From NCBI GenBank assembly GCA_022825855.1, contig JAJDWB010000009.1:1-64000 (forward strand): a stretch of DNA of 64,000 nt, read 5' to 3'. The stretch comes from Dehalococcoidia bacterium (GTDB taxonomy: Bacteria; Chloroflexota; Dehalococcoidia; Bin125). This document shows, one piece after another, positions 1 to 64,000 of this stretch. Made by a program: the position numbers and the translations under genes. Each line of letters starts with the position of its first letter. Positions within the stretch are counted from its first letter, which is position 1. Under the pieces are notes generated by a model. The model did not search any database, was not told the DNA's origin, and was given only the letters and a program-made list of their open reading frames with translations.

Positions 1-10
1 GGATTGGACC

Positions 11-1558
11 ATGGGTGATGTCGACGACAGGCGGATCGATTGGCGGATCACGGGATTTCAGAACTATCGGGAGTTCGTCCCGACTGAGCGCCAGCGCCAG
101 CTCTACGACGCGCTGCTGAGCGGGCCTTGCCCGGCGGACGATGACGATGTGGGCGGGGACTCCCTCACCTTGTTGGGCTACGGCGGCGCTATGGGCGGGG
201 GGAAGACCCGGGCGATTGCCGAGTTGGCGATTGACGCGGCGCTGGCCTTTCCGGGCAACAACGTGCTCGTTGCAAGGCACCACCTGTCCGACCTCTCCTC
301 GACCACGATGAAGGAGTTCTTCCAGGTCTGTCCGCCCGAGATGATCGAGCGGCGGCAGCAGGCGCCGACCACGCTGGTCCAACTGCGGCTGCCGGGCTGG
401 AAGTCCGGCCAGCACTCAACCGTCAACTTCCGACACCTCTCCGACTGGCAGGGTCTCGGCTCGCAGCAGTACGGCGCGGTGCTCATAGACGAGGCGGGTC
501 AGGTCGACGAGGACGCCGCGCTGATGCTGCTCACCCGGCTGCGGCATCCGGCCCAGCCGCAGCGCTGGTTCGTGGCCGCCTCCAATCCCTGGCCGGGCTG
601 GTTCCAGCGCTGGTTCGTCAGGCGCGAACTGCCCGAGGACGCGCTCAGAGCGGCGAGCGGCCAGGTCGAGTTCATTCCGGCCAAAATCGCCGACAACCCG
701 CACCTGCCCGACAACTACGCCGAGATCAACCACGCGCTGATGCCGCCGTCGTGGCGCGAACGGTTCATCGAGGGCCGCTTCGACTCCCTCATGAACCGCG
801 TCTACCCCGACTTCGACCCTGAGCGCCATCTGTGGCACGCCCCCTTGCCCAGGTTCAAGTACTTCATCGGCGGCCTCGACTTCGGCGGCCAGACCGAGAC
901 CGCCCACCACACCGCCGCGATCGTCGCCGGCCTCGCGCGTAATCCCATCTCTGAGCATCTTGTCGACCCATTTGCCGACCCGTATGCCGACCCGTTCTCC
1001 GACTTCCCTCGCTTCCCCGCTCGGGGGGGAAGCTCCCGCGCAGCGGGTGAAGAGGGGATCGGAACCGACCCACGCCACCGGTTCACCCTGATCCGCCTGG
1101 CCGAGTTCGAGGACCGCGGCCCCGGCGTGATTCAGCGGCTGGAACAGTGGCAGCGAGCCTGCCAGAAGCGCTTCGGCCGCATCCGCTGGGCCGCCGACCG
1201 CTCGCAGTCCGCCTGGATCGACCACCAGAAGCGGCAGCGCATGAATGTCGTGCCCGCATCCGGCGCGCCGGGCTCCGTGCTCTACGGCGTCAACCTGGTC
1301 TACGAATACCTCGCCGCCGACCCGCCCGTGTCCTTCTACACGCCCGAACTCACGCAGTTCCCGCTGCGCATGAGCGAGTACGTCTGGCAGACCGGCGACG
1401 ACCCCGATCCCAAACCGCGCAAGCGCCACGACGACCTGCTCGACGCCGACCGCTACATGCACGAACTCGTCCAGCAGCTCCCCCGCCCCTTCCGCCCCCG
1501 CCGGATCAAGAACACCCCGCTCCAGTTCGGCCGCGCCGCCCTGATCACCGACCACTGA
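11..1558 (+). CDS. Phage-type terminase large subunit (TerL), orphan
   Basis: Predicted DNA-packaging motor: an N-terminal ATPase that translocates DNA and a C-terminal RNase H-fold nuclease that cuts it. Seen: a Walker A loop (GGAMGGGKT, about residues 58-66), a Walker B with catalytic Glu (VLIDEAG, Asp160-Glu161), then nuclease-type motifs GGLDFGG and the late acidic motif KRHDDLLDADRY. The length of 515 aa is normal for TerL. No portal, capsid or small terminase gene follows; the next gene is purC. It is therefore a prophage or gene-transfer-agent remnant, or the edge of a cluster lying left of the window. Residues about 334-351 are encoded by a REP-like palindrome, just after a short DPFA/DPYA/DPFS repeat. 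The reading frame is intact. Family call is firm; present function is unknown. Confidence 0.85.
   Translation: MGDVDDRRIDWRITGFQNYREFVPTERQRQLYDALLSGPCPADDDDVGGDSLTLLGYGGAMGGGKTRAIAELAIDAALAFPGNNVLVARHHLSDLSSTTMKEFFQVCPPEMIERRQQAPTTLVQLRLPGWKSGQHSTVNFRHLSDWQGLGSQQYGAVLIDEAGQVDEDAALMLLTRLRHPAQPQRWFVAASNPWPGWFQRWFVRRELPEDALRAASGQVEFIPAKIADNPHLPDNYAEINHALMPPSWRERFIEGRFDSLMNRVYPDFDPERHLWHAPLPRFKYFIGGLDFGGQTETAHHTAAIVAGLARNPISEHLVDPFADPYADPFSDFPRFPARGGSSRAAGEEGIGTDPRHRFTLIRLAEFEDRGPGVIQRLEQWQRACQKRFGRIRWAADRSQSAWIDHQKRQRMNVVPASGAPGSVLYGVNLVYEYLAADPPVSFYTPELTQFPLRMSEYVWQTGDDPDPKPRKRHDDLLDADRYMHELVQQLPRPFRPRRIKNTPLQFGRAALITDH
1011..1046. repeat. REP-like double hairpin inside the terminase frame
   Basis: Two adjacent hairpins lie inside the terminase coding sequence: GCTTCCCC (1011-1018) pairs with GGGGAAGC (1025-1032), and CCCGC (1034-1038) pairs with GCGGG (1042-1046). 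The encoded stretch (RFPARGGSSRAAGEEG) is low-complexity and sits between the ATPase and nuclease domains. G/C-rich hairpins of the same general kind occur between genes elsewhere in the window, so an in-frame repeat insertion is the likely origin. Confidence 0.65.
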
Positions 1559-1649
1559 GGCGGGGTCGGCCCCGCCTGCGCGGGGGCGACTAGGGGGGAG
1601 GCCGATTATTCTGTCAACTTCACCTAAGATCGCGCAAGAGGAGATTGCG

Positions 1650-2561
1650 ATGACCGTGATGATGGAATCCAACCTCGACCTGCCCAAGCACCAGGGCAAG
1701 GTGCGGGATATCTACGACCTCGGCGACCGGCTGCTGCTGGTCACCACCGACCGCGTCTCGGCCTTCGACGTGGTCCTGCCGACCGGAGTCCCCGACAAGG
1801 GTTGCGTGCTGACCCAGATGTCGGCCTTCTGGTTCGAGGCGACCGAATCGGTCGTGCCCAACCACATGATCCGCGTGATCGACTCGACCGACAATCCCGA
1901 CATTCCGGTGGCGCTGGGGCCGGAGTACATCGGCCGCTCGATGCTGGTCAAGAAGTGCGAGCCGGTCAAGCTGGAAGCGATTGTGCGCGGCTACCTGGCC
2001 GGTTCGGGCTGGGCCGAGTACCAGCGCGACGGCACCGTCTGCGGCATCCCCTTGCCGGGCGGACTGACCGAGTCGGAGCCGCTGCCCAATCCGATCTTCA
2101 CGCCCTCGACCAAGGGCGAGGTCGGCGAGCACGACGAGAACATTACCTACGAGCAGGCGGTCGGGATCGTCGGCGAGGACATCGCCAACACGGTCAAGGT
2201 GCGCTCGATGGCGCTCTACACCTACGGTCTCTCGCGAGCCCAGGAAGCCGGATTCTTCCTCGCCGACACCAAGTTCGAGTTCGGCGTCACCCGGAACCGG
2301 CAGGGCGAGGACGAGGTGATCCTGATCGACGAGGCGCTGACGCCCGACTCGTCCCGCTTCTGGGACGCGGAGATCTACAAGCCCGGCCAGTCGCAGCCGT
2401 CCTACGACAAGCAGCCGCTGCGCGACTGGCTGACCGGCACCGGCTGGGACAAGGAGCCGCCCGGTCCGCCGCTGCCCGACGACGTGGTCGAGAACGTCCG
2501 CAGCCGCTACCGCACCGCCTTCGAGCGCGTCACCGGCCGCGACCTGATCACGGCCGGCTGA
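1650..2561 (+). CDS. purC: Phosphoribosylaminoimidazole-succinocarboxamide synthase (SAICAR synthetase)
   Basis: Catalyses ATP-dependent condensation of CAIR with aspartate in cytosolic de novo purine synthesis. Seen: the N-terminal GKVRDIYDLGDRLLLVTTDR motif and the DRVSAFDV segment of the ATP-binding domain, then the conserved VRGYLAGSGW and ADTKFEFG motifs. At 303 aa it belongs to the longer, ADE1-like branch rather than the roughly 240-aa Bacillus type. An AAGAGGAG ribosome-binding site lies just before ATG 1650. purS follows 5 bp after the stop, so the two are probably co-transcribed. Confidence 0.97.
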   Translation: MTVMMESNLDLPKHQGKVRDIYDLGDRLLLVTTDRVSAFDVVLPTGVPDKGCVLTQMSAFWFEATESVVPNHMIRVIDSTDNPDIPVALGPEYIGRSMLVKKCEPVKLEAIVRGYLAGSGWAEYQRDGTVCGIPLPGGLTESEPLPNPIFTPSTKGEVGEHDENITYEQAVGIVGEDIANTVKVRSMALYTYGLSRAQEAGFFLADTKFEFGVTRNRQGEDEVILIDEALTPDSSRFWDAEIYKPGQSQPSYDKQPLRDWLTGTGWDKEPPGPPLPDDVVENVRSRYRTAFERVTGRDLITAG

Positions 2562-2566
2562 ACGGA

Positions 2567-2830
2567 ATGCAGTACAAGGCCGAGATCCACGTCACGCTCA
2601 AGCGCACGGTCAACGATCCACAGGGCCTCGCCATCCGCGGCGGCCTGCACTCGCTCGGCTACGAGACGGTCGAGACGGTCCGCGCCGGCAAGTTTATCGA
2701 GGTCTGGCTGGAGGCGGAGTCGTCGGAGGAGGCGGAGCGTCAGGCGGAGCAGATGTCGGATCAGTTGCTGGCGAATCCGGTGATCGAGGATTACACCGTG
2801 AGCGTCACCGAGGCGTCCAATGCGATCTGA
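2567..2830 (+). CDS. purS: Phosphoribosylformylglycinamidine synthase subunit PurS
   Basis: An 87-aa protein starting at ATG 2567 (MQYKAEIHVTLK). PurS is the small bridging subunit of the three-part PurL-PurQ-PurS enzyme that makes FGAM and helps channel ammonia. Seen: the family pattern of V.LK..V.DPQG.A...GL..LGY near the N-terminus and a GKF.E..L.....EEA segment. It follows purC by 5 bp. The usual next genes, purQ and purL, are absent; a repeat and the convergent hisB follow instead, so those subunits must be encoded elsewhere. Confidence 0.93.
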   Translation: MQYKAEIHVTLKRTVNDPQGLAIRGGLHSLGYETVETVRAGKFIEVWLEAESSEEAERQAEQMSDQLLANPVIEDYTVSVTEASNAI

Positions 2831-2840
2831 CCATCAACGC

Positions 2841-2935
2841 TCGTCATTGCCGCGCTCCGCCGCGGCAATCTCGCCGCGTTGGCGACCGCCTTCGCGCATA
2901 CAGCGAGATACCCGCGGCAAGCGCGGGTATGACGA
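2841..2935. repeat. Palindromic intergenic repeat (two hairpins with inverted ends)
   Basis: A 95-bp element bounded by the inverted ends TCGTCAT (2841-2847) and ATGACGA (2929-2935). It contains two perfect hairpins: ATTGCCGCG (2846-2854) with CGCGGCAAT (2861-2869), and ACCCGCG (2910-2916) with CGCGGGT (2922-2928). The arrangement of two facing hairpins resembles a REPIN. It lies between the convergent purS and hisB genes and could act as a bidirectional 3' stem, though no T-run follows. Confidence 0.7.
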
Positions 2936-2963
2936 CATGAGCTGTGGGTATGACGGAGCAGCG

Positions 2964-3551
2964 CTAGCCGCTCAAGGTCCCCTTGGTGCTGGGAGCGCCG
3001 GACTCTTCGACGACTCGGACGGCGTCTCGGAGGCAGCGGGCGAGGGCTTTGAGGGTCGCCTCGATGATGTGATGTTCGTTGGCGCCGGCGAGCTGGCGGA
3101 CGTGCAGTGCGAAGCGGGCCTCGTGGGCCATGGTCTCGAGGATGTGCCTGGCCATCGAGGAGGGCAGTTCGCCGATCATCGGCGCGGGGAAGTCGAGCTC
3201 GATCGCCGCGTAGGGCCGGCCGCTGAGGTCGAGCGCGACCTGGATCAGCGACTCGTCCAGCGGCACCGTGCGGTCGGCGAAGCGGGCGATGCCGGCGCGG
3301 TCGCCGAGCGCCTCGTCCAGCGCCCGGCCGACGGCAATCGCCACATCCTCGGAGGTGTGGTGCGCGTCGACATGCAGGTCGCCGGAGGCTTCGACGGTCA
3401 GGTCGAAACCGCCGTGCCGGGCCAGTTGGTGCAGCATGTGGTCGAGCATGCCGACGCCGGTCGACACCTCGGCCTGGCCCGAGCCGTCCAGGCTCAGTTC
3501 GACGCGAATCGAGGTCTCGCCGGTCTCACGGGTGACCGCAGCGCTGCGCAT
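2964..3551 (-). CDS. hisB: Imidazoleglycerol-phosphate dehydratase
   Basis: Sixth step of histidine synthesis: dehydrates imidazole glycerol phosphate to imidazole acetol phosphate using a di-manganese site. Seen: the duplicated family motifs with His clusters, GVGMLDHMLHQLARHG and DAHHTSEDVAIA in the first half, and FALHVRQLAGANEHHIIEA in the second. The length of 195 aa is that of a stand-alone dehydratase without the phosphatase domain. The start is ATG 3551. It is separated from hisD-hisC (9.9-12.4 kb), so the pathway is split. A ferritin-like gene is divergent, 60 bp away. Confidence 0.97.
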   Translation of the reverse strand: MRSAAVTRETGETSIRVELSLDGSGQAEVSTGVGMLDHMLHQLARHGGFDLTVEASGDLHVDAHHTSEDVAIAVGRALDEALGDRAGIARFADRTVPLDESLIQVALDLSGRPYAAIELDFPAPMIGELPSSMARHILETMAHEARFALHVRQLAGANEHHIIEATLKALARCLRDAVRVVEESGAPSTKGTLSG

Positions 3552-3611
3552 ATGCTTACTCTGTCGGAGACCGACGGCAATGTCCAGTCACCGCACACGC
3601 AGGAGGCCTGA

Positions 3612-4037
3612 ATGGATCGCGCAGAGCTGATCGACCTCTTGAATACAGACCTGGCCGCGGAGCTGGCGGCGGTGATCACTTACATCACCTACGCGGCTCG
3701 CGTCGACGGCCCGCACCGGCCGCAGTTGTCGCAGTTCTTCACCGCCGAGGTCACCGGCGAGCAGGTCCACGCCACCTACCTGGCCAACAAGATCGTCTCG
3801 CTGGGCGGCGAGCCGACCACCGTCCCCGCCGACGTCCCGCTGCCCGAGGGCAACCGGGCGATGGTCGAGTGCGTGCTGACCATGGAGCGCCAGGCGGTCA
3901 ACCGCTACACCCAGCGGATCGGCGACGCCGAAGCCTTCGGCGACATCGCGCTCAAGGTCACCTTGGAGGACTTCATCCGCGACGAAACCAGCCACGTCGA
4001 GGAAACCGAGGCGATCCTGCGTCATTGGGACCTATGA
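3612..4037 (+). CDS. Ferritin-like (bacterioferritin-type) di-iron protein
   Basis: A 141-aa four-helix-bundle protein. Seen: a helix-1 Glu in LAAELAAVITYITYAA, helix-2 EQVHATYLANKI with the E..H pair, a helix-3 Glu in ERQAVNRYTQRI, and helix-4 DETSHVEETEAIL. This is the bacterioferritin ligand layout. Probable roles are iron storage or peroxide-linked iron oxidation in the cytosol; shorter ferritin-like proteins can have other functions. A strong AGGAGG ribosome-binding site precedes ATG 3612. The last 6 bp overlap the convergent 3' end of the next gene. Confidence 0.8.
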   Translation: MDRAELIDLLNTDLAAELAAVITYITYAARVDGPHRPQLSQFFTAEVTGEQVHATYLANKIVSLGGEPTTVPADVPLPEGNRAMVECVLTMERQAVNRYTQRIGDAEAFGDIALKVTLEDFIRDETSHVEETEAILRHWDL

Positions 4038-4889
4038 GGGCCGCTCCGTGGTCCGCTCCTCGATCGCGTAGAGCTCGTCCATCCCCGCCATGTTCTGAAC
4101 ATCGCGGTACAATGACATCAGCTCGTCGACCTCGCGGCCCGAGCCGCCGCTCGCGGCGATGTTGCGGTAGGCGTCGCGCATTGCTCCGTAGGCGGCGACC
4201 TGGCCGGTGAAGGGGTCGATCAGGACGTTGAAGCCATGCCCGGCCAACGCCTCGCGATCGAGCCGGTCGGCCGGCGCCATGAGCGAGAGCGGACCGCCGA
4301 GCACGCGTCCGGCTTCGGCGATCTGCTCGGGGTCGCTGGTGAAGAGCATCAGCACGTCGGCGCCGGCCTCGCGATACGCGGCGCAGCGCTCCAGCGCCCG
4401 CTCGAACGACTCGTTCCGCACCGCGCCGGTCCGGGCGATGACGATGAAATCCTCGTCGCGCCGGGCTTCGACCGCCTCGCGGACCTTGTCAACCATCATC
4501 TGGAGCGGGACGAGATGCTCGACGCCCTTGTGATGATGGGCCCGCTTGGGCGCGACCTGGTCCTCGATCTCGACGGCGGCCGCGCCGGCCGCCTCGATCT
4601 CGCGCACCGCCCGCGTCGTGTGAAGAGCGTCGCCGAAGCCGACCCCGCCGTCGACGATCAGTGGTACATTTGAGCGAGCGGTAATCTGCCGGGTCAGTCC
4701 GGCCACCTCGGTGATCGTGAGCAGGGCTTCGGATACGGAGAGCTGGAATCCGTAGCCGCCGCCGGAGAGGTAGGCGGCTTCGAAGCCGAGCGATTCGATG
4801 AGTCGGGCGGAGAGCGGGTCGAGGGCGACGGGGGCGAGGATGGGTTGGCCGGAGCGGACGAGGTGGGCGAAGTGTGGTCGGTTGGTCAT
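4032..4889 (-). CDS. Isocitrate lyase / PEP mutase superfamily enzyme, Cys-less active-site loop
   Basis: A 285-aa TIM-barrel enzyme acting on 2-oxo acids or similar C-C or P-C bonds. Seen: GGYGFQLS near the N-terminus, VDGGVGFGDA with a metal-binding Asp, VEIEDQVAPKRAHHHKG as the active-site loop, and a later ARTGAV. Isocitrate and methylisocitrate lyases carry KKCGH or KRCGH in that loop. Here the Cys position is Ala and the following residues are His, which argues against lyase activity and towards an oxaloacetate-decarboxylase or PEP-hydrolase-like reaction. Substrate cannot be assigned. A TATCGT hexamer 7 nt before the ATG suggests a leaderless mRNA. Confidence 0.8.
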   Translation of the reverse strand: MTNRPHFAHLVRSGQPILAPVALDPLSARLIESLGFEAAYLSGGGYGFQLSVSEALLTITEVAGLTRQITARSNVPLIVDGGVGFGDALHTTRAVREIEAAGAAAVEIEDQVAPKRAHHHKGVEHLVPLQMMVDKVREAVEARRDEDFIVIARTGAVRNESFERALERCAAYREAGADVLMLFTSDPEQIAEAGRVLGGPLSLMAPADRLDREALAGHGFNVLIDPFTGQVAAYGAMRDAYRNIAASGGSGREVDELMSLYRDVQNMAGMDELYAIEERTTERPS

Positions 4890-4896
4890 GGCGCGA

Positions 4897-4902
4897 ACGA
4901 TA
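4897..4902 (-). promoter_or_regulatory. Probable -10 element of a leaderless transcript
   Basis: On the minus strand TATCGT is followed by 7 nt and then the ATG at 4889 of the isocitrate-lyase-superfamily gene. There is no ribosome-binding site in between. The spacing would place the transcription start on or next to the start codon. No convincing -35 is visible. Confidence 0.4.
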
Positions 4903-4934
4903 GCCGATTGGTCGAGCGGCTCGGCCGTCGCGAA

Positions 4935-7208
4935 TCAGGGGCAGAAGTTGTCCGGCAGTACGGCCGTCACCTTGATCCGGGGTCCCGGACCGACGAAGAC
5001 GTTGTCGTGACTGCCGTCGCGATACTCGTAGGCGCAGCCGGGATTGGCGGCGGCGGCGGGCTTGAACCTGGGTTCGAAGCGCAGGCGGTAGTAGCGGTCG
5101 CCGGGCACGGCGATGGTCCAGCGGCCGTCGGCGGTGATGATGCCGTGGTAGACCGATCCGTTCTCGACGTCGATGGCCCTGACCTCGAGCACGTTCGAGT
5201 TGAGTCCGAGCAGCCGCATTCTGGGCGCGGTCTCGGGCAGATTGGCGAGGACGCCCGTGATCTCGGACCAACACAGGGACGGCGGCACGCGAATCTGGAC
5301 GGTCCGGCCCGAGTCCGGACCGACCTGCAGCACGCTGCGGCTGGCTTCGGCGTTGGTGGTTGCGCCGCGTCGATAGAAGCGCGAGCAGTTCTCCAGCGGG
5401 TCGGTCAGTCTCAGGTGGTAGTCGAACTCGCCGGTGGTGAGGATGTAGAAGCGGCCGTCGGCGTCGGTGACGATCTCGGCGCAGGGGGCTCCCTCACGGC
5501 AAGCGCCGACGGCGATGCCGGCAACCGGGTCGCCAGCCGTATCGACGACTCGTCCGCCGATGTAGGTGGAACAGAAGTCGTCGGGGATCGTCACGGTGAG
5601 ATCGGGCTTTCCCGGTGCGTCGACGGTGAAGGCGGGGACATCGCTGGTCAGTACGATCCGGCCGTCGGCGGCGCCGAAGCCGGAGCAGAAGGCGCGGGGC
5701 AGCGAGAGTCGGAGACGCAGGTCCACGTTGGCGGGCAGGGCCGCCCGGAACTCGCCGTAGAAGGTGATCGGCACGACGATCGGGGTCGCGTCGGGATGGC
5801 TGCTCGCGGTCAGGTCCAGCCGATCCAGGCGGATCCAGCTCGGCGCGGCGATTCGTCCGGCGACGATGGGATACCGCTCTCGGAGTTCGTGGTTGTACTC
5901 GGCGTAGAAGTCCTCGACCGATTGAGCGAAGGTCTGCTCGAAGGCCTGGCGCCAGTCGGCGTCCGCAGCATCCTGGTCGGCGAGGTTGCGCCAGAAGTCG
6001 ATCAGCGAAGGCGCGCCGTGGCGGTCGGCGAGCCATCGGGCGGTCTCTCGGCCGATCTCCGTCGTGGGGACGCCGGGGGCGGTCCAGGCATACGGATCGT
6101 CCGCTTCGACGGTGGATGCCAGCAGGTGCATCGGTTGGTCGGCCAGCATGTACTGCGCTGCCAGGTCGGAACCGCTCGCGGGAGAGTCGTTCGCTGGGTC
6201 GGAGACGGCGAGCTTGGCCCAGAGCGGTCCCGCCGCCTGGAGCCAGGGCGGGACCTGCTCCAACCGGTCGCCGGCAAGCCACAACTGGATGGCGCGGAAG
6301 TAGCGGTCGCGCAGCAAGGCGCGCGCCTGCGGATCGCCGGAGTCAGCGGGCGATGTCTGCCAGACCGTGCTCGACATCTCGATTTGAAGCCGGCCGCTGC
6401 TCGAGTCGATGTACACGCTGCTTCGCGTATCGAGTTCACCGTCGGCGCTGGGCGGACGCAGGTTGATCTGCACGCGGTCGGGATCGCCTGTGAAATCGAA
6501 CAGGTCGTGGAACTGATCGATGACCAACCGAGTGTCGGCCACGGCGGCCCTGCGGACGTCCTCGGGGATCTCGGGCGCGAAGTCGAACAGCGGGAAGTTG
6601 GTGGACGGCTGCTCCCAGGTCGCCGGCGCGGTCAGGCTGAGCATGAGCGCGTCGCCGTGTCGCAACGGCAAGTCGTCGGCGTACGGCGATCTGAATCGCG
6701 GGGACCACGAGCGGAAGTCTTGCGCCGCGGGGTCCCAACGCCAGGCGGCATTGAGATTGTCCCGCAGGTCGGCCAGCGCTGCCCCAATTGGCACGTAATC
6801 GCCGCCGGCCCACGGCGCGATGGAGACTCCGGCGGCGACATCGACGGTGTTGGACACCCGGCTGGCCGGGCGGATCCACTCCACCGGCGCGTCGGCGTTG
6901 AGATGGAACCAGTAGCCCTCGCCGGAGAGCAGCCGCCTGAGCGATCCCGGCTCGCTGCGAGCCGCTTGCGTACCGGCGGCGTCGGCGATCAGGTCGAGCT
7001 GGGCGATCTGCTCGAAGACCTGGTCGACGGAGGCGTCGGCCTGGATCCAGCCAATCAGGTTCCAGCCTGGATGCAGCGTGGTGCTGAAGGTGTCTTCGGA
7101 CGCCGCTGCCGACTTCGCCGGCATGATCAGGGCGAGCAGCAACAGCAGCGACGCGAATGGGATCGCGAGGATCCCGAGACGTGGCACGGAAGGCATCTGG
7201 TTGCCCAT
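4935..7208 (-). CDS. Large secreted protein with degenerate peptidase-MA-like middle and carboxypeptidase-regulatory-like C-terminus
   Basis: 757 aa with a Sec signal (hydrophobic LLLLLALIMPA core, likely cleavage near residue 36). Next comes a GWNLIGW-type module often found in surface proteins (about residues 40-120). Residues about 300-460 resemble the peptidase MA fold: VPPWLQAAG followed later by FEQTFAQSVEDFYAEYN. The expected HExxH zinc motif is missing; the aligned helix reads YFRAIQLWLAG. The C-terminal part contains a carboxypeptidase-regulatory-like beta-sandwich (GGRVVDTAGDPVAGIAVGAC...) and several Cys. It is probably extracellular and structural or binding rather than proteolytic. 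It follows the CaiB gene by 20 bp on the same strand. Precise function is not recognised. Confidence 0.6.
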   Translation of the reverse strand: MGNQMPSVPRLGILAIPFASLLLLLALIMPAKSAAASEDTFSTTLHPGWNLIGWIQADASVDQVFEQIAQLDLIADAAGTQAARSEPGSLRRLLSGEGYWFHLNADAPVEWIRPASRVSNTVDVAAGVSIAPWAGGDYVPIGAALADLRDNLNAAWRWDPAAQDFRSWSPRFRSPYADDLPLRHGDALMLSLTAPATWEQPSTNFPLFDFAPEIPEDVRRAAVADTRLVIDQFHDLFDFTGDPDRVQINLRPPSADGELDTRSSVYIDSSSGRLQIEMSSTVWQTSPADSGDPQARALLRDRYFRAIQLWLAGDRLEQVPPWLQAAGPLWAKLAVSDPANDSPASGSDLAAQYMLADQPMHLLASTVEADDPYAWTAPGVPTTEIGRETARWLADRHGAPSLIDFWRNLADQDAADADWRQAFEQTFAQSVEDFYAEYNHELRERYPIVAGRIAAPSWIRLDRLDLTASSHPDATPIVVPITFYGEFRAALPANVDLRLRLSLPRAFCSGFGAADGRIVLTSDVPAFTVDAPGKPDLTVTIPDDFCSTYIGGRVVDTAGDPVAGIAVGACREGAPCAEIVTDADGRFYILTTGEFDYHLRLTDPLENCSRFYRRGATTNAEASRSVLQVGPDSGRTVQIRVPPSLCWSEITGVLANLPETAPRMRLLGLNSNVLEVRAIDVENGSVYHGIITADGRWTIAVPGDRYYRLRFEPRFKPAAAANPGCAYEYRDGSHDNVFVGPGPRIKVTAVLPDNFCP

Positions 7209-7228
7209 CCCTCAACGGACAGCAGGGG

Positions 7229-8440
7229 TTACTCGTCCACCGACACGACACCTGACCTGATAAGCGTATCGATCTCGGAGGTTGTGCGCCCGCTCAGTTC
7301 GAGGGCTTCGCGGGTGTGTTGGCCGATGGCGGAGGCGCCGTGCTGGAGCTTGATGGGGGTGCGGGAGAGGTGGACGGGGGAGCCGGAGACTTTGATGGTT
7401 TTCTGGGATTTGGCGACGGGGAGGTCGGCGATCATGCCCCGGGCGGCGATGTGAGGGTCGTTGATGATCTCGGGCAGCGTGTTCATCGGCGCGGCGATGC
7501 AGACGCCTTCGAGTTCGGCCTCCCACTCGGCGGTGGTTCGCTTCTTGAAGGCTTCGAACAAGATCGGTTCGAGGTCGGCGTGATGGTCGGTGCGGTCGGG
7601 GTTGGTCTGGAAGCGTTCGTCGTGGAGCAGGTCGTCGCGGTCGATCTTGGCGCAGAAGAGTTGCCAGTCCTTGACGCCGGCGATGACCATCCAGCCGTCG
7701 GCGGTGGGAAAGGCCTGGAAGGGCGTCACGAGCGGGTGTCGGGTGCCGATCGGCCCGGGGACCTCGTCGGTGTTGGCGGCGCGCACGACGGCGTTCTCGA
7801 GCAGCGCGACCTGGGCGTCGAGCATGGCCACGTCGACGTGCTGTCCGAGGCCGGAGGACTCGCGCTCGTGCATCGCCGCAAGCACGCCAATCGCGGTGTA
7901 CATCCCGCCCGCCATGTCGCCGATGCTGTAGCCCGGCCGCGCGGGCGGACCGCCGGGATGTCCGGTGATGCTCATCACGCCGCCCATGCCCTGGACGATC
8001 ACGTCGACGGCCGGTCGATGCTGGTAAGGCCCGGTGTGGCCGAAGCCGGATGTGGAGGCGTAGATCAGGCGCGGATTGACCGCCGACAGATCGTCGTAGC
8101 CGAGTCCGAGCCGGGCCATCGCGCCGGGACGAAAGTTCTCGGTGAGCACGTCGACGCCGCCGGCACCGGGGTCAATCAAGTCCTTGACAATCTGCACGGC
8201 ATCCGGATGCTTGAGGTCGAGCGTGACCGACTTCTTGCCTCGATTGACGCTGAAGAAATAGGTCGAGACGCCGTGCACGTACGGCCCCGCGCCGCGGTGG
8301 CGCTCGTTGGTCTCGACATGCTCGACCTTGTAGACGTCGGCGCCAAGATCGGTGAGGATCATCGAGCCGTACGGCCCGGCGAGGGCCCAGGTGAAATCGA
8401 GGATGCGAAGGCCGTCGAGCGGTCCGGGCATGTCGTCCAC
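7229..8440 (-). CDS. CaiB/BaiF family (family III) CoA-transferase
   Basis: 403 aa; transfers CoA between acyl-CoA and a carboxylic acid through an Asp-linked acyl intermediate. Seen: N-terminal GLRILDFTWALAGPYGSMIL, the LKHP/ENFRPGAMARLGLGYDDL region, YASTSGFGHTGPY, and catalytic Asp175 in SIGDMAGGMY. The start is GTG 8440, immediately after the TAG stop of the upstream CMD-like gene, so translation is probably coupled; a second in-frame ATG lies three codons in. Partner and substrate are unknown. Such genes are abundant in SAR202-type Chloroflexota. Confidence 0.92.
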   Translation of the reverse strand: MDDMPGPLDGLRILDFTWALAGPYGSMILTDLGADVYKVEHVETNERHRGAGPYVHGVSTYFFSVNRGKKSVTLDLKHPDAVQIVKDLIDPGAGGVDVLTENFRPGAMARLGLGYDDLSAVNPRLIYASTSGFGHTGPYQHRPAVDVIVQGMGGVMSITGHPGGPPARPGYSIGDMAGGMYTAIGVLAAMHERESSGLGQHVDVAMLDAQVALLENAVVRAANTDEVPGPIGTRHPLVTPFQAFPTADGWMVIAGVKDWQLFCAKIDRDDLLHDERFQTNPDRTDHHADLEPILFEAFKKRTTAEWEAELEGVCIAAPMNTLPEIINDPHIAARGMIADLPVAKSQKTIKVSGSPVHLSRTPIKLQHGASAIGQHTREALELSGRTTSEIDTLIRSGVVSVDE

Positions 8441-9001
8441 CTAGTCGAGTTCGAGGCCGGGGGTGCCCGGTTCGAGCTGGACGCCGAGGGTGTTGAGGGC
8501 CATCGAGACGAGGTTGTACTGTCCGGCGGCGAAGACGACATCCAGCATCTGCTTCGTGTCGTAGCGCTCGGCGAGGGCGTTCCAGGTTTCGTCGGTGATG
8601 AAGGCGTCGGCGTGGAGTTCGTCGGCGGCGCGGAGGAGGGCGGCTTCGTGGGAGGTCCAGGCGTCGTGGTCGGGGCCTTGCTTGACCCGTTCGACCTCTT
8701 CGAGAGTGAGGCCGGCCTGTTGACCGATGCGTCGGTGCTGTCCGAACTCGTAGCCGGATTGGCAGTTCCAGCCCATGCGCAGGATGATCAGTTCGCGCTC
8801 GCGCTCCGGCAGCGACGACTCGCCCAGCACGTGGCGTGCGAATCGGCCCCAGGCGGAGGAGAGCTCTGGGTAATGGGCGAGTGTGCGGGTGATGTTGAGC
8901 ACGGGTCCGCCGCGCGCTTCGGCGCGTTCGAGCTGGGCTTTGGACTCGCCCTCGGCGGTGTCGACGGTGAGTGGTTGGAGTCGTGGTTGGGACAGGCGCA
9001 T
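8441..9001 (-). CDS. Carboxymuconolactone decarboxylase / AhpD-like protein
   Basis: 186 aa, all-helical CMD fold. Seen: RERELIILRMGWNCQSGYEFGQH, which has the family pattern with a Cys and, nine residues on, a His; AhpD proteins have a CxxC at this site whereas only one Cys is present here. This favours a decarboxylase-like or uncharacterised enzyme over a peroxiredoxin reductase. GGAG lies 6 nt before ATG 9001. The gene abuts the CaiB gene with no gap, which points to a shared catabolic step. Confidence 0.82.
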   Translation of the reverse strand: MRLSQPRLQPLTVDTAEGESKAQLERAEARGGPVLNITRTLAHYPELSSAWGRFARHVLGESSLPERERELIILRMGWNCQSGYEFGQHRRIGQQAGLTLEEVERVKQGPDHDAWTSHEAALLRAADELHADAFITDETWNALAERYDTKQMLDVVFAAGQYNLVSMALNTLGVQLEPGTPGLELD

Positions 9002-9060
9002 GTCGGCTCCTTCGCTGGAACGGCAGGATAAGGGAGCCGAGGTCTCAGCGACGGGATCAC

Positions 9061-9876
9061 CTAGTCGTCGTCGTCCTCATCATCGTCGTCATCGTCCTCC
9101 AACTCAATCTCGTGCGCGCGCATGGTTTGGCTGGCGCTGTAGTAGCGACCTTCAACCTCGACGTTGCGGCCCGCAATCAGCCATGAAGGCACGGAGCGGA
9201 AGCTGGAGAGGTCGACAGTGACGATGTCGGGCAGACTGGAGAGGCTGAGGTACTCGGACTCCGTAATCCGCAGTCGGAATGACTTGTCGGCGCGGTCAAC
9301 GGAGACAACGCTTCCTTCGAACTCGGCGTAGCGCGAGTACTCGCGGGCTTCGGTTTCTGGCAGGGCCGGCGGATTGGGCAGTCCGCCGAGGCGAGGCGCG
9401 GTTTCAGCTTTCCAGTTCGACCATTCGGACCATTGGTAGGAGCCAGCGTTCGTGGACGATTCGCGTCCGGCAATGACGATGAAGAAGTAGCGCTGTCCGC
9501 CGATCAGGTTGGTGATCGTGACATCGCTGCTGGAGCCGGATAGACGCGGCCAGTAGCGTCCGCCGGAGCCGTCAGCGGCGACCAGGTAGACGAGGTGCAG
9601 TTCGGCGTTGGCGGCGGCGGTCCAGGTCAGGTCAACGCTGCCTGCTGCCGAACCGACGGAGGCGGCGAGGCCGATTGGGTTACCCAATGCAGTCGGCAGC
9701 GCCGGAGGTGGGGGCGTGTCGTCTTCGGTCTGCGCAGCGGTCGGAGTAGTCTCGAACTGGCCAATCTGAATGCCGCCTGCGACCACCGCGATTACGAGAG
9801 CCGCAGCGGTAATCGCGCCGACAACCAAGCCGGCCCTGAGCCGGTTCCCGTCGCGCAGTGAGTTGAAGACGGACAT
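9061..9876 (-). CDS. Membrane-anchored FN3-domain protein with poly-Asp tail
   Basis: 271 aa. Seen: a short cytoplasmic N-terminus, one transmembrane segment (about residues 15-38, GLVVGAITAAALVIAVVAGG), a Thr/Pro-rich linker, and a fibronectin type III-like domain (about 60-165, with VDLTWTAAANAELHLVYL and TNLIGGQRYFFIVIA). A second small beta-domain follows (about 185-255, EFEGSVVSVDRADKSFRLRI...) resembling DUF5666-type OB folds. The last 15 residues are almost all Asp/Glu, encoded by GAC/GAT/GAG triplets. It is probably exported and surface-exposed. It follows hisC by 19 bp but has no evident link to histidine. Function unknown. Confidence 0.6.
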   Translation of the reverse strand: MSVFNSLRDGNRLRAGLVVGAITAAALVIAVVAGGIQIGQFETTPTAAQTEDDTPPPPALPTALGNPIGLAASVGSAAGSVDLTWTAAANAELHLVYLVAADGSGGRYWPRLSGSSSDVTITNLIGGQRYFFIVIAGRESSTNAGSYQWSEWSNWKAETAPRLGGLPNPPALPETEAREYSRYAEFEGSVVSVDRADKSFRLRITESEYLSLSSLPDIVTVDLSSFRSVPSWLIAGRNVEVEGRYYSASQTMRAHEIELEDDDDDDEDDDD

Positions 9877-9895
9877 GAGTCGTTTCCAAACAAGC

Positions 9896-11011
9896 TCACA
9901 CGGCTTCTAGTAGCCGCATCTTCAGCGTATCGATCTGATCGGCGCGAGGCACTGAAATGCGCAGGTAGTTGGTCAGCAGCGGGCCGCTGTAGGTGCGGGT
10001 GAAGACGCCGACCGAGGCGAGACGGTCGTGCAGCTCGCGGCCGGTTCCGACGTTCGGGTCGACGCGGATCAGGATGAAGTTGGCCTGGGACGGCAGCGGC
10101 GTGAGGCCCTCCAGTTCGAGGAGTGCGTTGAAGAGCTGGTCCCGGGTCTCACGGATGGCGTCGATCTGCGTGCCGATTTCGGCGGCGCTGTCGATGGCGG
10201 CGATGGCGGCGATTTCGGCGGCCTGGTTGACGTTGTAGGGCTGCTTGATCTTGATCAGATCGGTGACGAGGTCGGGGTTGGCCAGGGCGTAGCCGAGCCT
10301 GAGTCCGGCGATGCCGGCCCACTTGCTGAAGGTGCGCATGACGATCAATCGCGGGAACTCGGCCAGCAGATTCTGGGCGGACGCGTCCATGCCGGCGAAC
10401 TCGACGTAGGCCTCGTCGAGGATGACGGTCGCGCCGAGATCGAGGATGCGCCTGAGCAGATCGCGGCGGACGAGGTCGCCGCTGGGGTTGTTGGGCGAGG
10501 TGAGGACGACGATGTTGTCTCGGCCTGCTTGCTCAACCGCTTCGAGGAGCTTGTCCGGACGGAGTGCGAAGCGGGTGTCTCGGGGGATGTCGATGAGATT
10601 GAGTTCGTTGATATCGGCGAGGAAGGGGTACATGCCGAAGGATGGGGTGCAGGTGACGACGGTTCCGCCGGGCGGGAGGATGGCCCGGAAGGAGAGGTCG
10701 AGGAGTTCATCGGCGCCGGCGCCGGCGAGGATCCTCGACGGGTCGAGTCCGGTGTAGCGAGACAGCGCCTGCCGCAGTTCGGCCTGGTTGGGGTCGGGAT
10801 AGATGGAGCCGAAGCCTGGGTCGGACAGCGCCTGCGCCAGGGCCTCACGGACGCGGGGATGCATCCCGTAGGGATTCTCGTTGGCGTCGAGCTTGAGGCA
10901 GTCTTCAGGTTGGAGTCCGGCCTGACGGGCGCGCTCGGCGAGGGGCACGACGGGCGCGTAGCCGGGCAGTTGAGCCAGATGCGGGCGGACTTGCGGCGGC
11001 TGGTCGCTCAT
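9896..11011 (-). CDS. hisC: Histidinol-phosphate aminotransferase
   Basis: 371-aa fold-type I PLP enzyme, converting imidazole acetol phosphate and glutamate to histidinol phosphate. Seen: LDANENPYGMHPRV, the NPN-type VLTSPNNPSGDLV, DEAYVEFAG, and the PLP-lysine motif TFSKWAGIAGLRLGYA. The start ATG overlaps the hisD stop (ATGA), so hisD-hisC are translationally coupled. The HisC identity fits both the sequence and the hisD neighbour; other aromatic aminotransferases of this subfamily are less likely. Confidence 0.95.
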   Translation of the reverse strand: MSDQPPQVRPHLAQLPGYAPVVPLAERARQAGLQPEDCLKLDANENPYGMHPRVREALAQALSDPGFGSIYPDPNQAELRQALSRYTGLDPSRILAGAGADELLDLSFRAILPPGGTVVTCTPSFGMYPFLADINELNLIDIPRDTRFALRPDKLLEAVEQAGRDNIVVLTSPNNPSGDLVRRDLLRRILDLGATVILDEAYVEFAGMDASAQNLLAEFPRLIVMRTFSKWAGIAGLRLGYALANPDLVTDLIKIKQPYNVNQAAEIAAIAAIDSAAEIGTQIDAIRETRDQLFNALLELEGLTPLPSQANFILIRVDPNVGTGRELHDRLASVGVFTRTYSGPLLTNYLRISVPRADQIDTLKMRLLEAV

Positions 11012-12369
11012 CGATCGCGCCGGCGGCGTTCCAGCGAGCGGGCGTGGGCGTCGAGCTGCTCGGCGTGGGCGATGAGCTCGGCGTCGGCGGAGACTTCGTC
11101 GAGCAAGTCGTCGCTGACCTGGACGACGGTGGTGATCTTCATGAACTCGCCCACGTTGAGGGCGGAGGCGAAGCGGGCCGAGCCGCCGGTGGGCATCACG
11201 TGAGAGGGCCCGGCCACGTAGTCGCCGAGCGCCTCGGGGGAGGCTTCGCCGACGAAGAGTCCGCCTGCGTTGTGCACGTCGCCGACTCGCTCCCGCGCGT
11301 CCTCAACGACCAGGGCGAGGTGCTCGGGCGCATACTCGTTGGCGATGTCGAGGGCCTGGTCGAGGTCGGGGACATAGGCGAGTCCGCCGCGGTTCTGTAA
11401 GGAGCTGAGGGCGATCTGCCTTCGCGGCAGATCGGCGCACTGTTCGATCACCTGGCGGGCGACTTCGCGGGCCAGGGACTCGCTGGTCGAGATCAGGATC
11501 GGCGCGGCGAAGTCGTCGTGCTCGGCCTGGGCGAGCAGGTCGGCGGCGACCAACTCGGGGTTGGCGGAGTCGTCGGCGATGATCAGGGTCTCGGTGGGAC
11601 CGTAGATCGCGTCGATGCCGACCACGCCGTAGAGGCGCCGCTTGGCGGCGGTGACGAAGCGGTTACCGGGTCCGAAGATCTTGTCGACGGCCCCGATCGA
11701 CTCGGTGCCGTAGGCGAGCGCGGCGATGGCCTGGGCGCCGCCGACCTTGTAGACCGTGCTGACGCCGGCGATCTCGGCGGCGACCAGTTTGAGCGCGTTG
11801 ACCCGGGCGGAGCCGTCGTCGGCGGGCACGGCGGGCGATGCGATGACGACCTCGGGCACGCCGGCGACCATCGCCGGGATCGCGGTGTGCAGGACCGTGG
11901 ATGGGTAGACGGCGGCGGTGCCGGGGACGTAGAGGCCGACACGGGCCAGGGGTCGGACGACTTGTCCCAGGCCGTCGCTGGAGAACGACTGCGCGGCGTG
12001 CTCGAGCTGGAGTTCGTGATAACGGCGGACTCGTTCGGCTGCGTGCTGCAGTGCCGAGACCAGGTCCGGCGAGACCTCGCGGCGGGCCTGCGCAAACTCC
12101 GCTTCGGTCACGACCAGGGAGTCCGGGGCCGCGCCGTCGATCGCCTCGGCGATCTCGCGTACGGCGTCGTCGCCGCCGCTGCGGACGCGATCGATGATCC
12201 GGCGTACCGCCTCCTCGAACTCGGGCTCGTCGTCGAACAGGCGGCGCAGGATCTGACGTTCAAACTCGCTCAGCTCGTCGTCATCGGGTCGGCGGCGGGC
12301 GAGCAGTCGTTCTCGGGCTTGCTCGGCTCCTTGCCAGATCGGGAGCTCAGCGTTGGCGGCGCCGACCAT
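11008..12369 (-). CDS. hisD: Histidinol dehydrogenase
   Basis: 453 aa; the last two steps of histidine synthesis, oxidising histidinol to histidine with two NAD+ and zinc. Seen: VRPLARVGLYVPGGTA-like region (here VGLYVPGTAAVYPSTVLHTAIPA), KVGGAQAIAALAYGTESI, DKIFGPGNRFVTAAKRRLYG, AEHDDFAAPILIST, EYAPEHLALVVED, and GPSHVMPTGGSARFAS. The start overlaps the preceding gene's stop as TGATG and the stop overlaps the hisC start. Confidence 0.97.
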   Translation of the reverse strand: MVGAANAELPIWQGAEQARERLLARRRPDDDELSEFERQILRRLFDDEPEFEEAVRRIIDRVRSGGDDAVREIAEAIDGAAPDSLVVTEAEFAQARREVSPDLVSALQHAAERVRRYHELQLEHAAQSFSSDGLGQVVRPLARVGLYVPGTAAVYPSTVLHTAIPAMVAGVPEVVIASPAVPADDGSARVNALKLVAAEIAGVSTVYKVGGAQAIAALAYGTESIGAVDKIFGPGNRFVTAAKRRLYGVVGIDAIYGPTETLIIADDSANPELVAADLLAQAEHDDFAAPILISTSESLAREVARQVIEQCADLPRRQIALSSLQNRGGLAYVPDLDQALDIANEYAPEHLALVVEDARERVGDVHNAGGLFVGEASPEALGDYVAGPSHVMPTGGSARFASALNVGEFMKITTVVQVSDDLLDEVSADAELIAHAEQLDAHARSLERRRRDR

Positions 12370-13133
12370 CAGGCGGCGCCTAACCAGTCGCGGAGGACGG
12401 TGGCGGTGCGTTCGGAGGTGGACTCGAAGAACCCATCGAGGACGCTCTGTTCGACGTGCCCCAAGGTGTCGTCGAGCAGCTCGGGGATGGTCTCCATGAA
12501 CTCGCGCAGTCCGGACTCACTCTCGATGCCGGCGCCCTTGAGGTGGCGCGAGGCGATGAATGAGAAGCGCTCCCAGTCGGGCGGATGCTCGGTCATTGCG
12601 GCGGTCGTGTCGCGCCACTGTTCGAGCAGGCCTCGATCGACGAAGCCCGCGTCGATCTCGACGGCCGAGCCGAACAGGGCGCGGCGGAGGTGTTGCATCT
12701 CGCCGGCCGCCTCGCGTTCGCGGCGGTCGAGCTCGTACTGCAGCACACGATCCAGCAAGTTGGCCTGCGACCCGCCGCCCAGCACCGAGCGGCTGCCAAA
12801 GAACGGCCGGTATATCTGGAGGACGTATTCCTGGTCCATGATTACGTGCGTGAGATAACCGGCGACCCAGGCGCGAGTCTCGGTCGTCAGGTTGGAGGGA
12901 TCGCGAAACATGCGGTGAGTGGAGAAAAAGTTCTCGACGCAGTCCTGGTGTCCGTCGTCGTAGATGTCGAAGAAGTGTGTACGCTCGCGGTCCCAGCGGG
13001 TGAGGACGCGGATGTCGGGCGTCGTCGCGCCGAGCAGGAAATCGCCGTTGGAGCGGCCGAGATCGAGTCCGTCGGCGGCGACCCCTGCGCCCGCGCGGAC
13101 GGCGGCGATCATGTGCGAAACGAGTGGAGGCAT
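12369..13133 (-). CDS. Zinc-dependent phospholipase C-like (PF00882-type) protein
   Basis: 254 aa, mostly helical. Seen: an N-terminal PPLVSHMIAAV, then NGDFLLGATTPDIRVLTRWDRERTHFFD, and AGYLTHVIMDQEY. This is the spacing of Asp/His residues typical of the zinc phospholipase C / S1-P1 nuclease family of short bacterial proteins (release of stored product or membrane lipid cleavage). No signal peptide is evident, so a cytosolic or non-classical location is implied. The stop overlaps hisD by one base (TGATG). A TAAACT hexamer 6 nt before ATG 13133 suggests a leaderless mRNA. The biochemical role is uncertain. Confidence 0.55.
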   Translation of the reverse strand: MPPLVSHMIAAVRAGAGVAADGLDLGRSNGDFLLGATTPDIRVLTRWDRERTHFFDIYDDGHQDCVENFFSTHRMFRDPSNLTTETRAWVAGYLTHVIMDQEYVLQIYRPFFGSRSVLGGGSQANLLDRVLQYELDRREREAAGEMQHLRRALFGSAVEIDAGFVDRGLLEQWRDTTAAMTEHPPDWERFSFIASRHLKGAGIESESGLREFMETIPELLDDTLGHVEQSVLDGFFESTSERTATVLRDWLGAA

Positions 13134-13139
13134 GATCGG

Positions 13140-13162
13140 AGTTTATCGCGCCTGCGTATTCT
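13140..13162. promoter_or_regulatory. Two divergent -10 elements of probable leaderless transcripts
   Basis: The intergenic gap is only 35 bp. On the minus strand TAAACT (13145 down to 13140) lies 6 nt from ATG 13133; on the plus strand TATTCT (13157-13162) lies 6 nt from ATG 13169. Neither gene has a ribosome-binding site. The mirrored spacing supports two divergent promoters with transcription starting at the start codons. Confidence 0.5.
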
Positions 13163-13168
13163 TGAGTC

Positions 13169-14530
13169 ATGAGCAGTTTGCTTCGGCGTCCCATGCGAGT
13201 GCTGGCCCTGGCGTTGCTGTGTCTGGGGCTGGGCTCGGCGATGCTCAGCGGTTGCGGTTCGGACAATCCGCGCGGCGCGATTCATGTGTCGGAGCTGGCG
13301 CAGGACATCGGACCGGTGTCGGCGAACTTCATCGTGCGCGCGCTGGATCGGGCGGAAAAGCAGGACGCGGCGCTGTGGGTGTTGATGTTGGACACACCGG
13401 GCGGGCTGATCTCGTCCACGGACGACATCGTGCAGCGGCTGCTGGCCGCCGAGATACCGGTCGCGGTGTTTGTCGCGCCTGCGGGCGGCCGCGCGGCATC
13501 GGCGGGCACGTTCATCACGATGGCGGGTCACATCGCAGCGATGGCGCCGAACACGCAGATCGGGGCGGCGCATCCGATCGCCGGCGGCGGTGAGGACATC
13601 GACGGCGACCTGCGTGAGAAGGTCACCAACGACGCCGCGGCCGACATTCGCGGGATCGCCAAGCATCGCAACCGCAACGCCGAGTGGGCGGAGGACGCGG
13701 TGCGTAAGTCTGTCTCGATCACCGGCGACGAGGCGGTGGCGCTCAACGTGGTCGATCTCGTCGCCACCGACCTGCGCGATCTGCTCGATCAGATCGACGG
13801 ACGGGTGATTCAGCTCGATCCCGACGGCGAGAACGTGATCCTCAATCTCGCGGGCGCGCCGATCGTGGAGACGAACTACAACTTCGCCGAATCGGTGCTG
13901 GACGTGATTGCGGATCCGAACATCGCCTTCATTTTCACCTCGCTCGGCAGCTTGCTGTTGATCATTGAGGCGTTCTCTCCGGGTCTGGTTGGTCCGGGCG
14001 TGTTCGGCGTGATCATGCTGATCTTCGGATTCTTCGCGCTGGGTCCGCTGGACACGAACCCGGCCGGTATCGCGCTGCTGGTCCTGGCGATCATCTTGCT
14101 GGTTGCGGAGGTGTTCGTCGCCGGCTTCGGATTCCTCGGCATTGGCGGGATCGTTGCGTTGATCCTGGGCGGACTGTTGCTGATTGGGGATGCGTCGGTC
14201 GATGCGGAACGAGTATCTATCTGGGCGTTGATCGTCGGCGCGGGCCTGGTTGGGCTAGTGGTGTTTGGGCTGGGCGCGCTGATTGCGGTGGATCGGCGCA
14301 AGCCCAAGTGGACCTACCGCAACCGGCAGGGCATCGTGGGCAGAGAAGGCCAGGCGCACAACACGCTGTCGCCGGGCGGCACCGTGATGGTGGACGCCGA
14401 GCTGTGGTCGGCGCGCTCGGCTGCGGGAGTGGAGATTCCCGAGGGGGCGACGATCAGGGTTGTCGGCACCGAGGGATTGACGGCGATCGTGGAGTCGTTG
14501 GAACCGCCGGTGGAGGAGCCGGATGAGTGA
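13169..14530 (+). CDS. NfeD family membrane-bound serine protease (long form)
   Basis: 453 aa. Seen: an N-terminal signal with a lipobox-like LSGC (Cys29), a ClpP-class protease domain with nucleophile Ser111 in RAASAGTF and general-base Lys151 in REKVTNDAAADIRG (40 residues apart, as in known NfeD proteases), four to five transmembrane segments (about 245-375), and a soluble NfeD OB-fold domain at the C-terminus (about 385-445). The family cleaves hydrophobic regions of membrane proteins such as stomatins. No stomatin partner gene is adjacent. The 3' end overlaps the following DUF1801 gene by 8 bp. Confidence 0.9.
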   Translation: MSSLLRRPMRVLALALLCLGLGSAMLSGCGSDNPRGAIHVSELAQDIGPVSANFIVRALDRAEKQDAALWVLMLDTPGGLISSTDDIVQRLLAAEIPVAVFVAPAGGRAASAGTFITMAGHIAAMAPNTQIGAAHPIAGGGEDIDGDLREKVTNDAAADIRGIAKHRNRNAEWAEDAVRKSVSITGDEAVALNVVDLVATDLRDLLDQIDGRVIQLDPDGENVILNLAGAPIVETNYNFAESVLDVIADPNIAFIFTSLGSLLLIIEAFSPGLVGPGVFGVIMLIFGFFALGPLDTNPAGIALLVLAIILLVAEVFVAGFGFLGIGGIVALILGGLLLIGDASVDAERVSIWALIVGAGLVGLVVFGLGALIAVDRRKPKWTYRNRQGIVGREGQAHNTLSPGGTVMVDAELWSARSAAGVEIPEGATIRVVGTEGLTAIVESLEPPVEEPDE

Positions 14531-14894
14531 GTCCGGGTTCGATCGCTACTTTACCGAGCTTGAGGAGGCTGAACGGCTCGTTGCGTATCGGATTCGCGAC
14601 GCGGTGCGAGAGGCCGTAGACGGGAATCCGCTGGTCTCGGAGACGACGAAATGGAACTATCCAGCTTGGGTGCATGACGGCAAGCAGGGCAACATGTGCA
14701 GCATCATGGGCGCGAACGGGTACGTGCGGTTGCAGTTCTTTCGAGGGATGGAGCTACCCGACGCCGAGTCGCGCCTTGAAGGCACTGGGAAGGGCATGCG
14801 GCACCTGAAGGTGTGGTGTGACGGGGAGTTTCCAAGGGAGGAGATTCGGGGGTTGGTGCTAGATGCGATGGCGTTGTATGGCGGTCGGGAGTAG
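14523..14894 (+). CDS. DUF1801 (YdhG-like) domain protein
   Basis: 123 aa single-domain protein. Seen: a central ETTKWNYPAWVHDGKQGNMCSI stretch, in which KWNYPAW and the following NMC(S) match the DUF1801 pattern, then GYVRLQFFRG and GTGKGMRHLKV. This small family is widespread; its function is not established, though some members are thought to bind iron-sulfur assembly partners or small ligands. ATG 14523 lies inside the end of the NfeD gene, so it is probably translated by coupling. Confidence 0.75.
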   Translation: MSESGFDRYFTELEEAERLVAYRIRDAVREAVDGNPLVSETTKWNYPAWVHDGKQGNMCSIMGANGYVRLQFFRGMELPDAESRLEGTGKGMRHLKVWCDGEFPREEIRGLVLDAMALYGGRE

Positions 14895-14898
14895 GGGT

Positions 14899-14990
14899 AG
14901 CCGGACCCTCACCCCTCGCCTTCGCGGGGCAGGCTCTAGCCCCCCGCATCAAGTGCGGGGCAGGCTTCTCCCAGAGGAAGGGGGGACCGG
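14899..14990. repeat. REP-like palindromic repeat in a convergent gap
   Basis: The element starts GGACCCTCACCCC and contains a perfect hairpin, CCCCGCA (14942-14948), loop TCAAG, TGCGGGG (14954-14960), plus a second imperfect one around 14910-14930. The GGACCCTCACCCC end recurs at 53.2 kb. It lies between the convergent DUF1801 and rplS genes, so it may serve as a shared 3' stem for both transcripts. Confidence 0.65.
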
Positions 14991-15002
14991 AGGTGCGCGG
15001 TC

Positions 15003-15371
15003 CTAATAGGAGTGGATGGCGCGCTTGGAGTTTCGCGGGCGCTGGGGGATGCGGGCGGCTCGGCCGGTGCGATCGCGCAGGTAGTAGAGGCGCGAGCGGC
15101 GGACCCGGCCGCGGCGGGTGACCTCGACTTTTTCGATCCGCGGCGAGTGAAAGAGGAAGGTGCGCTCGACACCGATGCCCTTGGTCACGCGGCGGACGGT
15201 GAAGTTGGAGGAGGAGCCCTGCTTCTTGCGCCGGATCACGACGCCTTCAAAGACCTGAGTGCGCTCGCGGTCGCCCTCGACGATCACGGCGTGGACGCGA
15301 ACGGTGTCGCCGGGCTGAAACTCCTCGATGTCCGGGTTGCGTTCAATAGTCAGTAGATCGCTGCGGTCCAT
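15003..15371 (-). CDS. rplS: 50S ribosomal protein L19
   Basis: 122-aa bL19, at the 30S-50S interface. Seen: [47 protein letters not shown] and [21 protein letters not shown], all classic L19 segments. I chose ATG 15371 over an in-frame TTG two codons upstream because CGGAG lies 6 nt before the ATG. It is downstream of trmD by 84 bp on the same strand, matching the conserved trmD-rplS order; rpsP and rimM are not here. Confidence 0.97.
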
Positions 15372-15455
15372 GGTCAACTCCGGACGAGACGGTTGGGACG
15401 AACACTCGTCATGTCATCTTATGCCTGCGCGCCGCTTGCGTACCAGCGCGGCGGT

Positions 15456-16175
15456 TCAGCGATCTTGCGACTCGCTCGTTGTCTCCGACACATCATCGAC
15501 CATCGGCAGCAAGTCGGGACGCCGCTCTCGAGTGCGTTGGAGCTGTTGTTGGCGACGCCAGCGTTCGATTGCTGCGTGGTCTCCGCTGAGCAGGACGTCG
15601 GGTACGCGCCAGCCGCGAAACTCGGGCGGCCGTGTGTACTGGGGATACTCGAGCAGGCCTTCGGAGAACGACTCTTCGACGGTCGACTCGGACGATCCGA
15701 GCGCGCCGGGCTGGAGACGAACGACGGCGTCAACGAGGACCACGGCGGCGGGCTCGCCTCCGGAGAGGACGTAGTCGCCGATCGAGACCTCGACGTCGGC
15801 CAGGTGCGCCCGGACCCGCTCGTCCACGCCTTCGTAGCGCCCGCAGAGCAGGATCAGCCTGTCTTCCAATGCGAGCCGTTGGACGAGCGACTGATCGAGT
15901 TTGCGGCCCTGCGGCGTGAGCAGCAGGCAGCGTCCGGGATTGCCTTGCTCGCGCAGCGCCTCGACGGCGCGGAACCAGGGTTCGGGTTTCATCACCATGC
16001 CGGCCCCGCCGCCGTAGGGATAGTCATCGACCGTACGGTGGCGATCGCTGGTGTAGTCGCGCAGGTCGTGCACGAAGATCTCGACCAGGCCTCGGTCGCG
16101 GGCGCGTTTGACGATGCTGTGCTCGAATGCGCCCGCGACCAACGGCGGGAAGATGGTGACGAGATCGATTCTCAT
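15456..16175 (-). CDS. trmD: tRNA (guanine37-N1)-methyltransferase
   Basis: 239 aa SPOUT-fold enzyme that makes m1G37 next to the anticodon and prevents frameshifting. Seen: [12 protein letters not shown] at the N-terminus, [22 protein letters not shown], the SAM-binding knot [11 protein letters not shown] and [13 protein letters not shown], and a later [18 protein letters not shown]. The ATG overlaps the ftsZ stop (ATGA), so this tRNA modification gene is translated at the end of the division operon. Confidence 0.97.
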
Positions 16176-17389
16176 TCGCGCCCGAACGCGGCGCTGGGAT
16201 CCCAGCGTCGGGTCCCGTTCGAACCAGGGCCGGAGTTGGCCGCCGTCTGCCGACTGTGCAGGAAGGTCGGCGTGGCCAATTCCTCGGGGCTGCGCGGCGC
16301 GACGGGATTGAAGGTGAGGTTGTCCAGGACTTCCTGGCGCGTCGGCTGACGCGGTTCGGCCGGGACCGGCTCGAACACGGGCGTGCGGCTCGCGACCTGG
16401 CCGTGCTGTGACTGCGGCTGGGCCGCCTCGGATCGCTGGAAGCCGGTCGCGATCAGAGTCATCTGAATGTCGCCGTCGAGATCCTCGTCGATCACCGTGC
16501 CCATGATGATTTCGGCGTTGGCGTGGACCTTGTCGCGGACAAAGTCGGCGATCTGCTGCAGTTCGAGCATGCCGAGGTCGCCTGCCGAGGTGACGTTGTA
16601 GAGCACCCGGGTTGCGCCGTGGATGCTGTCCTCCAGGAGCGGCGAGTGGATCGCCTCTTCTGCGGCGTCGATCGCACGGTTGTCGCCGGAGCCGTGGCCG
16701 AGCGCCATCAGCGCGTGTCCGCCGCCGCCCATGACCTTCTTGACATCGTTGAAGTCGAGGTTGATCTCGCCGGGCACGGTGAGCACGTCGGAGATGCCGC
16801 GCACGGCCTGGCGGAGCACGTCGTCGGCGCGGCCAAATGCCTGGGTCACCGTGAGGCTGCGGTCGTTCTTGTCGATCAGCCGCTGGTTGGGGATCACGAT
16901 CACGGTATCGGCGACCTCGTTGAGGCGGTCGATGCCGTCCTGCGCCGCATCGGCCCGAGGCACGCCCTCGAACTCGAACGGTCGGGTGACGACTGCAATC
17001 GTCAGCGCGCCGGCCTGCCGCGCCATCTCGGCGACGATCGGGGCGGCGCCGGTGCCGGTCCCGCCGCCCATGCCGGCGGTGATGAAGGCCATGTCGACAT
17101 CGCCAAACAGGTCACGAATCTCGTCGCGGCTGTTCTCGGCCGCGCGCGCTCCGCGCTCGGGGTCGCCGCCGACTCCGAGCCCGTCCGACTCCGAGTCGGC
17201 GATACGCACGATCGTCTCTGCCTTGGCCGCCGACAACTGCTGGTTGTCGGTGTTGACCGCGACGAATTCGACGCCTCGGATCTGATCGTCGATCATGCGG
17301 TTGACGGCGTTGCAGCCGCCACCCCCGACTCCGACGACGGTGATTGGCGGAATGCCTTCGTCTCGGCTGTTGCGGTTTCGTCGGACCAT
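16172..17389 (-). CDS. ftsZ: Cell division protein FtsZ
   Basis: 405-aa tubulin-like GTPase that forms the Z ring. Seen: [18 protein letters not shown], the T4 signature [27 protein letters not shown], and the T7-loop region [19 protein letters not shown]. The globular core ends near residue 315 and a Gln/Pro-rich linker follows. A conserved-peptide-like [14 protein letters not shown] is not at the very end but is followed by about 24 more residues. The stop overlaps trmD; ftsA is upstream by 54 bp. Confidence 0.98.
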
Positions 17390-17443
17390 ATCGCGTACCT
17401 CTCTCCTTGCTCTCGTGGCTGTGGGTGTGCGGACGTTAAGTTC

Positions 17444-18721
17444 CTAGTTGTTTGGGCTGAACACGCGGGCAATGCCGCTCGCGCCGGCGATCAGCGAACC
17501 GAGCAGCGAGCCGCCAGCTTCCGGGCGGCGGCGCAGGCTGCGGGGCTGTGTCGATGCCATCGCGTCGCCGGAGTCGAGCATCCAGTCGAGCATGCCGACT
17601 GCGCCGAGCGCGTCGGGATTGCGCAGCTTGTCGGCCAGTCCATGAAGATCGCCGGTTGCGCCGACGCGGGTCGGCGCATTGAGCGCCTTGTTGAACAGCA
17701 GATCGATGCCGTGCAGCATCGCGCCGCCGCCGATCAGGACGACGCCGCCGGCGACCGCGTGTTGCAACTGATACTCGGTGACGCGGTTGGCGATCATGCT
17801 GATCGTCTCGCTGGCGCGGGCGTTGATGATCTCGGCAACAAGCGACGGCTCGACGCTGTGCGGTCCGCCGTTGGCGGAGAAGCCGCGCAACTGGATCTCG
17901 GAGGCCGTTTCGGGCACAAGCTGGGGAACCGCCCAGCCGTGCGAGCGGATGACCGAGAGCGCCTCATCGTTGGCGCAGTGCAGACCGATCGAGAGGTCGC
18001 GAGCGATGTGCGAGGTGCCGATCGGCAGCGCGGAAGTGTGGGAGATTGCGCCGTCCTCGTAGGCGGTCAGCGAGGTCGTGCCGGCGTCGAGCGCGACGAC
18101 CAGCGCGCCGAACTCCTTCTCATCGCCGCGCACGGCACGCTCGGCGGCGACGACCGGCTTGGCAGCGATCAGTTCCACGTCGACGCCCGCGTTTTGCACG
18201 CAATGCGCCGCGTTCTGGATTGCGCTCTGTGAGGCCGTGACCAGGTGCATTGAGACATCGAGACGCTGCCCGTGCTGTCCGCGTGGATCGAAGGAGCGGC
18301 GCTCGGCGTCGACCACGTAGTAGCGCGGGATCGCATGGACGAGGGAGGCGGCGTTGTTGATTGTGACCGCGCGGCCCGAGTCGATGGCGCGGATTAGGTC
18401 AGCGTCGCGAATCGGATCGCCGTCGGAGGACAGCGCCACCGCGCCGCGGTTGTTCATGCTTTGCAAGTGAGCGCCGCTGACGGCGATGCCGACGGAGAGG
18501 ATTCTGCGACCCGACGACGCCTCGGCCTGGTCCAGCGAGGCTCGGATGGAGTCGGCCGCGCGCGAGACATGCGTGATTTGACCCGCCTCGATGCCGTTGG
18601 ATGGGGCCTGTCCCACGCCGAGAATGTGCAACTGGCCATGCTCGTGGCGTTCGCCGACCACCGTGGTGATCACGGACGTGCCCAGATCAATCGCGACGCT
18701 GGCGTTGGACGTTGGCGGCAT
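17444..18721 (-). CDS. ftsA: Cell division protein FtsA
   Basis: 425-aa actin-like ATPase that tethers FtsZ to the membrane. Seen: VAIDLGTSVITTVVGE (phosphate 1), the SHS2-type 1C domain (about 80-165, ISVGIAVSGAHL), VVALDAGTTSLTAYEDG (phosphate 2), and GGVVLIGGGAMLHGI (adenosine motif). A hydrophobic C-terminal helix, LLGSLIAGASGIARVF, fits the membrane-targeting sequence. An upstream open frame reaches 19063 but is Arg-rich shadow sequence overlapping ftsQ; GGGAG before ATG 18721 and the start of homology set the start here. Confidence 0.95.
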   Translation of the reverse strand: MPPTSNASVAIDLGTSVITTVVGERHEHGQLHILGVGQAPSNGIEAGQITHVSRAADSIRASLDQAEASSGRRILSVGIAVSGAHLQSMNNRGAVALSSDGDPIRDADLIRAIDSGRAVTINNAASLVHAIPRYYVVDAERRSFDPRGQHGQRLDVSMHLVTASQSAIQNAAHCVQNAGVDVELIAAKPVVAAERAVRGDEKEFGALVVALDAGTTSLTAYEDGAISHTSALPIGTSHIARDLSIGLHCANDEALSVIRSHGWAVPQLVPETASEIQLRGFSANGGPHSVEPSLVAEIINARASETISMIANRVTEYQLQHAVAGGVVLIGGGAMLHGIDLLFNKALNAPTRVGATGDLHGLADKLRNPDALGAVGMLDWMLDSGDAMASTQPRSLRRRPEAGGSLLGSLIAGASGIARVFSPNN

Positions 18722-18759
18722 AGTGACTCCCGACCTCGTTTCTCTGTCTCTCAATGGCT

Positions 18760-19743
18760 CTACTGAGTTGACGGCACGGACGACGCTGCCGGAGCGGATG
18801 GCTTGACCGGATGTGACTGGTGTTCGCCGAACTGCCCGGCTGCGGTTTGGTGATTGCGGATGCCGCGGCCGAGGTTGAGTCCGATCTCGACTCTGGGCCG
18901 GAGGCCGAAGCGGAGATCGGCGAAGAGCAGCGGTTCGCCGCGAGTCTGGGCTTCGCGCTCGAGCAGTTCCCACACGGTGTACTTGAAGTCGAGTCCGTCG
19001 GCGCCGCCGAAGACGACGCGCCCGTGCTCGGTGACCACGACGAGTCCGTCGGCGAGCGACCACTCGTAGGCGACCACGCCGGGCAGCGGCAGGGGCGCGC
19101 CGCGGTCGTGGAGTTCGGCGACCATGCGCACGGCGGTCGTGTCGATCTGAGCCCCGGCGGCGATCGCCGGCAGGGCCGAGACCTGGGTCACGATCGGTCC
19201 GTCGAACGCGGGGGCCGGGCCCTCCAGGACCACACCTTCGGAGTCAATTGCCCACACTGTGTTGTTGGCCCGCCACCGGCCCCACGGCGTTCGCTCCACT
19301 ATGACGACTTTGATGCCGTTTGGCCAGTCCCGGCTGATCGACACGTCCTTGACCATCGGCAAGGCGCGAATCCGCTGCCGAGCCGCATCGAGGTCGGCCA
19401 GCAGTACGTGCTCGCCTTTGAGTCCGGCAAGCTGGCGTACCGAGGCGGCGGAGACGACGTCCGCGCCCTCGACCTTGACGGAACTGATGTCGAGCAGGGG
19501 CGAGTTGAGCAGTGTCAACACGACGCCGAGCCCGGCGATGGCGAGGACCAGCGCGGCGAAGATCAGGCGGGGCCAGCGAATCTTCAGCGTCTTCATTGAG
19601 CGACGAGCGCGAAGGGACTGGAGCCGCTTGATCAGCGCCCGCCGGCGTGTCGGCGGAACCGGTTGAACCTCGATCTCGTCGGCGGACGGTCGCGACTCAT
19701 CGGGCGCGCTTTCCCGTTCGAGCTCGAAGTGGGAGTCGCTCAC
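18760..19743 (-). CDS. ftsQ: Cell division protein FtsQ/DivIB
   Basis: 327-aa bitopic protein of the FtsQBL-type subcomplex. Seen: an acidic then basic cytoplasmic N-terminus (about 1-58), one transmembrane helix (LIFAALVLAIAGLGVVLTLL), a POTRA domain with LDISSVKVEGADVVSAASV, ALPMVKDVSISRDWPNGIKVVIVERTP, and a beta domain ending near residue 290. The tail is disordered and Pro/Ser-rich. The start is GTG 19743, overlapping the ddl stop as GTGA. Confidence 0.93.
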   Translation of the reverse strand: MSDSHFELERESAPDESRPSADEIEVQPVPPTRRRALIKRLQSLRARRSMKTLKIRWPRLIFAALVLAIAGLGVVLTLLNSPLLDISSVKVEGADVVSAASVRQLAGLKGEHVLLADLDAARQRIRALPMVKDVSISRDWPNGIKVVIVERTPWGRWRANNTVWAIDSEGVVLEGPAPAFDGPIVTQVSALPAIAAGAQIDTTAVRMVAELHDRGAPLPLPGVVAYEWSLADGLVVVTEHGRVVFGGADGLDFKYTVWELLEREAQTRGEPLLFADLRFGLRPRVEIGLNLGRGIRNHQTAAGQFGEHQSHPVKPSAPAASSVPSTQ

Positions 19744-20852
19744 GGTTGCGTCTCCCGTTCGAGTCCACGACGGGAAGCGGCCTGGTCGGCGCGTCGTTCG
19801 ATGCCCAGATCGACGAGCCGGTCGATCAGGTCAGTCAGCGGGAAACCGTTGGCCTCGAAGAGGAGCGGATACATGGATGCGGACGTGAAGCCGGGAATCG
19901 TGTTCAGCTCGCCCAGCCAGAAGCTCCCGTCCGTGCCGACGAGAAAGTCGGCTCGGACCATGCCCTCGGCGCCGACGGCGTCCCAGGCCAGGATGGCCGC
20001 CTGCTGGAGCTGTTCCGCGACTTCGGGATCGAGTTGGGTGGGCGCAATGAGCTCCGTGCCCGGGTCCTCATACTTGGCGACATAGTCGTAGAACGCGCGC
20101 TGGGTACGAATCTCGCCCAGCGGCGAGACTAGCGGCGGCTGCCCGTTGAGTGAACCCAACACACCGCACTCGATCTCGCGCGGCGAGGGCATCGCCTCCT
20201 CAATCAGGACCTCGGAGTCGCAGGCGAACGCGGCCGCCAGCGCTTCGGCCGCCTCTTCGCGGCTGTCGACCCGGCCGGCGCCGATGCTGGAACCGCCCCG
20301 CGACGGCTTGACGAAGTAGGGATAGCCGACCTCGGCGGCGCGGCGGACGACGGCCGTTGGATCGCTGAGCCACTCGTTGCACGACACGACGATGCCCGGT
20401 GCGACGGGAATGCCGATCCCGCGCAGGATTTGCTTGCAGCGCGCCTTGTCCATGGCCAGGGCCGAAGCGGCTACGCCGGATCCGACATAGGCGATGTCGA
20501 GGGTCTCGAGGAATCCCTGCAACACGCCGTCCTCGCCCGAGGCGCCGTGGATCAGCGGGAAGACCGCGCCGCACTGCATCAGCGCTGCAGACGTGGCAGG
20601 CAGGATGCGCGCGGATCGGCGGGAGGGAGGATCAGCGATCTCCTCGGGTCCGCCCATCTCGATGCCGGTCAGGGCGAGGTTGGATTCCTCAGGCGTTAGC
20701 CACAGTCCGGAACGGGAGACGGCGAAGGGGATGACGCGCCAGCGCTCGGGATCGGCGGCGGCGATCACGGCACGCGCCGAGCGGATCGAGATTGTGTGCT
20801 CGACCGATGCACCGCCGAAGACGATGCCGAGCACCCGGCGGGATTCAGCCAC
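19740..20852 (-). CDS. ddl: D-alanine--D-alanine ligase
   Basis: 370-aa ATP-grasp enzyme making the D-Ala-D-Ala end of the stem peptide. Seen: GGASVEHTISIRSA, PLIHGASGEDGVLQG, VKPSRGGSSIGAGRV, the omega-loop FYDYVAKY with its Tyr (typical of D-Ala rather than D-lactate specificity), and GELNTIPGFTSASMYP with metal-binding Glu and Asn. The start is GTG 20852, 8 bp inside the end of murB. Confidence 0.96.
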   Translation of the reverse strand: MAESRRVLGIVFGGASVEHTISIRSARAVIAAADPERWRVIPFAVSRSGLWLTPEESNLALTGIEMGGPEEIADPPSRRSARILPATSAALMQCGAVFPLIHGASGEDGVLQGFLETLDIAYVGSGVAASALAMDKARCKQILRGIGIPVAPGIVVSCNEWLSDPTAVVRRAAEVGYPYFVKPSRGGSSIGAGRVDSREEAAEALAAAFACDSEVLIEEAMPSPREIECGVLGSLNGQPPLVSPLGEIRTQRAFYDYVAKYEDPGTELIAPTQLDPEVAEQLQQAAILAWDAVGAEGMVRADFLVGTDGSFWLGELNTIPGFTSASMYPLLFEANGFPLTDLIDRLVDLGIERRADQAASRRGLERETQP

Positions 20853-21777
20853 GCGGCGCCTCCTCGCCGATCACGGCAATCTCCGGCTCAAGAGACACGC
20901 CGAACTGCGATTGAACCGCCTCCTGGATCCGGGCGATCAGCGTGAGAAAGTCGGCCGCGCGGGCATGTGTGACATCGGTATTGAGGATGTAGTTGGCGTG
21001 CAGCTCGGAGACCTGCGCGGCGCCGATGACCGCACCCTTGAGTCCGGCTTCTTCGATCAGTTGTCCGGCGCTGCGCTCGTCGCTGGTCGGGTTTCGGAAG
21101 GTCGAGCCGAGCGACGGCCCGCTGGGTGCGTTGGTCTTGCGCAGACCTTCGACGCGATCGATTTCGGCCAGCGACGTGTAGGTGTCGCCCTGCCGAAGCT
21201 GCAGGGTCAGGGAGGTGACGATGTGATCTTGCAGGTCGCCGTCGCGGAGCCGCGAGGTCCGGTAGCCAAGAGCGAGCTCGCTGGCCTCGAACTCTACGAG
21301 CGCGCCATCCGGAGCGATGGCTCGGATGCCGACCAGTACGTCCGAGAGATCGGAACCGTAGGCCCCGGCGTTGGTCGGCAATCCGCCGCCGATCGCGCCG
21401 GGAATTCCGGCCGCCCACTCGAGACCGGCCAGTCCTGCGCGGGCGGTTGAGCGGGCGAGCGCTGCGAAGCGGATGCCGGACTCGACCTCGATTTGTGTCT
21501 CACCTACGTTGCGGCAGCCGCGCGTCTCATTCTTGAGCACCACTCCCCGGATCCCGCCGTCGCGGATCAGGACGTTGGATCCGGCGCCCAGCATCGTCAG
21601 TGGAGTGCCGGCGCAACGGGCGGCGCGTACGAGGTCGACCAGGGCGGCAGCGTCCCGCACATTGACGAACCAGTCGGCCGGGCCGCCGACCTGGACGAAG
21701 GTGTGGCGTCCGAGTGGCTCGCCGCGGCGCGCGTTCAACTCTTGCAGGAGCGCCTGGAGAATTCGGCCGCGGGTCAC
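20845..21777 (-). CDS. murB: UDP-N-acetylenolpyruvoylglucosamine reductase
   Basis: 310-aa FAD enzyme that reduces enolpyruvyl-UDP-GlcNAc to UDP-MurNAc. Seen: HTFVQVGGPADWFV, TMLGAGSNVLIRDGGIRGVVL for FAD binding, WAAGIPGAIGGGLPTNAGAYG, and SLGSTFRNP containing the proton-donor Ser. LEPEI near the end carries the late Glu. The Tyr loop and length match type II (short) MurB. GTG 21777 overlaps the murC stop (GTGA). Confidence 0.96.
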   Translation of the reverse strand: MTRGRILQALLQELNARRGEPLGRHTFVQVGGPADWFVNVRDAAALVDLVRAARCAGTPLTMLGAGSNVLIRDGGIRGVVLKNETRGCRNVGETQIEVESGIRFAALARSTARAGLAGLEWAAGIPGAIGGGLPTNAGAYGSDLSDVLVGIRAIAPDGALVEFEASELALGYRTSRLRDGDLQDHIVTSLTLQLRQGDTYTSLAEIDRVEGLRKTNAPSGPSLGSTFRNPTSDERSAGQLIEEAGLKGAVIGAAQVSELHANYILNTDVTHARAADFLTLIARIQEAVQSQFGVSLEPEIAVIGEEAPRG

Positions 21778-23135
21778 GGGTCACCGCCGCTCAATCGCTC
21801 CAGGATGATCGGTCCGGCCGCATCCACGTCACCCGCGCCCATCGTGATAATCAGATCGTTCGATTGAGCCCGGGCGGCGGCCAGGCAGGCGCTGTCCTTG
21901 ATCGAACCGGCATATCGGGCCGATGGAGCAGTGATCTCGGCCGCGAGCTGTTCGGACGTCATTTCGTCGCCGGTCATATCTCGGGCGGCGTAGGTGTCGA
22001 CGGTGTAGACGACATCGGCCTCGCTGAAGCAGGTGCGGAAGCCGTCGAGCAGGTAGGAGGTGCGGGTATAGGTGTGAGGCTGGAACAGCACGACGATGCG
22101 CCGCTCGGGCCAACGCTGCCTTGCCGCGTCAATGGCGGCGGATACTTCGGTCGGATGATGGGCGTAGTCGTCGAGGACGATCACCCCGTGCGCTTCACCG
22201 TGCAACTGGAAGCGCCGATTGACGCCGCGGAAGGCTCGCAGCGCGTCAACTGCCGCGTTGAGATCGAAGCCGGCCAGATCAATCGCAGCCAGCGCGGCGG
22301 CAGCGTTCTGTCGCTGATACTCGCCAGGTTGGTTCAGTGCTCCCCTGTAGGCGCCCACCGGCGTCGACAGGTCGAAGTCCTTGCCTGCTTCCCTGATCTC
22401 ATAGTCGGCAGGGCGCCTCGACGAATAGGTGACAATCCGTACGTCAGGCCGTTCGGCCCCAAGTCGTTCGGCGATTTGGGCGGCGCCCTCCGAGTCGACG
22501 CCGACCAACAAGGTGCCAGACGGTTTGAGTGTCTGTGCGTATTGCAGGAAGGCGGTTTCCAGGGCGTCGCGGGAGCCGTAGTAGTCGAGGTGATCGGCCT
22601 CGCAGTTCGTCAGGACGGCCACCGACGGCGTGTAGTGATGAAAGGCGCGGCCGTACTCGTCCGCCTCAAGCACCATCCAGGGATCGTCTCCCCGGCGCGC
22701 GTGAACGCAGAAGTCGGGCGCTTCTCCACCGATCACGTATCCGGCGTTGCGGCCCGAGGCGCGCATGCCGTGCGCGATCATCGCGGTCGTGGTCGTCTTG
22801 CCGTGCGTGCCGCCGACGGTGATCACTTCGCGCGGCGCCGCGATGTCGCTGAGCAGCTCGGCCCTGGTCTGCACCGGAATGCCCAGCTCGAGGGCCCAGA
22901 CAATCTCCGGATGCGACTCGGGAACCGCCGCCGTGCGCACGACCTGGGTCGCGGTGGTCACATGGCTCACGTTATGTCCGATGAGAATCCTGGCGCCGCG
23001 ATCCCTCAGCGGCTGCAGGATCGGCGTATCGGCACGGTCGCATCCAGAGACGACGAGGCCGTCGTCCAGCAGGATGTGGGCGAGGGCCGACATGTGAATG
23101 CCGCCGATTCCTACGAAGTGCACGTTCATCGTCAT
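21774..23135 (-). CDS. murC: UDP-N-acetylmuramate--L-alanine ligase
   Basis: 453-aa Mur ligase that adds the first amino acid of the stem peptide. Seen: VHFVGIGGIHMSALA, the P-loop ITVGGTHGKTTTTAMI, EADEYGRAF, LTNCEADHLDYYG, and DDYAHHPTEVSAAI followed by FQPHTYTRT, all MurC-specific. It is separated from murG by 7 bp. Two in-frame ATGs lie two codons apart; the first is given. Confidence 0.97.
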   Translation of the reverse strand: MTMNVHFVGIGGIHMSALAHILLDDGLVVSGCDRADTPILQPLRDRGARILIGHNVSHVTTATQVVRTAAVPESHPEIVWALELGIPVQTRAELLSDIAAPREVITVGGTHGKTTTTAMIAHGMRASGRNAGYVIGGEAPDFCVHARRGDDPWMVLEADEYGRAFHHYTPSVAVLTNCEADHLDYYGSRDALETAFLQYAQTLKPSGTLLVGVDSEGAAQIAERLGAERPDVRIVTYSSRRPADYEIREAGKDFDLSTPVGAYRGALNQPGEYQRQNAAAALAAIDLAGFDLNAAVDALRAFRGVNRRFQLHGEAHGVIVLDDYAHHPTEVSAAIDAARQRWPERRIVVLFQPHTYTRTSYLLDGFRTCFSEADVVYTVDTYAARDMTGDEMTSEQLAAEITAPSARYAGSIKDSACLAAARAQSNDLIITMGAGDVDAAGPIILERLSGGDP

Positions 23136-23142
23136 CGTTACG

Positions 23143-24261
23143 TCACTTTGCCACAGCCACGATCACTTCGGCAATGCATGTGGCGGCGTCGATCCGGCGG
23201 AGCTGCCGCATCGAGTCGCGCATCGTTTCAAGCCGGCCGCGGTCGGCCAGCAACGCGGTCGTGAGTTCGAAGAGATCGTCGTCCACGCGGTCGTCGTCAA
23301 TGACGACGGCTGCGCCCGCGTCGGCGAGCAGTTGCGCGTTGTAGCGCTGGTGCCCGCCCGCCTCGCCGAGCGGGGCGAGTACGGCCGGCAGGCCGGCGGC
23401 GGGATACTCGCCCATCACCGACGCGCCTGCCCGCGAGACGGCGAGGTCGCAGGCGGCCATGGCCAGGGGCATCTCTTCGGACATGTAGGCGTAGAGCCGG
23501 TAGCGCGACTGCAGCCTGGCCGGCAGCGCCTCGCGCAGCCTGGCGAGACGGTCGTAGTCGTTGGGTCCTGAGATGTGGATGAGCTGGGTCTGGGCGAGCC
23601 ACGCCTCCAGTTGATCGGCGATGCTGTCGTTGATTCGCTGCGCGCCGCGCACCGCGCCGGTGACCAGCAGCGCAGGCCCGCCGTTGAGCTGAAAGTGGGC
23701 GCGGGCCAGCGGCTGGTCGAGCTCGCTGAAGCCCTGCCTCAAGGGATAGCCGCTGACCACCGCCTTGCCCGGCGCGTAGCGTTGCGCGGATCGTTCGTGG
23801 GTCACGCAGATTCGCGCAGCCAACGGGGCGAGAGCGCGCAGCGTCCAGCCGGGCTCGATGTCGGGCTGGAGCAGAACGATCGGCCGCCTGAGCAGCCAGG
23901 CCGCGAGGCCGACCGGGGCGGAGACGTAGCCGCCGGTGAGAAAAACCACGTGGGGCCGGTAGCGAAGGATCAGCGCCAACGCGTCGAACACACCGGTCGC
24001 TGTCGCGCCCAGAGAGAGCAGTTGCGAGAGCGGATTGCGTCCGCGCAGGGCTCGGGCGGCGATCGTCGCGTAGTCGAGGCCGGCTTCGACGGCGAGTTCG
24101 GATTCGACGCCGTCTGCGGTACCGGCGAAGCGAAACTCGACCGCGCCGTCGAAGTCACCGCGCTCCGCCGTCAGGCGGCGCGTCGCATCGGCCACGGCAA
24201 AGGCGGGAAAGACGTGGCCTCCGGAGCCGCCGCCGGAGAGCAGAACCCGCAGGGCCGGCAT
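23143..24261 (-). CDS. murG: UDP-N-acetylglucosamine--lipid I N-acetylglucosaminyltransferase
   Basis: 372-aa GT28 glycosyltransferase that converts lipid I to lipid II on the inner face of the membrane. Seen: LSGGGSGGHVFPAFAVADA (G-loop 1), VVFLTGGYVSAPVGLAAWL, LLVTGAVRGAQRINDSI (G-loop 2), and the donor-binding CDLAVSRAGASVMGEYPAAGLPAVLAPL segment. The start and the ftsW stop overlap as TAATG. Confidence 0.95.
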   Translation of the reverse strand: MPALRVLLSGGGSGGHVFPAFAVADATRRLTAERGDFDGAVEFRFAGTADGVESELAVEAGLDYATIAARALRGRNPLSQLLSLGATATGVFDALALILRYRPHVVFLTGGYVSAPVGLAAWLLRRPIVLLQPDIEPGWTLRALAPLAARICVTHERSAQRYAPGKAVVSGYPLRQGFSELDQPLARAHFQLNGGPALLVTGAVRGAQRINDSIADQLEAWLAQTQLIHISGPNDYDRLARLREALPARLQSRYRLYAYMSEEMPLAMAACDLAVSRAGASVMGEYPAAGLPAVLAPLGEAGGHQRYNAQLLADAGAAVVIDDDRVDDDLFELTTALLADRGRLETMRDSMRQLRRIDAATCIAEVIVAVAK

Positions 24262-25628
24262 TAGCTACCGTCCCCTCGGCCGCTGTGGAACGGCGACGGC
24301 TTGTCCAGCAGCTCACGCCGCGGCGCGGCGTCGCGGGTCGGCGAATCGTCGTCAAGCGGTGGATCGGCAGGCGCAGGGAGTGTTCCGCGTCCATGCCGCG
24401 AGATCGAGACGAGAATGCCGGCAGCCGCCAAGGAGGCGATCAGGGCCGACGATCCGAAGCTGAGGAAGGGCAGCGGAATCCCGGTGAGGACAATCGTGCG
24501 CATCACTCCGGCGATGTTGAAGAAGGCCTGCAAGGCGAACCAGGCGACGATGCCGAAGGCGAGCAGGGTGCCGAACCGGTCTTCGGCGCGCATCCCGGCC
24601 CGAATGCCGCGATAGATCAGGACGGCGAAAATCGTCAGGACGATCAGCGCGCCGAGCATCCCGGTCTCCTCGCCGATGATGGCGAAGACGCCGTCGGTGT
24701 GGGCGGAAGGGACGTAGAAGAACTTCTGCCGCGACGCGCCGAGTCCGACTCCCGTCAGTCCTCCCGATCCGAGCGTCGAGACGAGGTTGATGATCTGGAA
24801 TCCGGCGTCCTGGGCAAACTCTTCGGCGTTGAAGAAGGTACGGACGCGCTCGATGCCGTAGCCGAACAGTCCGATGATCATGAAGAGCACGCCGGTTCCG
24901 CCGATGCAGAGGATGACCATGTGTCGCAAGGCGGCGCCGGCGAGGAAGAACATGACCACGCCTGTCGCCGCGATCGCGGCGAAGGTGCCCAAATCGGGCT
25001 CGAGCATGATCAGTCCGCCAACAGTGCCGATGATGAAACAGAACGGCGCCAGGCCCAGCGGAATGCGCTTGATCTCGTCGCCCTTGGCCGCCAGCCAGGC
25101 GGCAACGTAGATGCAGATCGCGAGCTTGGCGAATTCGGACGGCTGCAGCGCCGGCAGGGAACCAATCTGGATCCAACGCTGGGCGCCGTTTTCCTCGTGC
25201 CCAATCCCGGGAATCAGCACGGCCGCCAGCATGACCAGGGCGAACGCGATGATCAGCGACGAGAGCCGCTGCCAGATGCGGTAGTCGATCCTCGAGAGGA
25301 GGAAGAAGGCAACCACGCCGATACCCGCGCCGATGACCTGGCGGACGGCGAAGTGATGCGTGTTGCCGTGCAGCTCCTGCGAGATCGCGAACGAGGACGA
25401 AAAGACGAAGATCAGACCAATGAAGACCAGCGCCAGGACGGAGACGATCAACATCCAATCGGGGGGCGAAGCGGGCCGGCGTAGCCGGCGCACGATCCGC
25501 CGGCCGACGAACTGGTCACCATTGCTGCTGGCGGATGAAGGCGCTCCCTGAGTGGGGATTCGGACCTTGCCCAGCACGCCGTCCGATTCCGGCGTGACGC
25601 CTGGTACGGCAGCGCGTTCAACACTCAT
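24261..25628 (-). CDS. ftsW: Septal peptidoglycan polymerase FtsW (SEDS family)
   Basis: 455-aa membrane glycosyltransferase of about ten transmembrane helices that polymerises lipid II at the septum with its PBP partner. Seen: a 65-residue hydrophilic N-terminus, PDWMLIVSVLALVFIGLIFVFS, LQPSEFAKLAI, EPDLGTFAAI with the catalytic Asp, and PLPFLSFGSSALIASLAAAGIL (the usual PFLSYGGS motif varied to FGSS). The C-terminal tail is charged. ATG 25628 lies 11 bp inside murD and has GGGAG in front; a longer open frame upstream is a murD shadow. Confidence 0.95.
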   Translation of the reverse strand: MSVERAAVPGVTPESDGVLGKVRIPTQGAPSSASSNGDQFVGRRIVRRLRRPASPPDWMLIVSVLALVFIGLIFVFSSSFAISQELHGNTHHFAVRQVIGAGIGVVAFFLLSRIDYRIWQRLSSLIIAFALVMLAAVLIPGIGHEENGAQRWIQIGSLPALQPSEFAKLAICIYVAAWLAAKGDEIKRIPLGLAPFCFIIGTVGGLIMLEPDLGTFAAIAATGVVMFFLAGAALRHMVILCIGGTGVLFMIIGLFGYGIERVRTFFNAEEFAQDAGFQIINLVSTLGSGGLTGVGLGASRQKFFYVPSAHTDGVFAIIGEETGMLGALIVLTIFAVLIYRGIRAGMRAEDRFGTLLAFGIVAWFALQAFFNIAGVMRTIVLTGIPLPFLSFGSSALIASLAAAGILVSISRHGRGTLPAPADPPLDDDSPTRDAAPRRELLDKPSPFHSGRGDGS

Positions 25629-26967
25629 TCGCCGCGCTCCCTTCCCGTTCCAACGTCGCGACCAGCTCGCGGAAGTGCCTGCCGCGAGCCTCGAAGTTCG
25701 GATAGGCGTCAAACGAGGTGCCGCCGGGCGAAAGCAGGACTGCTTCGCCGGACTGCGCGATCTCGACCGCGTGAGCGAACGCCGAATCGAGGTCCCCGGC
25801 GTACCGCGCGTCGATCGCTCGTTTCGTCAACCATGCGCTCCACTCTGCACCCGACTCGCCAAACAGCACAACCCGGCGGACATGACGTTGCAACTCGCCG
25901 AGCAACGGATCGAGCGGCAGCCGCTTGTCGCGGCCGCCGAGCAAGAGCACGACCGGTCCATCGAGCGCCTTGAGGCCGGCGAGGGCGCGCTCAGGCGTGG
26001 TCGCGATCGAGTCATTGATGAAGCGCACGCCATTCAGTTCGGCGACCGTCTCCAGGCGGTGAGGGACGCCGCGGAACTCTGAGAGCACCGCCTCGGCGAC
26101 CTGATCGGATACGAGATCGCCCACGATTGCCAGGGCCCCCAGCGCATTGCGCAGGTTGTGGTCGCCGGGGATCTGCAGGTTGGCAGCATCCATGAGCGGT
26201 CTGTCGTTACGCAGAATGCGGCGGCCGTCGCTCCAGGCAGATGGTTGGCACGGCGTCTGGCCTATGCCGAACCAGGCGGCGGGGGCCGGCGTCATCTCAG
26301 CCGCGCAGGCCGCCAGCGGCTCGTCAAAGGGCAGGACGACCCGGTCGGCGGCCTCCTGGTACTGGACGATCCGATACTTCAGCGCCTGGTAGTCGTCCCA
26401 TTCGAACTGATCGAGGTGGTTGGGCGTGATGTTGGTGATTGCCGCGACATGCGGGCTGCGGGTCGTGCGCAGGAGTTGCGTGTGCGAGAGCTCAGCCACG
26501 ACCGTCGTTTCCTCGCCGATCTCCGGAAGTTGGCCCAGCAGTCCCTGGCCGATGTTGCCGCCCAGGACACAGTCGATCTTGCTGGCCGTGAGCAGCCGAT
26601 GCACCAGCGTCGTCGTCGTCGTCTTGCCGGCGCTGCCGGTGATCCCGATGACCCGTCTCGACGGACAGCGTTCAAGGAACACCTGAGTCGGTCCGTAGAC
26701 GGGCACGCGCCGTCGCGATGCCTCGAGCAGCAGCGTCGTATCCCTGGCGACGCCCTGGCTGGCAATCAGGCCGTCGAGACCGTCGAGCAGCGAGAGATCG
26801 TCCTGATGACGCATGGCGCGGCCGGGCTGCCGATCGACCGTGACGGCGTCCGCGCCTTCGCGGGCCAGGAACTGGAAGGCGTCGCGCCCCTCGATGCCCA
26901 TGCCGACGACGGCGATGCGCTGTCCGTGGAATGAGGCGGGCGCTGGAGTCGGTTCGGGCAGGGTCAT
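25618..26967 (-). CDS. murD: UDP-N-acetylmuramoylalanine--D-glutamate ligase
   Basis: 449-aa Mur ligase that adds D-Glu. Seen: IAVVGMGIEGRDAFQFL, the P-loop VIGITGSAGKTTTTTLVHRLL, ELSHTQLLRT, ITNITPNHLDQF (MurD-type NHLD), FINDSIATTPERALAGL, and VLLLGGRDKRLPLDPLL. ATG 26967 overlaps the mraY stop (ATGA); open sequence further upstream is shadow of mraY. Confidence 0.96.
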   Translation of the reverse strand: MTLPEPTPAPASFHGQRIAVVGMGIEGRDAFQFLAREGADAVTVDRQPGRAMRHQDDLSLLDGLDGLIASQGVARDTTLLLEASRRRVPVYGPTQVFLERCPSRRVIGITGSAGKTTTTTLVHRLLTASKIDCVLGGNIGQGLLGQLPEIGEETTVVAELSHTQLLRTTRSPHVAAITNITPNHLDQFEWDDYQALKYRIVQYQEAADRVVLPFDEPLAACAAEMTPAPAAWFGIGQTPCQPSAWSDGRRILRNDRPLMDAANLQIPGDHNLRNALGALAIVGDLVSDQVAEAVLSEFRGVPHRLETVAELNGVRFINDSIATTPERALAGLKALDGPVVLLLGGRDKRLPLDPLLGELQRHVRRVVLFGESGAEWSAWLTKRAIDARYAGDLDSAFAHAVEIAQSGEAVLLSPGGTSFDAYPNFEARGRHFRELVATLEREGSAANEC

Positions 26968-27953
26968 CTGGGCACCTGCAAGGCCAGGGCGACACCGAGG
27001 ATCCCGCCGGCAATCGCCACCAGCCAGAAGCGAGTGACGATCTGCGGTTCCGACCAGCCGCCCATCTCGAAGTGATTGTGCAGCGGCGCCATGCGGAGGA
27101 TGCGGCGTCCCTCTCCGGTGCGCCTGCGAGTCCACTTGAACCAGCCGACCTGGAGGATGTCCGAGGCCGCTTCGAGCACGAAAACGATGCCGATCACGGG
27201 CAGCAGCAGCCAGTGGCCGGTCATCAGCGCAATGATCGCCAGGGTGCCACCCAACGCCATCGCACCGGTGTCGCCCATGAAAATCCTCGCCGGGTGCGCG
27301 TTGAACCAGAGGAACCCGAGCACGGCGCCGACGGTGGTGAAGGCGAAGCGAACGAGGAAGTCCTGCTCCTGGCCAACGGCGATCACACCGAACGCGGCGA
27401 TTGCGATCGCCCCAGTACCTCCGCAGAGGGTGTCGAGTCCGTCAGAGATCGCAACCGAGATGATCGTCGCAAAGACTGTGACGGCTGCGATCACGACATA
27501 GGCGGGACCGAGGGAGAACTGTCCCGCCCAGGGCACGTTGAGCGACTGCACATCGAGAGCGAAGTAGAGCACCAAGCCGACGGCGATTGAGAACAACGCC
27601 AGCAGTCCGAACTTGAGCTTCCACGTCAGGCCGGTCTGAACACGGTCCACGAGCGTGCCGAGGTCGTCGAGATAGCCCATCAGACCAAGGGCGATGATGC
27701 CGACAAGCGGCAAGAGGATGGACCAACGGTCCCCTTCGACCAGGTTGGCGACGATGGTCAGGATGACGATCGGGATCAGGAAGATCAGGCCTCCCATGGT
27801 CGGCGTGCCGGCCTTGACGTGGTGACTGCTGGGCCCCTCGTCGGAGATCGACTTGCCTGCCTTCCGGCGCTCGAGCCAGCGGATGACGAACGGTCCGAGG
27901 GCCAGAGCCACGACGAAGGCGATGCCGGCCGTGCCGAGCGAAAAGGTCGTCAC
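26964..27953 (-). CDS. mraY: Phospho-N-acetylmuramoyl-pentapeptide-transferase
   Basis: 329-aa integral membrane enzyme with about ten helices that makes lipid I from UDP-MurNAc-pentapeptide and undecaprenyl phosphate. Seen: GTPTMGGLIFL, the catalytic GYLDDLG, HPARIFMGDTGAMALGG, and RMAPLHNHFEMGGWSE. The usual NLTDGLDGLA reads AISDGLDTLCGG here: the key Asp is kept but the nearby Asn is missing. GTG 27953 overlaps the murF stop (GTGA). Confidence 0.96.
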   Translation of the reverse strand: MTTFSLGTAGIAFVVALALGPFVIRWLERRKAGKSISDEGPSSHHVKAGTPTMGGLIFLIPIVILTIVANLVEGDRWSILLPLVGIIALGLMGYLDDLGTLVDRVQTGLTWKLKFGLLALFSIAVGLVLYFALDVQSLNVPWAGQFSLGPAYVVIAAVTVFATIISVAISDGLDTLCGGTGAIAIAAFGVIAVGQEQDFLVRFAFTTVGAVLGFLWFNAHPARIFMGDTGAMALGGTLAIIALMTGHWLLLPVIGIVFVLEAASDILQVGWFKWTRRRTGEGRRILRMAPLHNHFEMGGWSEPQIVTRFWLVAIAGGILGVALALQVPR

Positions 27954-29314
27954 GGAGCGGCCAACCTCTCCACCACCCGCTCAAGGTGCATGGCGTGGGA
28001 TGCCTTGATCAGCAGCGTGTCGTTGCGTTCCAGAGAGCGGCGCAGGATCTCCGCGGCCTGCTCCGCCTCCTCGACCCAGCACGCGCTGGAGTGACCGGCC
28101 TCTCGGGCGGCGTTGACGATCGAGCGGGAGCGCGGACCTACCGCTATCAACCAGTCGCAGCATTGGGCTGCGTAGCGCCCGACCTCGCGATGCGCCGGCG
28201 CTTCTTCGCTACCCAGTTCGTACATGTCTCCAAGCAGCGCCACCCGACGCGGGCGGCAGTCGCGCAACAGATCGAGCGCCGCCTGCATCGAGAGGGGCGC
28301 CGCATTGTATGAGTCGTCGATGATTGCAGCGCCGTTCCAGGCGGTCCGCCGCACCAGGCGAGATCCGGGCGACAGGTGGCGGACTGACTCGGCGATCTGA
28401 GACAGGTCGAGACCCGCACTCAATCCGACGGCCGACGCCGCCAGGGTGGTCATTACCTGGTGTACTCCTGGCAACGGCGTCGAGACGCGCTGTTCATTGC
28501 CGCCTTCTCGATCGATGACGTTGAACTCGACGCCGTCGAATCCGTGCACCTCAATGTCAACGGCCCGCAGATCGCAGTTCTGGCCGAGTCCGTACATCAG
28601 GCTCCGAGCTTGCGTTCGGGCCGACATCCTTCGCACACGCGGGTCGTCGCCGTTGAGGACGGCCAGACCGGTTGGCGGCAGCGATTCGGGCAAGAGGCCC
28701 TTGATCCGCTCGGTGTCGTCGAGCGTGCCGAAGCGTTCCAGGTGCGTGGGGCCGACGTTGGTCACGATGCCGACATCGGCTCGGGCTGAAGAGACGAGCA
28801 GCTCCATTTCCTCTTGCGAGTATGGACCGATCTCGATCACTGCCCACTCGTCCGTCGGTCGAATGCCGAGCAGCGCGATCGGCAGTCCGATGTCACCGTT
28901 GAAGTTGCGCGGCGATTGGTGCGTGGGGAAGTGCTGGGCGAGCAGTTGACTGGTCGCTTCTCGCACGGTGGTCTTGCCGACGCTGCCGGTGATGCCGACG
29001 ACCTGCGCGTTGACCTGCTCGCGCCAACGCCGTCCCGCCGCTTGCAAGGCAGTGAGGGGATCGTCCACCACGAACAGGCCTGCGCCGGTCAGACCCGATG
29101 CTCGGGAAACAAGCGCGGCCGAGGATCGACGGGCCAGGGCGTCGTCGACGAACCGATGACCGTCCTGATGCTCACCGCGCAGGGCGACGAACAGGCTGCC
29201 GGGCGTTGCCTCGCGCGAGTCGATCACGATTTCTGTGAACGGCGCGTCGACTGCAACCGGCTGCTCGTGCAACAGTCCGTCGAGCAGGTTCGTCAGGTCG
29301 CGAGAGGAGATCAC
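27950..29314 (-). CDS. murF: UDP-N-acetylmuramoyl-tripeptide--D-alanyl-D-alanine ligase
   Basis: 454-aa Mur ligase that attaches D-Ala-D-Ala. Seen: IVIDSREATPGSLFVALRG, the P-loop VVGITGSVGKTTVREATSQ (slightly off the common GSNGKTTTK), NFNGDIGLPIALLG, TNVGPTHLERFG, and the MurF hallmark IIDDSYNAAPLSMQAAL. Those motifs mark it as MurF, not MurE. GTG 29314 overlaps the ftsI stop as GTGA, leaving no room for the murE gene that usually sits between. Confidence 0.95.
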   Translation of the reverse strand: MISSRDLTNLLDGLLHEQPVAVDAPFTEIVIDSREATPGSLFVALRGEHQDGHRFVDDALARRSSAALVSRASGLTGAGLFVVDDPLTALQAAGRRWREQVNAQVVGITGSVGKTTVREATSQLLAQHFPTHQSPRNFNGDIGLPIALLGIRPTDEWAVIEIGPYSQEEMELLVSSARADVGIVTNVGPTHLERFGTLDDTERIKGLLPESLPPTGLAVLNGDDPRVRRMSARTQARSLMYGLGQNCDLRAVDIEVHGFDGVEFNVIDREGGNEQRVSTPLPGVHQVMTTLAASAVGLSAGLDLSQIAESVRHLSPGSRLVRRTAWNGAAIIDDSYNAAPLSMQAALDLLRDCRPRRVALLGDMYELGSEEAPAHREVGRYAAQCCDWLIAVGPRSRSIVNAAREAGHSSACWVEEAEQAAEILRRSLERNDTLLIKASHAMHLERVVERLAAP

Positions 29315-31224
29315 TCGTTGCCGCTCCCTTCGACCTGCGCCTCGGATTCCTGTTCGATGTAGGTCACCGGGGACGTGTCTTCGTCGTCAGCGTCAACCGA
29401 GGCCGCGTGGGCGCGCTGAGGTTCCCGCTCGTCCTGAGATTGATCCGTTGTGCTGGGCGGGCTCGTGTTCCAATCCGACGGTTCGGCGACATATGCGGTC
29501 GGCGGGACGCCGAGGTAGGGCAGGACGACAGACATCAACTCGGAGAAGATCGGCGCGGCCACGATCCCGCCATACAGCTCGCCCTGGGGACGGTCGATCC
29601 GAACCAGGACAACTACCCGAGGGTCATCGGCCGGCGCGAAGCCTGCGAACGAGGCCAGCGACTCGTTTTCCAGATAGACGCCATCTTCGACCACGTCGGA
29701 TGTGCCCGACTTTCCCGCCACTGCCCAGCCGTCGACCTGCGCGGGATGCCCCAGCACGCCGTCGACGACCGCCTGCATCATCCAGGTCAACGTGGCGGCG
29801 GTTTCCCGGCTGATCACGCGTTCACCCGTCTTCGGCTCGAAGTGCTGCACTCCCTCGTCGGTGATGATCGCCGAAACCAGGCGCGGCCGAACCGGCACGC
29901 CGCCGCGAGCAATGGTCGAATAGGCCTGGATCATCTGCAGCGGCGTCGTGGCGATGCCCTGGCCGAAGGAATTGGTCGCGAGTTGCGCCGGCGACCAACG
30001 GATGTCAGTCGAGTCCGTGACGACGCCGCCAATCTCCCCGGGCAGACCCGACTGGGTGCTCTCGCCGAAGCCGAACCGGTAGACGTACTCGTAGAACGTT
30101 CGCGCCCCGAGCTGCTGCACGACCCAGACGCTGCCCGTGTTGAGGGAGCGTTGCAGGACCTGTGTCATCGTCTGTTCACCGTGGTAGCTGAGGTCGAAGT
30201 TCTTGATCGTACGGTCCTCGATCACGACCGCGCCGGTGTCGACGAACGTGGTGTCGGGCGAGACGATGCCGGCGTCGATCGCGGCGGCCATCGTGACCAC
30301 TTTCATCGTCGAACCGGGCTCGTAGATGTCGGATGCGGCACGCGACCTGAGCAGCGCCATCGACTCTGGCTGGTCCAGATCGATCGTCATCGGGTTGTAG
30401 GTGGGGAGCGAAGCAAGGGCGAGGATGTCGCCGTTGCGCGGATCCATCATGATGATGTGACCACCGAGCGCGTCCCATTCCTCGACCGCGCGCTGCAGCG
30501 TCGCCTCGGCGATCCATTGCAGGTTGCGGTCGATCGTGAGCACGACTGACGAGCCCTGTTGATAGGGAAGCTCTGCGCGCGGTCCGAAGGGAATCGGGTT
30601 ACCAAGCCCGTCGACCTCCTGGACGAGCAGACCCGCTTCGCCGCCGAGCAGATCGTCGAGCTGATACTCCAATCCGGCCAGACCCTGCTCGTCGCGGCCG
30701 ACCAGCCCGATCACCGGCGCGGCCATCGACCCCTCGAGGTAGCGTCTGGTCGACGTCTTGCGCACCTGAACACCGTGCAACGCTTCGGCATGAATCTGCG
30801 CGCCGAGCGCGCCGGAGAGACCATACGCGATCAGGGCATCGTGCCCGCCGGCGGCAGCGGTCTGGGCGGCCAAGGAGAGCACGATCGATTCATCGGCGCG
30901 CAGCAACTCGGCGAGGCGGCGGGATGCGTCGGTCGGCTGGAACTGGGAACGCGACCAGAGCCGCGTGTCAACGTGGACCTCCCAGGCGTCGATCGATGTG
31001 GCCAGCGGGAAGCCGTTGCGGTCGAGGATCGCGCCGCGCGGACCCTTGGTCTCGATCGCCCAGGTGCGGTCGGCGAACGTCTCGTGGTGCTCGTGTTCGA
31101 CGACCTGGATGATGACCAGCCGAACCACGACGACCGCGGCGAGCGCGAAGAACAGCGCAATCACCGCCCGCATGCGCCAGGTCGAGACCGATTCGAATCC
31201 ACTGCTCAGGGACGGACTCGGCAC
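29311..31224 (-). CDS. ftsI: Penicillin-binding protein FtsI/PBP2-type transpeptidase
   Basis: 637-aa class B PBP that crosslinks septal peptidoglycan with FtsW. Seen: a transmembrane anchor (about 18-40), a PBP dimerisation domain with GPRGAILDRNGFPLA, GLVGRDEQGLAGLEYQLD, and the catalytic motifs EPGSTMK (Ser305), SLN, and KSGTS (Lys505). No PASTA repeats; the C-terminus (about 580-637) is acidic and disordered. GTG 31224 is the start, with AGGA just before it. ftsL lies 39 bp upstream. Confidence 0.95.
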   Translation of the reverse strand: MPSPSLSSGFESVSTWRMRAVIALFFALAAVVVVRLVIIQVVEHEHHETFADRTWAIETKGPRGAILDRNGFPLATSIDAWEVHVDTRLWSRSQFQPTDASRRLAELLRADESIVLSLAAQTAAAGGHDALIAYGLSGALGAQIHAEALHGVQVRKTSTRRYLEGSMAAPVIGLVGRDEQGLAGLEYQLDDLLGGEAGLLVQEVDGLGNPIPFGPRAELPYQQGSSVVLTIDRNLQWIAEATLQRAVEEWDALGGHIIMMDPRNGDILALASLPTYNPMTIDLDQPESMALLRSRAASDIYEPGSTMKVVTMAAAIDAGIVSPDTTFVDTGAVVIEDRTIKNFDLSYHGEQTMTQVLQRSLNTGSVWVVQQLGARTFYEYVYRFGFGESTQSGLPGEIGGVVTDSTDIRWSPAQLATNSFGQGIATTPLQMIQAYSTIARGGVPVRPRLVSAIITDEGVQHFEPKTGERVISRETAATLTWMMQAVVDGVLGHPAQVDGWAVAGKSGTSDVVEDGVYLENESLASFAGFAPADDPRVVVLVRIDRPQGELYGGIVAAPIFSELMSVVLPYLGVPPTAYVAEPSDWNTSPPSTTDQSQDEREPQRAHAASVDADDEDTSPVTYIEQESEAQVEGSGNE

Positions 31225-31263
31225 TGTCCTGCCCTTCCATCGCGGGCGGTAGCACGCGCCTGA

Positions 31264-31770
31264 CTAGTCGAAGATCAGCGCGTCGATCGTCGCCTGCCAG
31301 AACGAGGTTCCTGCCCGCGATTCGAACGCGTCCTGGCCGGCGCCGGCTGATTTTGGCAAGAATCGAGTCGGCATTGTGCGGGCGGGCGGCGGTTGACTCA
31401 CGTCGAGTGCAACTGTCGGTCGGGCCGCCACCATGTTGAATCGCTCCACGGCCTGCTGCTGAATGCGAGACAGGGATCCGAGCTGACCTACATACGCGGC
31501 CAGTGATCGAATCTCGGAGTTCAGGCGCTCGCGTTCCGCTTCCAATGCGCGCAGTTCCGATCCGCTCTCGGTCACGCTCGATGTGCGAACCACCGGCAGC
31601 ACCGCCGCAATGCAGAGGCCGATCACGGCCAGCCAGGCCCAGGCCGGCATCCGACCCGTGTAGCGCGGCCGCTGCGGCAAGACCGGACGCGGCAGCGCGT
31701 GCCAGGCATCGCTTGCGGCCGAAGTCGGCAGCGACGCGTCGAGCGTCGTGCTGGGCTTGGCCGTCGTCAT
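31264..31770 (-). CDS. ftsL: FtsL/DivIC-like division protein
   Basis: 168 aa bitopic protein. Seen: a 42-residue cytoplasmic N-terminus, one transmembrane helix (AWAWLAVIGLCIAAVLPVV), a heptad-rich coiled coil (about 72-105, ELRALEAERERLNSEIRSL), then a Pro-rich tail. FtsL is poorly conserved, so the identification rests on topology and position between rsmH and ftsI. ATG 31770 overlaps the preceding TGA as TGATG; that stop belongs to the open frame across the insert. Confidence 0.75.
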   Translation of the reverse strand: MTTAKPSTTLDASLPTSAASDAWHALPRPVLPQRPRYTGRMPAWAWLAVIGLCIAAVLPVVRTSSVTESGSELRALEAERERLNSEIRSLAAYVGQLGSLSRIQQQAVERFNMVAARPTVALDVSQPPPARTMPTRFLPKSAGAGQDAFESRAGTSFWQATIDALIFD

Positions 31771-31774
31771 CAGA
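31762..31774 (-). repeat. Right copy of 13-bp direct repeat bounding the rsmH-ftsL insert
   Basis: Minus-strand TCTGATGACGACG, spanning the start of ftsL. It matches TCTGATGCCGACG at 32400-32412 at 12 of 13 positions and in the same orientation. The two copies lie 638 bp apart and bracket the insert, as a target-site duplication would. Confidence 0.5.
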
Positions 31775-31942
31775 ACGCCGCCCGCCGGTGGGAAGTTCCC
31801 GTGACTCCGCCGCGTGGCTGTATCCCAACCCGTTCGGCAGGCAGTCCGTTACGGAAAGTAGTAGCGCCCCCGCACAAGCGCCGAGCGCCAATCCTAAAGT
31901 GGGACGGACCCGCACTCGGCGGGTGTGGCAGTGCTCGGGCAT

Positions 31943-32095
31943 CGTTGAGCGGACCGTGCGCGCAGACAGGGGGACGTGGTCCACGCTGGTCATGACCGAT
32001 GGTCACGCGCAACCGTGCACCTGTGGTTTGGCGGCGGGGCTTCTCCTTCACTGAAGTGGCTGTTAGGTAGTCCCCTGCGCACGATCCGCTCAACG
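31943..32095 (-). repeat. Palindromic RNA-like unit, copy A
   Basis: 153 nt. On the minus strand it opens with CGTTGAGCGG and closes with CCGCTCAACG (perfect 10 bp). Inside are CGTGCGC/GCGCACG, then GGGGAC/GTCCCC, then an apical TGACC-ATC-GGTCA hairpin. Loops conserved with copy B include ACCTAACAGCC, AAGGAG, GCCCCGCCGCC and AGCGTGGACCACGTCCC. The strand is chosen from operon direction; the palindromic nature leaves it open. I do not recognise a known RNA family. Confidence 0.6.
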
Positions 32096-32188
32096 ATTTC
32101 CGAGCACCCATCCGGCGCTCGTGTTGCTCCTCTCTCCATCCGTTTTCGGATGCCAATCTCTCAATCGACGGTTTGCTTGTTCTGACGC

Positions 32189-32350
32189 CGTTGAGCGGCC
32201 CGCGCGCCCTTGGAGTGGGACGTGGTCCACGCTCGTCGCCGCCGCGCTGCACGCGCGACGCCGGCAATCGTGTCCCGGAATGGCGGCGGGGCGCCTCCTT
32301 TGTACGTGTTTGGGCTGTTAGGTCGTCCCAGACACGCGAGCCGCTCAACG
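32189..32350 (-). repeat. Palindromic RNA-like unit, copy B
   Basis: 162 nt with the same 10-bp closing helix as copy A. Inner helices differ in sequence but keep pairing: CTCGCG/CGCGGG, TGGGACG/CGTCCCA, and an apical CGTCGC/GCGACG hairpin. It is 9 nt longer than copy A, so the minus-strand frame is kept. Confidence 0.6.
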
Positions 32351-32399
32351 GCATCCGAACCTGTGCCTCTGTGTGCTTGCTCTGTTTCCGTGAGAGCGA

Positions 32400-32412
32400 C
32401 GTCGGCATCAGA
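32400..32412 (-). repeat. Left copy of 13-bp direct repeat bounding the rsmH-ftsL insert
   Basis: Minus-strand TCTGATGCCGACG, spanning the rsmH stop codon. It matches the copy at 31762-31774 except for one base. Confidence 0.5.
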
Positions 32413-33307
32413 TCGCCTCCGCCGCTCGCAGCCGCGCGCTCCGGGCGCGGGGGTTGCGCTGGATCTCGGCCGTCGACGGACGCAGCACCCGGCGGGTGAG
32501 CGTGCGAAACGACGGTTCGTCTCCGGACGACTGCTCGCGCAAGAATCCCTTGACGATCCGGTCCTCCAGCGAGTGAAAGGCGATCACGACGAGCCGGCCG
32601 CCCAGTGCGAGCATCCCTCGAGCCTGGGTGAGAAACGCGGCCAGCCGATCGAGTTCGCGGTTGACTTCGAGCCGGATCGCCTGGAATACCCGCGTAGCTG
32701 GATGAATCCGCGCGCCGGGGCGCGTTCCTACGGCTTCAACGACCGCGTCGGCCAGTTCAACCGTGGTTTCGATCGGTCGCCGCCTGGCAATGCCGCGGGC
32801 GATCCTCCGCGAGCGGCGATCATCGCCGTACTCGTAGATCAGGTCGGCTAGTTCTTCGACCGGCCAATCGTTGACGATTTGCCGCGCCGTAACGGCAGAC
32901 GCAACGGAAGACGGACCCAGGCGCATGTCCAGCGGTCCGTCGGCCCGCAGTGAGAAACCACGCTCGGGAGTGTCGAGCTGCAGCGAGGAGACGCCAAGGT
33001 CGCAGAGGATGCCGTCCAGCGGCGACATGTCCGCGTCGGCGCCGGCCTCGGGTGCGTCGTCGAGCCAGCATTGCCGAAGCGTGATCCGCCCGGCAAACGG
33101 CTGCAGCCGATCCCCGGCCGCCGCGATCGCCTCGGGGTCGGCGTCGAGTCCCAGCAGGCGTCCGTCCGGCGCCGAAGCTTCCAGGACCGCCTGCGCGTGA
33201 CCGCCGAGTCCAACTGTGGCATCGAGGTATCGTCCGCCCGGCTTGACGTCGAGCATGGCCAGCGCCTCGTCGAGCATCACCGGTTGGTGAACGGCGGAAG
33301 AGGTCAC
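32408..33307 (-). CDS. rsmH: 16S rRNA (cytosine1402-N4)-methyltransferase
   Basis: 299-aa SAM enzyme (MraW) modifying the ribosomal P site. Seen: HQPVMLDEALAMLDVKPGG, YLDATVGLGGHAQAVLE, LLGLDADPEAIAAA, DGILCDLGVSSLQLD, ERGFSLRADGPLDMRL, FQAIRLEVNRELD, and VVIAFHSLEDRIVKGF. The start is GTG 33307, overlapping the mraZ stop as GTGA; the open frame further upstream is shadow of mraZ. Confidence 0.97.
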   Translation of the reverse strand: MTSSAVHQPVMLDEALAMLDVKPGGRYLDATVGLGGHAQAVLEASAPDGRLLGLDADPEAIAAAGDRLQPFAGRITLRQCWLDDAPEAGADADMSPLDGILCDLGVSSLQLDTPERGFSLRADGPLDMRLGPSSVASAVTARQIVNDWPVEELADLIYEYGDDRRSRRIARGIARRRPIETTVELADAVVEAVGTRPGARIHPATRVFQAIRLEVNRELDRLAAFLTQARGMLALGGRLVVIAFHSLEDRIVKGFLREQSSGDEPSFRTLTRRVLRPSTAEIQRNPRARSARLRAAEAI

Positions 33308-33774
33308 GAGGACTCCTCCGGTTGCACAGCGGGACCCTGTGTTTGCGCGAGACCCTCGAGCAGTTCCGCGTAGACCTCGTCGATCTGCCGCTGTTCGCTC
33401 TGCCAGGCCTCTGCGTTCCAGATTTCCAGGTAGTCGCCCATCCCGATCACCATCGTCAGACCGTCCAGCCCGCGCTCCTCGCGCATCGGCTGCGGAATCA
33501 CGATCCGGCCCTGCCGATCCAGCTCGACGCGGCGCACTCGTCCGAAGAAGCTGCGCGCCAGGCGCCGCGCCGAGGCGGTCAGCTTGTCGCCCACCGTGCG
33601 CATCTGCTTTTCCTCGGCGTACCCCTCCGGCGTGTAGAGCTCGATCTGTCCGTCGGGACCCGGCAGCAGGAATCCGCCGTGCTCGAAGAGCAAGCGGTAG
33701 ACAGCCGGAACCGCCAGACGACCGCGGTCGTCCATCCTGTGTTCGTATTCGCCTGTGAAGTCGAGCGTTGCCAC
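33304..33774 (-). CDS. mraZ: Transcriptional regulator MraZ
   Basis: 156 aa, two AbrB-like SpoVT domains. Seen: FTGEYEHRMDDRGRLAVPAVYR in the first and VELDRQGRIVIPQPMREERGL in the second. MraZ forms ring oligomers and represses its own dcw operon. GTG 33774 is the start, preceded by AGGGGA. Two TGGG boxes in 10-bp phase lie about 50 bp upstream. Confidence 0.95.
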   Translation of the reverse strand: MATLDFTGEYEHRMDDRGRLAVPAVYRLLFEHGGFLLPGPDGQIELYTPEGYAEEKQMRTVGDKLTASARRLARSFFGRVRRVELDRQGRIVIPQPMREERGLDGLTMVIGMGDYLEIWNAEAWQSEQRQIDEVYAELLEGLAQTQGPAVQPEESS

Positions 33775-33820
33775 GGAAGAAGTCCCCTGTGCGATTCCGC
33801 TTCACGTTATGCCGACCAGT

Positions 33821-33834
33821 CCCACTTTTCCCCA
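33821..33834 (-). promoter_or_regulatory. MraZ-type operator (two TGGG boxes, 10-bp spacing)
   Basis: On the minus strand GTGGGGAAAAGTGGGA contains two TGGGN boxes with starts 10 bp apart, the phase known for MraZ binding (TGGGN separated by 5 nt). They lie 47-60 bp before the mraZ start, in the gap to the divergent mogA-like gene. This supports autoregulation of the dcw operon. A third box is not clear. Confidence 0.65.
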
Positions 33835-34047
33835 CTTCGTGGGTCATATGAGACTCTAAGGACATAACGGACCTCATTGCAAGACCATAATCAGGGAAAT
33901 CTCACCCAGATTCCGAATCCGAGCCGAATCAGTCCACTCGTAATGCGGAAACAGGCCCCAGGTCTCGTAAATCAAACTGGACATTCCGAGCTGCTTGCCG
34001 ACGTAACCTTCATGAGGACAGAGCCACTAGAAACGCAGGCGGTACCG

Positions 34048-34554
34048 ATGACTTCCAGCACCACCGGCTCAGGCGACGAAATCTCCGCAGCCGTGCTGAC
34101 CCTGTCCGATCAGGGGGCGGCCGGTTTGCGTGAAGACACCGCCGGCCCGGCAGTCCGCGAGCAGCTCGAAGCGCTCGGTGTACCTGTCAGCGAGCATGCG
34201 CTGCGCTCGGATGACCCGGATGGCATCGTCGAGCAGCTACAGCAGTGGATCGATGCGGGCATTGCCCTGATCGTGACGACCGGCGGAACGGGATTCGGTC
34301 CGCGCGATCACACTCCCGAGGCAACCCGGCGCGTGATCGACCGCGACGCCCCGGGCCTGGCCGAGCTGATGCGCGCCGAGGGCTTGCGCAAGACGCCGAT
34401 GGCGGCGCTTTCGCGCGGCATCTGCGGCATCGCCGATCGGACCCTGATCGTCAACTTGCCCGGCTCGGAGCGCGCTGTGCGCGAGAATCTCGATGCACTC
34501 GCGCCCGTGCTGCCACACGCGCTGCAACTGATCGGCGGCGACACTGAGCACTAG
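34048..34554 (+). CDS. Molybdenum cofactor biosynthesis protein (MogA/MoaB family)
   Basis: 168 aa. Seen: AAVLTLSDQGAAGLREDTAGPAV, ALIVTTGGTGFGPRDHTPEAT (the molybdopterin-binding TGGTG loop with the catalytic-type Asp-His) and RGICGIADRTLIVNLPGSERAVREN. The family adenylates molybdopterin before molybdenum insertion. The frame is open from 33877, but the family starts near ATG 34048, which has AGGCGG in front; the first 57 codons look like leader. It is divergent from mraZ. Confidence 0.85.
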   Translation: MTSSTTGSGDEISAAVLTLSDQGAAGLREDTAGPAVREQLEALGVPVSEHALRSDDPDGIVEQLQQWIDAGIALIVTTGGTGFGPRDHTPEATRRVIDRDAPGLAELMRAEGLRKTPMAALSRGICGIADRTLIVNLPGSERAVRENLDALAPVLPHALQLIGGDTEH

Positions 34555-34581
34555 TCGCTAAGCGTGCGCTGTTCACACGCC

Positions 34582-34587
34582 TACACT
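34582..34587 (+). promoter_or_regulatory. Probable -10 element of a leaderless transcript
   Basis: TACACT lies 7 nt before ATG 34595 of the radical SAM gene with no ribosome-binding site between them. The gap from the previous stop is 40 bp, so transcription probably restarts here at the start codon. Confidence 0.4.
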
Positions 34588-34594
34588 GATTCAC

Positions 34595-36325
34595 ATGGCC
34601 CAACGATCGATTGCCCGTAATGTCGCCGAAGCTCGCCGCCGCCTGGCCGGCGAGACCGGCGCGGTGCGCAAGGACTGGGGCGGTCGGCTGCCGATCGCAT
34701 TGGTCTATCCCAACAGCTACTACCTGGGTATGTCTAATCTCGGGCTGCAGACCATCTACGGCCTGCTCAACCAGCGCCAGGACATTGTCTGCGAACGCGC
34801 CTTCTACGACCCGCCGCACAAGAGCGAGCGGGGTGACGATCCAGCGCTGGGACCGGTCACGATCGAATCGCAACGCCCGCTCGCCGACTTTCCCTTGGTC
34901 GCCTACACCCTGACCTACGAAATCGACTACTACCACGTCGTCCGTTCGCTGCAGTCGGCCCAGATCGAACCGCTCAGCATCAACCGCGACGACGGTGACC
35001 CGCTGATCATCGCCGGCGGCGCCGCCGTGATCACCAATCCACTGCCGTTGGCCGATTGCTTCGACGCCTTCGTGATCGGCGAAGCCGAGCCAATCCTGCA
35101 GGATCTGGTCGACACGCTGGACGAGTACGCCTACAGTCCGCGCGCCGAACAACTCGACGCGCTGGCGGGGATTCCCGGCGTGTTCGTCCCTGCATTGGGA
35201 GCAGGCAACGGCGTTGAGCGGCAGTGGGTTCGCGACATCTCGACCACCGAGGCGATGTCGCTGGTACTCACCGACGAGACCGAGTTCAACCAGATGACGC
35301 TGATCGAAGCCGCCCGCGGCTGCGGCCGCGGCTGCCGATTCTGCATCGCCGGTTACGTCTTCCGACCCCCGCGTTACCGACCGCTGGAGTCGCTGCTCAA
35401 CCAGGTGGAAGCCGGACTCGAACGCAGCGACCGTGTCGGCCTGCTCGGCGCGGCGGTGGCCGATCATCCCCAGTTGGCCGAACTCGCCGTCGAGGCCGAC
35501 CGCATGGGCGGCCGCGTCTCAGTCTCCTCTCTGCGGGTCGACAATCTCGCGCCCGAACTCCTGGACGTGCTCTCGCGCGGTGGCACCCGCACCGTGACGC
35601 TGGCGCCCGAGGCAGGATCGGAGCGCATGCGACAGCGGATCAACAAAGCCGTATCGGAAGAACACATCGTCAACGCCGCCGACAAGGTCGGCGCCGCGGC
35701 CATGAACCGGCTCAAGCTCTACTTCATGATCGGCCTACCTGACGAAGAGGACGAGGACGTGGAAGAGATGGCCAAGCTCGGTCTCGCCGTCAAGGAACGG
35801 CTCGACGCCCACGGCCACGGCACGGAACTGGTGATGTCGGTCGGACCGCTGGTGCCCAAGCCGGCGACGGCGTACCAGGAGCTGATCCAATCGGAGCCCG
35901 GGCTGGTCAAGCATCGCCAGCGAATCCTCCAGACCGCGTTTCGCAAGTCCGGCATTCGCCTGCGTGGCGACAGCCCCACCTGGGCGCGAATCGACGACAT
36001 CTGCTCGCGCTCCGATCAACGCCTGGCCCATGCCATCCTGGAGATGGAGTCGCCCTCGGCCCGCGAGTGGATGCGCGCCGCCAATCTCTGGGGGCTCGAC
36101 GGAGCGTTGCCCTGGGGCGGCGGACCCGGCCCCTGGTCGGCGGTTGAAACCGGCATTACGGCGCGATTCTTCGAGCGTGAACTGTCCAAGCACAAGCGAG
36201 AAAAGGCGACCATCGCCTGCCCGCCGCCGGAGATCGGCTGCAACATGTGCGGCGTCTGCGGCGGCAATGAGATTCCCTCCTATTCGCCGAACATCGTGCC
36301 GCTCGAAGCCGTTGCCGGAGGCTGA
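34595..36325 (+). CDS. B12-binding-type radical SAM protein (TIGR03960-like)
   Basis: 576 aa. Seen: an N-terminal Rossmann-type, B12-like domain (about 1-210: IALVYPNSYYLGMSNLGLQTIYG, IIAGGAAVITNPLPLADCFDAFVIGEAE), the radical SAM cluster motif ARGCGRGCRFCIAGYVFRPP, GSERMRQRINK, and YFMIGLPDEEDEDVEEM. The C-terminus holds a further Cys group, CPPPEIGCNMCGVCG. The family is often fused or next to a DUF2344 protein; none is here. Substrate unknown. The yggS gene follows after 1 nt. Confidence 0.88.
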   Translation: MAQRSIARNVAEARRRLAGETGAVRKDWGGRLPIALVYPNSYYLGMSNLGLQTIYGLLNQRQDIVCERAFYDPPHKSERGDDPALGPVTIESQRPLADFPLVAYTLTYEIDYYHVVRSLQSAQIEPLSINRDDGDPLIIAGGAAVITNPLPLADCFDAFVIGEAEPILQDLVDTLDEYAYSPRAEQLDALAGIPGVFVPALGAGNGVERQWVRDISTTEAMSLVLTDETEFNQMTLIEAARGCGRGCRFCIAGYVFRPPRYRPLESLLNQVEAGLERSDRVGLLGAAVADHPQLAELAVEADRMGGRVSVSSLRVDNLAPELLDVLSRGGTRTVTLAPEAGSERMRQRINKAVSEEHIVNAADKVGAAAMNRLKLYFMIGLPDEEDEDVEEMAKLGLAVKERLDAHGHGTELVMSVGPLVPKPATAYQELIQSEPGLVKHRQRILQTAFRKSGIRLRGDSPTWARIDDICSRSDQRLAHAILEMESPSAREWMRAANLWGLDGALPWGGGPGPWSAVETGITARFFERELSKHKREKATIACPPPEIGCNMCGVCGGNEIPSYSPNIVPLEAVAGG

Positions 36326-36326
36326 C

Positions 36327-37022
36327 GTGTCGATCGCGAGCAATCTCGACCGCGTCAACCAGCAGATCGCCGACGCCTGCGTCCGCGCCGGCCGCGATCC
36401 CGCCGAAGTGACCTTGATCGCCGTCTCGAAGACGTTCCCGACGGCCGCGATTGCCGAGGCCGCCGCCTCGGGCCAGCGCCAGTTCGGGGAAAACCGAGTC
36501 CAGGAAGCGCTGGTCAAACTCGACGAATTGCCCAGGCACGACCTCACGGTCAACGTTGACATCGACGTGCATCTGATCGGACATTTGCAACGCAACAAGG
36601 CGCGTCACGCGGGACGTTTCGCCTCCGTGCAGTCCGTCGACAGCGTGCGCCTGGCGGAAGCCGTCTCCCGCCGGCTGGAGCGCGAGTTGCCGATTCTGCT
36701 CGAAGTCAACGTCGGCGCGGAGGACAGCAAGGAAGGCTTCTCCGTGGCCGATGTTGAGCGGGCCTACGAGCAGATATCCGAACTGCCCTGTCTGCGCGTA
36801 GACGGCCTGATGACCGTTGCGCCGGAGGTCGCCGATCCCGAACGGGTCCGTCCCGTGTTTCACGAGCTGCGTGTACTGGCCGAACGGCTGTCGCTCTCTG
36901 AACTGAGCATGGGCATGACCAATGACTACGCTGTCGCCATTGAGGAAGGCTCGACCATGGTCCGCATCGGCCGCGCCATCTTCGGCCAGCGTCCCAGCGC
37001 CCCGGCGGGAGGTCCGCAATGA
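36327..37022 (+). CDS. YggS family PLP homeostasis protein
   Basis: 231 aa, alanine-racemase-like TIM barrel without a second domain. Seen: VTLIAVSKTFP with the PLP Lys, FGENRVQEA, HLIGHLQRNKARHAG, LLEVNVGAEDSKEGF, and LSMGMTNDYAVAIEEGSTMVRIGRAIFG. The family binds PLP and buffers its supply. GTG 36327 is the start, with GGAGG 6 nt before it; the open frame further upstream is shadow. The 3' end overlaps proC (ATGA). Confidence 0.93.
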   Translation: MSIASNLDRVNQQIADACVRAGRDPAEVTLIAVSKTFPTAAIAEAAASGQRQFGENRVQEALVKLDELPRHDLTVNVDIDVHLIGHLQRNKARHAGRFASVQSVDSVRLAEAVSRRLERELPILLEVNVGAEDSKEGFSVADVERAYEQISELPCLRVDGLMTVAPEVADPERVRPVFHELRVLAERLSLSELSMGMTNDYAVAIEEGSTMVRIGRAIFGQRPSAPAGGPQ

Positions 37023-37819
37023 CCAGGATCGCCGTGATCGGCGGCGGCACCATGGGCGCGACGTTCATTCGTGCGGTGACCAACGCCGGGCTCGTCGCGA
37101 TGGCGGACCTGACCGTCTGCGAGATCGTGCCCGATCGCCGCGAATGGCTGCACGGCGAGTTCGAGGGCCTCTGCGTCACCGACGACCACAGCGAAGCCGT
37201 CGCCGGCAGTGACGCCGTGTATCTCTCGGTCAAACCGCAAGACTTGGGTGCGCTCAGCGTCGGCTCCGGGTCTGAATTGCGCCTGCTGATCTCTATCCTC
37301 GCCGGTTCGACGATTGCCGAGGTGCAAGCCTCAACCGGCGCACAGCGCATCGTCCGGGCGATGCCCAATACGCCCGCACAAATCGGTCGCGGATTCACGG
37401 CCTGGACCGCAACCGAGAGCGTCACCGAGGATGACCGCTGCCTGGTCGGCGCCCTGCTCGACACGATGGGCGAACAACTCTACGTCGCCGACGAGTCGAT
37501 GATCGACAAGATCACGGCCGTCTCGGGCAGCGGACCTGCATACGTGTTCCTGATCATCGAAGCGATGATCAACGCGGCCGTCAACATCGGCCTGCGTCCA
37601 GACGACGCCCGCCGCATGGTGCTCCAGACCGTGGTCGGCTCGGCCGAGTTCACGGCCCAGTCAGGTCGGCACCCGGCCGAGCTCAAGGACATGGTCACCT
37701 CTCCCGGCGGCACCACTGCCGCCGGTTTGCAAGTCTTGGAACAGCGCGCGGTGCGCTCCGCGCTGATCGACGCCGTCGCGGCGGCGCACCGACGAGCGGA
37801 AGAGCTGGGGCGGCTATGA
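37019..37819 (+). CDS. proC: Pyrroline-5-carboxylate reductase
   Basis: 266-aa NAD(P)H enzyme forming proline. Seen: RIAVIGGGTMGATFIRAV (Rossmann), VYLSVKPQDL, IVRAMPNTPAQIGRG, DKITAVSGSGPAYVFLIIEAM, and the C-terminal signature LKDMVTSPGGTTAAGLQVLEQ. It overlaps its neighbours by 4 bp at both ends. Confidence 0.97.
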   Translation: MTRIAVIGGGTMGATFIRAVTNAGLVAMADLTVCEIVPDRREWLHGEFEGLCVTDDHSEAVAGSDAVYLSVKPQDLGALSVGSGSELRLLISILAGSTIAEVQASTGAQRIVRAMPNTPAQIGRGFTAWTATESVTEDDRCLVGALLDTMGEQLYVADESMIDKITAVSGSGPAYVFLIIEAMINAAVNIGLRPDDARRMVLQTVVGSAEFTAQSGRHPAELKDMVTSPGGTTAAGLQVLEQRAVRSALIDAVAAAHRRAEELGRL

Positions 37820-38082
37820 GCGAAGTCCTGACCATCATCGGCATCGCGATCAACATCTATTCCTTCATCCTGCTCGCGCGTGTGCTGATGAGCTGGATCC
37901 CGATGTTCACCAATCGTCCGCTCGATCCCTACAATCCCCTGGTCAAGTTCCTGCTCGATGTGACCGAACCGGTGCTTGCGCCGCTGCGCCGTTATCTGGT
38001 CATCGGCATGATCGACCTCTCGCCCCTGGCTGCGCTGATCTTGCTGCAGGTGATCGCCAGCGCCGTACTCAACAGCGCCTAA
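37816..38082 (+). CDS. YggT family membrane protein
   Basis: 88 aa with two transmembrane helices around the family motif: LLARVLMSWIPMFTNRPLDPYNPLVKFLLDVTEPVLAPLRR. Members are linked to osmotic tolerance and, in Gram-positives, to division (YlmG next to sepF). The ATG overlaps the proC stop. The order yggS-proC-yggT is widely conserved. Confidence 0.9.
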   Translation: MSEVLTIIGIAINIYSFILLARVLMSWIPMFTNRPLDPYNPLVKFLLDVTEPVLAPLRRYLVIGMIDLSPLAALILLQVIASAVLNSA

Positions 38083-38113
38083 TCTCCAGCCCGCCTACCC
38101 CTAGAACGTTTGC

Positions 38114-38142
38114 TTGACATTAGCGCCGTACATCGGTAGCGT
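38114..38142 (+). promoter_or_regulatory. recA promoter
   Basis: A consensus -35, TTGACA (38114-38119), a 17-bp spacer and a -10 TAGCGT (38137-38142). This leaves a leader of about 80 nt before recA. No clear LexA-type inverted repeat overlaps it. Confidence 0.6.
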
Positions 38143-38227
38143 GCGCAGCACAGCAGTTCGTATCCTCGGCCGCAACCGAAGCGAACGGCGAGCCGTCAAG
38201 CAGAGCAGAACGAAGGAAGCGCATATT

Positions 38228-39427
38228 ATGACGAGTACCACGACCTCCGACAGCGGAACCCCGCTCGTCCTGGAACCCGACACGCAGGAGCCGTTGTCCA
38301 TGAGCACTGCCAACGAACCACCGCCCGCCGTTGAAGACCTGCTCGGCGACATGGAGCGCCGCTTCGGCGAGGGCGCGCTGATGCGTCTCGGCGACACCGG
38401 TACCCGCCTGAACGTGGACGGCATTCCCACCGGAGCCCTTTCGCTCGATGTCGCGCTCGGCATCGGCGGCCTCCCGCGCGGACGGATCGTCGAGATCTAC
38501 GGACCCGAGTCGGCCGGCAAGTCGACCGTCGCTCAGCACGTGATCGCCGAAGCCCAGCGACTCGGAGGTCAGGCTGCCTACATCGACGTCGAGCATGCAC
38601 TCGACCCCGAGTTCGCCGGACGCCTGGGCATCGACACTTCGCAACTCCTGATCGCCCAGCCCGACACCGGCGAGCAGGCGTTGGAGATCGCCGAGGCGCT
38701 GGTGCGCAGCAATGCCATCGACGTGGTCGTGGTCGACTCTGTCGCCGCTCTCGTCCCGCGAGCCGAGATCGAAGGCGAAATGGGAGACGTACAGGTCGGA
38801 TTGCAGGCCCGGCTGATGTCGCAAGCACTGCGCAAGCTGACCGGCGTCGTCTCGCGATCCAAGACTGTGCTGATCTTCATCAACCAGCTTCGCGAAAAAG
38901 TCGGGATCGTCTTCGGCAATCCCGAGACCACACCCGGGGGACGAGCGCTCAAGTTTTACTCCTCGGTCCGCATCGAGCTGCGCCGCGCCGAGACGCTCAA
39001 GGACGGCCAGCTCGTAATCGGCTCTCGGGTCAAGGCCAAGGTTGTCAAGAACAAGGTCGCGCCACCCTTCCGCACGGCCGAGTTCGACCTCATGTTCACG
39101 TCCGACGAATACGGCATTTCCAAGACCGGCTGTCTGATCGATCTCGGCGTCGAAGCCGCGCCCGGCACGCCGACCGGTACCCCCACGGTGATCAAGAAGC
39201 AGGGCTCGTTCTACTCCTACGGTGAGACCCGCCTCGGCCAGGGCCGCGAACGGACCAAGGCGTTCCTGCGCGAACACACGGAGATCGCGGTCGAGATCGA
39301 GGATCGCATCCGGGATGAGCGCGGCCTGCGCGGCGCGGCCATGCTCGCCCCGGAGGAAGGCGCGGTTGCCGCCGCACCGATCGCCAAGCCTCCGCCCAAG
39401 AAGAAGGCGCGCGCCCGCGCCGGCTAG
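38228..39427 (+). CDS. recA: Recombinase RecA
   Basis: 399-aa strand-exchange ATPase. Seen: [43 protein letters not shown]-loop GPESAGKST (92-100), [69 protein letters not shown]. The C-terminus is rich in Lys/Ala/Pro. I give ATG 38228 with AAGGAAG in front; ATG 38300 (residue 25) would give the usual RecA N-terminus and has GGAG at longer spacing, so the first 24 residues are uncertain. No intein. Confidence 0.98.
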
Positions 39428-39470
39428 GCGGCGTGCGCCAGACAAACCCGCCGCCAGGATGGGTTGAGCC

Positions 39471-39986
39471 ATGACCGCCGTCGTCTCCGTCCGGCCCACT
39501 GGAGCCGTGTCCGTCGTCGACTTCGACGACGGCACCTCGTTCCGCTGCACGCGCGATTTCGTCCGACGCTCGCAACTGTCCCGGGGACAGCAGATTGATG
39601 ACATCTTCATCGCCCGGCTGCGAGAAGCGGCATCCTACGATCTTGCGCTCTCCGAGGCGCAGCGTCTCAACCGGCGCCAGCGCTACAGCCGCAAGGAGAT
39701 CCGCGGCAAGTTGCTCGGCGCGGGGATCGACGCCGACGCCGCCGAGCGGGCGCTCTCGGAGCTCGATCAGAGCGGTGAACTCGACGACCGGCTCGTTGCG
39801 GCTCAGATCGCGCGCAAGGGACTGCGCCTGCTGCTGGGCCGCGATCCCTACATCACCGAGAGCGACTTCCGCACCGTGCAGACGCGCAGACTGCTCCTCC
39901 GCGGCTTCGGCCTGGGCGCCGCGGCCGGCGCATGCGAGCAGGCCTGGTCGGAAGTGCATGAGGGGTTACTGGCGCCGAATTGTTAA
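39471..39986 (+). CDS. recX: Regulatory protein RecX
   Basis: 171 aa of three-helix repeats. Seen: an N-terminal beta-rich stretch then ALSEAQRLNRRQRYSRKEIRGKLLGAGIDADAAERALSELDQSGELDDRLVAAQIARKG, of which the YSRKEIRGKL and LDQSGELDD parts are RecX hallmarks. RecX binds RecA filaments and inhibits them. It follows recA by 43 bp. Confidence 0.93.
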   Translation: MTAVVSVRPTGAVSVVDFDDGTSFRCTRDFVRRSQLSRGQQIDDIFIARLREAASYDLALSEAQRLNRRQRYSRKEIRGKLLGAGIDADAAERALSELDQSGELDDRLVAAQIARKGLRLLLGRDPYITESDFRTVQTRRLLLRGFGLGAAAGACEQAWSEVHEGLLAPNC

Positions 39987-40121
39987 CGGTCGTAAACTGA
40001 ACGAGCCTGAACACCCGGCCGCCCGGGTCCACACTCGGGGTGGATGACGGCGGCGAACGGAATACCACCGTGATCACCGGCAACGCTCTGGCAATGCCAC
40101 TTCAACTGAGTCGAGGACACT

Positions 40122-41612
40122 ATGTGGGGAGCCCTGATGAGGCTCCTGCGCGGCGGGCCCGATCCGCGGATCGAGGCGTCGCTGGAAGCCGAACGCATCA
40201 TGCAACAGGCCCGCGAGCGGGCCGATCGCGAGGCGAGTGAGCGGCTACAACAGGCGCAGGAGCAGGCAAGAACCGAACGCGACGACATCCTGGCCGACGT
40301 GCGCGGCGCGCGCGACGACCTGCAGCGAGCAGTTGACCGTTTGGACCGGCGCGAGTCATCGCTCGACGACCGCGCTCGCTCGCTCGAAGAGCGGGACGAC
40401 CAGCTCAATCGGGATCGGCAGCGACTCGATCATCGCAGCGCACAGCTTGACGAGCGCGAAGCCGAACACGATCGGCGTCTCGAAGAGATTTCCAGTTTCA
40501 CCCGAGACGAAGCGCGCGCCGTGCTCTTCGAGCAGGTCGAGCAGGAGATCTCGGACGAAGCCGGTCGCCTGGTCCGCGAGGCCGAACAGAAGGCCAAGGA
40601 CGACGCCGACGCCCGCGCCCGCAAGATCGTGGCCACTGCCATCCAGCGCGTCGCCTCCGAAGTGACGACCGAATCGACCGTCTCGATCGTGCAGATTCCG
40701 TCCGACGAGATGAAGGGCCGGATCATCGGCCGTGAAGGTCGCAACATTCGCGCCCTGGAGTCGGCGCTGGGCTGCGACCTGATTATCGACGACACTCCGG
40801 ACGTCGTGACCGTCTCCGGCTTCGATCCGGTGCGCCGCGAAATCGGCCGACTATCGCTCAGCCGGCTGGTCGCCGACGGCCGCATTCACCCCACGAGGAT
40901 CGAGGAGACCGTCGCCAAGGCGCAGCGTGATGTCGAGCGGATCATCCGCGAGTCCGGCGATGAGGCTGCGATTGAAGCGCACTGCAGCGGCCTTCCGCGC
41001 GAGATGCTCGACATCTTCGGACGCTTGCGCTTCCGCACCAGCTACGGCCAGAACCAGCTTCGCCACGCGGTCGAGACCGCTCACATCGGCGCGATGATTG
41101 CCCAGGAGATCCACGCCGATGTGGAAATCACTCGCCGAGGATCGCTGCTACACGACGTCGGCAAGGCGATCGACCACGAGGTCGAGGGCACCCACGCGAT
41201 CATCGGCGGCGACCTTGCTCGCCGTTTCAAGATGTCGGAAGAGATTGCCCACTGCATCGAAGCGCACCACGACGAAGTCGAGCTGCGCACGGTAGAGGCG
41301 ATCATCGTGCAGATGGCCGACGCCATCTCCGGCGGACGTCCCGGAGCGCGCCGCGAATCGGTTGAGCGCTACATCGAGCGATTGCGTTCGCTGGAGGACA
41401 TCGCCACTTCGTTCGAGGGCGTCGGCCAGGCCTACGCGATTCAGGCCGGACGCGAGGTCCGCGTCGTGGTCGACCCGCGCGAGGTCGACGACCTCGGCGC
41501 GATGAGGCTGGCGCGCGACATTTCGAAACAGATCGAGGAGTCGCTCCAGTACCCCGGCCAGATCCGCGTCACCGTCCTGCGCGAGACGCGCGCGGCGGAG
41601 TACGCACGCTAA
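40122..41612 (+). CDS. rny: Ribonuclease Y, without a membrane anchor
   Basis: 496-aa endoribonuclease starting mRNA decay. Seen: a long charged coiled coil (about 18-150), a KH domain with KGRIIGREGRNIRALE (near 205), and an HD domain with catalytic His344-Asp345 in LLHDVGKAIDHEVEGTHA. The usual N-terminal transmembrane helix is missing: the protein begins MWGALMRLLRGGPDPRIEAS. A ribosome-binding GAGGA precedes ATG 40122 and no longer start is available in frame. Perhaps cytosolic, or attached by the short amphipathic N-terminus. Confidence 0.93.
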   Translation: MWGALMRLLRGGPDPRIEASLEAERIMQQARERADREASERLQQAQEQARTERDDILADVRGARDDLQRAVDRLDRRESSLDDRARSLEERDDQLNRDRQRLDHRSAQLDEREAEHDRRLEEISSFTRDEARAVLFEQVEQEISDEAGRLVREAEQKAKDDADARARKIVATAIQRVASEVTTESTVSIVQIPSDEMKGRIIGREGRNIRALESALGCDLIIDDTPDVVTVSGFDPVRREIGRLSLSRLVADGRIHPTRIEETVAKAQRDVERIIRESGDEAAIEAHCSGLPREMLDIFGRLRFRTSYGQNQLRHAVETAHIGAMIAQEIHADVEITRRGSLLHDVGKAIDHEVEGTHAIIGGDLARRFKMSEEIAHCIEAHHDEVELRTVEAIIVQMADAISGGRPGARRESVERYIERLRSLEDIATSFEGVGQAYAIQAGREVRVVVDPREVDDLGAMRLARDISKQIEESLQYPGQIRVTVLRETRAAEYAR

Positions 41613-41626
41613 CTAGCGAGGTCCGC

Positions 41627-42463
41627 ATGGCCAGGCTCGACCTGCACATGCACAGCACCCGCTCGGACGGCCGCCACGCGCCCGCGTGGGTGATCCGGCA
41701 AGCCGCCGCAAACGGCGCTGAGCTGGTCGCGCTGTCCGACCACGACACGCTCGCGGGCGTCGAAGAAGCGCGCGAAGCTGGCAAGGCTCTCGGCGTCTCC
41801 GTTGTGGCCGCCGTGGAGATCAGCGTCGTTGATCAGGCACTCGGAGAGCTGCACGTACTCGGCTACCTGCCGTCACGCGGTGAACTAACAGACCTGGATC
41901 AGAAACTGTCGGAGTACCGGGACGAGCGTCTTGGCCGCGCCCGGCGCACGATCGAACTGCTTCGGGAACTGGGCGCACCCGTTGCAGAAGACACCGTCTT
42001 GCGGCACGCGGACGGCGGCGTGATCGGCCGCCCCCACATCGCTCGGGCGCTCGTCGACGCGGGCCATGTCGAATCCGTCCAGGAAGCCTTCGACCGCTAT
42101 CTGCACAACGACGGACCCGCCTTCGTACAGCGCTCGGTCCTCAGCCTGGAGGAGTCAATCGGGCTGATCCACAGCGGCGGCGGCATCGCCTCGCTCGCGC
42201 ATCCAACGCGCTATCGCGAGACCGAGGCCTCCATCGAATCCTTCGCGGCCGCCGGCGGCGACGGGATCGAGATCTACTACCGCAACGACCCGCCCGATGC
42301 CGTCGCCAATGGCGAGCGGCTGGCGAATCGGCTGGGCCTCGTTGCCACCGGGGGCACCGACTTCCATGGCATCCACCCTGGAGAGATGCTGCCCGCGACC
42401 GTATCGATTCCCGATCACGCCGCCAGCCGACTGACGGACCTGATGAAGGACTTCGCCTCATGA
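41627..42463 (+). CDS. PHP-domain phosphoesterase (RNase AM / TrpH-like)
   Basis: 278 aa with the metal-binding PHP motifs: [43 protein letters not shown], and GGTDFHG. The family includes 3',5'-nucleotide bisphosphatase and 5'-3' RNA trimming enzymes. It follows rny by 14 bp, which fits a role in RNA turnover. The 3' end overlaps fabZ. Confidence 0.9.
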
Positions 42464-42918
42464 CCGACTATCAGTTGCCGCTCGATGTCCGCGCGATCCA
42501 ACGGATCATCCCGCATCGGTTTCCGATCCTGCTGGTGGATCGCATCGTCGAACTCGAACCCGGCAAGCGCGCCGTCGGGCTCAAGAACGTCTCAACCAAC
42601 GAATGGTTCTTCGAGGGCCACTTCCCTGGCAACCCGATCATGCCCGGAGTGCTGATCGTAGAGGCGCTCGCCCAGACCGGCGCGGTCGCGGCGCTCTCGG
42701 CGGACGAGTTCAAGGGCAAGCTGGGCCTCTTCGCCGGCATCGACGGCGTACGTTTCCGCCGTCAGGTCGTCCCAGGCGACCAACTCCGCCTCGAAGTCGA
42801 GATGGAACGCCTGCGCCGAGGCATCGGACGAGCCGCGGCAACCGCAACGGTCGACGGCGAGACCGCCGCGGAGGGCCGCCTCACCTTTGCACTCGTCGAT
42901 CCACCGGTTGAGGACTAA
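42460..42918 (+). CDS. fabZ: 3-hydroxyacyl-[ACP] dehydratase FabZ
   Basis: 152-aa hot-dog-fold enzyme of fatty acid elongation. Seen: [29 protein letters not shown], the catalytic-helix segment [26 protein letters not shown] with His and Glu, and [11 protein letters not shown]. The ATG overlaps the PHP gene stop (ATGA). Confidence 0.97.
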
Positions 42919-42928
42919 AGCCCGCCCG

Positions 42929-43300
42929 TCAGAGCGAAATCGCCGCCCACAGCCCCAGCACCAGGGCCACGCTGAGCGCCGTCGTAATCGCCACCCAGCG
43001 CAGGTCGCCGCGGACGTAGTGGAAGTCGTGCATGGCAGCCGCGGCGCGCGCGCGCCGATCTCGCCGCTCGTGAGCGCCCGAGGCGCCTCCGCGGGGCCCG
43101 CCTGCGGTTCGTTGACCGCCCGCCCGTGCTGGCTGCTGCACGCTCCCGCTCAGCGACGCGCCGGCCGGCGCCTGGGACGCTCCCGCCTGCGCCGTCGGCA
43201 ACCGATCTTCCCGCGTCCGCTGACCGCGCCGGCCCTGCGGCCGCGCCGCCTGCTGCGAGCGGTTCGATCCGCCTCTGCCTCGTCTTGATCCGCGTGCCAT
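42929..43300 (-). CDS. Small basic protein with C-terminal transmembrane helix
   Basis: 123 aa. Seen: a disordered N-terminus rich in Arg, Gly, Gln and Ala, then HDFHYVRGDLRWVAITTALSVALVLGLW, where a YVRxDLR boxed segment precedes a single transmembrane helix. Topology suggests a tail-anchored protein with a nucleic-acid-binding cytoplasmic part. ATG 43300 has GGAGG 7 nt upstream, which rules out the longer open frame. Not recognised. Confidence 0.6.
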   Translation of the reverse strand: MARGSRRGRGGSNRSQQAARPQGRRGQRTREDRLPTAQAGASQAPAGASLSGSVQQPARAGGQRTAGGPRGGASGAHERRDRRARAAAAMHDFHYVRGDLRWVAITTALSVALVLGLWAAISL

Positions 43301-43376
43301 CTGCAACCTCCGACGCTTGCCGATCACCTTACGCGCTGTTGCCGTACCCTGCCACTCCGCGTACAGTGGGGCCTAC

Positions 43377-43453
43377 GGCCCCGTGGTGTAGCGGCCTAAC
43401 ACGCCACCCTGTCAAGGTGGAGATCGGCGGTTCGAATCCGCTCGGGGTCGCCA
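43377..43453 (+). tRNA. tRNA-Asp (GTC)
   Basis: A full cloverleaf: acceptor GGCCCCG with CGGGGTC, anticodon stem CCACC/GGTGG around loop CTGTCAA (anticodon GTC), T arm with TTCGAAT, discriminator G, and an encoded CCA at 43451-43453. It is convergent with the acyl-CoA carboxylase gene. Confidence 0.97.
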
Positions 43454-43477
43454 CCTGCTTCCTCTCTCTTCGCCCGC

Positions 43478-46400
43478 TTACCACGTATCGACATACGGAC
43501 GTTTCTTGCCCCGACGCTCGGGCGTCGGCGGCAGCCGCTTCAGACCGTTGGCGATCCACGTACGCGTCTCCGCCGGATCAATCACATCGTCGAGCCCGCC
43601 GCCGGCAGCGGCGTTGACCGCCTTGGCATTGTGGTAAGCGCGATCAACCATCTTCTCGTACGTCTCGATCCGCTCCTCCGAGTCCTCAATTGCCATCAAT
43701 TCCTTGCGATAGCCCAGCTTGACCGAGCCTTCGATGTTCATGCCTGCGAACTCGGCCGTCGGCCAGGCGACCGTGAAGAAGCCGACCAGGGCGCTCGCGC
43801 CGCACATCGCCTGAACGCCCAGACCGTACGCCTTGCGCACCACGACCCCGAACAGCGGGACGCTGAGATTGGCCCCTGTGTTGAACATCCGCGCGCAGTG
43901 TCGAACCAACGCCGTAGCCTCCACGTCGGGGCCGACCATCATGCCCGGGCAGTCCATCAGGCTCAGTACCGGGATGTCGAACGCGTCGCAGAGCTGAAGG
44001 AATCGCGCGCCCTTATCGGACCCGTCGGAGTCGATGGCGCCGGCGAGATGATGCGGATTGTTGGCGATCACCCCTATCGGATGCCCCTCGACGCGGATGA
44101 ACGCGGTGATGATGCCGATCCCGAACTTCTCGCGAATCTCCAGCACGGAGCCCTCGTCCGCGATCGTGTCGATAATTTCGCGCATGTCGTACAGACGCAG
44201 CCGATTCTCGGGGACGATGTGCCGCAGACGGCGCTGGTCGGGCGCGGTCCACTCTTTGATCGGTCCCTGGAAGTAGCTCAGGTACTTCCTCGCCACGTCG
44301 GTCGCCTCTTCCTCGTCCTTGCACAGGATGTCGATCACCCCGTTCGGTACCTGGAACGACATTGGACCGACTTCCTCGGGTGTGTAGATGCCGAGGCCGC
44401 CACCCTCGATCATCGCCGGGCCGCCCATGGCCACGGTCGAACCCTCGGTGGCAATGATTACGTCGCAGCAGGCGAGCAGGGCCGTGTTGCCGGCGAAGCA
44501 ACGGCCGTTGGTCACGCCGATCAGCGGCACCAGTCCCGAGAGTTTCGAGAACTGCGTAAAGGTGTAGGTGTCGAACGCGACGCCGGGGCCGGTGCGGTCG
44601 TCGCCCGGACGCCCGCCGCCGCCCTCGGTGTAGAAGACGATCGGGAACTGGAAGCGCCGCGCCATCTCAAACATGCGGTCCTGCTTGTAGTGGTTGCGGC
44701 CGCCCTGGGTACCGGCGAGCACGGTGTAGTCGTAGTGCACGACGATCGCACGTGCCGCCTGCTCGTCGAACAGATCCCCGTTGATCGTCGCCGTCCCGGC
44801 AAGCAGGCCGTCCGCCGGCGTTCGCTCGCGCAACTGCTCGTCCGTGTTGCGCTGATGCTGGCGCGCCACGATCAGCGGCCAGTACTCCTGGAAGGAACCG
44901 GGATCGACGAGCTGTTCGATGTTTTCGCGCGGCATTCGGTAGCCGCGGGCAAACCGCTTGGCCACCGCCTCGGGACGGTGCTCGTCCAGCGTGTACGCGT
45001 GGCGCTCGTAGTTCTCCTGCAGGTCGGGGCGGATGAAATCGGGGTCGATCAGCTCGCCGCCGCCAATCGCCTCGACCGAGACCTCGGCCTCGAGGATGAA
45101 GACGAGCGGGAAGCCCTCGCGGATCACGTCGCCAACCGAGCAGGCGACGCCCTTGATCACGCCGTCGCGATCAGCCTGGATCACGTGCTCCATCTTCATC
45201 GCTTCCATGGCGAGCAGGTCCTGACCCTGACGCACCTCCTGGCCTTCCTCGACCATGATCGAGACAATCGTCCCCTGGATCGGCGCCGGCAGGCCGATTG
45301 AGCCCTCGGGACCGGTGAGGTCGGGAGCGTCCTCTTCGACTGCCGGCAATGACTGATCCTGCTTGACCCGCTGGTCATGCTCGAACAGCGCCAACGGATC
45401 GCGGGAATCCACTCGCGCCCCGGCGAAGCCGGAGTCCGCCGCAGGCGCGTCGGTGCGCAGATACCGCACTCGTTCTGCGCCGTTCGCCTCGGCCAGCTCC
45501 GACATCTGTTCGTCGACCCAGCGCGTATGCACCCGGCCGCTCGCCAGATCCTCGTGTCGAAGCACGTTGCCGAGGAACGGAATGTTGGTCGCGACCCCCT
45601 CAATCCGGAACTCCGACAACGCCCGAAGCGAGCGGGTCAGGGCGTCCTCGAAACTCGGCGTGGTCGAGTGCGCGATCACTTTGGCCAGCAGAGAGTCGAA
45701 GGCGGTCGATGTCTGGTAGCCCACGTAGCCGAACCCGTCGGTGCGCACGCCGGGACCGGACGGCGCCTCGTAGGCCTTGAGCGTTCCCGAGGCAGGCCGG
45801 ACCGAGCCGTCCGCCGTCAGCGTCTCCATGTTCACGCGCGTCTGGATCGCGTAGCCGCGGGGCCGCAGCCAGGACGGATCGTCCAGACCCAGGTCGGCAA
45901 TCGACGAGCCCTGCGCCGCGCGCAACTGCGACTGGACGAGGTCGACGCCCGTCACCTGCTCGGTCACCGTGTGCTCGACCTGCAGCCGGGCGTTGGCCTC
46001 GAGGAAGTAGAAGCGCTCGCCTGAGCCATTTGAGGCATCGAGCAGAAACTCAAACGTGCCCAGCGAGGAGTAGCCGACATCGCGCGCGATCCGCACGGCC
46101 GCTTCGACGATCGACTCACGCGTGGCCGGGTTCAGGTGCGGGGCAGGCGCAATCTCCACGATCTTCTGGAAGCGGCGCTGAACCGAGCACTCGCGCTCCC
46201 ACAGGTGGGAGACGCCGCCGTGCAGGTCGCCGATCACCTGCACCTCGATGTGCCGCGCCCGGGGAATGAGTTGTTCGACGTAGAGCGCGCCCGAACCGAA
46301 TGCCGACCGCGCTTCGGACTCGCAGCGTTCCCAGGCGGACTCCAGCTCGTCGAAGCTGTGTACTGCGCGCGATCCGCGTCCGCCGCCGCCGGCGACGGCC

Positions 46401-46888
46401 TTGAGCATCAAGGCCGCGCCGTCGCCGAGCGATTCGAAGAACTCCGCCGCTTCGCTCAGGCTGACCGCTTCGTCCGATCCCTCAATCACGGCCACGCCTG
46501 CCTCGCGCGCCGCCTGCCGAGCCCTGACCTTGTCGCCGAACAGGTCAAGCAGGTGCGGCGTCGGTCCCACGAAGGTGATCCCGGCGTCGCGGCAGGCGCG
46601 GGCGAACTCGGCCGATTCGGCCAGGAAGCCGTAGCCCGGATGCACGGCGTCGCAGCCGGCCGACTGTGCCGCCTCAATCAGTCCGTCGATTTCCAGGTAG
46701 GCCGCAACCCCAAGCCCGTCCAGCCCGACCGCCTCGTCGGCGGCGTGGACATGCAGCGAGCGGCCGTCGTCCTGCGAGTAGACCGCGACCGTGCCGATGC
46801 CGAGGTCGGACGCCGCGCGAGCGACGCGAATGGCAATCTCGCCACGATTGGCAATCAACAGCTTGGACACGGTTCCACTGGGCGGCAT
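43478..46888 (-). CDS. Single-chain acyl-CoA carboxylase (biotin carboxylase-BCCP-carboxyltransferase)
   Basis: 1136 aa combining the three activities of a biotin-dependent acyl-CoA carboxylase. Seen in order: biotin carboxylase (about 8-450, KLLIANRGEIAIRVARAA, KAVAGGGGRGSR, FLEANARLQVEHTVTE), a biotinyl domain with EAMKMEH (biotin Lys565) and a carboxyltransferase (about 650-1125, TPADGLLAGTATINGD, GVTNGRCFAGNTALLACCDV, LSLMDCPGMMVGP). Acetyl/propionyl enzymes usually have separate subunits. A single chain resembles the mycobacterial long-chain acyl-CoA carboxylase, which is broad in substrate. GGAG lies before ATG 46888; TTGACT upstream may be a -35. Substrate not assigned. Confidence 0.92.
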   Translation of the reverse strand: MPPSGTVSKLLIANRGEIAIRVARAASDLGIGTVAVYSQDDGRSLHVHAADEAVGLDGLGVAAYLEIDGLIEAAQSAGCDAVHPGYGFLAESAEFARACRDAGITFVGPTPHLLDLFGDKVRARQAAREAGVAVIEGSDEAVSLSEAAEFFESLGDGAALMLKAVAGGGGRGSRAVHSFDELESAWERCESEARSAFGSGALYVEQLIPRARHIEVQVIGDLHGGVSHLWERECSVQRRFQKIVEIAPAPHLNPATRESIVEAAVRIARDVGYSSLGTFEFLLDASNGSGERFYFLEANARLQVEHTVTEQVTGVDLVQSQLRAAQGSSIADLGLDDPSWLRPRGYAIQTRVNMETLTADGSVRPASGTLKAYEAPSGPGVRTDGFGYVGYQTSTAFDSLLAKVIAHSTTPSFEDALTRSLRALSEFRIEGVATNIPFLGNVLRHEDLASGRVHTRWVDEQMSELAEANGAERVRYLRTDAPAADSGFAGARVDSRDPLALFEHDQRVKQDQSLPAVEEDAPDLTGPEGSIGLPAPIQGTIVSIMVEEGQEVRQGQDLLAMEAMKMEHVIQADRDGVIKGVACSVGDVIREGFPLVFILEAEVSVEAIGGGELIDPDFIRPDLQENYERHAYTLDEHRPEAVAKRFARGYRMPRENIEQLVDPGSFQEYWPLIVARQHQRNTDEQLRERTPADGLLAGTATINGDLFDEQAARAIVVHYDYTVLAGTQGGRNHYKQDRMFEMARRFQFPIVFYTEGGGGRPGDDRTGPGVAFDTYTFTQFSKLSGLVPLIGVTNGRCFAGNTALLACCDVIIATEGSTVAMGGPAMIEGGGLGIYTPEEVGPMSFQVPNGVIDILCKDEEEATDVARKYLSYFQGPIKEWTAPDQRRLRHIVPENRLRLYDMREIIDTIADEGSVLEIREKFGIGIITAFIRVEGHPIGVIANNPHHLAGAIDSDGSDKGARFLQLCDAFDIPVLSLMDCPGMMVGPDVEATALVRHCARMFNTGANLSVPLFGVVVRKAYGLGVQAMCGASALVGFFTVAWPTAEFAGMNIEGSVKLGYRKELMAIEDSEERIETYEKMVDRAYHNAKAVNAAAGGGLDDVIDPAETRTWIANGLKRLPPTPERRGKKRPYVDTW

Positions 46889-47004
46889 GAGTTCACTCCA
46901 GACTCAGCGAAGGAGGGTCAGTCGAATCACGGCATGTGAAGTCAAGATATCAGCGCCATGCCCGGTGTCCCCCGCGGCTTCCTGCGTGCGATCAACCATT
47001 CCCA

Positions 47005-49464
47005 CTACTCAACGGCGACTCGCTCGCCAGCCCGTACGTCATCCATCGTTCCGCTGATACCCCGCTCGACCAATGACCGATACTCCGCCTCGGACATGCC
47101 GAACTCCTGCGCAAACACTTCGAACGAGTGTTGACCGACACATGGCGACGGCCTGAGTTGCCGATCTTCCGGGCCGCTGAATCGCCACGGCGCGCCCGGC
47201 AGCCATGATCGCCCGACCTCAGGATGGTTAACTTTCTGAACGAATCCGGTCGCCAGGTAGAGCGGATCGGGCTCCAGGAACTGCTCGTACGGCTTCGCCA
47301 CCCGTGCGGCGTCGATGCCCAGATCCAGCAGTCGGCGTTCCACGGCGTCCGCAGGTTGAGTTGAGGTCCAGCCGCTGATGATCTCGTCAAGCGCTGATTC
47401 GTTGCGTTTGCGCGACGCTTGATCCGCAAATCGCGGGTCGGTCGCCAGATCAGCAGCGTCCATCTCCATGCACAGGGATGCCCAATCGGATTCGTCGCCG
47501 ACGGCAATTGCCACCCATTCATCCTCGCCGAGGCAGGGATAGACGTTGTGCGGCGCGCGCCGGCGGTCGCGGTTGCCCAGCGGCACGGGCAGTCGTCCGG
47601 TGACGTCGTACTCCGCGATTGCGTCGCCGACGACGACGCCCATGGCCTCAAGCATGGCGACATCGATGCGCTGTGGTCCGCCGACTCGCTCGCGCCGCGC
47701 CAGTGCGGCGATCACCGCCGCAGTCATCGCGTAGCCGGAGATCGAGTCGGGATACAGACCGCCCGTGTTCATGCCCGGGTCGCCGTCGTAGCCGTGGATC
47801 GAAGAGAGGCCCGACATCGGTTCGGTCGTCGCGCCGTTGGCCGGATAGGCCGCGAAGGGTCCGGTCACTCCGTAGCCGGAGATCGAAGCGAGGATCACAT
47901 CGGGCCGCTGCGCGGCTAAGGCTTCCAGCGTGATCCCCCAGCCGTCCAGCACGCCAGGCCGGAAATTCTCGCAGACGACATCGAAGTTGGGCACCATCCG
48001 CCAGAAGATGTCTTTGCCCTCGTCGGTGCTCAGATCCAGCGTGATGCCGCGCTTGTTCAGATTCACTGCGTTGTAGACGCCTTGCGTGTTCTCGGGATGC
48101 TGCGTCTTCGACTCGTCCAGGATGGCCTTGCCCACCCAGGGCCGCAGCAGTCTCCAGATGTCGACCCGACGCAGCGCCTCGATCTGCACTACATCGGCCC
48201 CCAGGAATCCCAGCAGCTCCGTGCCGAACGTCCCGCTCCACGCCTGGGTGAAGGTCAGGATGCGGATGCCGTCGAGCGGGCCGTTCGAGGTCGGCGGGGA
48301 GCCCTCCTCTGCCTTCGGCATCTCCCCCCGCTTCGCGGGGGGAGAGCGGCGATCCTGGTCCTCTCCCAGCCTTGGCGCCGGTGATCTGAGCGACCAGCTC
48401 GGCGGCGAGATTGGATGCGGATCACCCGAGGCACGCAGCGTCCGTCCGTCAATCTCCGTGTCCACGATGAAGCCGCGCGCGGCGAGCTGCTCGTTCTCGA
48501 CCAGTTCGGGGATCGTCTGCAGCACGCCGGAGATGCAGCGCAGTGCCGCCAGCCTGTGGAACAGCGGCCACTTCTCCATCTGCGGCAGCTCGCGCGCCAC
48601 GCCGGCCATCACGGCGGAGAGATCCTTGGAGTAGCGCGCATTGCGGGCCTGCAAGTCCTCCCGCGCTCCCTGGTCGGGCAGGTTGAACAACTCCATCGCC
48701 TCGCGCCAGTTGTGCCAGTCGCCGAAGCCGAAGTTCATTCGCCCGTCAGCAGCGTCCCAGAGCGGACCCGGCTCGCCCCGAGGGCGGCCGCCGGTCGCGC
48801 CGCGCGACCAGCCGCTGCCCTGGTAGATCGCGCCGATCGTCCACGGGTAGACCGTGTGCGTCATCGCCTCCAGCTCGCGCACATCGACGAGCTCCGGCAG
48901 GTCCGACTCGGCCCGCCGCCGCAGGGCGGCGGTTGCGGCGACGAATGCCGCCAGGCCGCCCATGTAACCGAACTGGCGGGAGGGCAAGGACAGCGGCGGC
49001 TCGTCTTGCAGTGCGTTGACATGGGCCCAGCCGCAGCGGGCGTTGAGCGTCAGGCTGCTGCCCGGTGCGTCAGCCATTGGGCCACTCAGTCCGTAGGGCG
49101 TCACGGAGAGGTGAACGGCGTCGGGCCGCATCGCGGAGAGCGGCCAATCCGAGAGCGCGCTCGGTCCATCGGTTGTCACCACCATGTCAGCCGACGCGAT
49201 CCACGGCTCGGATTCCGCCGTGTCGGCGATCACGACCGAGCGCTTGCCCCAGTTGACGTAGGCGTGCAGCGCCGAGCGCTCGATGCCCGGCTGGTCGTCG
49301 AGGAACGGCGCTTCATGGCGGAGCGGATGACCTTCGGGCGGTTCCAGCATCACGACGTCGGCGCCGTGGTCGCCGAACAGCCGAGCCGCGAACGCTCCCG
49401 ACATCCGCCGTGACAGGTCTACCACCACCAGGTCATCGTAGGCGGGAACCAGCTCCTCGGTCAT
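47005..49464 (-). CDS. Tandem CaiB-CaiB (family III CoA-transferase) fusion
   Basis: About 819 aa made of two CaiB/BaiF domains. The N-terminal one (about 1-360: VVVDLSRRMSGAFAARLFGDHGADVVMLEPPEG, WGKRSVVI) is divergent and lacks the clear catalytic Asp loop. The C-terminal one (about 398-815: GIRILTFTQAWSGTFGTELLGFLGADVVQIEA, NLNKRGITLDL, ENFRPGVLDGWG, DSISGYAMTAAVIAAL) looks active. The linker carries a REP-derived stretch. The open frame begins with a TTG at 49503; ATG 49464 is preferred because homology starts there. Divergent from the GMC gene; the carboxylase lies downstream. Confidence 0.88.
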   Translation of the reverse strand: MTEELVPAYDDLVVVDLSRRMSGAFAARLFGDHGADVVMLEPPEGHPLRHEAPFLDDQPGIERSALHAYVNWGKRSVVIADTAESEPWIASADMVVTTDGPSALSDWPLSAMRPDAVHLSVTPYGLSGPMADAPGSSLTLNARCGWAHVNALQDEPPLSLPSRQFGYMGGLAAFVAATAALRRRAESDLPELVDVRELEAMTHTVYPWTIGAIYQGSGWSRGATGGRPRGEPGPLWDAADGRMNFGFGDWHNWREAMELFNLPDQGAREDLQARNARYSKDLSAVMAGVARELPQMEKWPLFHRLAALRCISGVLQTIPELVENEQLAARGFIVDTEIDGRTLRASGDPHPISPPSWSLRSPAPRLGEDQDRRSPPAKRGEMPKAEEGSPPTSNGPLDGIRILTFTQAWSGTFGTELLGFLGADVVQIEALRRVDIWRLLRPWVGKAILDESKTQHPENTQGVYNAVNLNKRGITLDLSTDEGKDIFWRMVPNFDVVCENFRPGVLDGWGITLEALAAQRPDVILASISGYGVTGPFAAYPANGATTEPMSGLSSIHGYDGDPGMNTGGLYPDSISGYAMTAAVIAALARRERVGGPQRIDVAMLEAMGVVVGDAIAEYDVTGRLPVPLGNRDRRRAPHNVYPCLGEDEWVAIAVGDESDWASLCMEMDAADLATDPRFADQASRKRNESALDEIISGWTSTQPADAVERRLLDLGIDAARVAKPYEQFLEPDPLYLATGFVQKVNHPEVGRSWLPGAPWRFSGPEDRQLRPSPCVGQHSFEVFAQEFGMSEAEYRSLVERGISGTMDDVRAGERVAVE
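48322..48344. repeat. REP-like hairpin inside the CaiB-CaiB linker
   Basis: A perfect 10-bp stem, CTCCCCCCGC / GCGGGGGGAG with loop TTC, is embedded in a longer repeat-like segment (about 48270-48370). The frame is kept. It encodes a Pro/Arg/Glu-rich linker (RRSPPAKRGEMPKAEEGSP). Confidence 0.75.
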
Positions 49465-49559
49465 TGAATCGCTCACCCAACACTTGATGTGATTCAGGAT
49501 CAAATTATCCGATGCTGCCGAGATCCTGACCTATCCTCAGCCGACAGCAGGAGGACGAC

Positions 49560-51089
49560 ATGGCCAGCTACGACGACATCATCATCGGCGCGGGTTCGGC
49601 GGGAGCGGTGATCGCGGCACGGTTGTCGGAGGATCCGAATCGGCGGGTGCTGCTGCTCGAGGCCGGACCCGACTACACGCGGGTCGAGGACATGCCGCGC
49701 GACTTGCTCAAGCCATGGGTGTCGTGGCGCGACCACGACTGGGGCTTCCAGGCCAACGCGCGCCACGGCCGCGAGTTCCCGCTGCATCGGGGCAAGGTGA
49801 TGGGCGGGTCGTCGGCGGTGAACGGGACGATCGCGCTGCGCGGCGTGCCCGGCGACTTCGAGTCCTGGGTCGCGATGGGCTGCGACGAGTGGGGCTTCGA
49901 GGACGTCCTGCCCTACTACCGTCGGCTGGAGTCCGATCCCGAGGGCGGCGACTTTCACGGTCAGTCCGGACCCGTCCCGATCGAGCGCGAACCCGAGAAG
50001 AACTGGCAGCCGCTGCAACGCGCCTTCTACGACGCCTGCCGCGGCAACGGATTCGACGATGTCTGGGATCACAATCTGCCCGACGCGACCGGCGTCGGGC
50101 CCTGGCCTCGCAACCGCAGCAACGGCAACCGGATTTCGACCAACATCGCCTACCTGCTCGGCATTCGCGACCGCCCTAACCTAGACATCCGTCACGGCGT
50201 GCTGGTCGACCGGTTGAGTTTCGATGGGGACTCCGGCGCGCGCGTCAACGGCGTCGTGCTCGCCGACGGCGAGACGATTCACGCCGATCGCGTCTGCGTC
50301 TCGGCCGGCGCGGCGGTGTCGCCGGCGATCCTGCTGCGCAGCGGGATTGGATCGGCCGAGAAGCTTGCCCCGCACGGGATCGTGCAGCGGGCCGCGCTGC
50401 CCGGCGTGGGCGAGAACCTGATCGACCACTTCGGGACCGGCGTGCAGGCGTTCCCGAAATCTGAGGTCGTTCACGACCCCGATGTCGTTACCGAGATCGG
50501 CGTGCGCTACACCGCGCCCGGCTCCGACCAGTTCAACGACATGCAGCTCGCGATCTCGACGATCTGGGACGAGGAGCAGGTGCGAGGTCTGACGGAAGCG
50601 CCGCGCCAGCATCCCTCGTTCGGCATCGGCGCGGTGATCCAGCGGCCGCACTCGCGAGGCTCGGTGACGCTGCGTTCGATCGACCCTTCGGACCAGCCGC
50701 AACTGGACATGAACTACGCCTCGCACCCCGAGGACTTGCGCCGGCTGATGGACGGCCTGCGGCTGTCCTGGGAGATCATGCACTCGGACGCGATCATGCC
50801 CTTCGTCGAGCGCGTGATCGCTCCGCGTCCCGAGGTGATCGAATCGGACAACGCCCTGGCCGATTACATCCTGCGCACGACCTCCACCACCTGGCACATC
50901 TGCGGCTCGGCGCGCATGGGCCAACCGACCGACCCGCTCGCGGTCACCGACCAGCGAGGCCGCGTCCACCAGGTCGACAACCTGAGAGTCGCCGACACCT
51001 CGATCATGCCCGACATTGTGAGCTGCAATACCAATCTCACCGCGATCATGATCGGCGAGCGCGTCGCCGAGTCTTTGCAGCGCGAGTAA
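49560..51089 (+). CDS. GMC family FAD-dependent oxidoreductase
   Basis: 509 aa, choline-dehydrogenase/alcohol-oxidase fold. Seen: DDIIIGAGSAGAVIAARLSE for FAD, HRGKVMGGSSAVNGTIALRG (GMC signature 1), SAGAAVSPAILLRSGIG (signature 2), and the catalytic TWHICGSARMG (His446) followed by SIMPDIVSCNTNLTAIMIGE with the second conserved residue Asn. It oxidises an alcohol of unknown identity. AGGAGG precedes ATG 49560. Confidence 0.92.
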   Translation: MASYDDIIIGAGSAGAVIAARLSEDPNRRVLLLEAGPDYTRVEDMPRDLLKPWVSWRDHDWGFQANARHGREFPLHRGKVMGGSSAVNGTIALRGVPGDFESWVAMGCDEWGFEDVLPYYRRLESDPEGGDFHGQSGPVPIEREPEKNWQPLQRAFYDACRGNGFDDVWDHNLPDATGVGPWPRNRSNGNRISTNIAYLLGIRDRPNLDIRHGVLVDRLSFDGDSGARVNGVVLADGETIHADRVCVSAGAAVSPAILLRSGIGSAEKLAPHGIVQRAALPGVGENLIDHFGTGVQAFPKSEVVHDPDVVTEIGVRYTAPGSDQFNDMQLAISTIWDEEQVRGLTEAPRQHPSFGIGAVIQRPHSRGSVTLRSIDPSDQPQLDMNYASHPEDLRRLMDGLRLSWEIMHSDAIMPFVERVIAPRPEVIESDNALADYILRTTSTTWHICGSARMGQPTDPLAVTDQRGRVHQVDNLRVADTSIMPDIVSCNTNLTAIMIGERVAESLQRE

Positions 51090-51402
51090 CGCGGCTCCTT
51101 TCTCTTGCCACGGCTGCCAACCCGAGGCGACTTTTGGCCGGAATTGAGGCGGATGTTGGCCGAATTGTGCTGATTTGCTGCTGTGGGCTGACAATTCGCG
51201 CTATGTGATGTCAGATTTGGTCAGATCTGGTCAGATTATGTCGGAGTTTGGGTGGGTGAGGTCAGACCAGGTTGGCTGAGGTCGAGCCATGCTGGGGGAT
51301 GTTGGCTGGGTCATTGGCGTCTCCCGTGCTGCAGTTCGATGGTGGGCAGCACCCATTTTACACGAACAGACGTGCGGTGGAGAATGACGGTGTCGAAGGC
51401 GA
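51090..51402. other. Convergent gap with degenerate tandem repeats, no gene
   Basis: 313 bp between the ends of the GMC and MFS genes. It contains three decamers in perfect phase, TCAGATTTGG, TCAGATCTGG, TCAGATTATG (51211-51240), and a weaker fourth, plus two TTGGCCG(G)AATTG-like units near 51133-51160. I see no convincing coding sequence and no T-tailed terminator hairpin. Confidence 0.55.
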
Positions 51403-53088
51403 CTACGGCACGCCGGCCTTTTGGGGTCTGGCGGATGCCATTGATCTGACATCGGGGACGCGAGCCTGGGCGCCGTTCGGGGAGAGGCCGTTGGCTGAGA
51501 CTGCGGGCTGCGGCGATGGCTGTGGACTGCCCAGCGAGGTGGCCTGCTCGAGGCGCTGACGGCGCGGGACCAGGATCCAGCCGACGACGCCGGCGACGAC
51601 GGCGAAGCTGATGCCGAAGAAGAAGGTGCGCTTGATCGACTGCACGAACGAATCGGTCAGCGTCGCTTGCACGTCCCCGAGGATTGCCGGGTCGAGGTCC
51701 GGCAGCAGGTGATAGGCCGCGCCGATTCCCGAGGCCATCGTGTCGATGTCGGCGGTTGAGAGCGGCAGAGCGCTCAGCCCGTCGCGGACGCCGGAGGCGT
51801 ACATCACGGCGGCGAAACTGCCGAGGATGGCGATCGACATCGTGCCGCCCAGCTCCTGTCCGGTGGTCGTGACGGCCGAGGCCTTGCCGGCCATGTCGAC
51901 CGGGACGGCGGCCATCGAGGTGTCGGTGGTGGCCGGCATGTGCAGCGATCCGCCGATGCCCAGCCAGGCGAGGGCCAGTCCGACCATCCAGTAGGGCGTG
52001 TCGACCGCCAGCACCAGCGCCAGGATCAGCAGGCAGCCGCCACCGTGCATGGTGGGCGCCCAGAAAAGCAGGAATCGCGGGCCGACCCTGGGCAGGATGA
52101 ACCCGGCGATCGGCGCGCAGACGATCATCACGACGGCCAGCGGCATCACGCGCAGTCCGCTCCCGGCGGCGGAGACGCCCTGCACGAGCTGGAAGAACTG
52201 GGGCAGATAAAACAGGACGCCCATCAGCGCGAACATGATGAAGAACATGCCGACCATCGCGCCGACGAAGTCGCGTTGCTTGAAGAATCCCAGCGGCATG
52301 AGCGGCTGCTCGGTGCGCCGCTCGATCAGGATGAACGCCGTGAGCGACAGCACGGCCAGCGTGATCGTGGCGACGATCACGGGATCGTCCCAGCCGCGCG
52401 GGATGCCCTCGATGATCGAGAAGACCAGGGCCAGCATGCCGACCGTGCCGGTCAGCGCGCCGGGCACATCGAGCCGCGTGTGCAGGACCGACCTGGTCGA
52501 GGGCACGAGGGTCAGCGCGACCAGCGCCAGCGCCGACAACGGGGCGGGCACCCAGAAGACGGCGGACCAGTCGATCTGATCGACCAGCGTCCCGCCGAGG
52601 AACGGCCCCAGCGCCATGCCGATGCCCATCGCGCCGGCCCAGATGCCGAACGCCTTGCTCCGCTCCCGTCGCGGGAAGACGGCGGTCAACGTGGACAGCG
52701 TCTGAGGCAGCACCAGCGCGCCGCCGACGCCCTGCAATCCGCGGCCGATGATGAGGAAGTTGGCGTCGGGCGAGAAGGCCACGCCGATCGAGGCGATGGT
52801 GAAGACGGTCAGACCGATGCCGAGAATCCGGCGGCGGCCGAAGCGGTCGCCCAGCGCGCCGGCCAGCAGCAGCAGTCCTCCAAACAGGACGAGGTAGGCG
52901 TCGACGACCCAGAGCGATTGCGACTCGGACATCTCGAAGACGCGTTTGATCGTGGGCAGGGCCGTGTTCACGATCGTGGCGTCGAGCGAGACGATGGTCT
53001 GCGATCCGGCGAGGATGGCCAGCACGACCCAGCGCCGGCGCGGGCTGACATCGACGGAGGCGACGTTGCCGTCGGAAGTGGAAGTCAC
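51403..53088 (-). CDS. MFS transporter, DHA2 (EmrB/QacA) family
   Basis: 561 aa with about 14 transmembrane helices. Seen: motif C-like region and motif A GDRFGRRRILGIG, the DHA2 hallmark SLDATIVNTALPTI in helix 1, QSLWVVDAYLVLFGGLLLLAGAL, and FIMFALMGVLFYLPQFFQLVQG. Drug or metabolite export by proton antiport is the family role. The start is GTG 53088. The tail after residue 510 is disordered and ends RPQKAGVP. It is a close paralogue of the transporter just upstream. Confidence 0.92.
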   Translation of the reverse strand: MTSTSDGNVASVDVSPRRRWVVLAILAGSQTIVSLDATIVNTALPTIKRVFEMSESQSLWVVDAYLVLFGGLLLLAGALGDRFGRRRILGIGLTVFTIASIGVAFSPDANFLIIGRGLQGVGGALVLPQTLSTLTAVFPRRERSKAFGIWAGAMGIGMALGPFLGGTLVDQIDWSAVFWVPAPLSALALVALTLVPSTRSVLHTRLDVPGALTGTVGMLALVFSIIEGIPRGWDDPVIVATITLAVLSLTAFILIERRTEQPLMPLGFFKQRDFVGAMVGMFFIMFALMGVLFYLPQFFQLVQGVSAAGSGLRVMPLAVVMIVCAPIAGFILPRVGPRFLLFWAPTMHGGGCLLILALVLAVDTPYWMVGLALAWLGIGGSLHMPATTDTSMAAVPVDMAGKASAVTTTGQELGGTMSIAILGSFAAVMYASGVRDGLSALPLSTADIDTMASGIGAAYHLLPDLDPAILGDVQATLTDSFVQSIKRTFFFGISFAVVAGVVGWILVPRRQRLEQATSLGSPQPSPQPAVSANGLSPNGAQARVPDVRSMASARPQKAGVP

Positions 53089-53180
53089 ATGCGCACCTGG
53101 TCAGTTGCTGGCGTCGGTCTGCGCAACAGTCGCTTCAGCAAGGTTACCGAAGGAGGTCTGCGCGCAGATCGCTGGGGCTT

Positions 53181-53350
53181 TACTCCCTCTCCCTCTGGGA
53201 GAGGGCTGGGGTGAGGGTCCGGCGCGGCGATCGTATCTGGTAGGAACCGCATCCCTCGGCACAGAGGGCCCTCACCCTAACCCTCTCCCTCGGGGAGAGG
53301 GGACCAGAAAGCGCCTTATGCACAGGTGTCCTCTGGGAGAGGGGACCGGA
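53181..53350. repeat. REPIN-like inverted pair of REP repeats plus a partial third
   Basis: The 306-bp gap between the two MFS genes holds no gene. A first repeat (53181-53220) has hairpin CTCTCCC-TCT-GGGAGAG followed by a GGGGTGAGGGTCC end. A second copy in reverse orientation (53268-53305) reads GCCCTCACCCTAACCCTCTC then CCTCGGGGAGAGG. A third fragment lies at 53328-53349. The CCCTCACCC end also occurs at 14.9 kb. Confidence 0.75.
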
Positions 53351-53394
53351 TCTGTATTACGCGCAGTCCGCCCTGCGGATGCAGCGCGTATCGG

Positions 53395-55134
53395 TCAATG
53401 GCCGCCCGACTTCTGCGGGCGGACCAAGGCCGTTGCCCGCGCGGCCGGACGGAGTTCGCCCGCGCCGTTGCTTGAGGCCCGGACCGGTCGGGCTGCGGAC
53501 AGACCGTTGGCCGATGCGCCGTTGGCGGGGGCCGCCGGGACCAGGGCCGGTTCGCCGGACGGCTCGACCGGCTTGCCGTCTTCCCATTGCATCTGCGTCT
53601 GCCGCTGCCGCTTGGGGACCAGGATCCAGCCGACCACACCCGAGATCAGCGCGAAGATGATGCCGAAGCGCATCGTGTCGGTGATCGCGTCGACGAAGGA
53701 CTGGCGCAGGACGAGTTGCGTCTCCAGGAGCAACGAGGGGTCGAGCGTCGGCAAGACCTGCTGCGCCGCTCCGATGCCGGTGGACAGGATCTCGACCGAC
53801 TGCTCGGGCAGTCCGATCGGGCCGAGTCCGGCGTTGACGCCGGATGTGTACACGGCGGCGGCGAACGAGCCGAGAATCGCGATGGCCAGCGTGCCGCCGA
53901 GCTGGCGTCCGGCGTTGTTGACCGCCGACGCCTTGCCGGCCAGGTCGACCGGCACCGAGGCCATCGCCGTGTCGGTTGTTGCGGGCATGTGCATCGCGCC
54001 GCCCATGCCGAGGAAGGCCAGGCCCAGGCCGATTATCCAGTAGGGCGTGTCGATATCGAGGACGAAGCTGAACAACAGCAGCGCCCCGCCGCCGTGGATC
54101 GCAGGGGCCCAGAAGAGCATGAAGCGTGGACCCAGCACCGGCAGCAACCGAGCCGCGACGGGCGCGAAGAACATCATCATCAGCGCCAGCGGCATCAGCC
54201 GCGCGCCGCTCTCGGAGGCCGACATGCCCTGCACCAGTTGGAAGAACTGGGGCATGTAGAACATGACGCCCATCAGGGCGAACATGATGAAGAACATCCC
54301 GATCATCGAGCCGGTGAAGTCGCGCTGCTTGAAGAACGCCATCGGCAGCAGCGGCTGATCGGTGCGCCGCTCGATGACGATGAAGAGCAGCGTCGAGACG
54401 ATCGCGACGGCGAACGAGCCGACGATCAGCGAGTCGGTCCAACCCTTCTGGATGCCCTCGATGATCGCGAAGACGATGGCGACCATGGCGATCGTGCCGG
54501 TGATCGCGCCGGGCACGTCGAGCTTGGTGTGCAACTGGGAGCGAGACTCGGGCACGGCCGTCATGCCGAGCATCGACAGCGCCGCGATCGGGGCGGGCAC
54601 CCAGAAGACGCCGGCCCAACCGATCAGGTCGACCAGCACGCCGCCGACCAGCGGGCCGAAGGCCATGCCGAAGCCCATCGCGCCGGCCCAGATGCCGATC
54701 GCCCGGCCGCGTTCCTCGCGGGGGAAGACGGCGGTCAGGATCGACAGCGTTTGCGGGATGACCAGCGCGCCGCCCAGACCCTGGAGTCCGCGGCCGACGA
54801 TCAGGAAGTTGGCGTCGGGCGAGAAAGCCACCGCGATCGAGGCGGCGACGAAGATGCCCATGCCGATGATCAGGGTCTTGCGGCGGCCGAAGCGGTCGCC
54901 GAGCGCGCCGGCGAGCAAGAGCAGGCCGCCGAAGATCACCATGTAGGCGTCGGCGACCCAGAGCGACTGCGACTCCGACATCTCGAAGGCGCGCTTGATG
55001 GCGGGCAGGGCGGTGTTGATGATCGTCGCGTCGAGCTGGACCAGCATCTGCGCGCCGGCCAGCACGAGCAGGATCACCCAGCGGCGGCGGTTGGTTGCCG
55101 GACCGGCGCTCACGGTCGGCGATTGAGCGCTCAT
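53395..55134 (-). CDS. MFS transporter, DHA2 (EmrB/QacA) family, paralogue
   Basis: 579 aa, same architecture as the gene downstream: QLDATIINTALPAIKRAFEM, QSLWVADAYMVIFGG, GDRFGRRKTLIIG, and about 14 helices. Long stretches are near-identical to its neighbour, including the FEMSESQSLWV motif and a tail ending in RPQKSGGH. A recent tandem duplication is likely. ATG 55134 overlaps the DUF35 stop (ATGA). The longer open frame upstream is shadow. Confidence 0.92.
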   Translation of the reverse strand: MSAQSPTVSAGPATNRRRWVILLVLAGAQMLVQLDATIINTALPAIKRAFEMSESQSLWVADAYMVIFGGLLLLAGALGDRFGRRKTLIIGMGIFVAASIAVAFSPDANFLIVGRGLQGLGGALVIPQTLSILTAVFPREERGRAIGIWAGAMGFGMAFGPLVGGVLVDLIGWAGVFWVPAPIAALSMLGMTAVPESRSQLHTKLDVPGAITGTIAMVAIVFAIIEGIQKGWTDSLIVGSFAVAIVSTLLFIVIERRTDQPLLPMAFFKQRDFTGSMIGMFFIMFALMGVMFYMPQFFQLVQGMSASESGARLMPLALMMMFFAPVAARLLPVLGPRFMLFWAPAIHGGGALLLFSFVLDIDTPYWIIGLGLAFLGMGGAMHMPATTDTAMASVPVDLAGKASAVNNAGRQLGGTLAIAILGSFAAAVYTSGVNAGLGPIGLPEQSVEILSTGIGAAQQVLPTLDPSLLLETQLVLRQSFVDAITDTMRFGIIFALISGVVGWILVPKRQRQTQMQWEDGKPVEPSGEPALVPAAPANGASANGLSAARPVRASSNGAGELRPAARATALVRPQKSGGH

Positions 55135-55589
55135 GCCATCCGCCAGCGCGGCTGGACGAGGTCGTCGGCGGTTCGCTCGAAGACGACTCTCACCGGCGCG
55201 CCGATCTCCATCGCGCCGCCCAGGGGTGCGTCGACGACGGCCCCCATCAGCTTGATCTCTGGCAGGTCGTCGAGTTCCACCAGCGCCACCACGTAGGGTC
55301 CGAACTCGCGCAGCGAGGGGTGCGCCGGATGCACCACTTCGACCCAGGACCAGACCTTGCCGGTACCTGACACTTCTTGCCAATCCATGTTGAAGCTGTA
55401 GCAGGTGTGGCAGATCAGCTCGGGCGGATACTGGTGCGCGACGCAGTCGGTACAGGACTGGACGACCAGGCGTCCCTCGGCTGCGGCGGCGAAGTAGCCG
55501 GCGTTGATTGGACATTCAGGGTCGGGCGTGGTCATGCCGTCAGGGAAGAACGGCTCATCCAGGAACTCGCCGGACCGGGGAGTCGTCAT
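55131..55589 (-). CDS. DUF35 / zinc-ribbon OB-fold protein (acyl-CoA enzyme partner)
   Basis: 152 aa. Seen: a zinc ribbon, CTDCVAHQYPPELICHTC, then an OB fold with GTGKVWSWVEVVHPAHPSL and VALVELDDLPEIKLMG. DUF35 proteins form complexes with thiolase-like and MaoC-like enzymes, for example Ltp2 aldolases in steroid side-chain breakdown. The likely partner is the thiolase-like gene at 56716-57927. ATG 55589 is chosen because TACCCT 7 nt upstream forms a leaderless promoter; translation could begin 13 codons earlier. Confidence 0.85.
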   Translation of the reverse strand: MTTPRSGEFLDEPFFPDGMTTPDPECPINAGYFAAAAEGRLVVQSCTDCVAHQYPPELICHTCYSFNMDWQEVSGTGKVWSWVEVVHPAHPSLREFGPYVVALVELDDLPEIKLMGAVVDAPLGGAMEIGAPVRVVFERTADDLVQPRWRMA

Positions 55590-55596
55590 ACTTCGG

Positions 55597-55625
55597 AGGG
55601 TAGCGTGTTGCCCCGGCAGTAATCT
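55597..55625. promoter_or_regulatory. Two divergent -10 elements of probable leaderless transcripts
   Basis: In a 44-bp divergent gap, minus-strand TACCCT (55602 down to 55597) lies 7 nt from ATG 55589 and plus-strand TAATCT (55620-55625) lies 8 nt from ATG 55634. Neither gene has a ribosome-binding site. Confidence 0.45.
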
Positions 55626-55633
55626 CAATTGCT

Positions 55634-56692
55634 ATGCGACGAGTTCTGGCCGCCTGTATCGCTTCGGTCGTCGGACTCGGTTCGCTGCTGGCCTCGCCCG
55701 CGCCGGTCTCGGCCGATGCGCCGCTCTGCCTGCTCGCCCCGGACTTCGAACGGCAATCGCTACAGTCCGGCACGATGCTCGGCGCGGCAGTGATTGATCT
55801 CGACGCGCAGACGATCTGGCGGGGCGGAGTGAGCGGTCCCTACGCGATGCACAGCATGGTCAAGCCGCCGATCGCCTGGGCTCTGATGACCGAGGCACAC
55901 GAGGACGATCGCGAGTTGACAGCGTTGCAGCGCGACGCGGTGTTCTACATGGTCGCCTGGTCGCTGAACGCGGATGTCAACCGGCTGCTGGGCATGATCG
56001 GCGGGCTATCGGGACTGAACGGCTTCTACGAACGCTGGGGCGTGCCCGAGCTGGCGGCGCTGCAGCACAGCAAGCGCTGGGGATCGGGGCGGGCCGAGCC
56101 GGTCGACCTGGCGCGACTCTACGCCGCGCTCGCGGTCTCGCCCGAGACGCCGGAGCCGGTTCGGGCGGGCGGCTTCGATCTGCTGCGCGCCGTGGTTGAC
56201 CAGCACATCTGGGGCGCATCGATCCCCGAGCGCCGGCTGGTCGGTTGGGAGTCGCTGATCAAGACCGGCAACTTCACCTTGCCGGAGCTGGCCGATCAGG
56301 ACCCCAACGTCGGCATCGATCCTCGCGACCCAGAGGCGGAGTCGATCCTGCAGGAGCGCGACGAGGCGCTCGAGGCGGCTGAGGCAGCAGAGGCGGCCGA
56401 GGTGTCGGACGCCGACTCGGCGCAGAGCGAGTTGGCCGACGACGAGGACGACGAGGAGGACGAGGACGTCATCGTGCGCATGAACAGCGCCGCGATCTGG
56501 CTGGAAGCGCCCTGGCTGGGCGGGCGGCCTCGCTTCGTCGTGGCGATCATGCTCGAGTCCTCGTCCACCTGGACGCGTTCGCGGGCCTTGCAGAACGAGG
56601 TGGGCGCGACCCTCGGCCACGCGATCGCCGACCGCCTGCTCGGGCGCTGGCAGACGCCGACCGCCCATTGCCTCAAGCGGGCGCTGTACTAG
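55634..56692 (+). CDS. Secreted class A beta-lactamase-like serine hydrolase
   Basis: 352 aa. Seen: a Sec signal (about 1-28, ending PVSADA), then the three active-site motifs of the penicillin-recognising fold: HSMVK (Ser74, Lys77), WSLNAD (SxN) and LIKTGNF (KTG). An acidic, Ala/Glu/Asp-rich insert of about 40 residues (EAAEAAEAAE...DDEDDEEDEDV) sits between KTG and the last strand region. No clear Glu166-like motif, so it may be a DD-peptidase or esterase rather than a true beta-lactamase. Confidence 0.72.
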   Translation: MRRVLAACIASVVGLGSLLASPAPVSADAPLCLLAPDFERQSLQSGTMLGAAVIDLDAQTIWRGGVSGPYAMHSMVKPPIAWALMTEAHEDDRELTALQRDAVFYMVAWSLNADVNRLLGMIGGLSGLNGFYERWGVPELAALQHSKRWGSGRAEPVDLARLYAALAVSPETPEPVRAGGFDLLRAVVDQHIWGASIPERRLVGWESLIKTGNFTLPELADQDPNVGIDPRDPEAESILQERDEALEAAEAAEAAEVSDADSAQSELADDEDDEEDEDVIVRMNSAAIWLEAPWLGGRPRFVVAIMLESSSTWTRSRALQNEVGATLGHAIADRLLGRWQTPTAHCLKRALY

Positions 56693-56725
56693 GTCAGTAC
56701 CAGGTCAGTGTTTGGTCAGTTGCGG
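56693..56725. repeat. Three 11-bp tandem repeats in a convergent gap
   Basis: GTCAGTACCAG, GTCAGTGTTTG, GTCAGTTGCGG follow the stop of the serine hydrolase directly; the third unit supplies the TGA stop of the convergent thiolase-like gene. The GTCAG core resembles the TCAGA decamers near 51.2 kb. Confidence 0.5.
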
Positions 56726-57927
56726 AAGATGGCCGACGAGATCGGAGCGGACGCGGGTCCGGCGGCAACGAGGCAGGTCCGCGCGCCCTCGACCGGGGTG
56801 GTTGAGTCGCCCCGCAGTTGGCGCACCGCTTCGACGGCCAGATTGAATCCGTGGGTGTAGGCCTCGGCCAGATTGCCGCCCGAGGTGTTGATCGGGAACT
56901 CGCCCGCGTGCGGCGCGCCCGGATCGGCGACCTGCTTCGCTTCCAGCCGTCCGCCCTCGCAGAACGGTCCGCCTTCGCCGACCGCGCAGAACTTGTGATC
57001 CTCGAACGAGGTCAGGACCTGGCCGGTGAAGTTCTCGTAGAACTGGCCGCAGTCGATCTCGTCGGGTCCCATACCGGCGGCCGAGTAGAGGCGGTCGACC
57101 ATCGTCGTGTAGTTGGAGCTCATGAAGTCGTCGTGCCAGAAGCCGTCGACGACATTGCCCTGGCGGTGTCCCGAACCCTGCACCGACGCGGCCAGGTAGA
57201 CCGGATTGTCGGTGAAATCTCGGGCGATTTCGGCCGTGGTCAGGATCATCGCCGCCGCGCCGTCGGTCTCGAGGCAGCAATCGTAGAGCCGGTAGGGATC
57301 GGCGATCATCCGCGAGTTCTGGTGGTCTTCCAGCGTGATCGGCCGACCGTTCATCACGGCTCGGGGGTTGTTCTGGGCGTGCTTGTTGGCCGCGACGGCG
57401 ATCTGTCCGAGTTGGGCCGAGGTGGTGCCGTACTCGTGCATGTGGCGCTGCATCTTCATGGCGAGGAATTGTGCGGGCGACATCAAGCCCTGGGGCACGT
57501 TGAAGGCGTACTGGCCGCGCAGTCGGCCGCCGCGGCGGGACTGGCCGAAGCGTCCGAACTCGCCCTGCGCCAGCGCTCGGTAGACCACAACGAAGTTGGC
57601 GTAGCCGGCGACGATCCCGGCCGCCGCGTTGCCGATTGCTGCGCAGACGCCGCCACCACCACCGCCGTAGACCATCGAGGCGAAGGCGTAGTGCGGCAGA
57701 TCGAGCGCAGTGGAGAGCCGGTTGGGGTCGTTGCGGTCGGCCGAGTAGGAGGAGAAGCCGTCCAGCATGCGCGGCTCCAGTCCCGCGTCGGCGCAAGCGG
57801 CGAGGATCGCCTCCAGCGCCAGTCGAAACTCCGGCCGGCCGATCCGGCCGTGCTTCGTGTACTCGGTCTCGCCCACGCCGATCACGGCCACGCGGTCGCG
57901 GATGTTGCGGTCGTACTCGTACGCCAT
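56716..57927 (-). CDS. Thiolase-like / lipid-transfer-type (Ltp2-like) enzyme
   Basis: 403 aa, thiolase fold. Seen: VAVIGVGETEYTKHG, SMVYGGGGGGVCAAIGNAAAGIVAGYA, GQFYENFTGQVLTSFEDHKFC, CEGG and FPINTSGGNLAEAYTHG. Aligned to thiolases, the nucleophilic Cys of CxSG is replaced by Gly (the only nearby Cys is four residues later), as in non-thiolytic members such as Ltp2 aldolases. The FYENF Tyr fits that class. A DUF35 partner lies 1.1 kb downstream, beyond an oppositely oriented gene. GGGGAG precedes ATG 57927. Confidence 0.82.
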   Translation of the reverse strand: MAYEYDRNIRDRVAVIGVGETEYTKHGRIGRPEFRLALEAILAACADAGLEPRMLDGFSSYSADRNDPNRLSTALDLPHYAFASMVYGGGGGGVCAAIGNAAAGIVAGYANFVVVYRALAQGEFGRFGQSRRGGRLRGQYAFNVPQGLMSPAQFLAMKMQRHMHEYGTTSAQLGQIAVAANKHAQNNPRAVMNGRPITLEDHQNSRMIADPYRLYDCCLETDGAAAMILTTAEIARDFTDNPVYLAASVQGSGHRQGNVVDGFWHDDFMSSNYTTMVDRLYSAAGMGPDEIDCGQFYENFTGQVLTSFEDHKFCAVGEGGPFCEGGRLEAKQVADPGAPHAGEFPINTSGGNLAEAYTHGFNLAVEAVRQLRGDSTTPVEGARTCLVAAGPASAPISSAIFRN

Positions 57928-58012
57928 CTCAGCACTCCCCTCGATTGACAGGAGGGTAGGCGATTCGTCGGGTTATCCTCGACTCGCTAACGATCAGACA
58001 GGGAGCCTCGCC

Positions 58013-59305
58013 ATGACCGACTTTGCCAACCTGCCCATCGCCGAGCCTGCTTCGCTGGGCATCGACCCCGAGCGGCTCGCCCGCACCGACGCCCGCATGG
58101 CCCAGGCGGTCGAGAACGGCGAGGTGCCCGGCGTGGTCACCGTGTTGATCCGGCACGGACACCTGGCCCACGTCTCGGCGCACGGCTACCTCGACGCCGG
58201 CCGCGAGACGCCCTTGCCGCTCGACGCGCTGTTCCGCATGTATTCGCAGACCAAGCCGGTCACGGCGGCGCTGACGATGCAGTTGCAGGAAGAGGGCGTG
58301 TTCTACGTCGACGAGCCGATCACCAAGTGGCTGCCCGAGTTCGAGCACCGGCAGGTGCTGGCCCCGTTCGATCCGCCCAACAAGGTGCGCGGCGAGGGTC
58401 TGCTGATGGGTCAGACGGTGCCGATGACGCGGCAGATTACGATCCGCGACCTGCTGACGATGACTTCGGGTCTGCCCTCGTTCAGCAACATTCCCTCGGC
58501 CATGTTCCCGTTGCTCGAACCGGCCTGGAGCGGGACGGAGTTCGGAATCACCAATCCGGGCGTGGTCGACACGTCGGTCTCGGCCGAGACGCGCGTGCTG
58601 CAGATGGCGCAACTGCCCAACGCGCGGCAGCCGGGCGCGGCCTGGGAGTACGCCGCCGACTTCGACGTACTCACGCTGCTGCTGGAGCGCGCGACGGGGC
58701 AGAACCTGGACGAACTCTTCCAGGAGAGAATCTTCGGCCCCCTGGGCGTGGAGGGTTGCGGCTTCTATTGTCCGCCCGAGGACGCCGACCGGCTCGTCAC
58801 CAATCACCACTGGTCCGAGACAGGCTCGCTCAATCCCGTCGAGCGTCCCGAGGACTCTCACAAGGTGCGTGAATCGGTGGGCCAGCAGATCTCCGGCAAC
58901 GGCCTCTACGGCGGCGTCCTGATGACTCCTGCGGCCTACACCCGATTCGCCGCGATGTTACTCAACGGCGGCGAGCTCGACGGCCAGCGTGTGCTCGGCC
59001 GCAAGACAATCGAGTTGATGACCGCCAATCACCTGGGCGCGATCTGCGGCACCGAGATCGACCTGACCGGCCCGGGCTTCGGATTCGGTTTCGGCTACGC
59101 GGTCCGCGACCGGATCGCGGGCACGGCCTATCCGGGCAGTGTCGGCACCTACGGCTGGGGCGGCGCCGCCGGCACCTGGTTCTTCGTCGACCCGGCCGAG
59201 AATCTGGCCGGGCTGTTCTTCACGCACGTCTTCATGTACCAGTTCAACCCGGCCGCCTACCTCGAGACCGACTTCGAAAAGGGCGTCTACGAGGCGTTGA
59301 TCTAG
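58013..59305 (+). CDS. Class C beta-lactamase-family serine hydrolase (esterase type)
   Basis: 430 aa, no signal peptide. Seen: MYSQTKPVTA (Ser78, Lys81), a YxN-like WEYAADFDVLTLLLER and late GWGGAAGTWFFVDP. The pattern is that of EstB-like esterases or transpeptidase homologues. ATG 58013 has GGGAG 8 nt before; the longer open frame upstream is shadow of the thiolase-like gene. Substrate unknown; its setting suggests a catabolic esterase. Confidence 0.85.
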   Translation: MTDFANLPIAEPASLGIDPERLARTDARMAQAVENGEVPGVVTVLIRHGHLAHVSAHGYLDAGRETPLPLDALFRMYSQTKPVTAALTMQLQEEGVFYVDEPITKWLPEFEHRQVLAPFDPPNKVRGEGLLMGQTVPMTRQITIRDLLTMTSGLPSFSNIPSAMFPLLEPAWSGTEFGITNPGVVDTSVSAETRVLQMAQLPNARQPGAAWEYAADFDVLTLLLERATGQNLDELFQERIFGPLGVEGCGFYCPPEDADRLVTNHHWSETGSLNPVERPEDSHKVRESVGQQISGNGLYGGVLMTPAAYTRFAAMLLNGGELDGQRVLGRKTIELMTANHLGAICGTEIDLTGPGFGFGFGYAVRDRIAGTAYPGSVGTYGWGGAAGTWFFVDPAENLAGLFFTHVFMYQFNPAAYLETDFEKGVYEALI

Positions 59306-59313
59306 ACGGCAGA

Positions 59314-59721
59314 TCACAGCTCGGGTTGCGGCCCGACCAACTCGGGGAAGTAGCTCCCATAGAAGCCGCGATCTCTGGTCAGGAAGGCATCGGCCCTGAG
59401 CAGCGCATGCGCGCCGATCAGGAAATCGGCCAAGATGCGAGTGCGAGGCCCACCCGCACGCCGATACAGGCCCCAGCGCCGCCCAGCCTCCCAAGCCACA
59501 TCGGCGTCGATTGGCGATGACTCAATACTCAGCCTGGACAGCGCGCGCTCGGCAATCACGCGGCTGTTGAACGTCGGCGCGATCTCTGCCAGTACGACAT
59601 CGCAGATGATGACCGGACCCGCCTGCGAAGCCGTGCGAATCCACTCGACCGATTGCTCGTGATGCGTGGCATCGAGCGTGAGCGCATCAATCAAGATGTT
59701 GGTGTCGAGAGCAGTCGTCAC
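59314..59721 (-). CDS. PIN-domain ribonuclease toxin (VapC family)
   Basis: 135 aa. Seen: the acidic active-site set ALDTNILIDAL (Asp6), VVLAEIAPT (Glu), ILADFLIGAHAL (Asp) and LTRDRGFY (Asp). VapC toxins cut tRNA or rRNA. GTG 59721 overlaps the antitoxin stop (GTGA), the usual coupling of these pairs. Confidence 0.9.
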   Translation of the reverse strand: MTTALDTNILIDALTLDATHHEQSVEWIRTASQAGPVIICDVVLAEIAPTFNSRVIAERALSRLSIESSPIDADVAWEAGRRWGLYRRAGGPRTRILADFLIGAHALLRADAFLTRDRGFYGSYFPELVGPQPEL

Positions 59722-60008
59722 CGCCCGCGAATCTCTTCGATGTATTCGTCCACGTCCTCAATCGGGTAGTGAGGAAAGCCGAGTTGACGCAGCGCCAGCG
59801 CGACTCGCTCGATCGGATCGTCGCAGTCGATGCTCTCGTACACCGCTTCGAACGCCGACCGTGCATCCCGATCAGTCCCTTCGGCGCCCTTGCGGACGAG
59901 GACGCCGTCGTCGGTGGCGGTGATCTCGACTTCGACGCCGCAATCGAGCCCGAAGCGGTCGCGGAGGTCTTCCGGGATGGTGACCTGGCCCTGCTCAGTG
60001 ACTCGCAT
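59718..60008 (-). CDS. AbrB/SpoVT-type antitoxin (VapB family)
   Basis: 96 aa. Seen: RVTEQGQVTIPEDLRDRFGL, a DNA-binding swapped-hairpin barrel, and an acidic helical tail (EDVDEYIEEIRG) fit to block the PIN active site. Expected to repress its own operon together with the toxin. Confidence 0.88.
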   Translation of the reverse strand: MRVTEQGQVTIPEDLRDRFGLDCGVEVEITATDDGVLVRKGAEGTDRDARSAFEAVYESIDCDDPIERVALALRQLGFPHYPIEDVDEYIEEIRGR

Positions 60009-60042
60009 GACTTGCTCCGCCGTCTCGTTCCCGATTCATCGC

Positions 60043-60507
60043 TCAGCGTACCGACTTCGCGGCTGATCCGTTGCGGCGAGGCAGAGACTGCCAGAGCGCC
60101 GAGGCCAGGAAGGGCAGGATGATCACCTGGCCATAGGCGCCGGGCGGCGGCTTGTCGATGTTGAGCGGCTTGGATCGTCCGACGAGGATGCGTCCGATGT
60201 TGTCGAGGAGGTTGATCAGCAGGATCAGGGGGATCAGTCCTCGGTAGCGGATCAGGGCGAGCCAGGCGAGGCCGGCGAGGAGCAGTTGCTCGAGTCCCCA
60301 CTGGGCGAAGATGGCGACGATGTTCTGTCCGCCCTCGACGTCGAGGTCGATCCCGGCGATTGAGGCGGCGCCGCCGTCTTTGCGGAAGACGTGGACGCAG
60401 CTTCGGAAGGTGAACACGAGGCAGAGGAAGACGTAGAACTTCGTGACCCAGGGGTCGCCTCTGTATGTGCGGGTGTCTTCGGGAAGCAGACATGTCAGAC
60501 AGCGCAC
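60043..60507 (-). CDS. Small membrane protein of unknown function
   Basis: 154 aa with about four hydrophobic segments (FYVFLCLVFTF; IVAIFAQWGLEQLLLAGLAWL; LIPLILLINLLDNIG; IILPFLASALW). A CLTC pair stands at the N-terminus. GTG 60507 is the start, with CGGAG 7 nt upstream. Sits between the toxin-antitoxin pair and the DUF262 gene. I do not recognise the family. Confidence 0.6.
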   Translation of the reverse strand: MRCLTCLLPEDTRTYRGDPWVTKFYVFLCLVFTFRSCVHVFRKDGGAASIAGIDLDVEGGQNIVAIFAQWGLEQLLLAGLAWLALIRYRGLIPLILLINLLDNIGRILVGRSKPLNIDKPPPGAYGQVIILPFLASALWQSLPRRNGSAAKSVR

Positions 60508-60553
60508 GTTGATGCTCCGTCATTGTTCTGATCGCGCATGAGGCCGCATCCTC

Positions 60554-62467
60554 CTACTCCCCTAGCAGTGCCATGACATATTGTCGGAAGGAATCGGCAT
60601 CTGTGAAGCATCTGAAGCCAGCGGTGCTTGCCGCTGCCACGACCTCGGCTGGTTCGTTAAGCAAGAGAGCAACGGGTTCGGTCAACTCTGCCTGCAGCCC
60701 CTCTGGCCAGGCGAGGTCCAAGACCGTTGGGGCTTCTTCGCCTCCCTGAGGCGCCAACTCCTGGCCCAGGACACCTGCGGACAGTCCTTGCTGCGTGACC
60801 CACTCATTCAAGCTAAGCAACTCAAGCTCCTCGTCGTCGGGCACAGAAACGCCGCCAGCGGCTTCCAGATGAGATAGAGGCATCGTTCCTTGGCGGAGCT
60901 CGTGTAGGAGATCATTTGCGGCATCTGCCAGGAGTTCGCGTCGCCGTTTCAAGAAGTCTGTGTAGCGGTCAAGAGTCCATGGAGCACCGCTCTCAGGGAT
61001 CCACTGCGACGCCAAGACCCCAGGATGACTGGTCTCGCACTCAGGAAAATAGACTTCTGGAAGCTTGTTCCCGATGTTCTTGGCGCCGTTGCAATCCGCG
61101 GTCAGAAAGCTGAAGTTGGCCAGCGCATTAGTCTCGTACTTGTCGTACTTGCCGCGCAGCCTGGACTTCGGGAACAGGTGGTGAAGTTCCAGCCGGCTTT
61201 GCTTTCCCAACAAGTGCTGCTTGAGTTCGAGTCCGGAGCAGAAGTCGCGGGCTCCGCTGGTCCGCGTAAGCGCGTACAACAACGGGTAGAAGCGCGAATT
61301 GGTCTGCGCCGCATCGAAGTGGCCTGGCTCGACCTCGATTCGGCCGGTGCTGAGATGCAACTCGTTGATCAGCCCGTCTAGCCCGCCGCTCGACTGCTCT
61401 AAGGCCGCCAAATCGCTTTGCATCGTCGTTTCAGGGGAGCCAGAAAAGCGGCTGCGAATGGCGCTGGCCAGATACCAATACAGCAACTGGTTCTCTTCCT
61501 TCAGAGACAGGTTGCCAGACTGTTCGTCGAAGTATCGCGCCATGACGGCCAGAGCATTGTGTCCGGTCAGTACCTTTGCGTGGTCCAGCCCCAGCCGATC
61601 TCCCAGCAGGTTGAGCAGTCCTTCTACCGCGTTGACCGCACGTTGCAGACCCTCCTCCAACTCAGGCCGTGTACGTTCCCTGAGTGCGTCGAAGTTCGAC
61701 CTGCCCGTGAGGACGGTATTGACGCAGCGAAGCAGCCAAACCAGGTCGAATCGGTCGTAGCCGAGTTCGGCCCACTTCCGCAGGTGGCTCTTCATCACGT
61801 CCCTAGCCTCGGGCCACAATGCGCAAACGCGGGCAAGGGCAAGATCGCCAGCGGTCAACTTTGTGCCTCTGCTGTTCACGTCATTGAATATCTCGACGAT
61901 GTCGTCAATAGAGTGCTCCTCGATACTCACGACTTCTTCGTGGAGATCTCGCTCGCGAATCCTGCGAAGCTTGCCAAGTCGTTGGTTGTACCGCTTCCAA
62001 AGGTCGAGATTCTCACCGGCAGCGTCGTTGGCCAAATCCCCGAACTCATCGTCGCTGGCTGCCATCACCGCGGTCACATCGACCCAGCGCGGGTCATTCC
62101 TCATGGCAATCGGCTGAAAGAACTCAAACGCCTCCGTCTCAAGGTGGAATCGAAGATCGCGGAAGGCACCTGCGTTTCCATCGAAGAATGGAGGTGGTGC
62201 ACCTTTGATGACGCCATACAGTGTCGTTACTCTTTGCTGGCCGTCAAGCAGCATTCGGACTGGTGAATGACCAGGAGCCACGTCCCCTCTCACGTCGACA
62301 GAACCCAGTTGGGTCGGCCACACCAATAGGGAGCCAACAGGACGAGAGCGGTACATGGAGTAGAAGAGTCTCTTGACTTGGGTTCGGTTCCAGACGAAAC
62401 CGCGCTGAAACACGGGAAGCGCGATAAAGCCCAAGTCAACGTGGTTGAGAATCTCTGAGACCTTCAC
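60554..62467 (-). CDS. DUF262 protein with C-terminal HNH-type nuclease (GmrSD-like)
   Basis: 637 aa. Seen: DUF262 (ParB/Srx-like NTPase) with LPVFQRGFVWNRTQVKRLFYSMYRS and MLLDGQQRVTTLYGVI, a helical middle, then a DUF1524-like HNH motif, LELHHLFPKSRLRG (His429-His430) with LANFSFLTADCNGAKNIG. GmrSD-type enzymes cut modified phage DNA. Base composition is visibly less GC-rich than neighbours, with more rare codons, a sign of transfer. AAGGAG 6 nt before GTG 62467 marks the start; an upstream TTG frame is less likely. Confidence 0.85.
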   Translation of the reverse strand: MKVSEILNHVDLGFIALPVFQRGFVWNRTQVKRLFYSMYRSRPVGSLLVWPTQLGSVDVRGDVAPGHSPVRMLLDGQQRVTTLYGVIKGAPPPFFDGNAGAFRDLRFHLETEAFEFFQPIAMRNDPRWVDVTAVMAASDDEFGDLANDAAGENLDLWKRYNQRLGKLRRIRERDLHEEVVSIEEHSIDDIVEIFNDVNSRGTKLTAGDLALARVCALWPEARDVMKSHLRKWAELGYDRFDLVWLLRCVNTVLTGRSNFDALRERTRPELEEGLQRAVNAVEGLLNLLGDRLGLDHAKVLTGHNALAVMARYFDEQSGNLSLKEENQLLYWYLASAIRSRFSGSPETTMQSDLAALEQSSGGLDGLINELHLSTGRIEVEPGHFDAAQTNSRFYPLLYALTRTSGARDFCSGLELKQHLLGKQSRLELHHLFPKSRLRGKYDKYETNALANFSFLTADCNGAKNIGNKLPEVYFPECETSHPGVLASQWIPESGAPWTLDRYTDFLKRRRELLADAANDLLHELRQGTMPLSHLEAAGGVSVPDDEELELLSLNEWVTQQGLSAGVLGQELAPQGGEEAPTVLDLAWPEGLQAELTEPVALLLNEPAEVVAAASTAGFRCFTDADSFRQYVMALLGE

Positions 62468-62517
62468 GGCGTTCTCCTTGGTTGCGAACTCGCAATGCGT
62501 CAATCCCAGACGACAAG

Positions 62518-63690
62518 TTAATCCCCGATCGACCGGCGGGGGAAGTTCTTAGCCGGGTGATCCTCCAGAACTTCCTCGTCCAGGTCGATGCCCAATCCCG
62601 GGGACGTAGGCAACGCGATGTAGCTGTCCTCGACCTCGAAAGCAGGCGTGGCGGCCTCCTGGCCCCAGGGTTCGAAGTTGACGAAGTACTCGGTGATGAT
62701 GAAGTTGGGCATCGTGGCGGCGGCGTTGAGCGTCGAGGCGAGCGCGACCGTGGTCGAGTTGTAGTTGTGCGGCGCGACGGCGACGAAGTAAACTTCGGCC
62801 ATCGCGGCGATCTCGGTCAGCTCCTTGATCCCTCCGACGTTGGCGACATCGGGATTGATGATCTCGGCGGCGCGCTGCTCGAAGGCCTCGCGGAACTCAA
62901 ACTTGGTGTAGAGCTCCTCGCCGGTCACGGTGGGGATTTTGATCTGCGCGGTGGCGGCGGCGAGCGCGGTCATGTTCTCCGCCCAGACCGGCTCCTCGAA
63001 CCAGAACGGCTCGTACTCCTCCACCATCTGCGACAGCCGCACGGCGTTGGACGGGCTGAGCCTGCGGTGGATTTCGAGCAGCACGTCGACCTCGGAGCCG
63101 ACAGCCTCGCGCACGGCGCGGACACGCTCGGCAGCGAGTCGGAGTTCCTTCATGCCGACGTAGCTGCGCCACTTGCCGGGCACGGGGTCGAACTTGAGCG
63201 CCGTGAAGCCGCGCTCGACCATCGCGCGGGCGCGGGCCTGCAGCTCCTCGATGTCGTCCATCCTGGCCCAGCCGTTGGCGTAGACGCGCAGCTGGTCACG
63301 GACGGCGCCGCCGAGCAGTTGGTGAACGGGCAGGCCCGCCCGCTTGCCGGCCAGGTCCCACATCGCCTGCTCGACGCCGGAGACGGCCGAGTAGAGGTCC
63401 ATCGCGCCGCGGCGGTTGCCGAAGTCGTTATAGATCGCGTCGGTCCAGGGCTTGATCCGGGCAGCGTCCCAGCCGACGATGTAGCGCCGCATCGCGTCGA
63501 GGTGGGCCACAATCTGGATGTCGCGGTCCGACTGGGTGTAGCACTCGCCCCAGCCATGCAGGCCGTCGGCGGTTTCGAGCCGGACGAAGCAGAGGTTCTT
63601 GCCGGCGATGTAGCGGTCGGGCTGGCCGCTGTCCGGCGGCGTCGGGTGGACCAGGTAAGTGCGCAGGTCGACGATCGTGGAATCGGACAT
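62518..63690 (-). CDS. Mandelate racemase / muconate lactonizing enzyme family (enolase superfamily)
   Basis: 390 aa. Seen: an N-terminal capping domain (about 1-125), ALKFDP with the Lys, metal ligands in LLEIHRR (Glu), WFEEP (Glu) and TGEELYTKFEF (Glu), INPDVANVGGI, and APHNYNSTTV with the catalytic His. This layout (E-x-H after strand 3 and APH) matches galactonate dehydratase-like acid-sugar dehydratases. Substrate unknown. Such enzymes are greatly expanded in SAR202-type Chloroflexota. Confidence 0.9.
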   Translation of the reverse strand: MSDSTIVDLRTYLVHPTPPDSGQPDRYIAGKNLCFVRLETADGLHGWGECYTQSDRDIQIVAHLDAMRRYIVGWDAARIKPWTDAIYNDFGNRRGAMDLYSAVSGVEQAMWDLAGKRAGLPVHQLLGGAVRDQLRVYANGWARMDDIEELQARARAMVERGFTALKFDPVPGKWRSYVGMKELRLAAERVRAVREAVGSEVDVLLEIHRRLSPSNAVRLSQMVEEYEPFWFEEPVWAENMTALAAATAQIKIPTVTGEELYTKFEFREAFEQRAAEIINPDVANVGGIKELTEIAAMAEVYFVAVAPHNYNSTTVALASTLNAAATMPNFIITEYFVNFEPWGQEAATPAFEVEDSYIALPTSPGLGIDLDEEVLEDHPAKNFPRRSIGD

Positions 63691-63753
63691 GTGAGTGCTC
63701 GCAGTCGCTGAAGATGATGCAGGTCGCTCACACGATATCGGCGGGTGTGGGGC

Positions 63754-64000
63754 TCATCGTTGCGGGAGCAGGGCCTCGACTTCGCGGATCAGGACGGGGA
63801 GGTGCTGCTGGATGACGTTCCAGACAGTTTCGTCGCTGAGCTCTTCGTACTCATGCAGAATGGCGTTGCGAAAGGCGACGACGCTGCTGGCGCCGGTGAT
63901 GAGTGCGCTGACCTCCGGGTCCGTTCGGTTCAGCCGCGCGACTGCTTCGCCGATGATCGTGAATTCGCGCTCAATCTGGTGGCGCAATCGGATGTCGCTC
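63754..64000 (-). CDS. HepT/DUF86-like toxin, partial at window edge
   Basis: The C-terminal 82 residues are visible; the frame runs off the window end (codons to 63999 read SDIRLRHQIEREF). Seen: IIGEAVARLNRTDPE and FRNAILHEYEEL, the Rx4-6H.Y motif of HepT RNase-like toxins, usually paired with a MntA nucleotidyltransferase antitoxin. The partner would lie upstream, to the right of the window. Confidence 0.75.
   Translation of the reverse strand, partial: SDIRLRHQIEREFTIIGEAVARLNRTDPEVSALITGASSVVAFRNAILHEYEELSDETVWNVIQQHLPVLIREVEALLPQR

Follow-up and report, generated by a model that had tools for sequence, protein, structure and literature searches.

A covarying RNA structure at the rsmH-ftsL junction of Dehalococcoidia suggests a possible, so far undescribed regulation of the division operon

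What are the two similar structured units that separate rsmH from ftsL in the division operon of a Dehalococcoidia (Chloroflexota) MAG, and what might they do there? The window, i.e. the whole stretch of DNA that was analysed (64,000 nucleotides), had previously been interpreted from its letters without database searches; this sequence-only reading considered the units to be a selected RNA fold, possibly acting as a cis-regulatory RNA, a processing site or a mobile element. Our data strongly support that the units form a real RNA structure. Moreover, we show its synteny, a conserved translatability of the surrounding sequence, its linkage to ftsL and the presence of a related form inside rsmH of relatives. 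In what we consider the best explanation, to which we give an even chance of being correct, the element would be a structured RNA within the translated rsmH-ftsL transcript, acting in cis to tune FtsL output.

The order of genes on the minus strand is mraZ, rsmH, the two units, an ftsL-like gene, ftsI and murF (Table 1), where we take three of the genes to be mraZ, ftsI and murF from their sequence without a database search. The same rsmH-ftsL locus is present in other MAGs of the class, which, judging from isolate names, are of marine and sponge origin. Both units lie within one minus-strand open reading frame (31770-32408; referred to as the bridge ORF), which the sequence-only reading had overlooked. 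In the window its ATG overlaps the rsmH stop codon and its own stop codon overlaps the ftsL ATG (TGATG in both cases). The ftsL-like gene is without a Shine-Dalgarno sequence and its start would be coupled to the stop of the bridge ORF. A small hairpin next to the ftsL ATG, the sole consensus helix of the downstream part in 13 genomes of the genus, fits with translational coupling.

Table 1. Features of the rsmH-ftsL region in the window
Feature	Coordinates	Strand	Remarks
rsmH (mraW), 16S rRNA m4C1402 methyltransferase	32408..33308	-	PF01795, E 7e-96; start codon approximate
Shine-Dalgarno-like GGAGG at the rsmH end, 8 nt 5' of the bridge ATG	32416..32420	-	conserved, 15 genus genomes
Bridge ORF, 212 codons, spans both elements	31770..32408	-	open in 16/16 species
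Element copy B, 162 nt, tandem, more diverged	32189..32350	-	fold z -6.4; R1 match 111 bits
Element copy A, 153 nt	31943..32095	-	fold z -4.5; same place in 13 genus genomes; covariation
Bipartite conserved block CACTNTA..G ... TTTCCGTAA	31849..31901	-	within the bridge ORF
Hairpin arms GGAAC...GTTCY abutting the ftsL ATG	31772..31799	-	conserved in 13 genus genomes
ftsL-like gene, single TM and coiled coil	31264..31770	-	PF04999, E 6e-4, under the curated cut-off

The two units were present where they had been placed before, with identical closing arms of 10 nt, and the helices named in the sequence-only reading pair in A as well as in B; the closing helix reaches further than previously drawn, to about 31930-32108 (A) and 32179-32360 (B). 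Copies A and B are approximately 70% identical when aligned, and their predicted folding energies are -73.8 and -92.4 kcal/mol, respectively (the z-scores in Table 1 are relative to dinucleotide shuffles). Specifically, copy A has a 19 bp closing stem (P1), an inner stem GGGGAC:GUCCCC, an apical stem and a long 5' loop containing AAGGAGAAGCCCCGCCGCCA; the flush terminal stem of the element measures 19-35 bp. With respect to the loops that had been regarded as conserved, AAGGAG..CCCCGCC is fixed across species and ACCTAACAGCC is variable.

All 15 genomes of the genus carry the element, as does one genome of another genus (G017), giving 22 copies with a maximum of two in tandem and lengths of 153, 156, 162 or 165 nt, all multiples of three. 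The A unit is exactly 153 nt and occupies the same position in 13 genus genomes, and the second, more diverged unit is present in the window genome and in G002, G003, G004 and G014 of the genus, and also in tandem in G017. Variant copies in G007, G008 and G017 have other sequences and an unchanged architecture. A search using the covariance model R1 detected homologues in related genomes, all at the rsmH-ftsL locus, and, reverse-strand echoes aside, no spacer element elsewhere among 393 genomes of the class (E-values are rough, the class and the phylum were sampled under strict filters, and the sequences are all MAGs from uncultured hosts). No Rfam 15 family matched the element at or above the gathering score (cmscan), where the sub-threshold matches to eukaryotic miRNA and snoRNA models were chance ones, and the literature search, with coverage that leaves out most subscription journals, found no publication on the element.

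In the 22-copy alignment, double-sided compensatory changes occur at 20 of 42 predicted pairs. Scored against the stated structure, the 20 distinct copies show such changes at 19 of 43 pairs, 91.7% of the cells pair, and the double-sided cells number 51 versus 13 expected; none of 500 shuffles reached any of five measures, and the slid-register control gave a pairing of just 33-44%. Covariation of the spacer element, and of the rsmH-internal form (see below), hence exceeds both the composition and the register controls, as for a conserved structural RNA. The selected fold proposed earlier is strongly supported by 22 homologues and massive covariation, so that the outcome named beforehand as refuting it, a lack of homologues and covariation in other genomes, did not occur. 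On the operon strand G-U/U-G combinations outnumber A-C/C-A combinations (44 vs 9), which argues for an RNA transcribed with the operon and disfavours a DNA cruciform. An alternative switch, in which GGGGAC would pair with a local CCCC, was also considered and found no consistent support in the variant copies as judged by eye.

The bridge frame is open in all 16 species (126-249 codons), while no other frame is open save one reverse frame in G017. Based on single-base shuffles, the chance of a stop-free ORF is 0.1-4% for each, where the product of these values is not a probability since the species are not independent. In most species the bridge ORF ends at the ftsL start, G004 being an exception with the stop 12 nt ahead of ftsL; it begins at the rsmH stop, preceded by GGAGG, in the 15 genus genomes, and in G017 it follows a TAA and the GGAGG run is not intact. 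Of seven pairwise alignments, six contain 11 gaps in total, every one a multiple of three in length, and that of G009/G013 is ambiguous. Substitutions between close relatives are evenly spread over the codon positions in the bridge ORF, 26:25:24 for G007/G008 and 30:26:34 for G003/G004, compared to 7:7:33 and 14:6:60, respectively, in rsmH, and GC1=GC2=GC3 in the bridge ORF, unlike rsmH (about.75/.52/.77) and ftsL. Taken together, the open frame, the indels in threes and the even codon-position changes are most simply read as selection for uninterrupted translation and not for a peptide, and the bridge ORF looks like a ribosome bridge rather than a protein gene.

Relatives lacking the spacer unit carry a related hairpin within the rsmH coding sequence, which had likewise escaped the sequence-only reading. 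In G015, G016 and G018 ftsL follows directly after rsmH with no spacer unit, and R1 gave full-length matches (28-33 bits) within rsmH of these three and of G019, in the same codons each time; they were initially suspected to be chance matches, a view that was dropped once the coding hairpin emerged. The helix is a perfect 17 bp one in which the VEQAVG codons pair with the RGLLG codons around the HPAT motif. The hairpin was found in 40 of approximately 104 sampled Dehalococcoidia rsmH genes, representing at least nine families (f1, f2, f17, f22, f25, f31, f33, f60 and f66), and the model score suggests that f50 also has it. The stems vary between 15 and 32 bp, the extensions to 27-32 bp covary, the compensatory changes are synonymous and the loop CACCCCGCCAC is fixed. 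Among 33 sequences, 12 of 23 pairs show double-sided changes (49 cells versus 15 expected; 0 of 500 shuffles). In the 40 hairpin-bearing genes the HPAT codons are CAC CCC GCC ACC, and their wobble base is C in 92/100/92/82% of cases, compared to 47/28/28/50% in 32 GC-rich rsmH genes without the hairpin, a group that includes the genus of the window. Compared codon by codon and with GC3 equal between the groups, excess synonymous conservation appears solely at the 5' arm (.87 vs.35), HPAT (.84 vs.48) and the 3' arm (.82 vs.44). In rsmH of the window's genus no internal helix was detected and synonymous conservation at these sites is at background. Model R2 scored above 120 bits just in Dehalococcoidia; beyond the class its scores did not exceed 75 bits, and these wider-phylum matches mostly reflect rsmH sequence conservation. 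G017 was flagged as well, with its helix in another register. In rsmH of G250 (L148) a helix of 17 pairs is displaced (3' arm +96); it is probably the hairpin with an indel and was counted as negative.

Are the spacer and the rsmH-internal forms one element? They share neighbourhood and arm identity, and both loops contain CCCCGCC, which spans positions 57-63 of the 153 nt in A and positions 55-61 of the 152 nt in G015. Alignment z-scores between the forms are about 2-5 for the loops alone and 3-6.6 against a stem-preserving null, and R1 and R2 each find the other's loci. The R2 match to the spacer copies comes mostly from the P1 stem, with an almost equal score on the opposite strand, so the case for homology draws on geometry, the similarity of the loops, neighbourhood and tree, not on that score alone. 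When the columns of the trait are left out of the RsmH tree, the spacer-type genomes (G017 and the genus) group as a single clade (support 93), which is nested together with the hairpin-bearing G015, G016, G018 and G019 (support 99). Since the spacer type is nested within the rsmH-internal type, the element has probably moved out of rsmH into the spacer, and did so once.

An FtsL-like ORF comes directly after rsmH in 38 of the 38 assessable hairpin-bearing genes (two more could not be parsed) and in about 18 of approximately 56 hairpin-less ones outside the genus, where FtsL-likeness was judged by eye and the linkage is confounded by phylogeny and GC content. Several Dehalococcoidia, among them those at L083, L077 and L040, have FtsA-like or other genes after rsmH, and none of these has the hairpin. 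In both forms the element lies in translated RNA roughly 100-290 nt 5' of ftsL, a distance that is slightly exceeded in genomes with a wider rsmH-ftsL gap, and this position shortly before ftsL is the ground for proposing that ftsL is controlled in cis via translation, which fits the synteny and context.

How the element would regulate ftsL, in which direction and by what kind of coupling, we infer as follows. Ribosomes would initiate at the GGAGG/TGATG junction and traverse the bridge ORF, whose frame is kept, and in doing so would melt the element(s) as well as the hairpin that covers the start codon of ftsL; terminating on or next to that codon, they would reinitiate at the ftsL gene. At low ribosome flow the long hairpin would close, and either coupling would be reduced or the message would be exposed to cleavage, such that FtsL and the genes behind it would be tuned to ribosome flow. 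In relatives, the related hairpin is inside rsmH at a similar distance ahead of ftsL. Several considerations speak against this model: since hairpins are melted by ribosomes during elongation, it is not evident that coupling would be affected; the roughly 18 hairpin-less genomes that keep the rsmH-ftsL order show that the element is dispensable; the bridge ORF of G004 stops short of ftsL; and the linkage to ftsL is confounded as stated above.

The main rival is an excised stable RNA, akin to the decRNAs, which in E. coli come from the mraZ, ftsL, ftsI and murE genes of this operon (PMC6156199). RNases would cut the operon mRNA, and the flush stem, situated within translated RNA, would protect a fragment of approximately 155-185 nt that acts in trans or marks an rsmH-ftsL processing site. 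The known E. coli decRNAs sit in other genes, and we regard this reading as unlikely. That the stem is very stable and inside translated RNA would also suit programmed pausing of ribosomes or a function in mRNA stability, as an RNase III site or a Rho shield, where ftsL would not be specifically controlled, and a stop-free bridge would prevent Rho polarity as well; however, the fixed loops AAGGAG..CCCCGCC and CACCCCGCCAC exceed the needs of a bare stem, and we consider this reading improbable. In a further rival, autoregulation by RsmH, the enzyme would bind or methylate the loop, which would imitate its 16S target, and would repress its own message. The element is always in or beside rsmH, the wobble bias at HPAT accompanies the hairpin, and CACCCCGCCAC resembles the h44 target CACACCGCC of the genome's own 16S (8 of 9 core positions, read by eye). 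However, the match is short, partly forced by the HPAT codons and not extended by the 16S flanks, and rsmH genes that lack a neighbouring ftsL showed no hairpin, though RsmH persists there; we consider autoregulation a rather poor prospect.

Two further readings are much lower still in probability. A small conserved protein gene with incidental RNA pairing would account for the frame being open in every species and for the indels in threes, but the codon positions are equally substituted, their GC content is unlike that of rsmH and ftsL, the pairs covary and the product has no Pfam match; the 212-codon ORF showed no sign of purifying selection, and the protein-gene reading was rejected on the codon-position evidence. 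The palindromic ends, the length of approximately 150 bp, the in-frame position and the tandem copies would suit a mobile palindromic element like those of Rickettsia, as the sequence-only reading had in part envisaged. This proposal is not supported: the relatives suggest relocation from rsmH, the element is kept vertically at one locus, and no copy was found beyond it in its own, related or any other genome searched, where two unrelated 20-mer matches (Spirochaete and archaeal) in 84,980 species are chance ones that do not fold like the element.

The mraW RNA motif (RF01746) is positioned upstream of mraW. Found in Actinomycetales (PMC2864571), it is likewise a candidate structured RNA linked to mraW/rsmH, but it belongs to a different phylum, its covariance model gave no cmscan match to the element, and the element described here is inside or after rsmH. 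A second comparison is with the decRNAs, e.g. that of E. coli ftsI, which is 173 nt, has stems at both ends and is conserved more than its gene (PMC6156199): like them, the element is a structured segment of about 170 nt in translated dcw-operon mRNA with stable terminal stems and reduced change at synonymous sites. Unlike them, it involves different genes, and its spacer copies are in a dedicated bridge ORF without protein selection. Rickettsia palindromic elements (PMC10969869) are also palindromic units of approximately 150 bp tolerated in frame within ORFs, but they are dispersed over unrelated genes, in contrast to the single-locus, vertical element. Similarly, the coding palindromes of nematomorph mitochondria (PMC6649704) are long inverted repeats in protein genes with both arms encoding conserved residues, yet these are many DNA palindromes in mitochondrial genes, and the present element is a single RNA that has a fixed loop motif and belongs to one locus in bacteria.

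These findings add a so far undescribed family of strongly covarying RNAs that is linked to rsmH-ftsL, where ribosome maturation meets cell division. The same kind of RNA exists under two coding regimes, an essential protein gene and a frame-kept, sequence-neutral ORF, which provides a natural experiment in the sharing of a message by RNA structure and translation, and a caution that a conserved open frame does not necessarily mean a selected protein. We tentatively propose that a class-specific RNA, functional only in translated mRNA, controls the Dehalococcoidia division operon, and that in one clade it left rsmH and is now in an ORF selected for ribosome passage and not for its product.

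Some further observations concern the surroundings and the variants of the element. The window gave a single Rfam match, a tRNA at 43377-43450 (plus strand). In most genomes of the genus the two halves of the CACTNTA..G / TTTCCGTAA block keep a fixed spacing of 45 nt, with a variable middle; the block is possibly a promoter, a protein site or a further RNA feature. Finally, in the G007 and G008 copies (L056:2522-2707 and L055:2510-2695) the inner stem is changed to GGGGAUGGGG:CCCCUCCCC and the loop is different, with AAGGAG and the closing stem retained, and these copies represent variants useful for probing.
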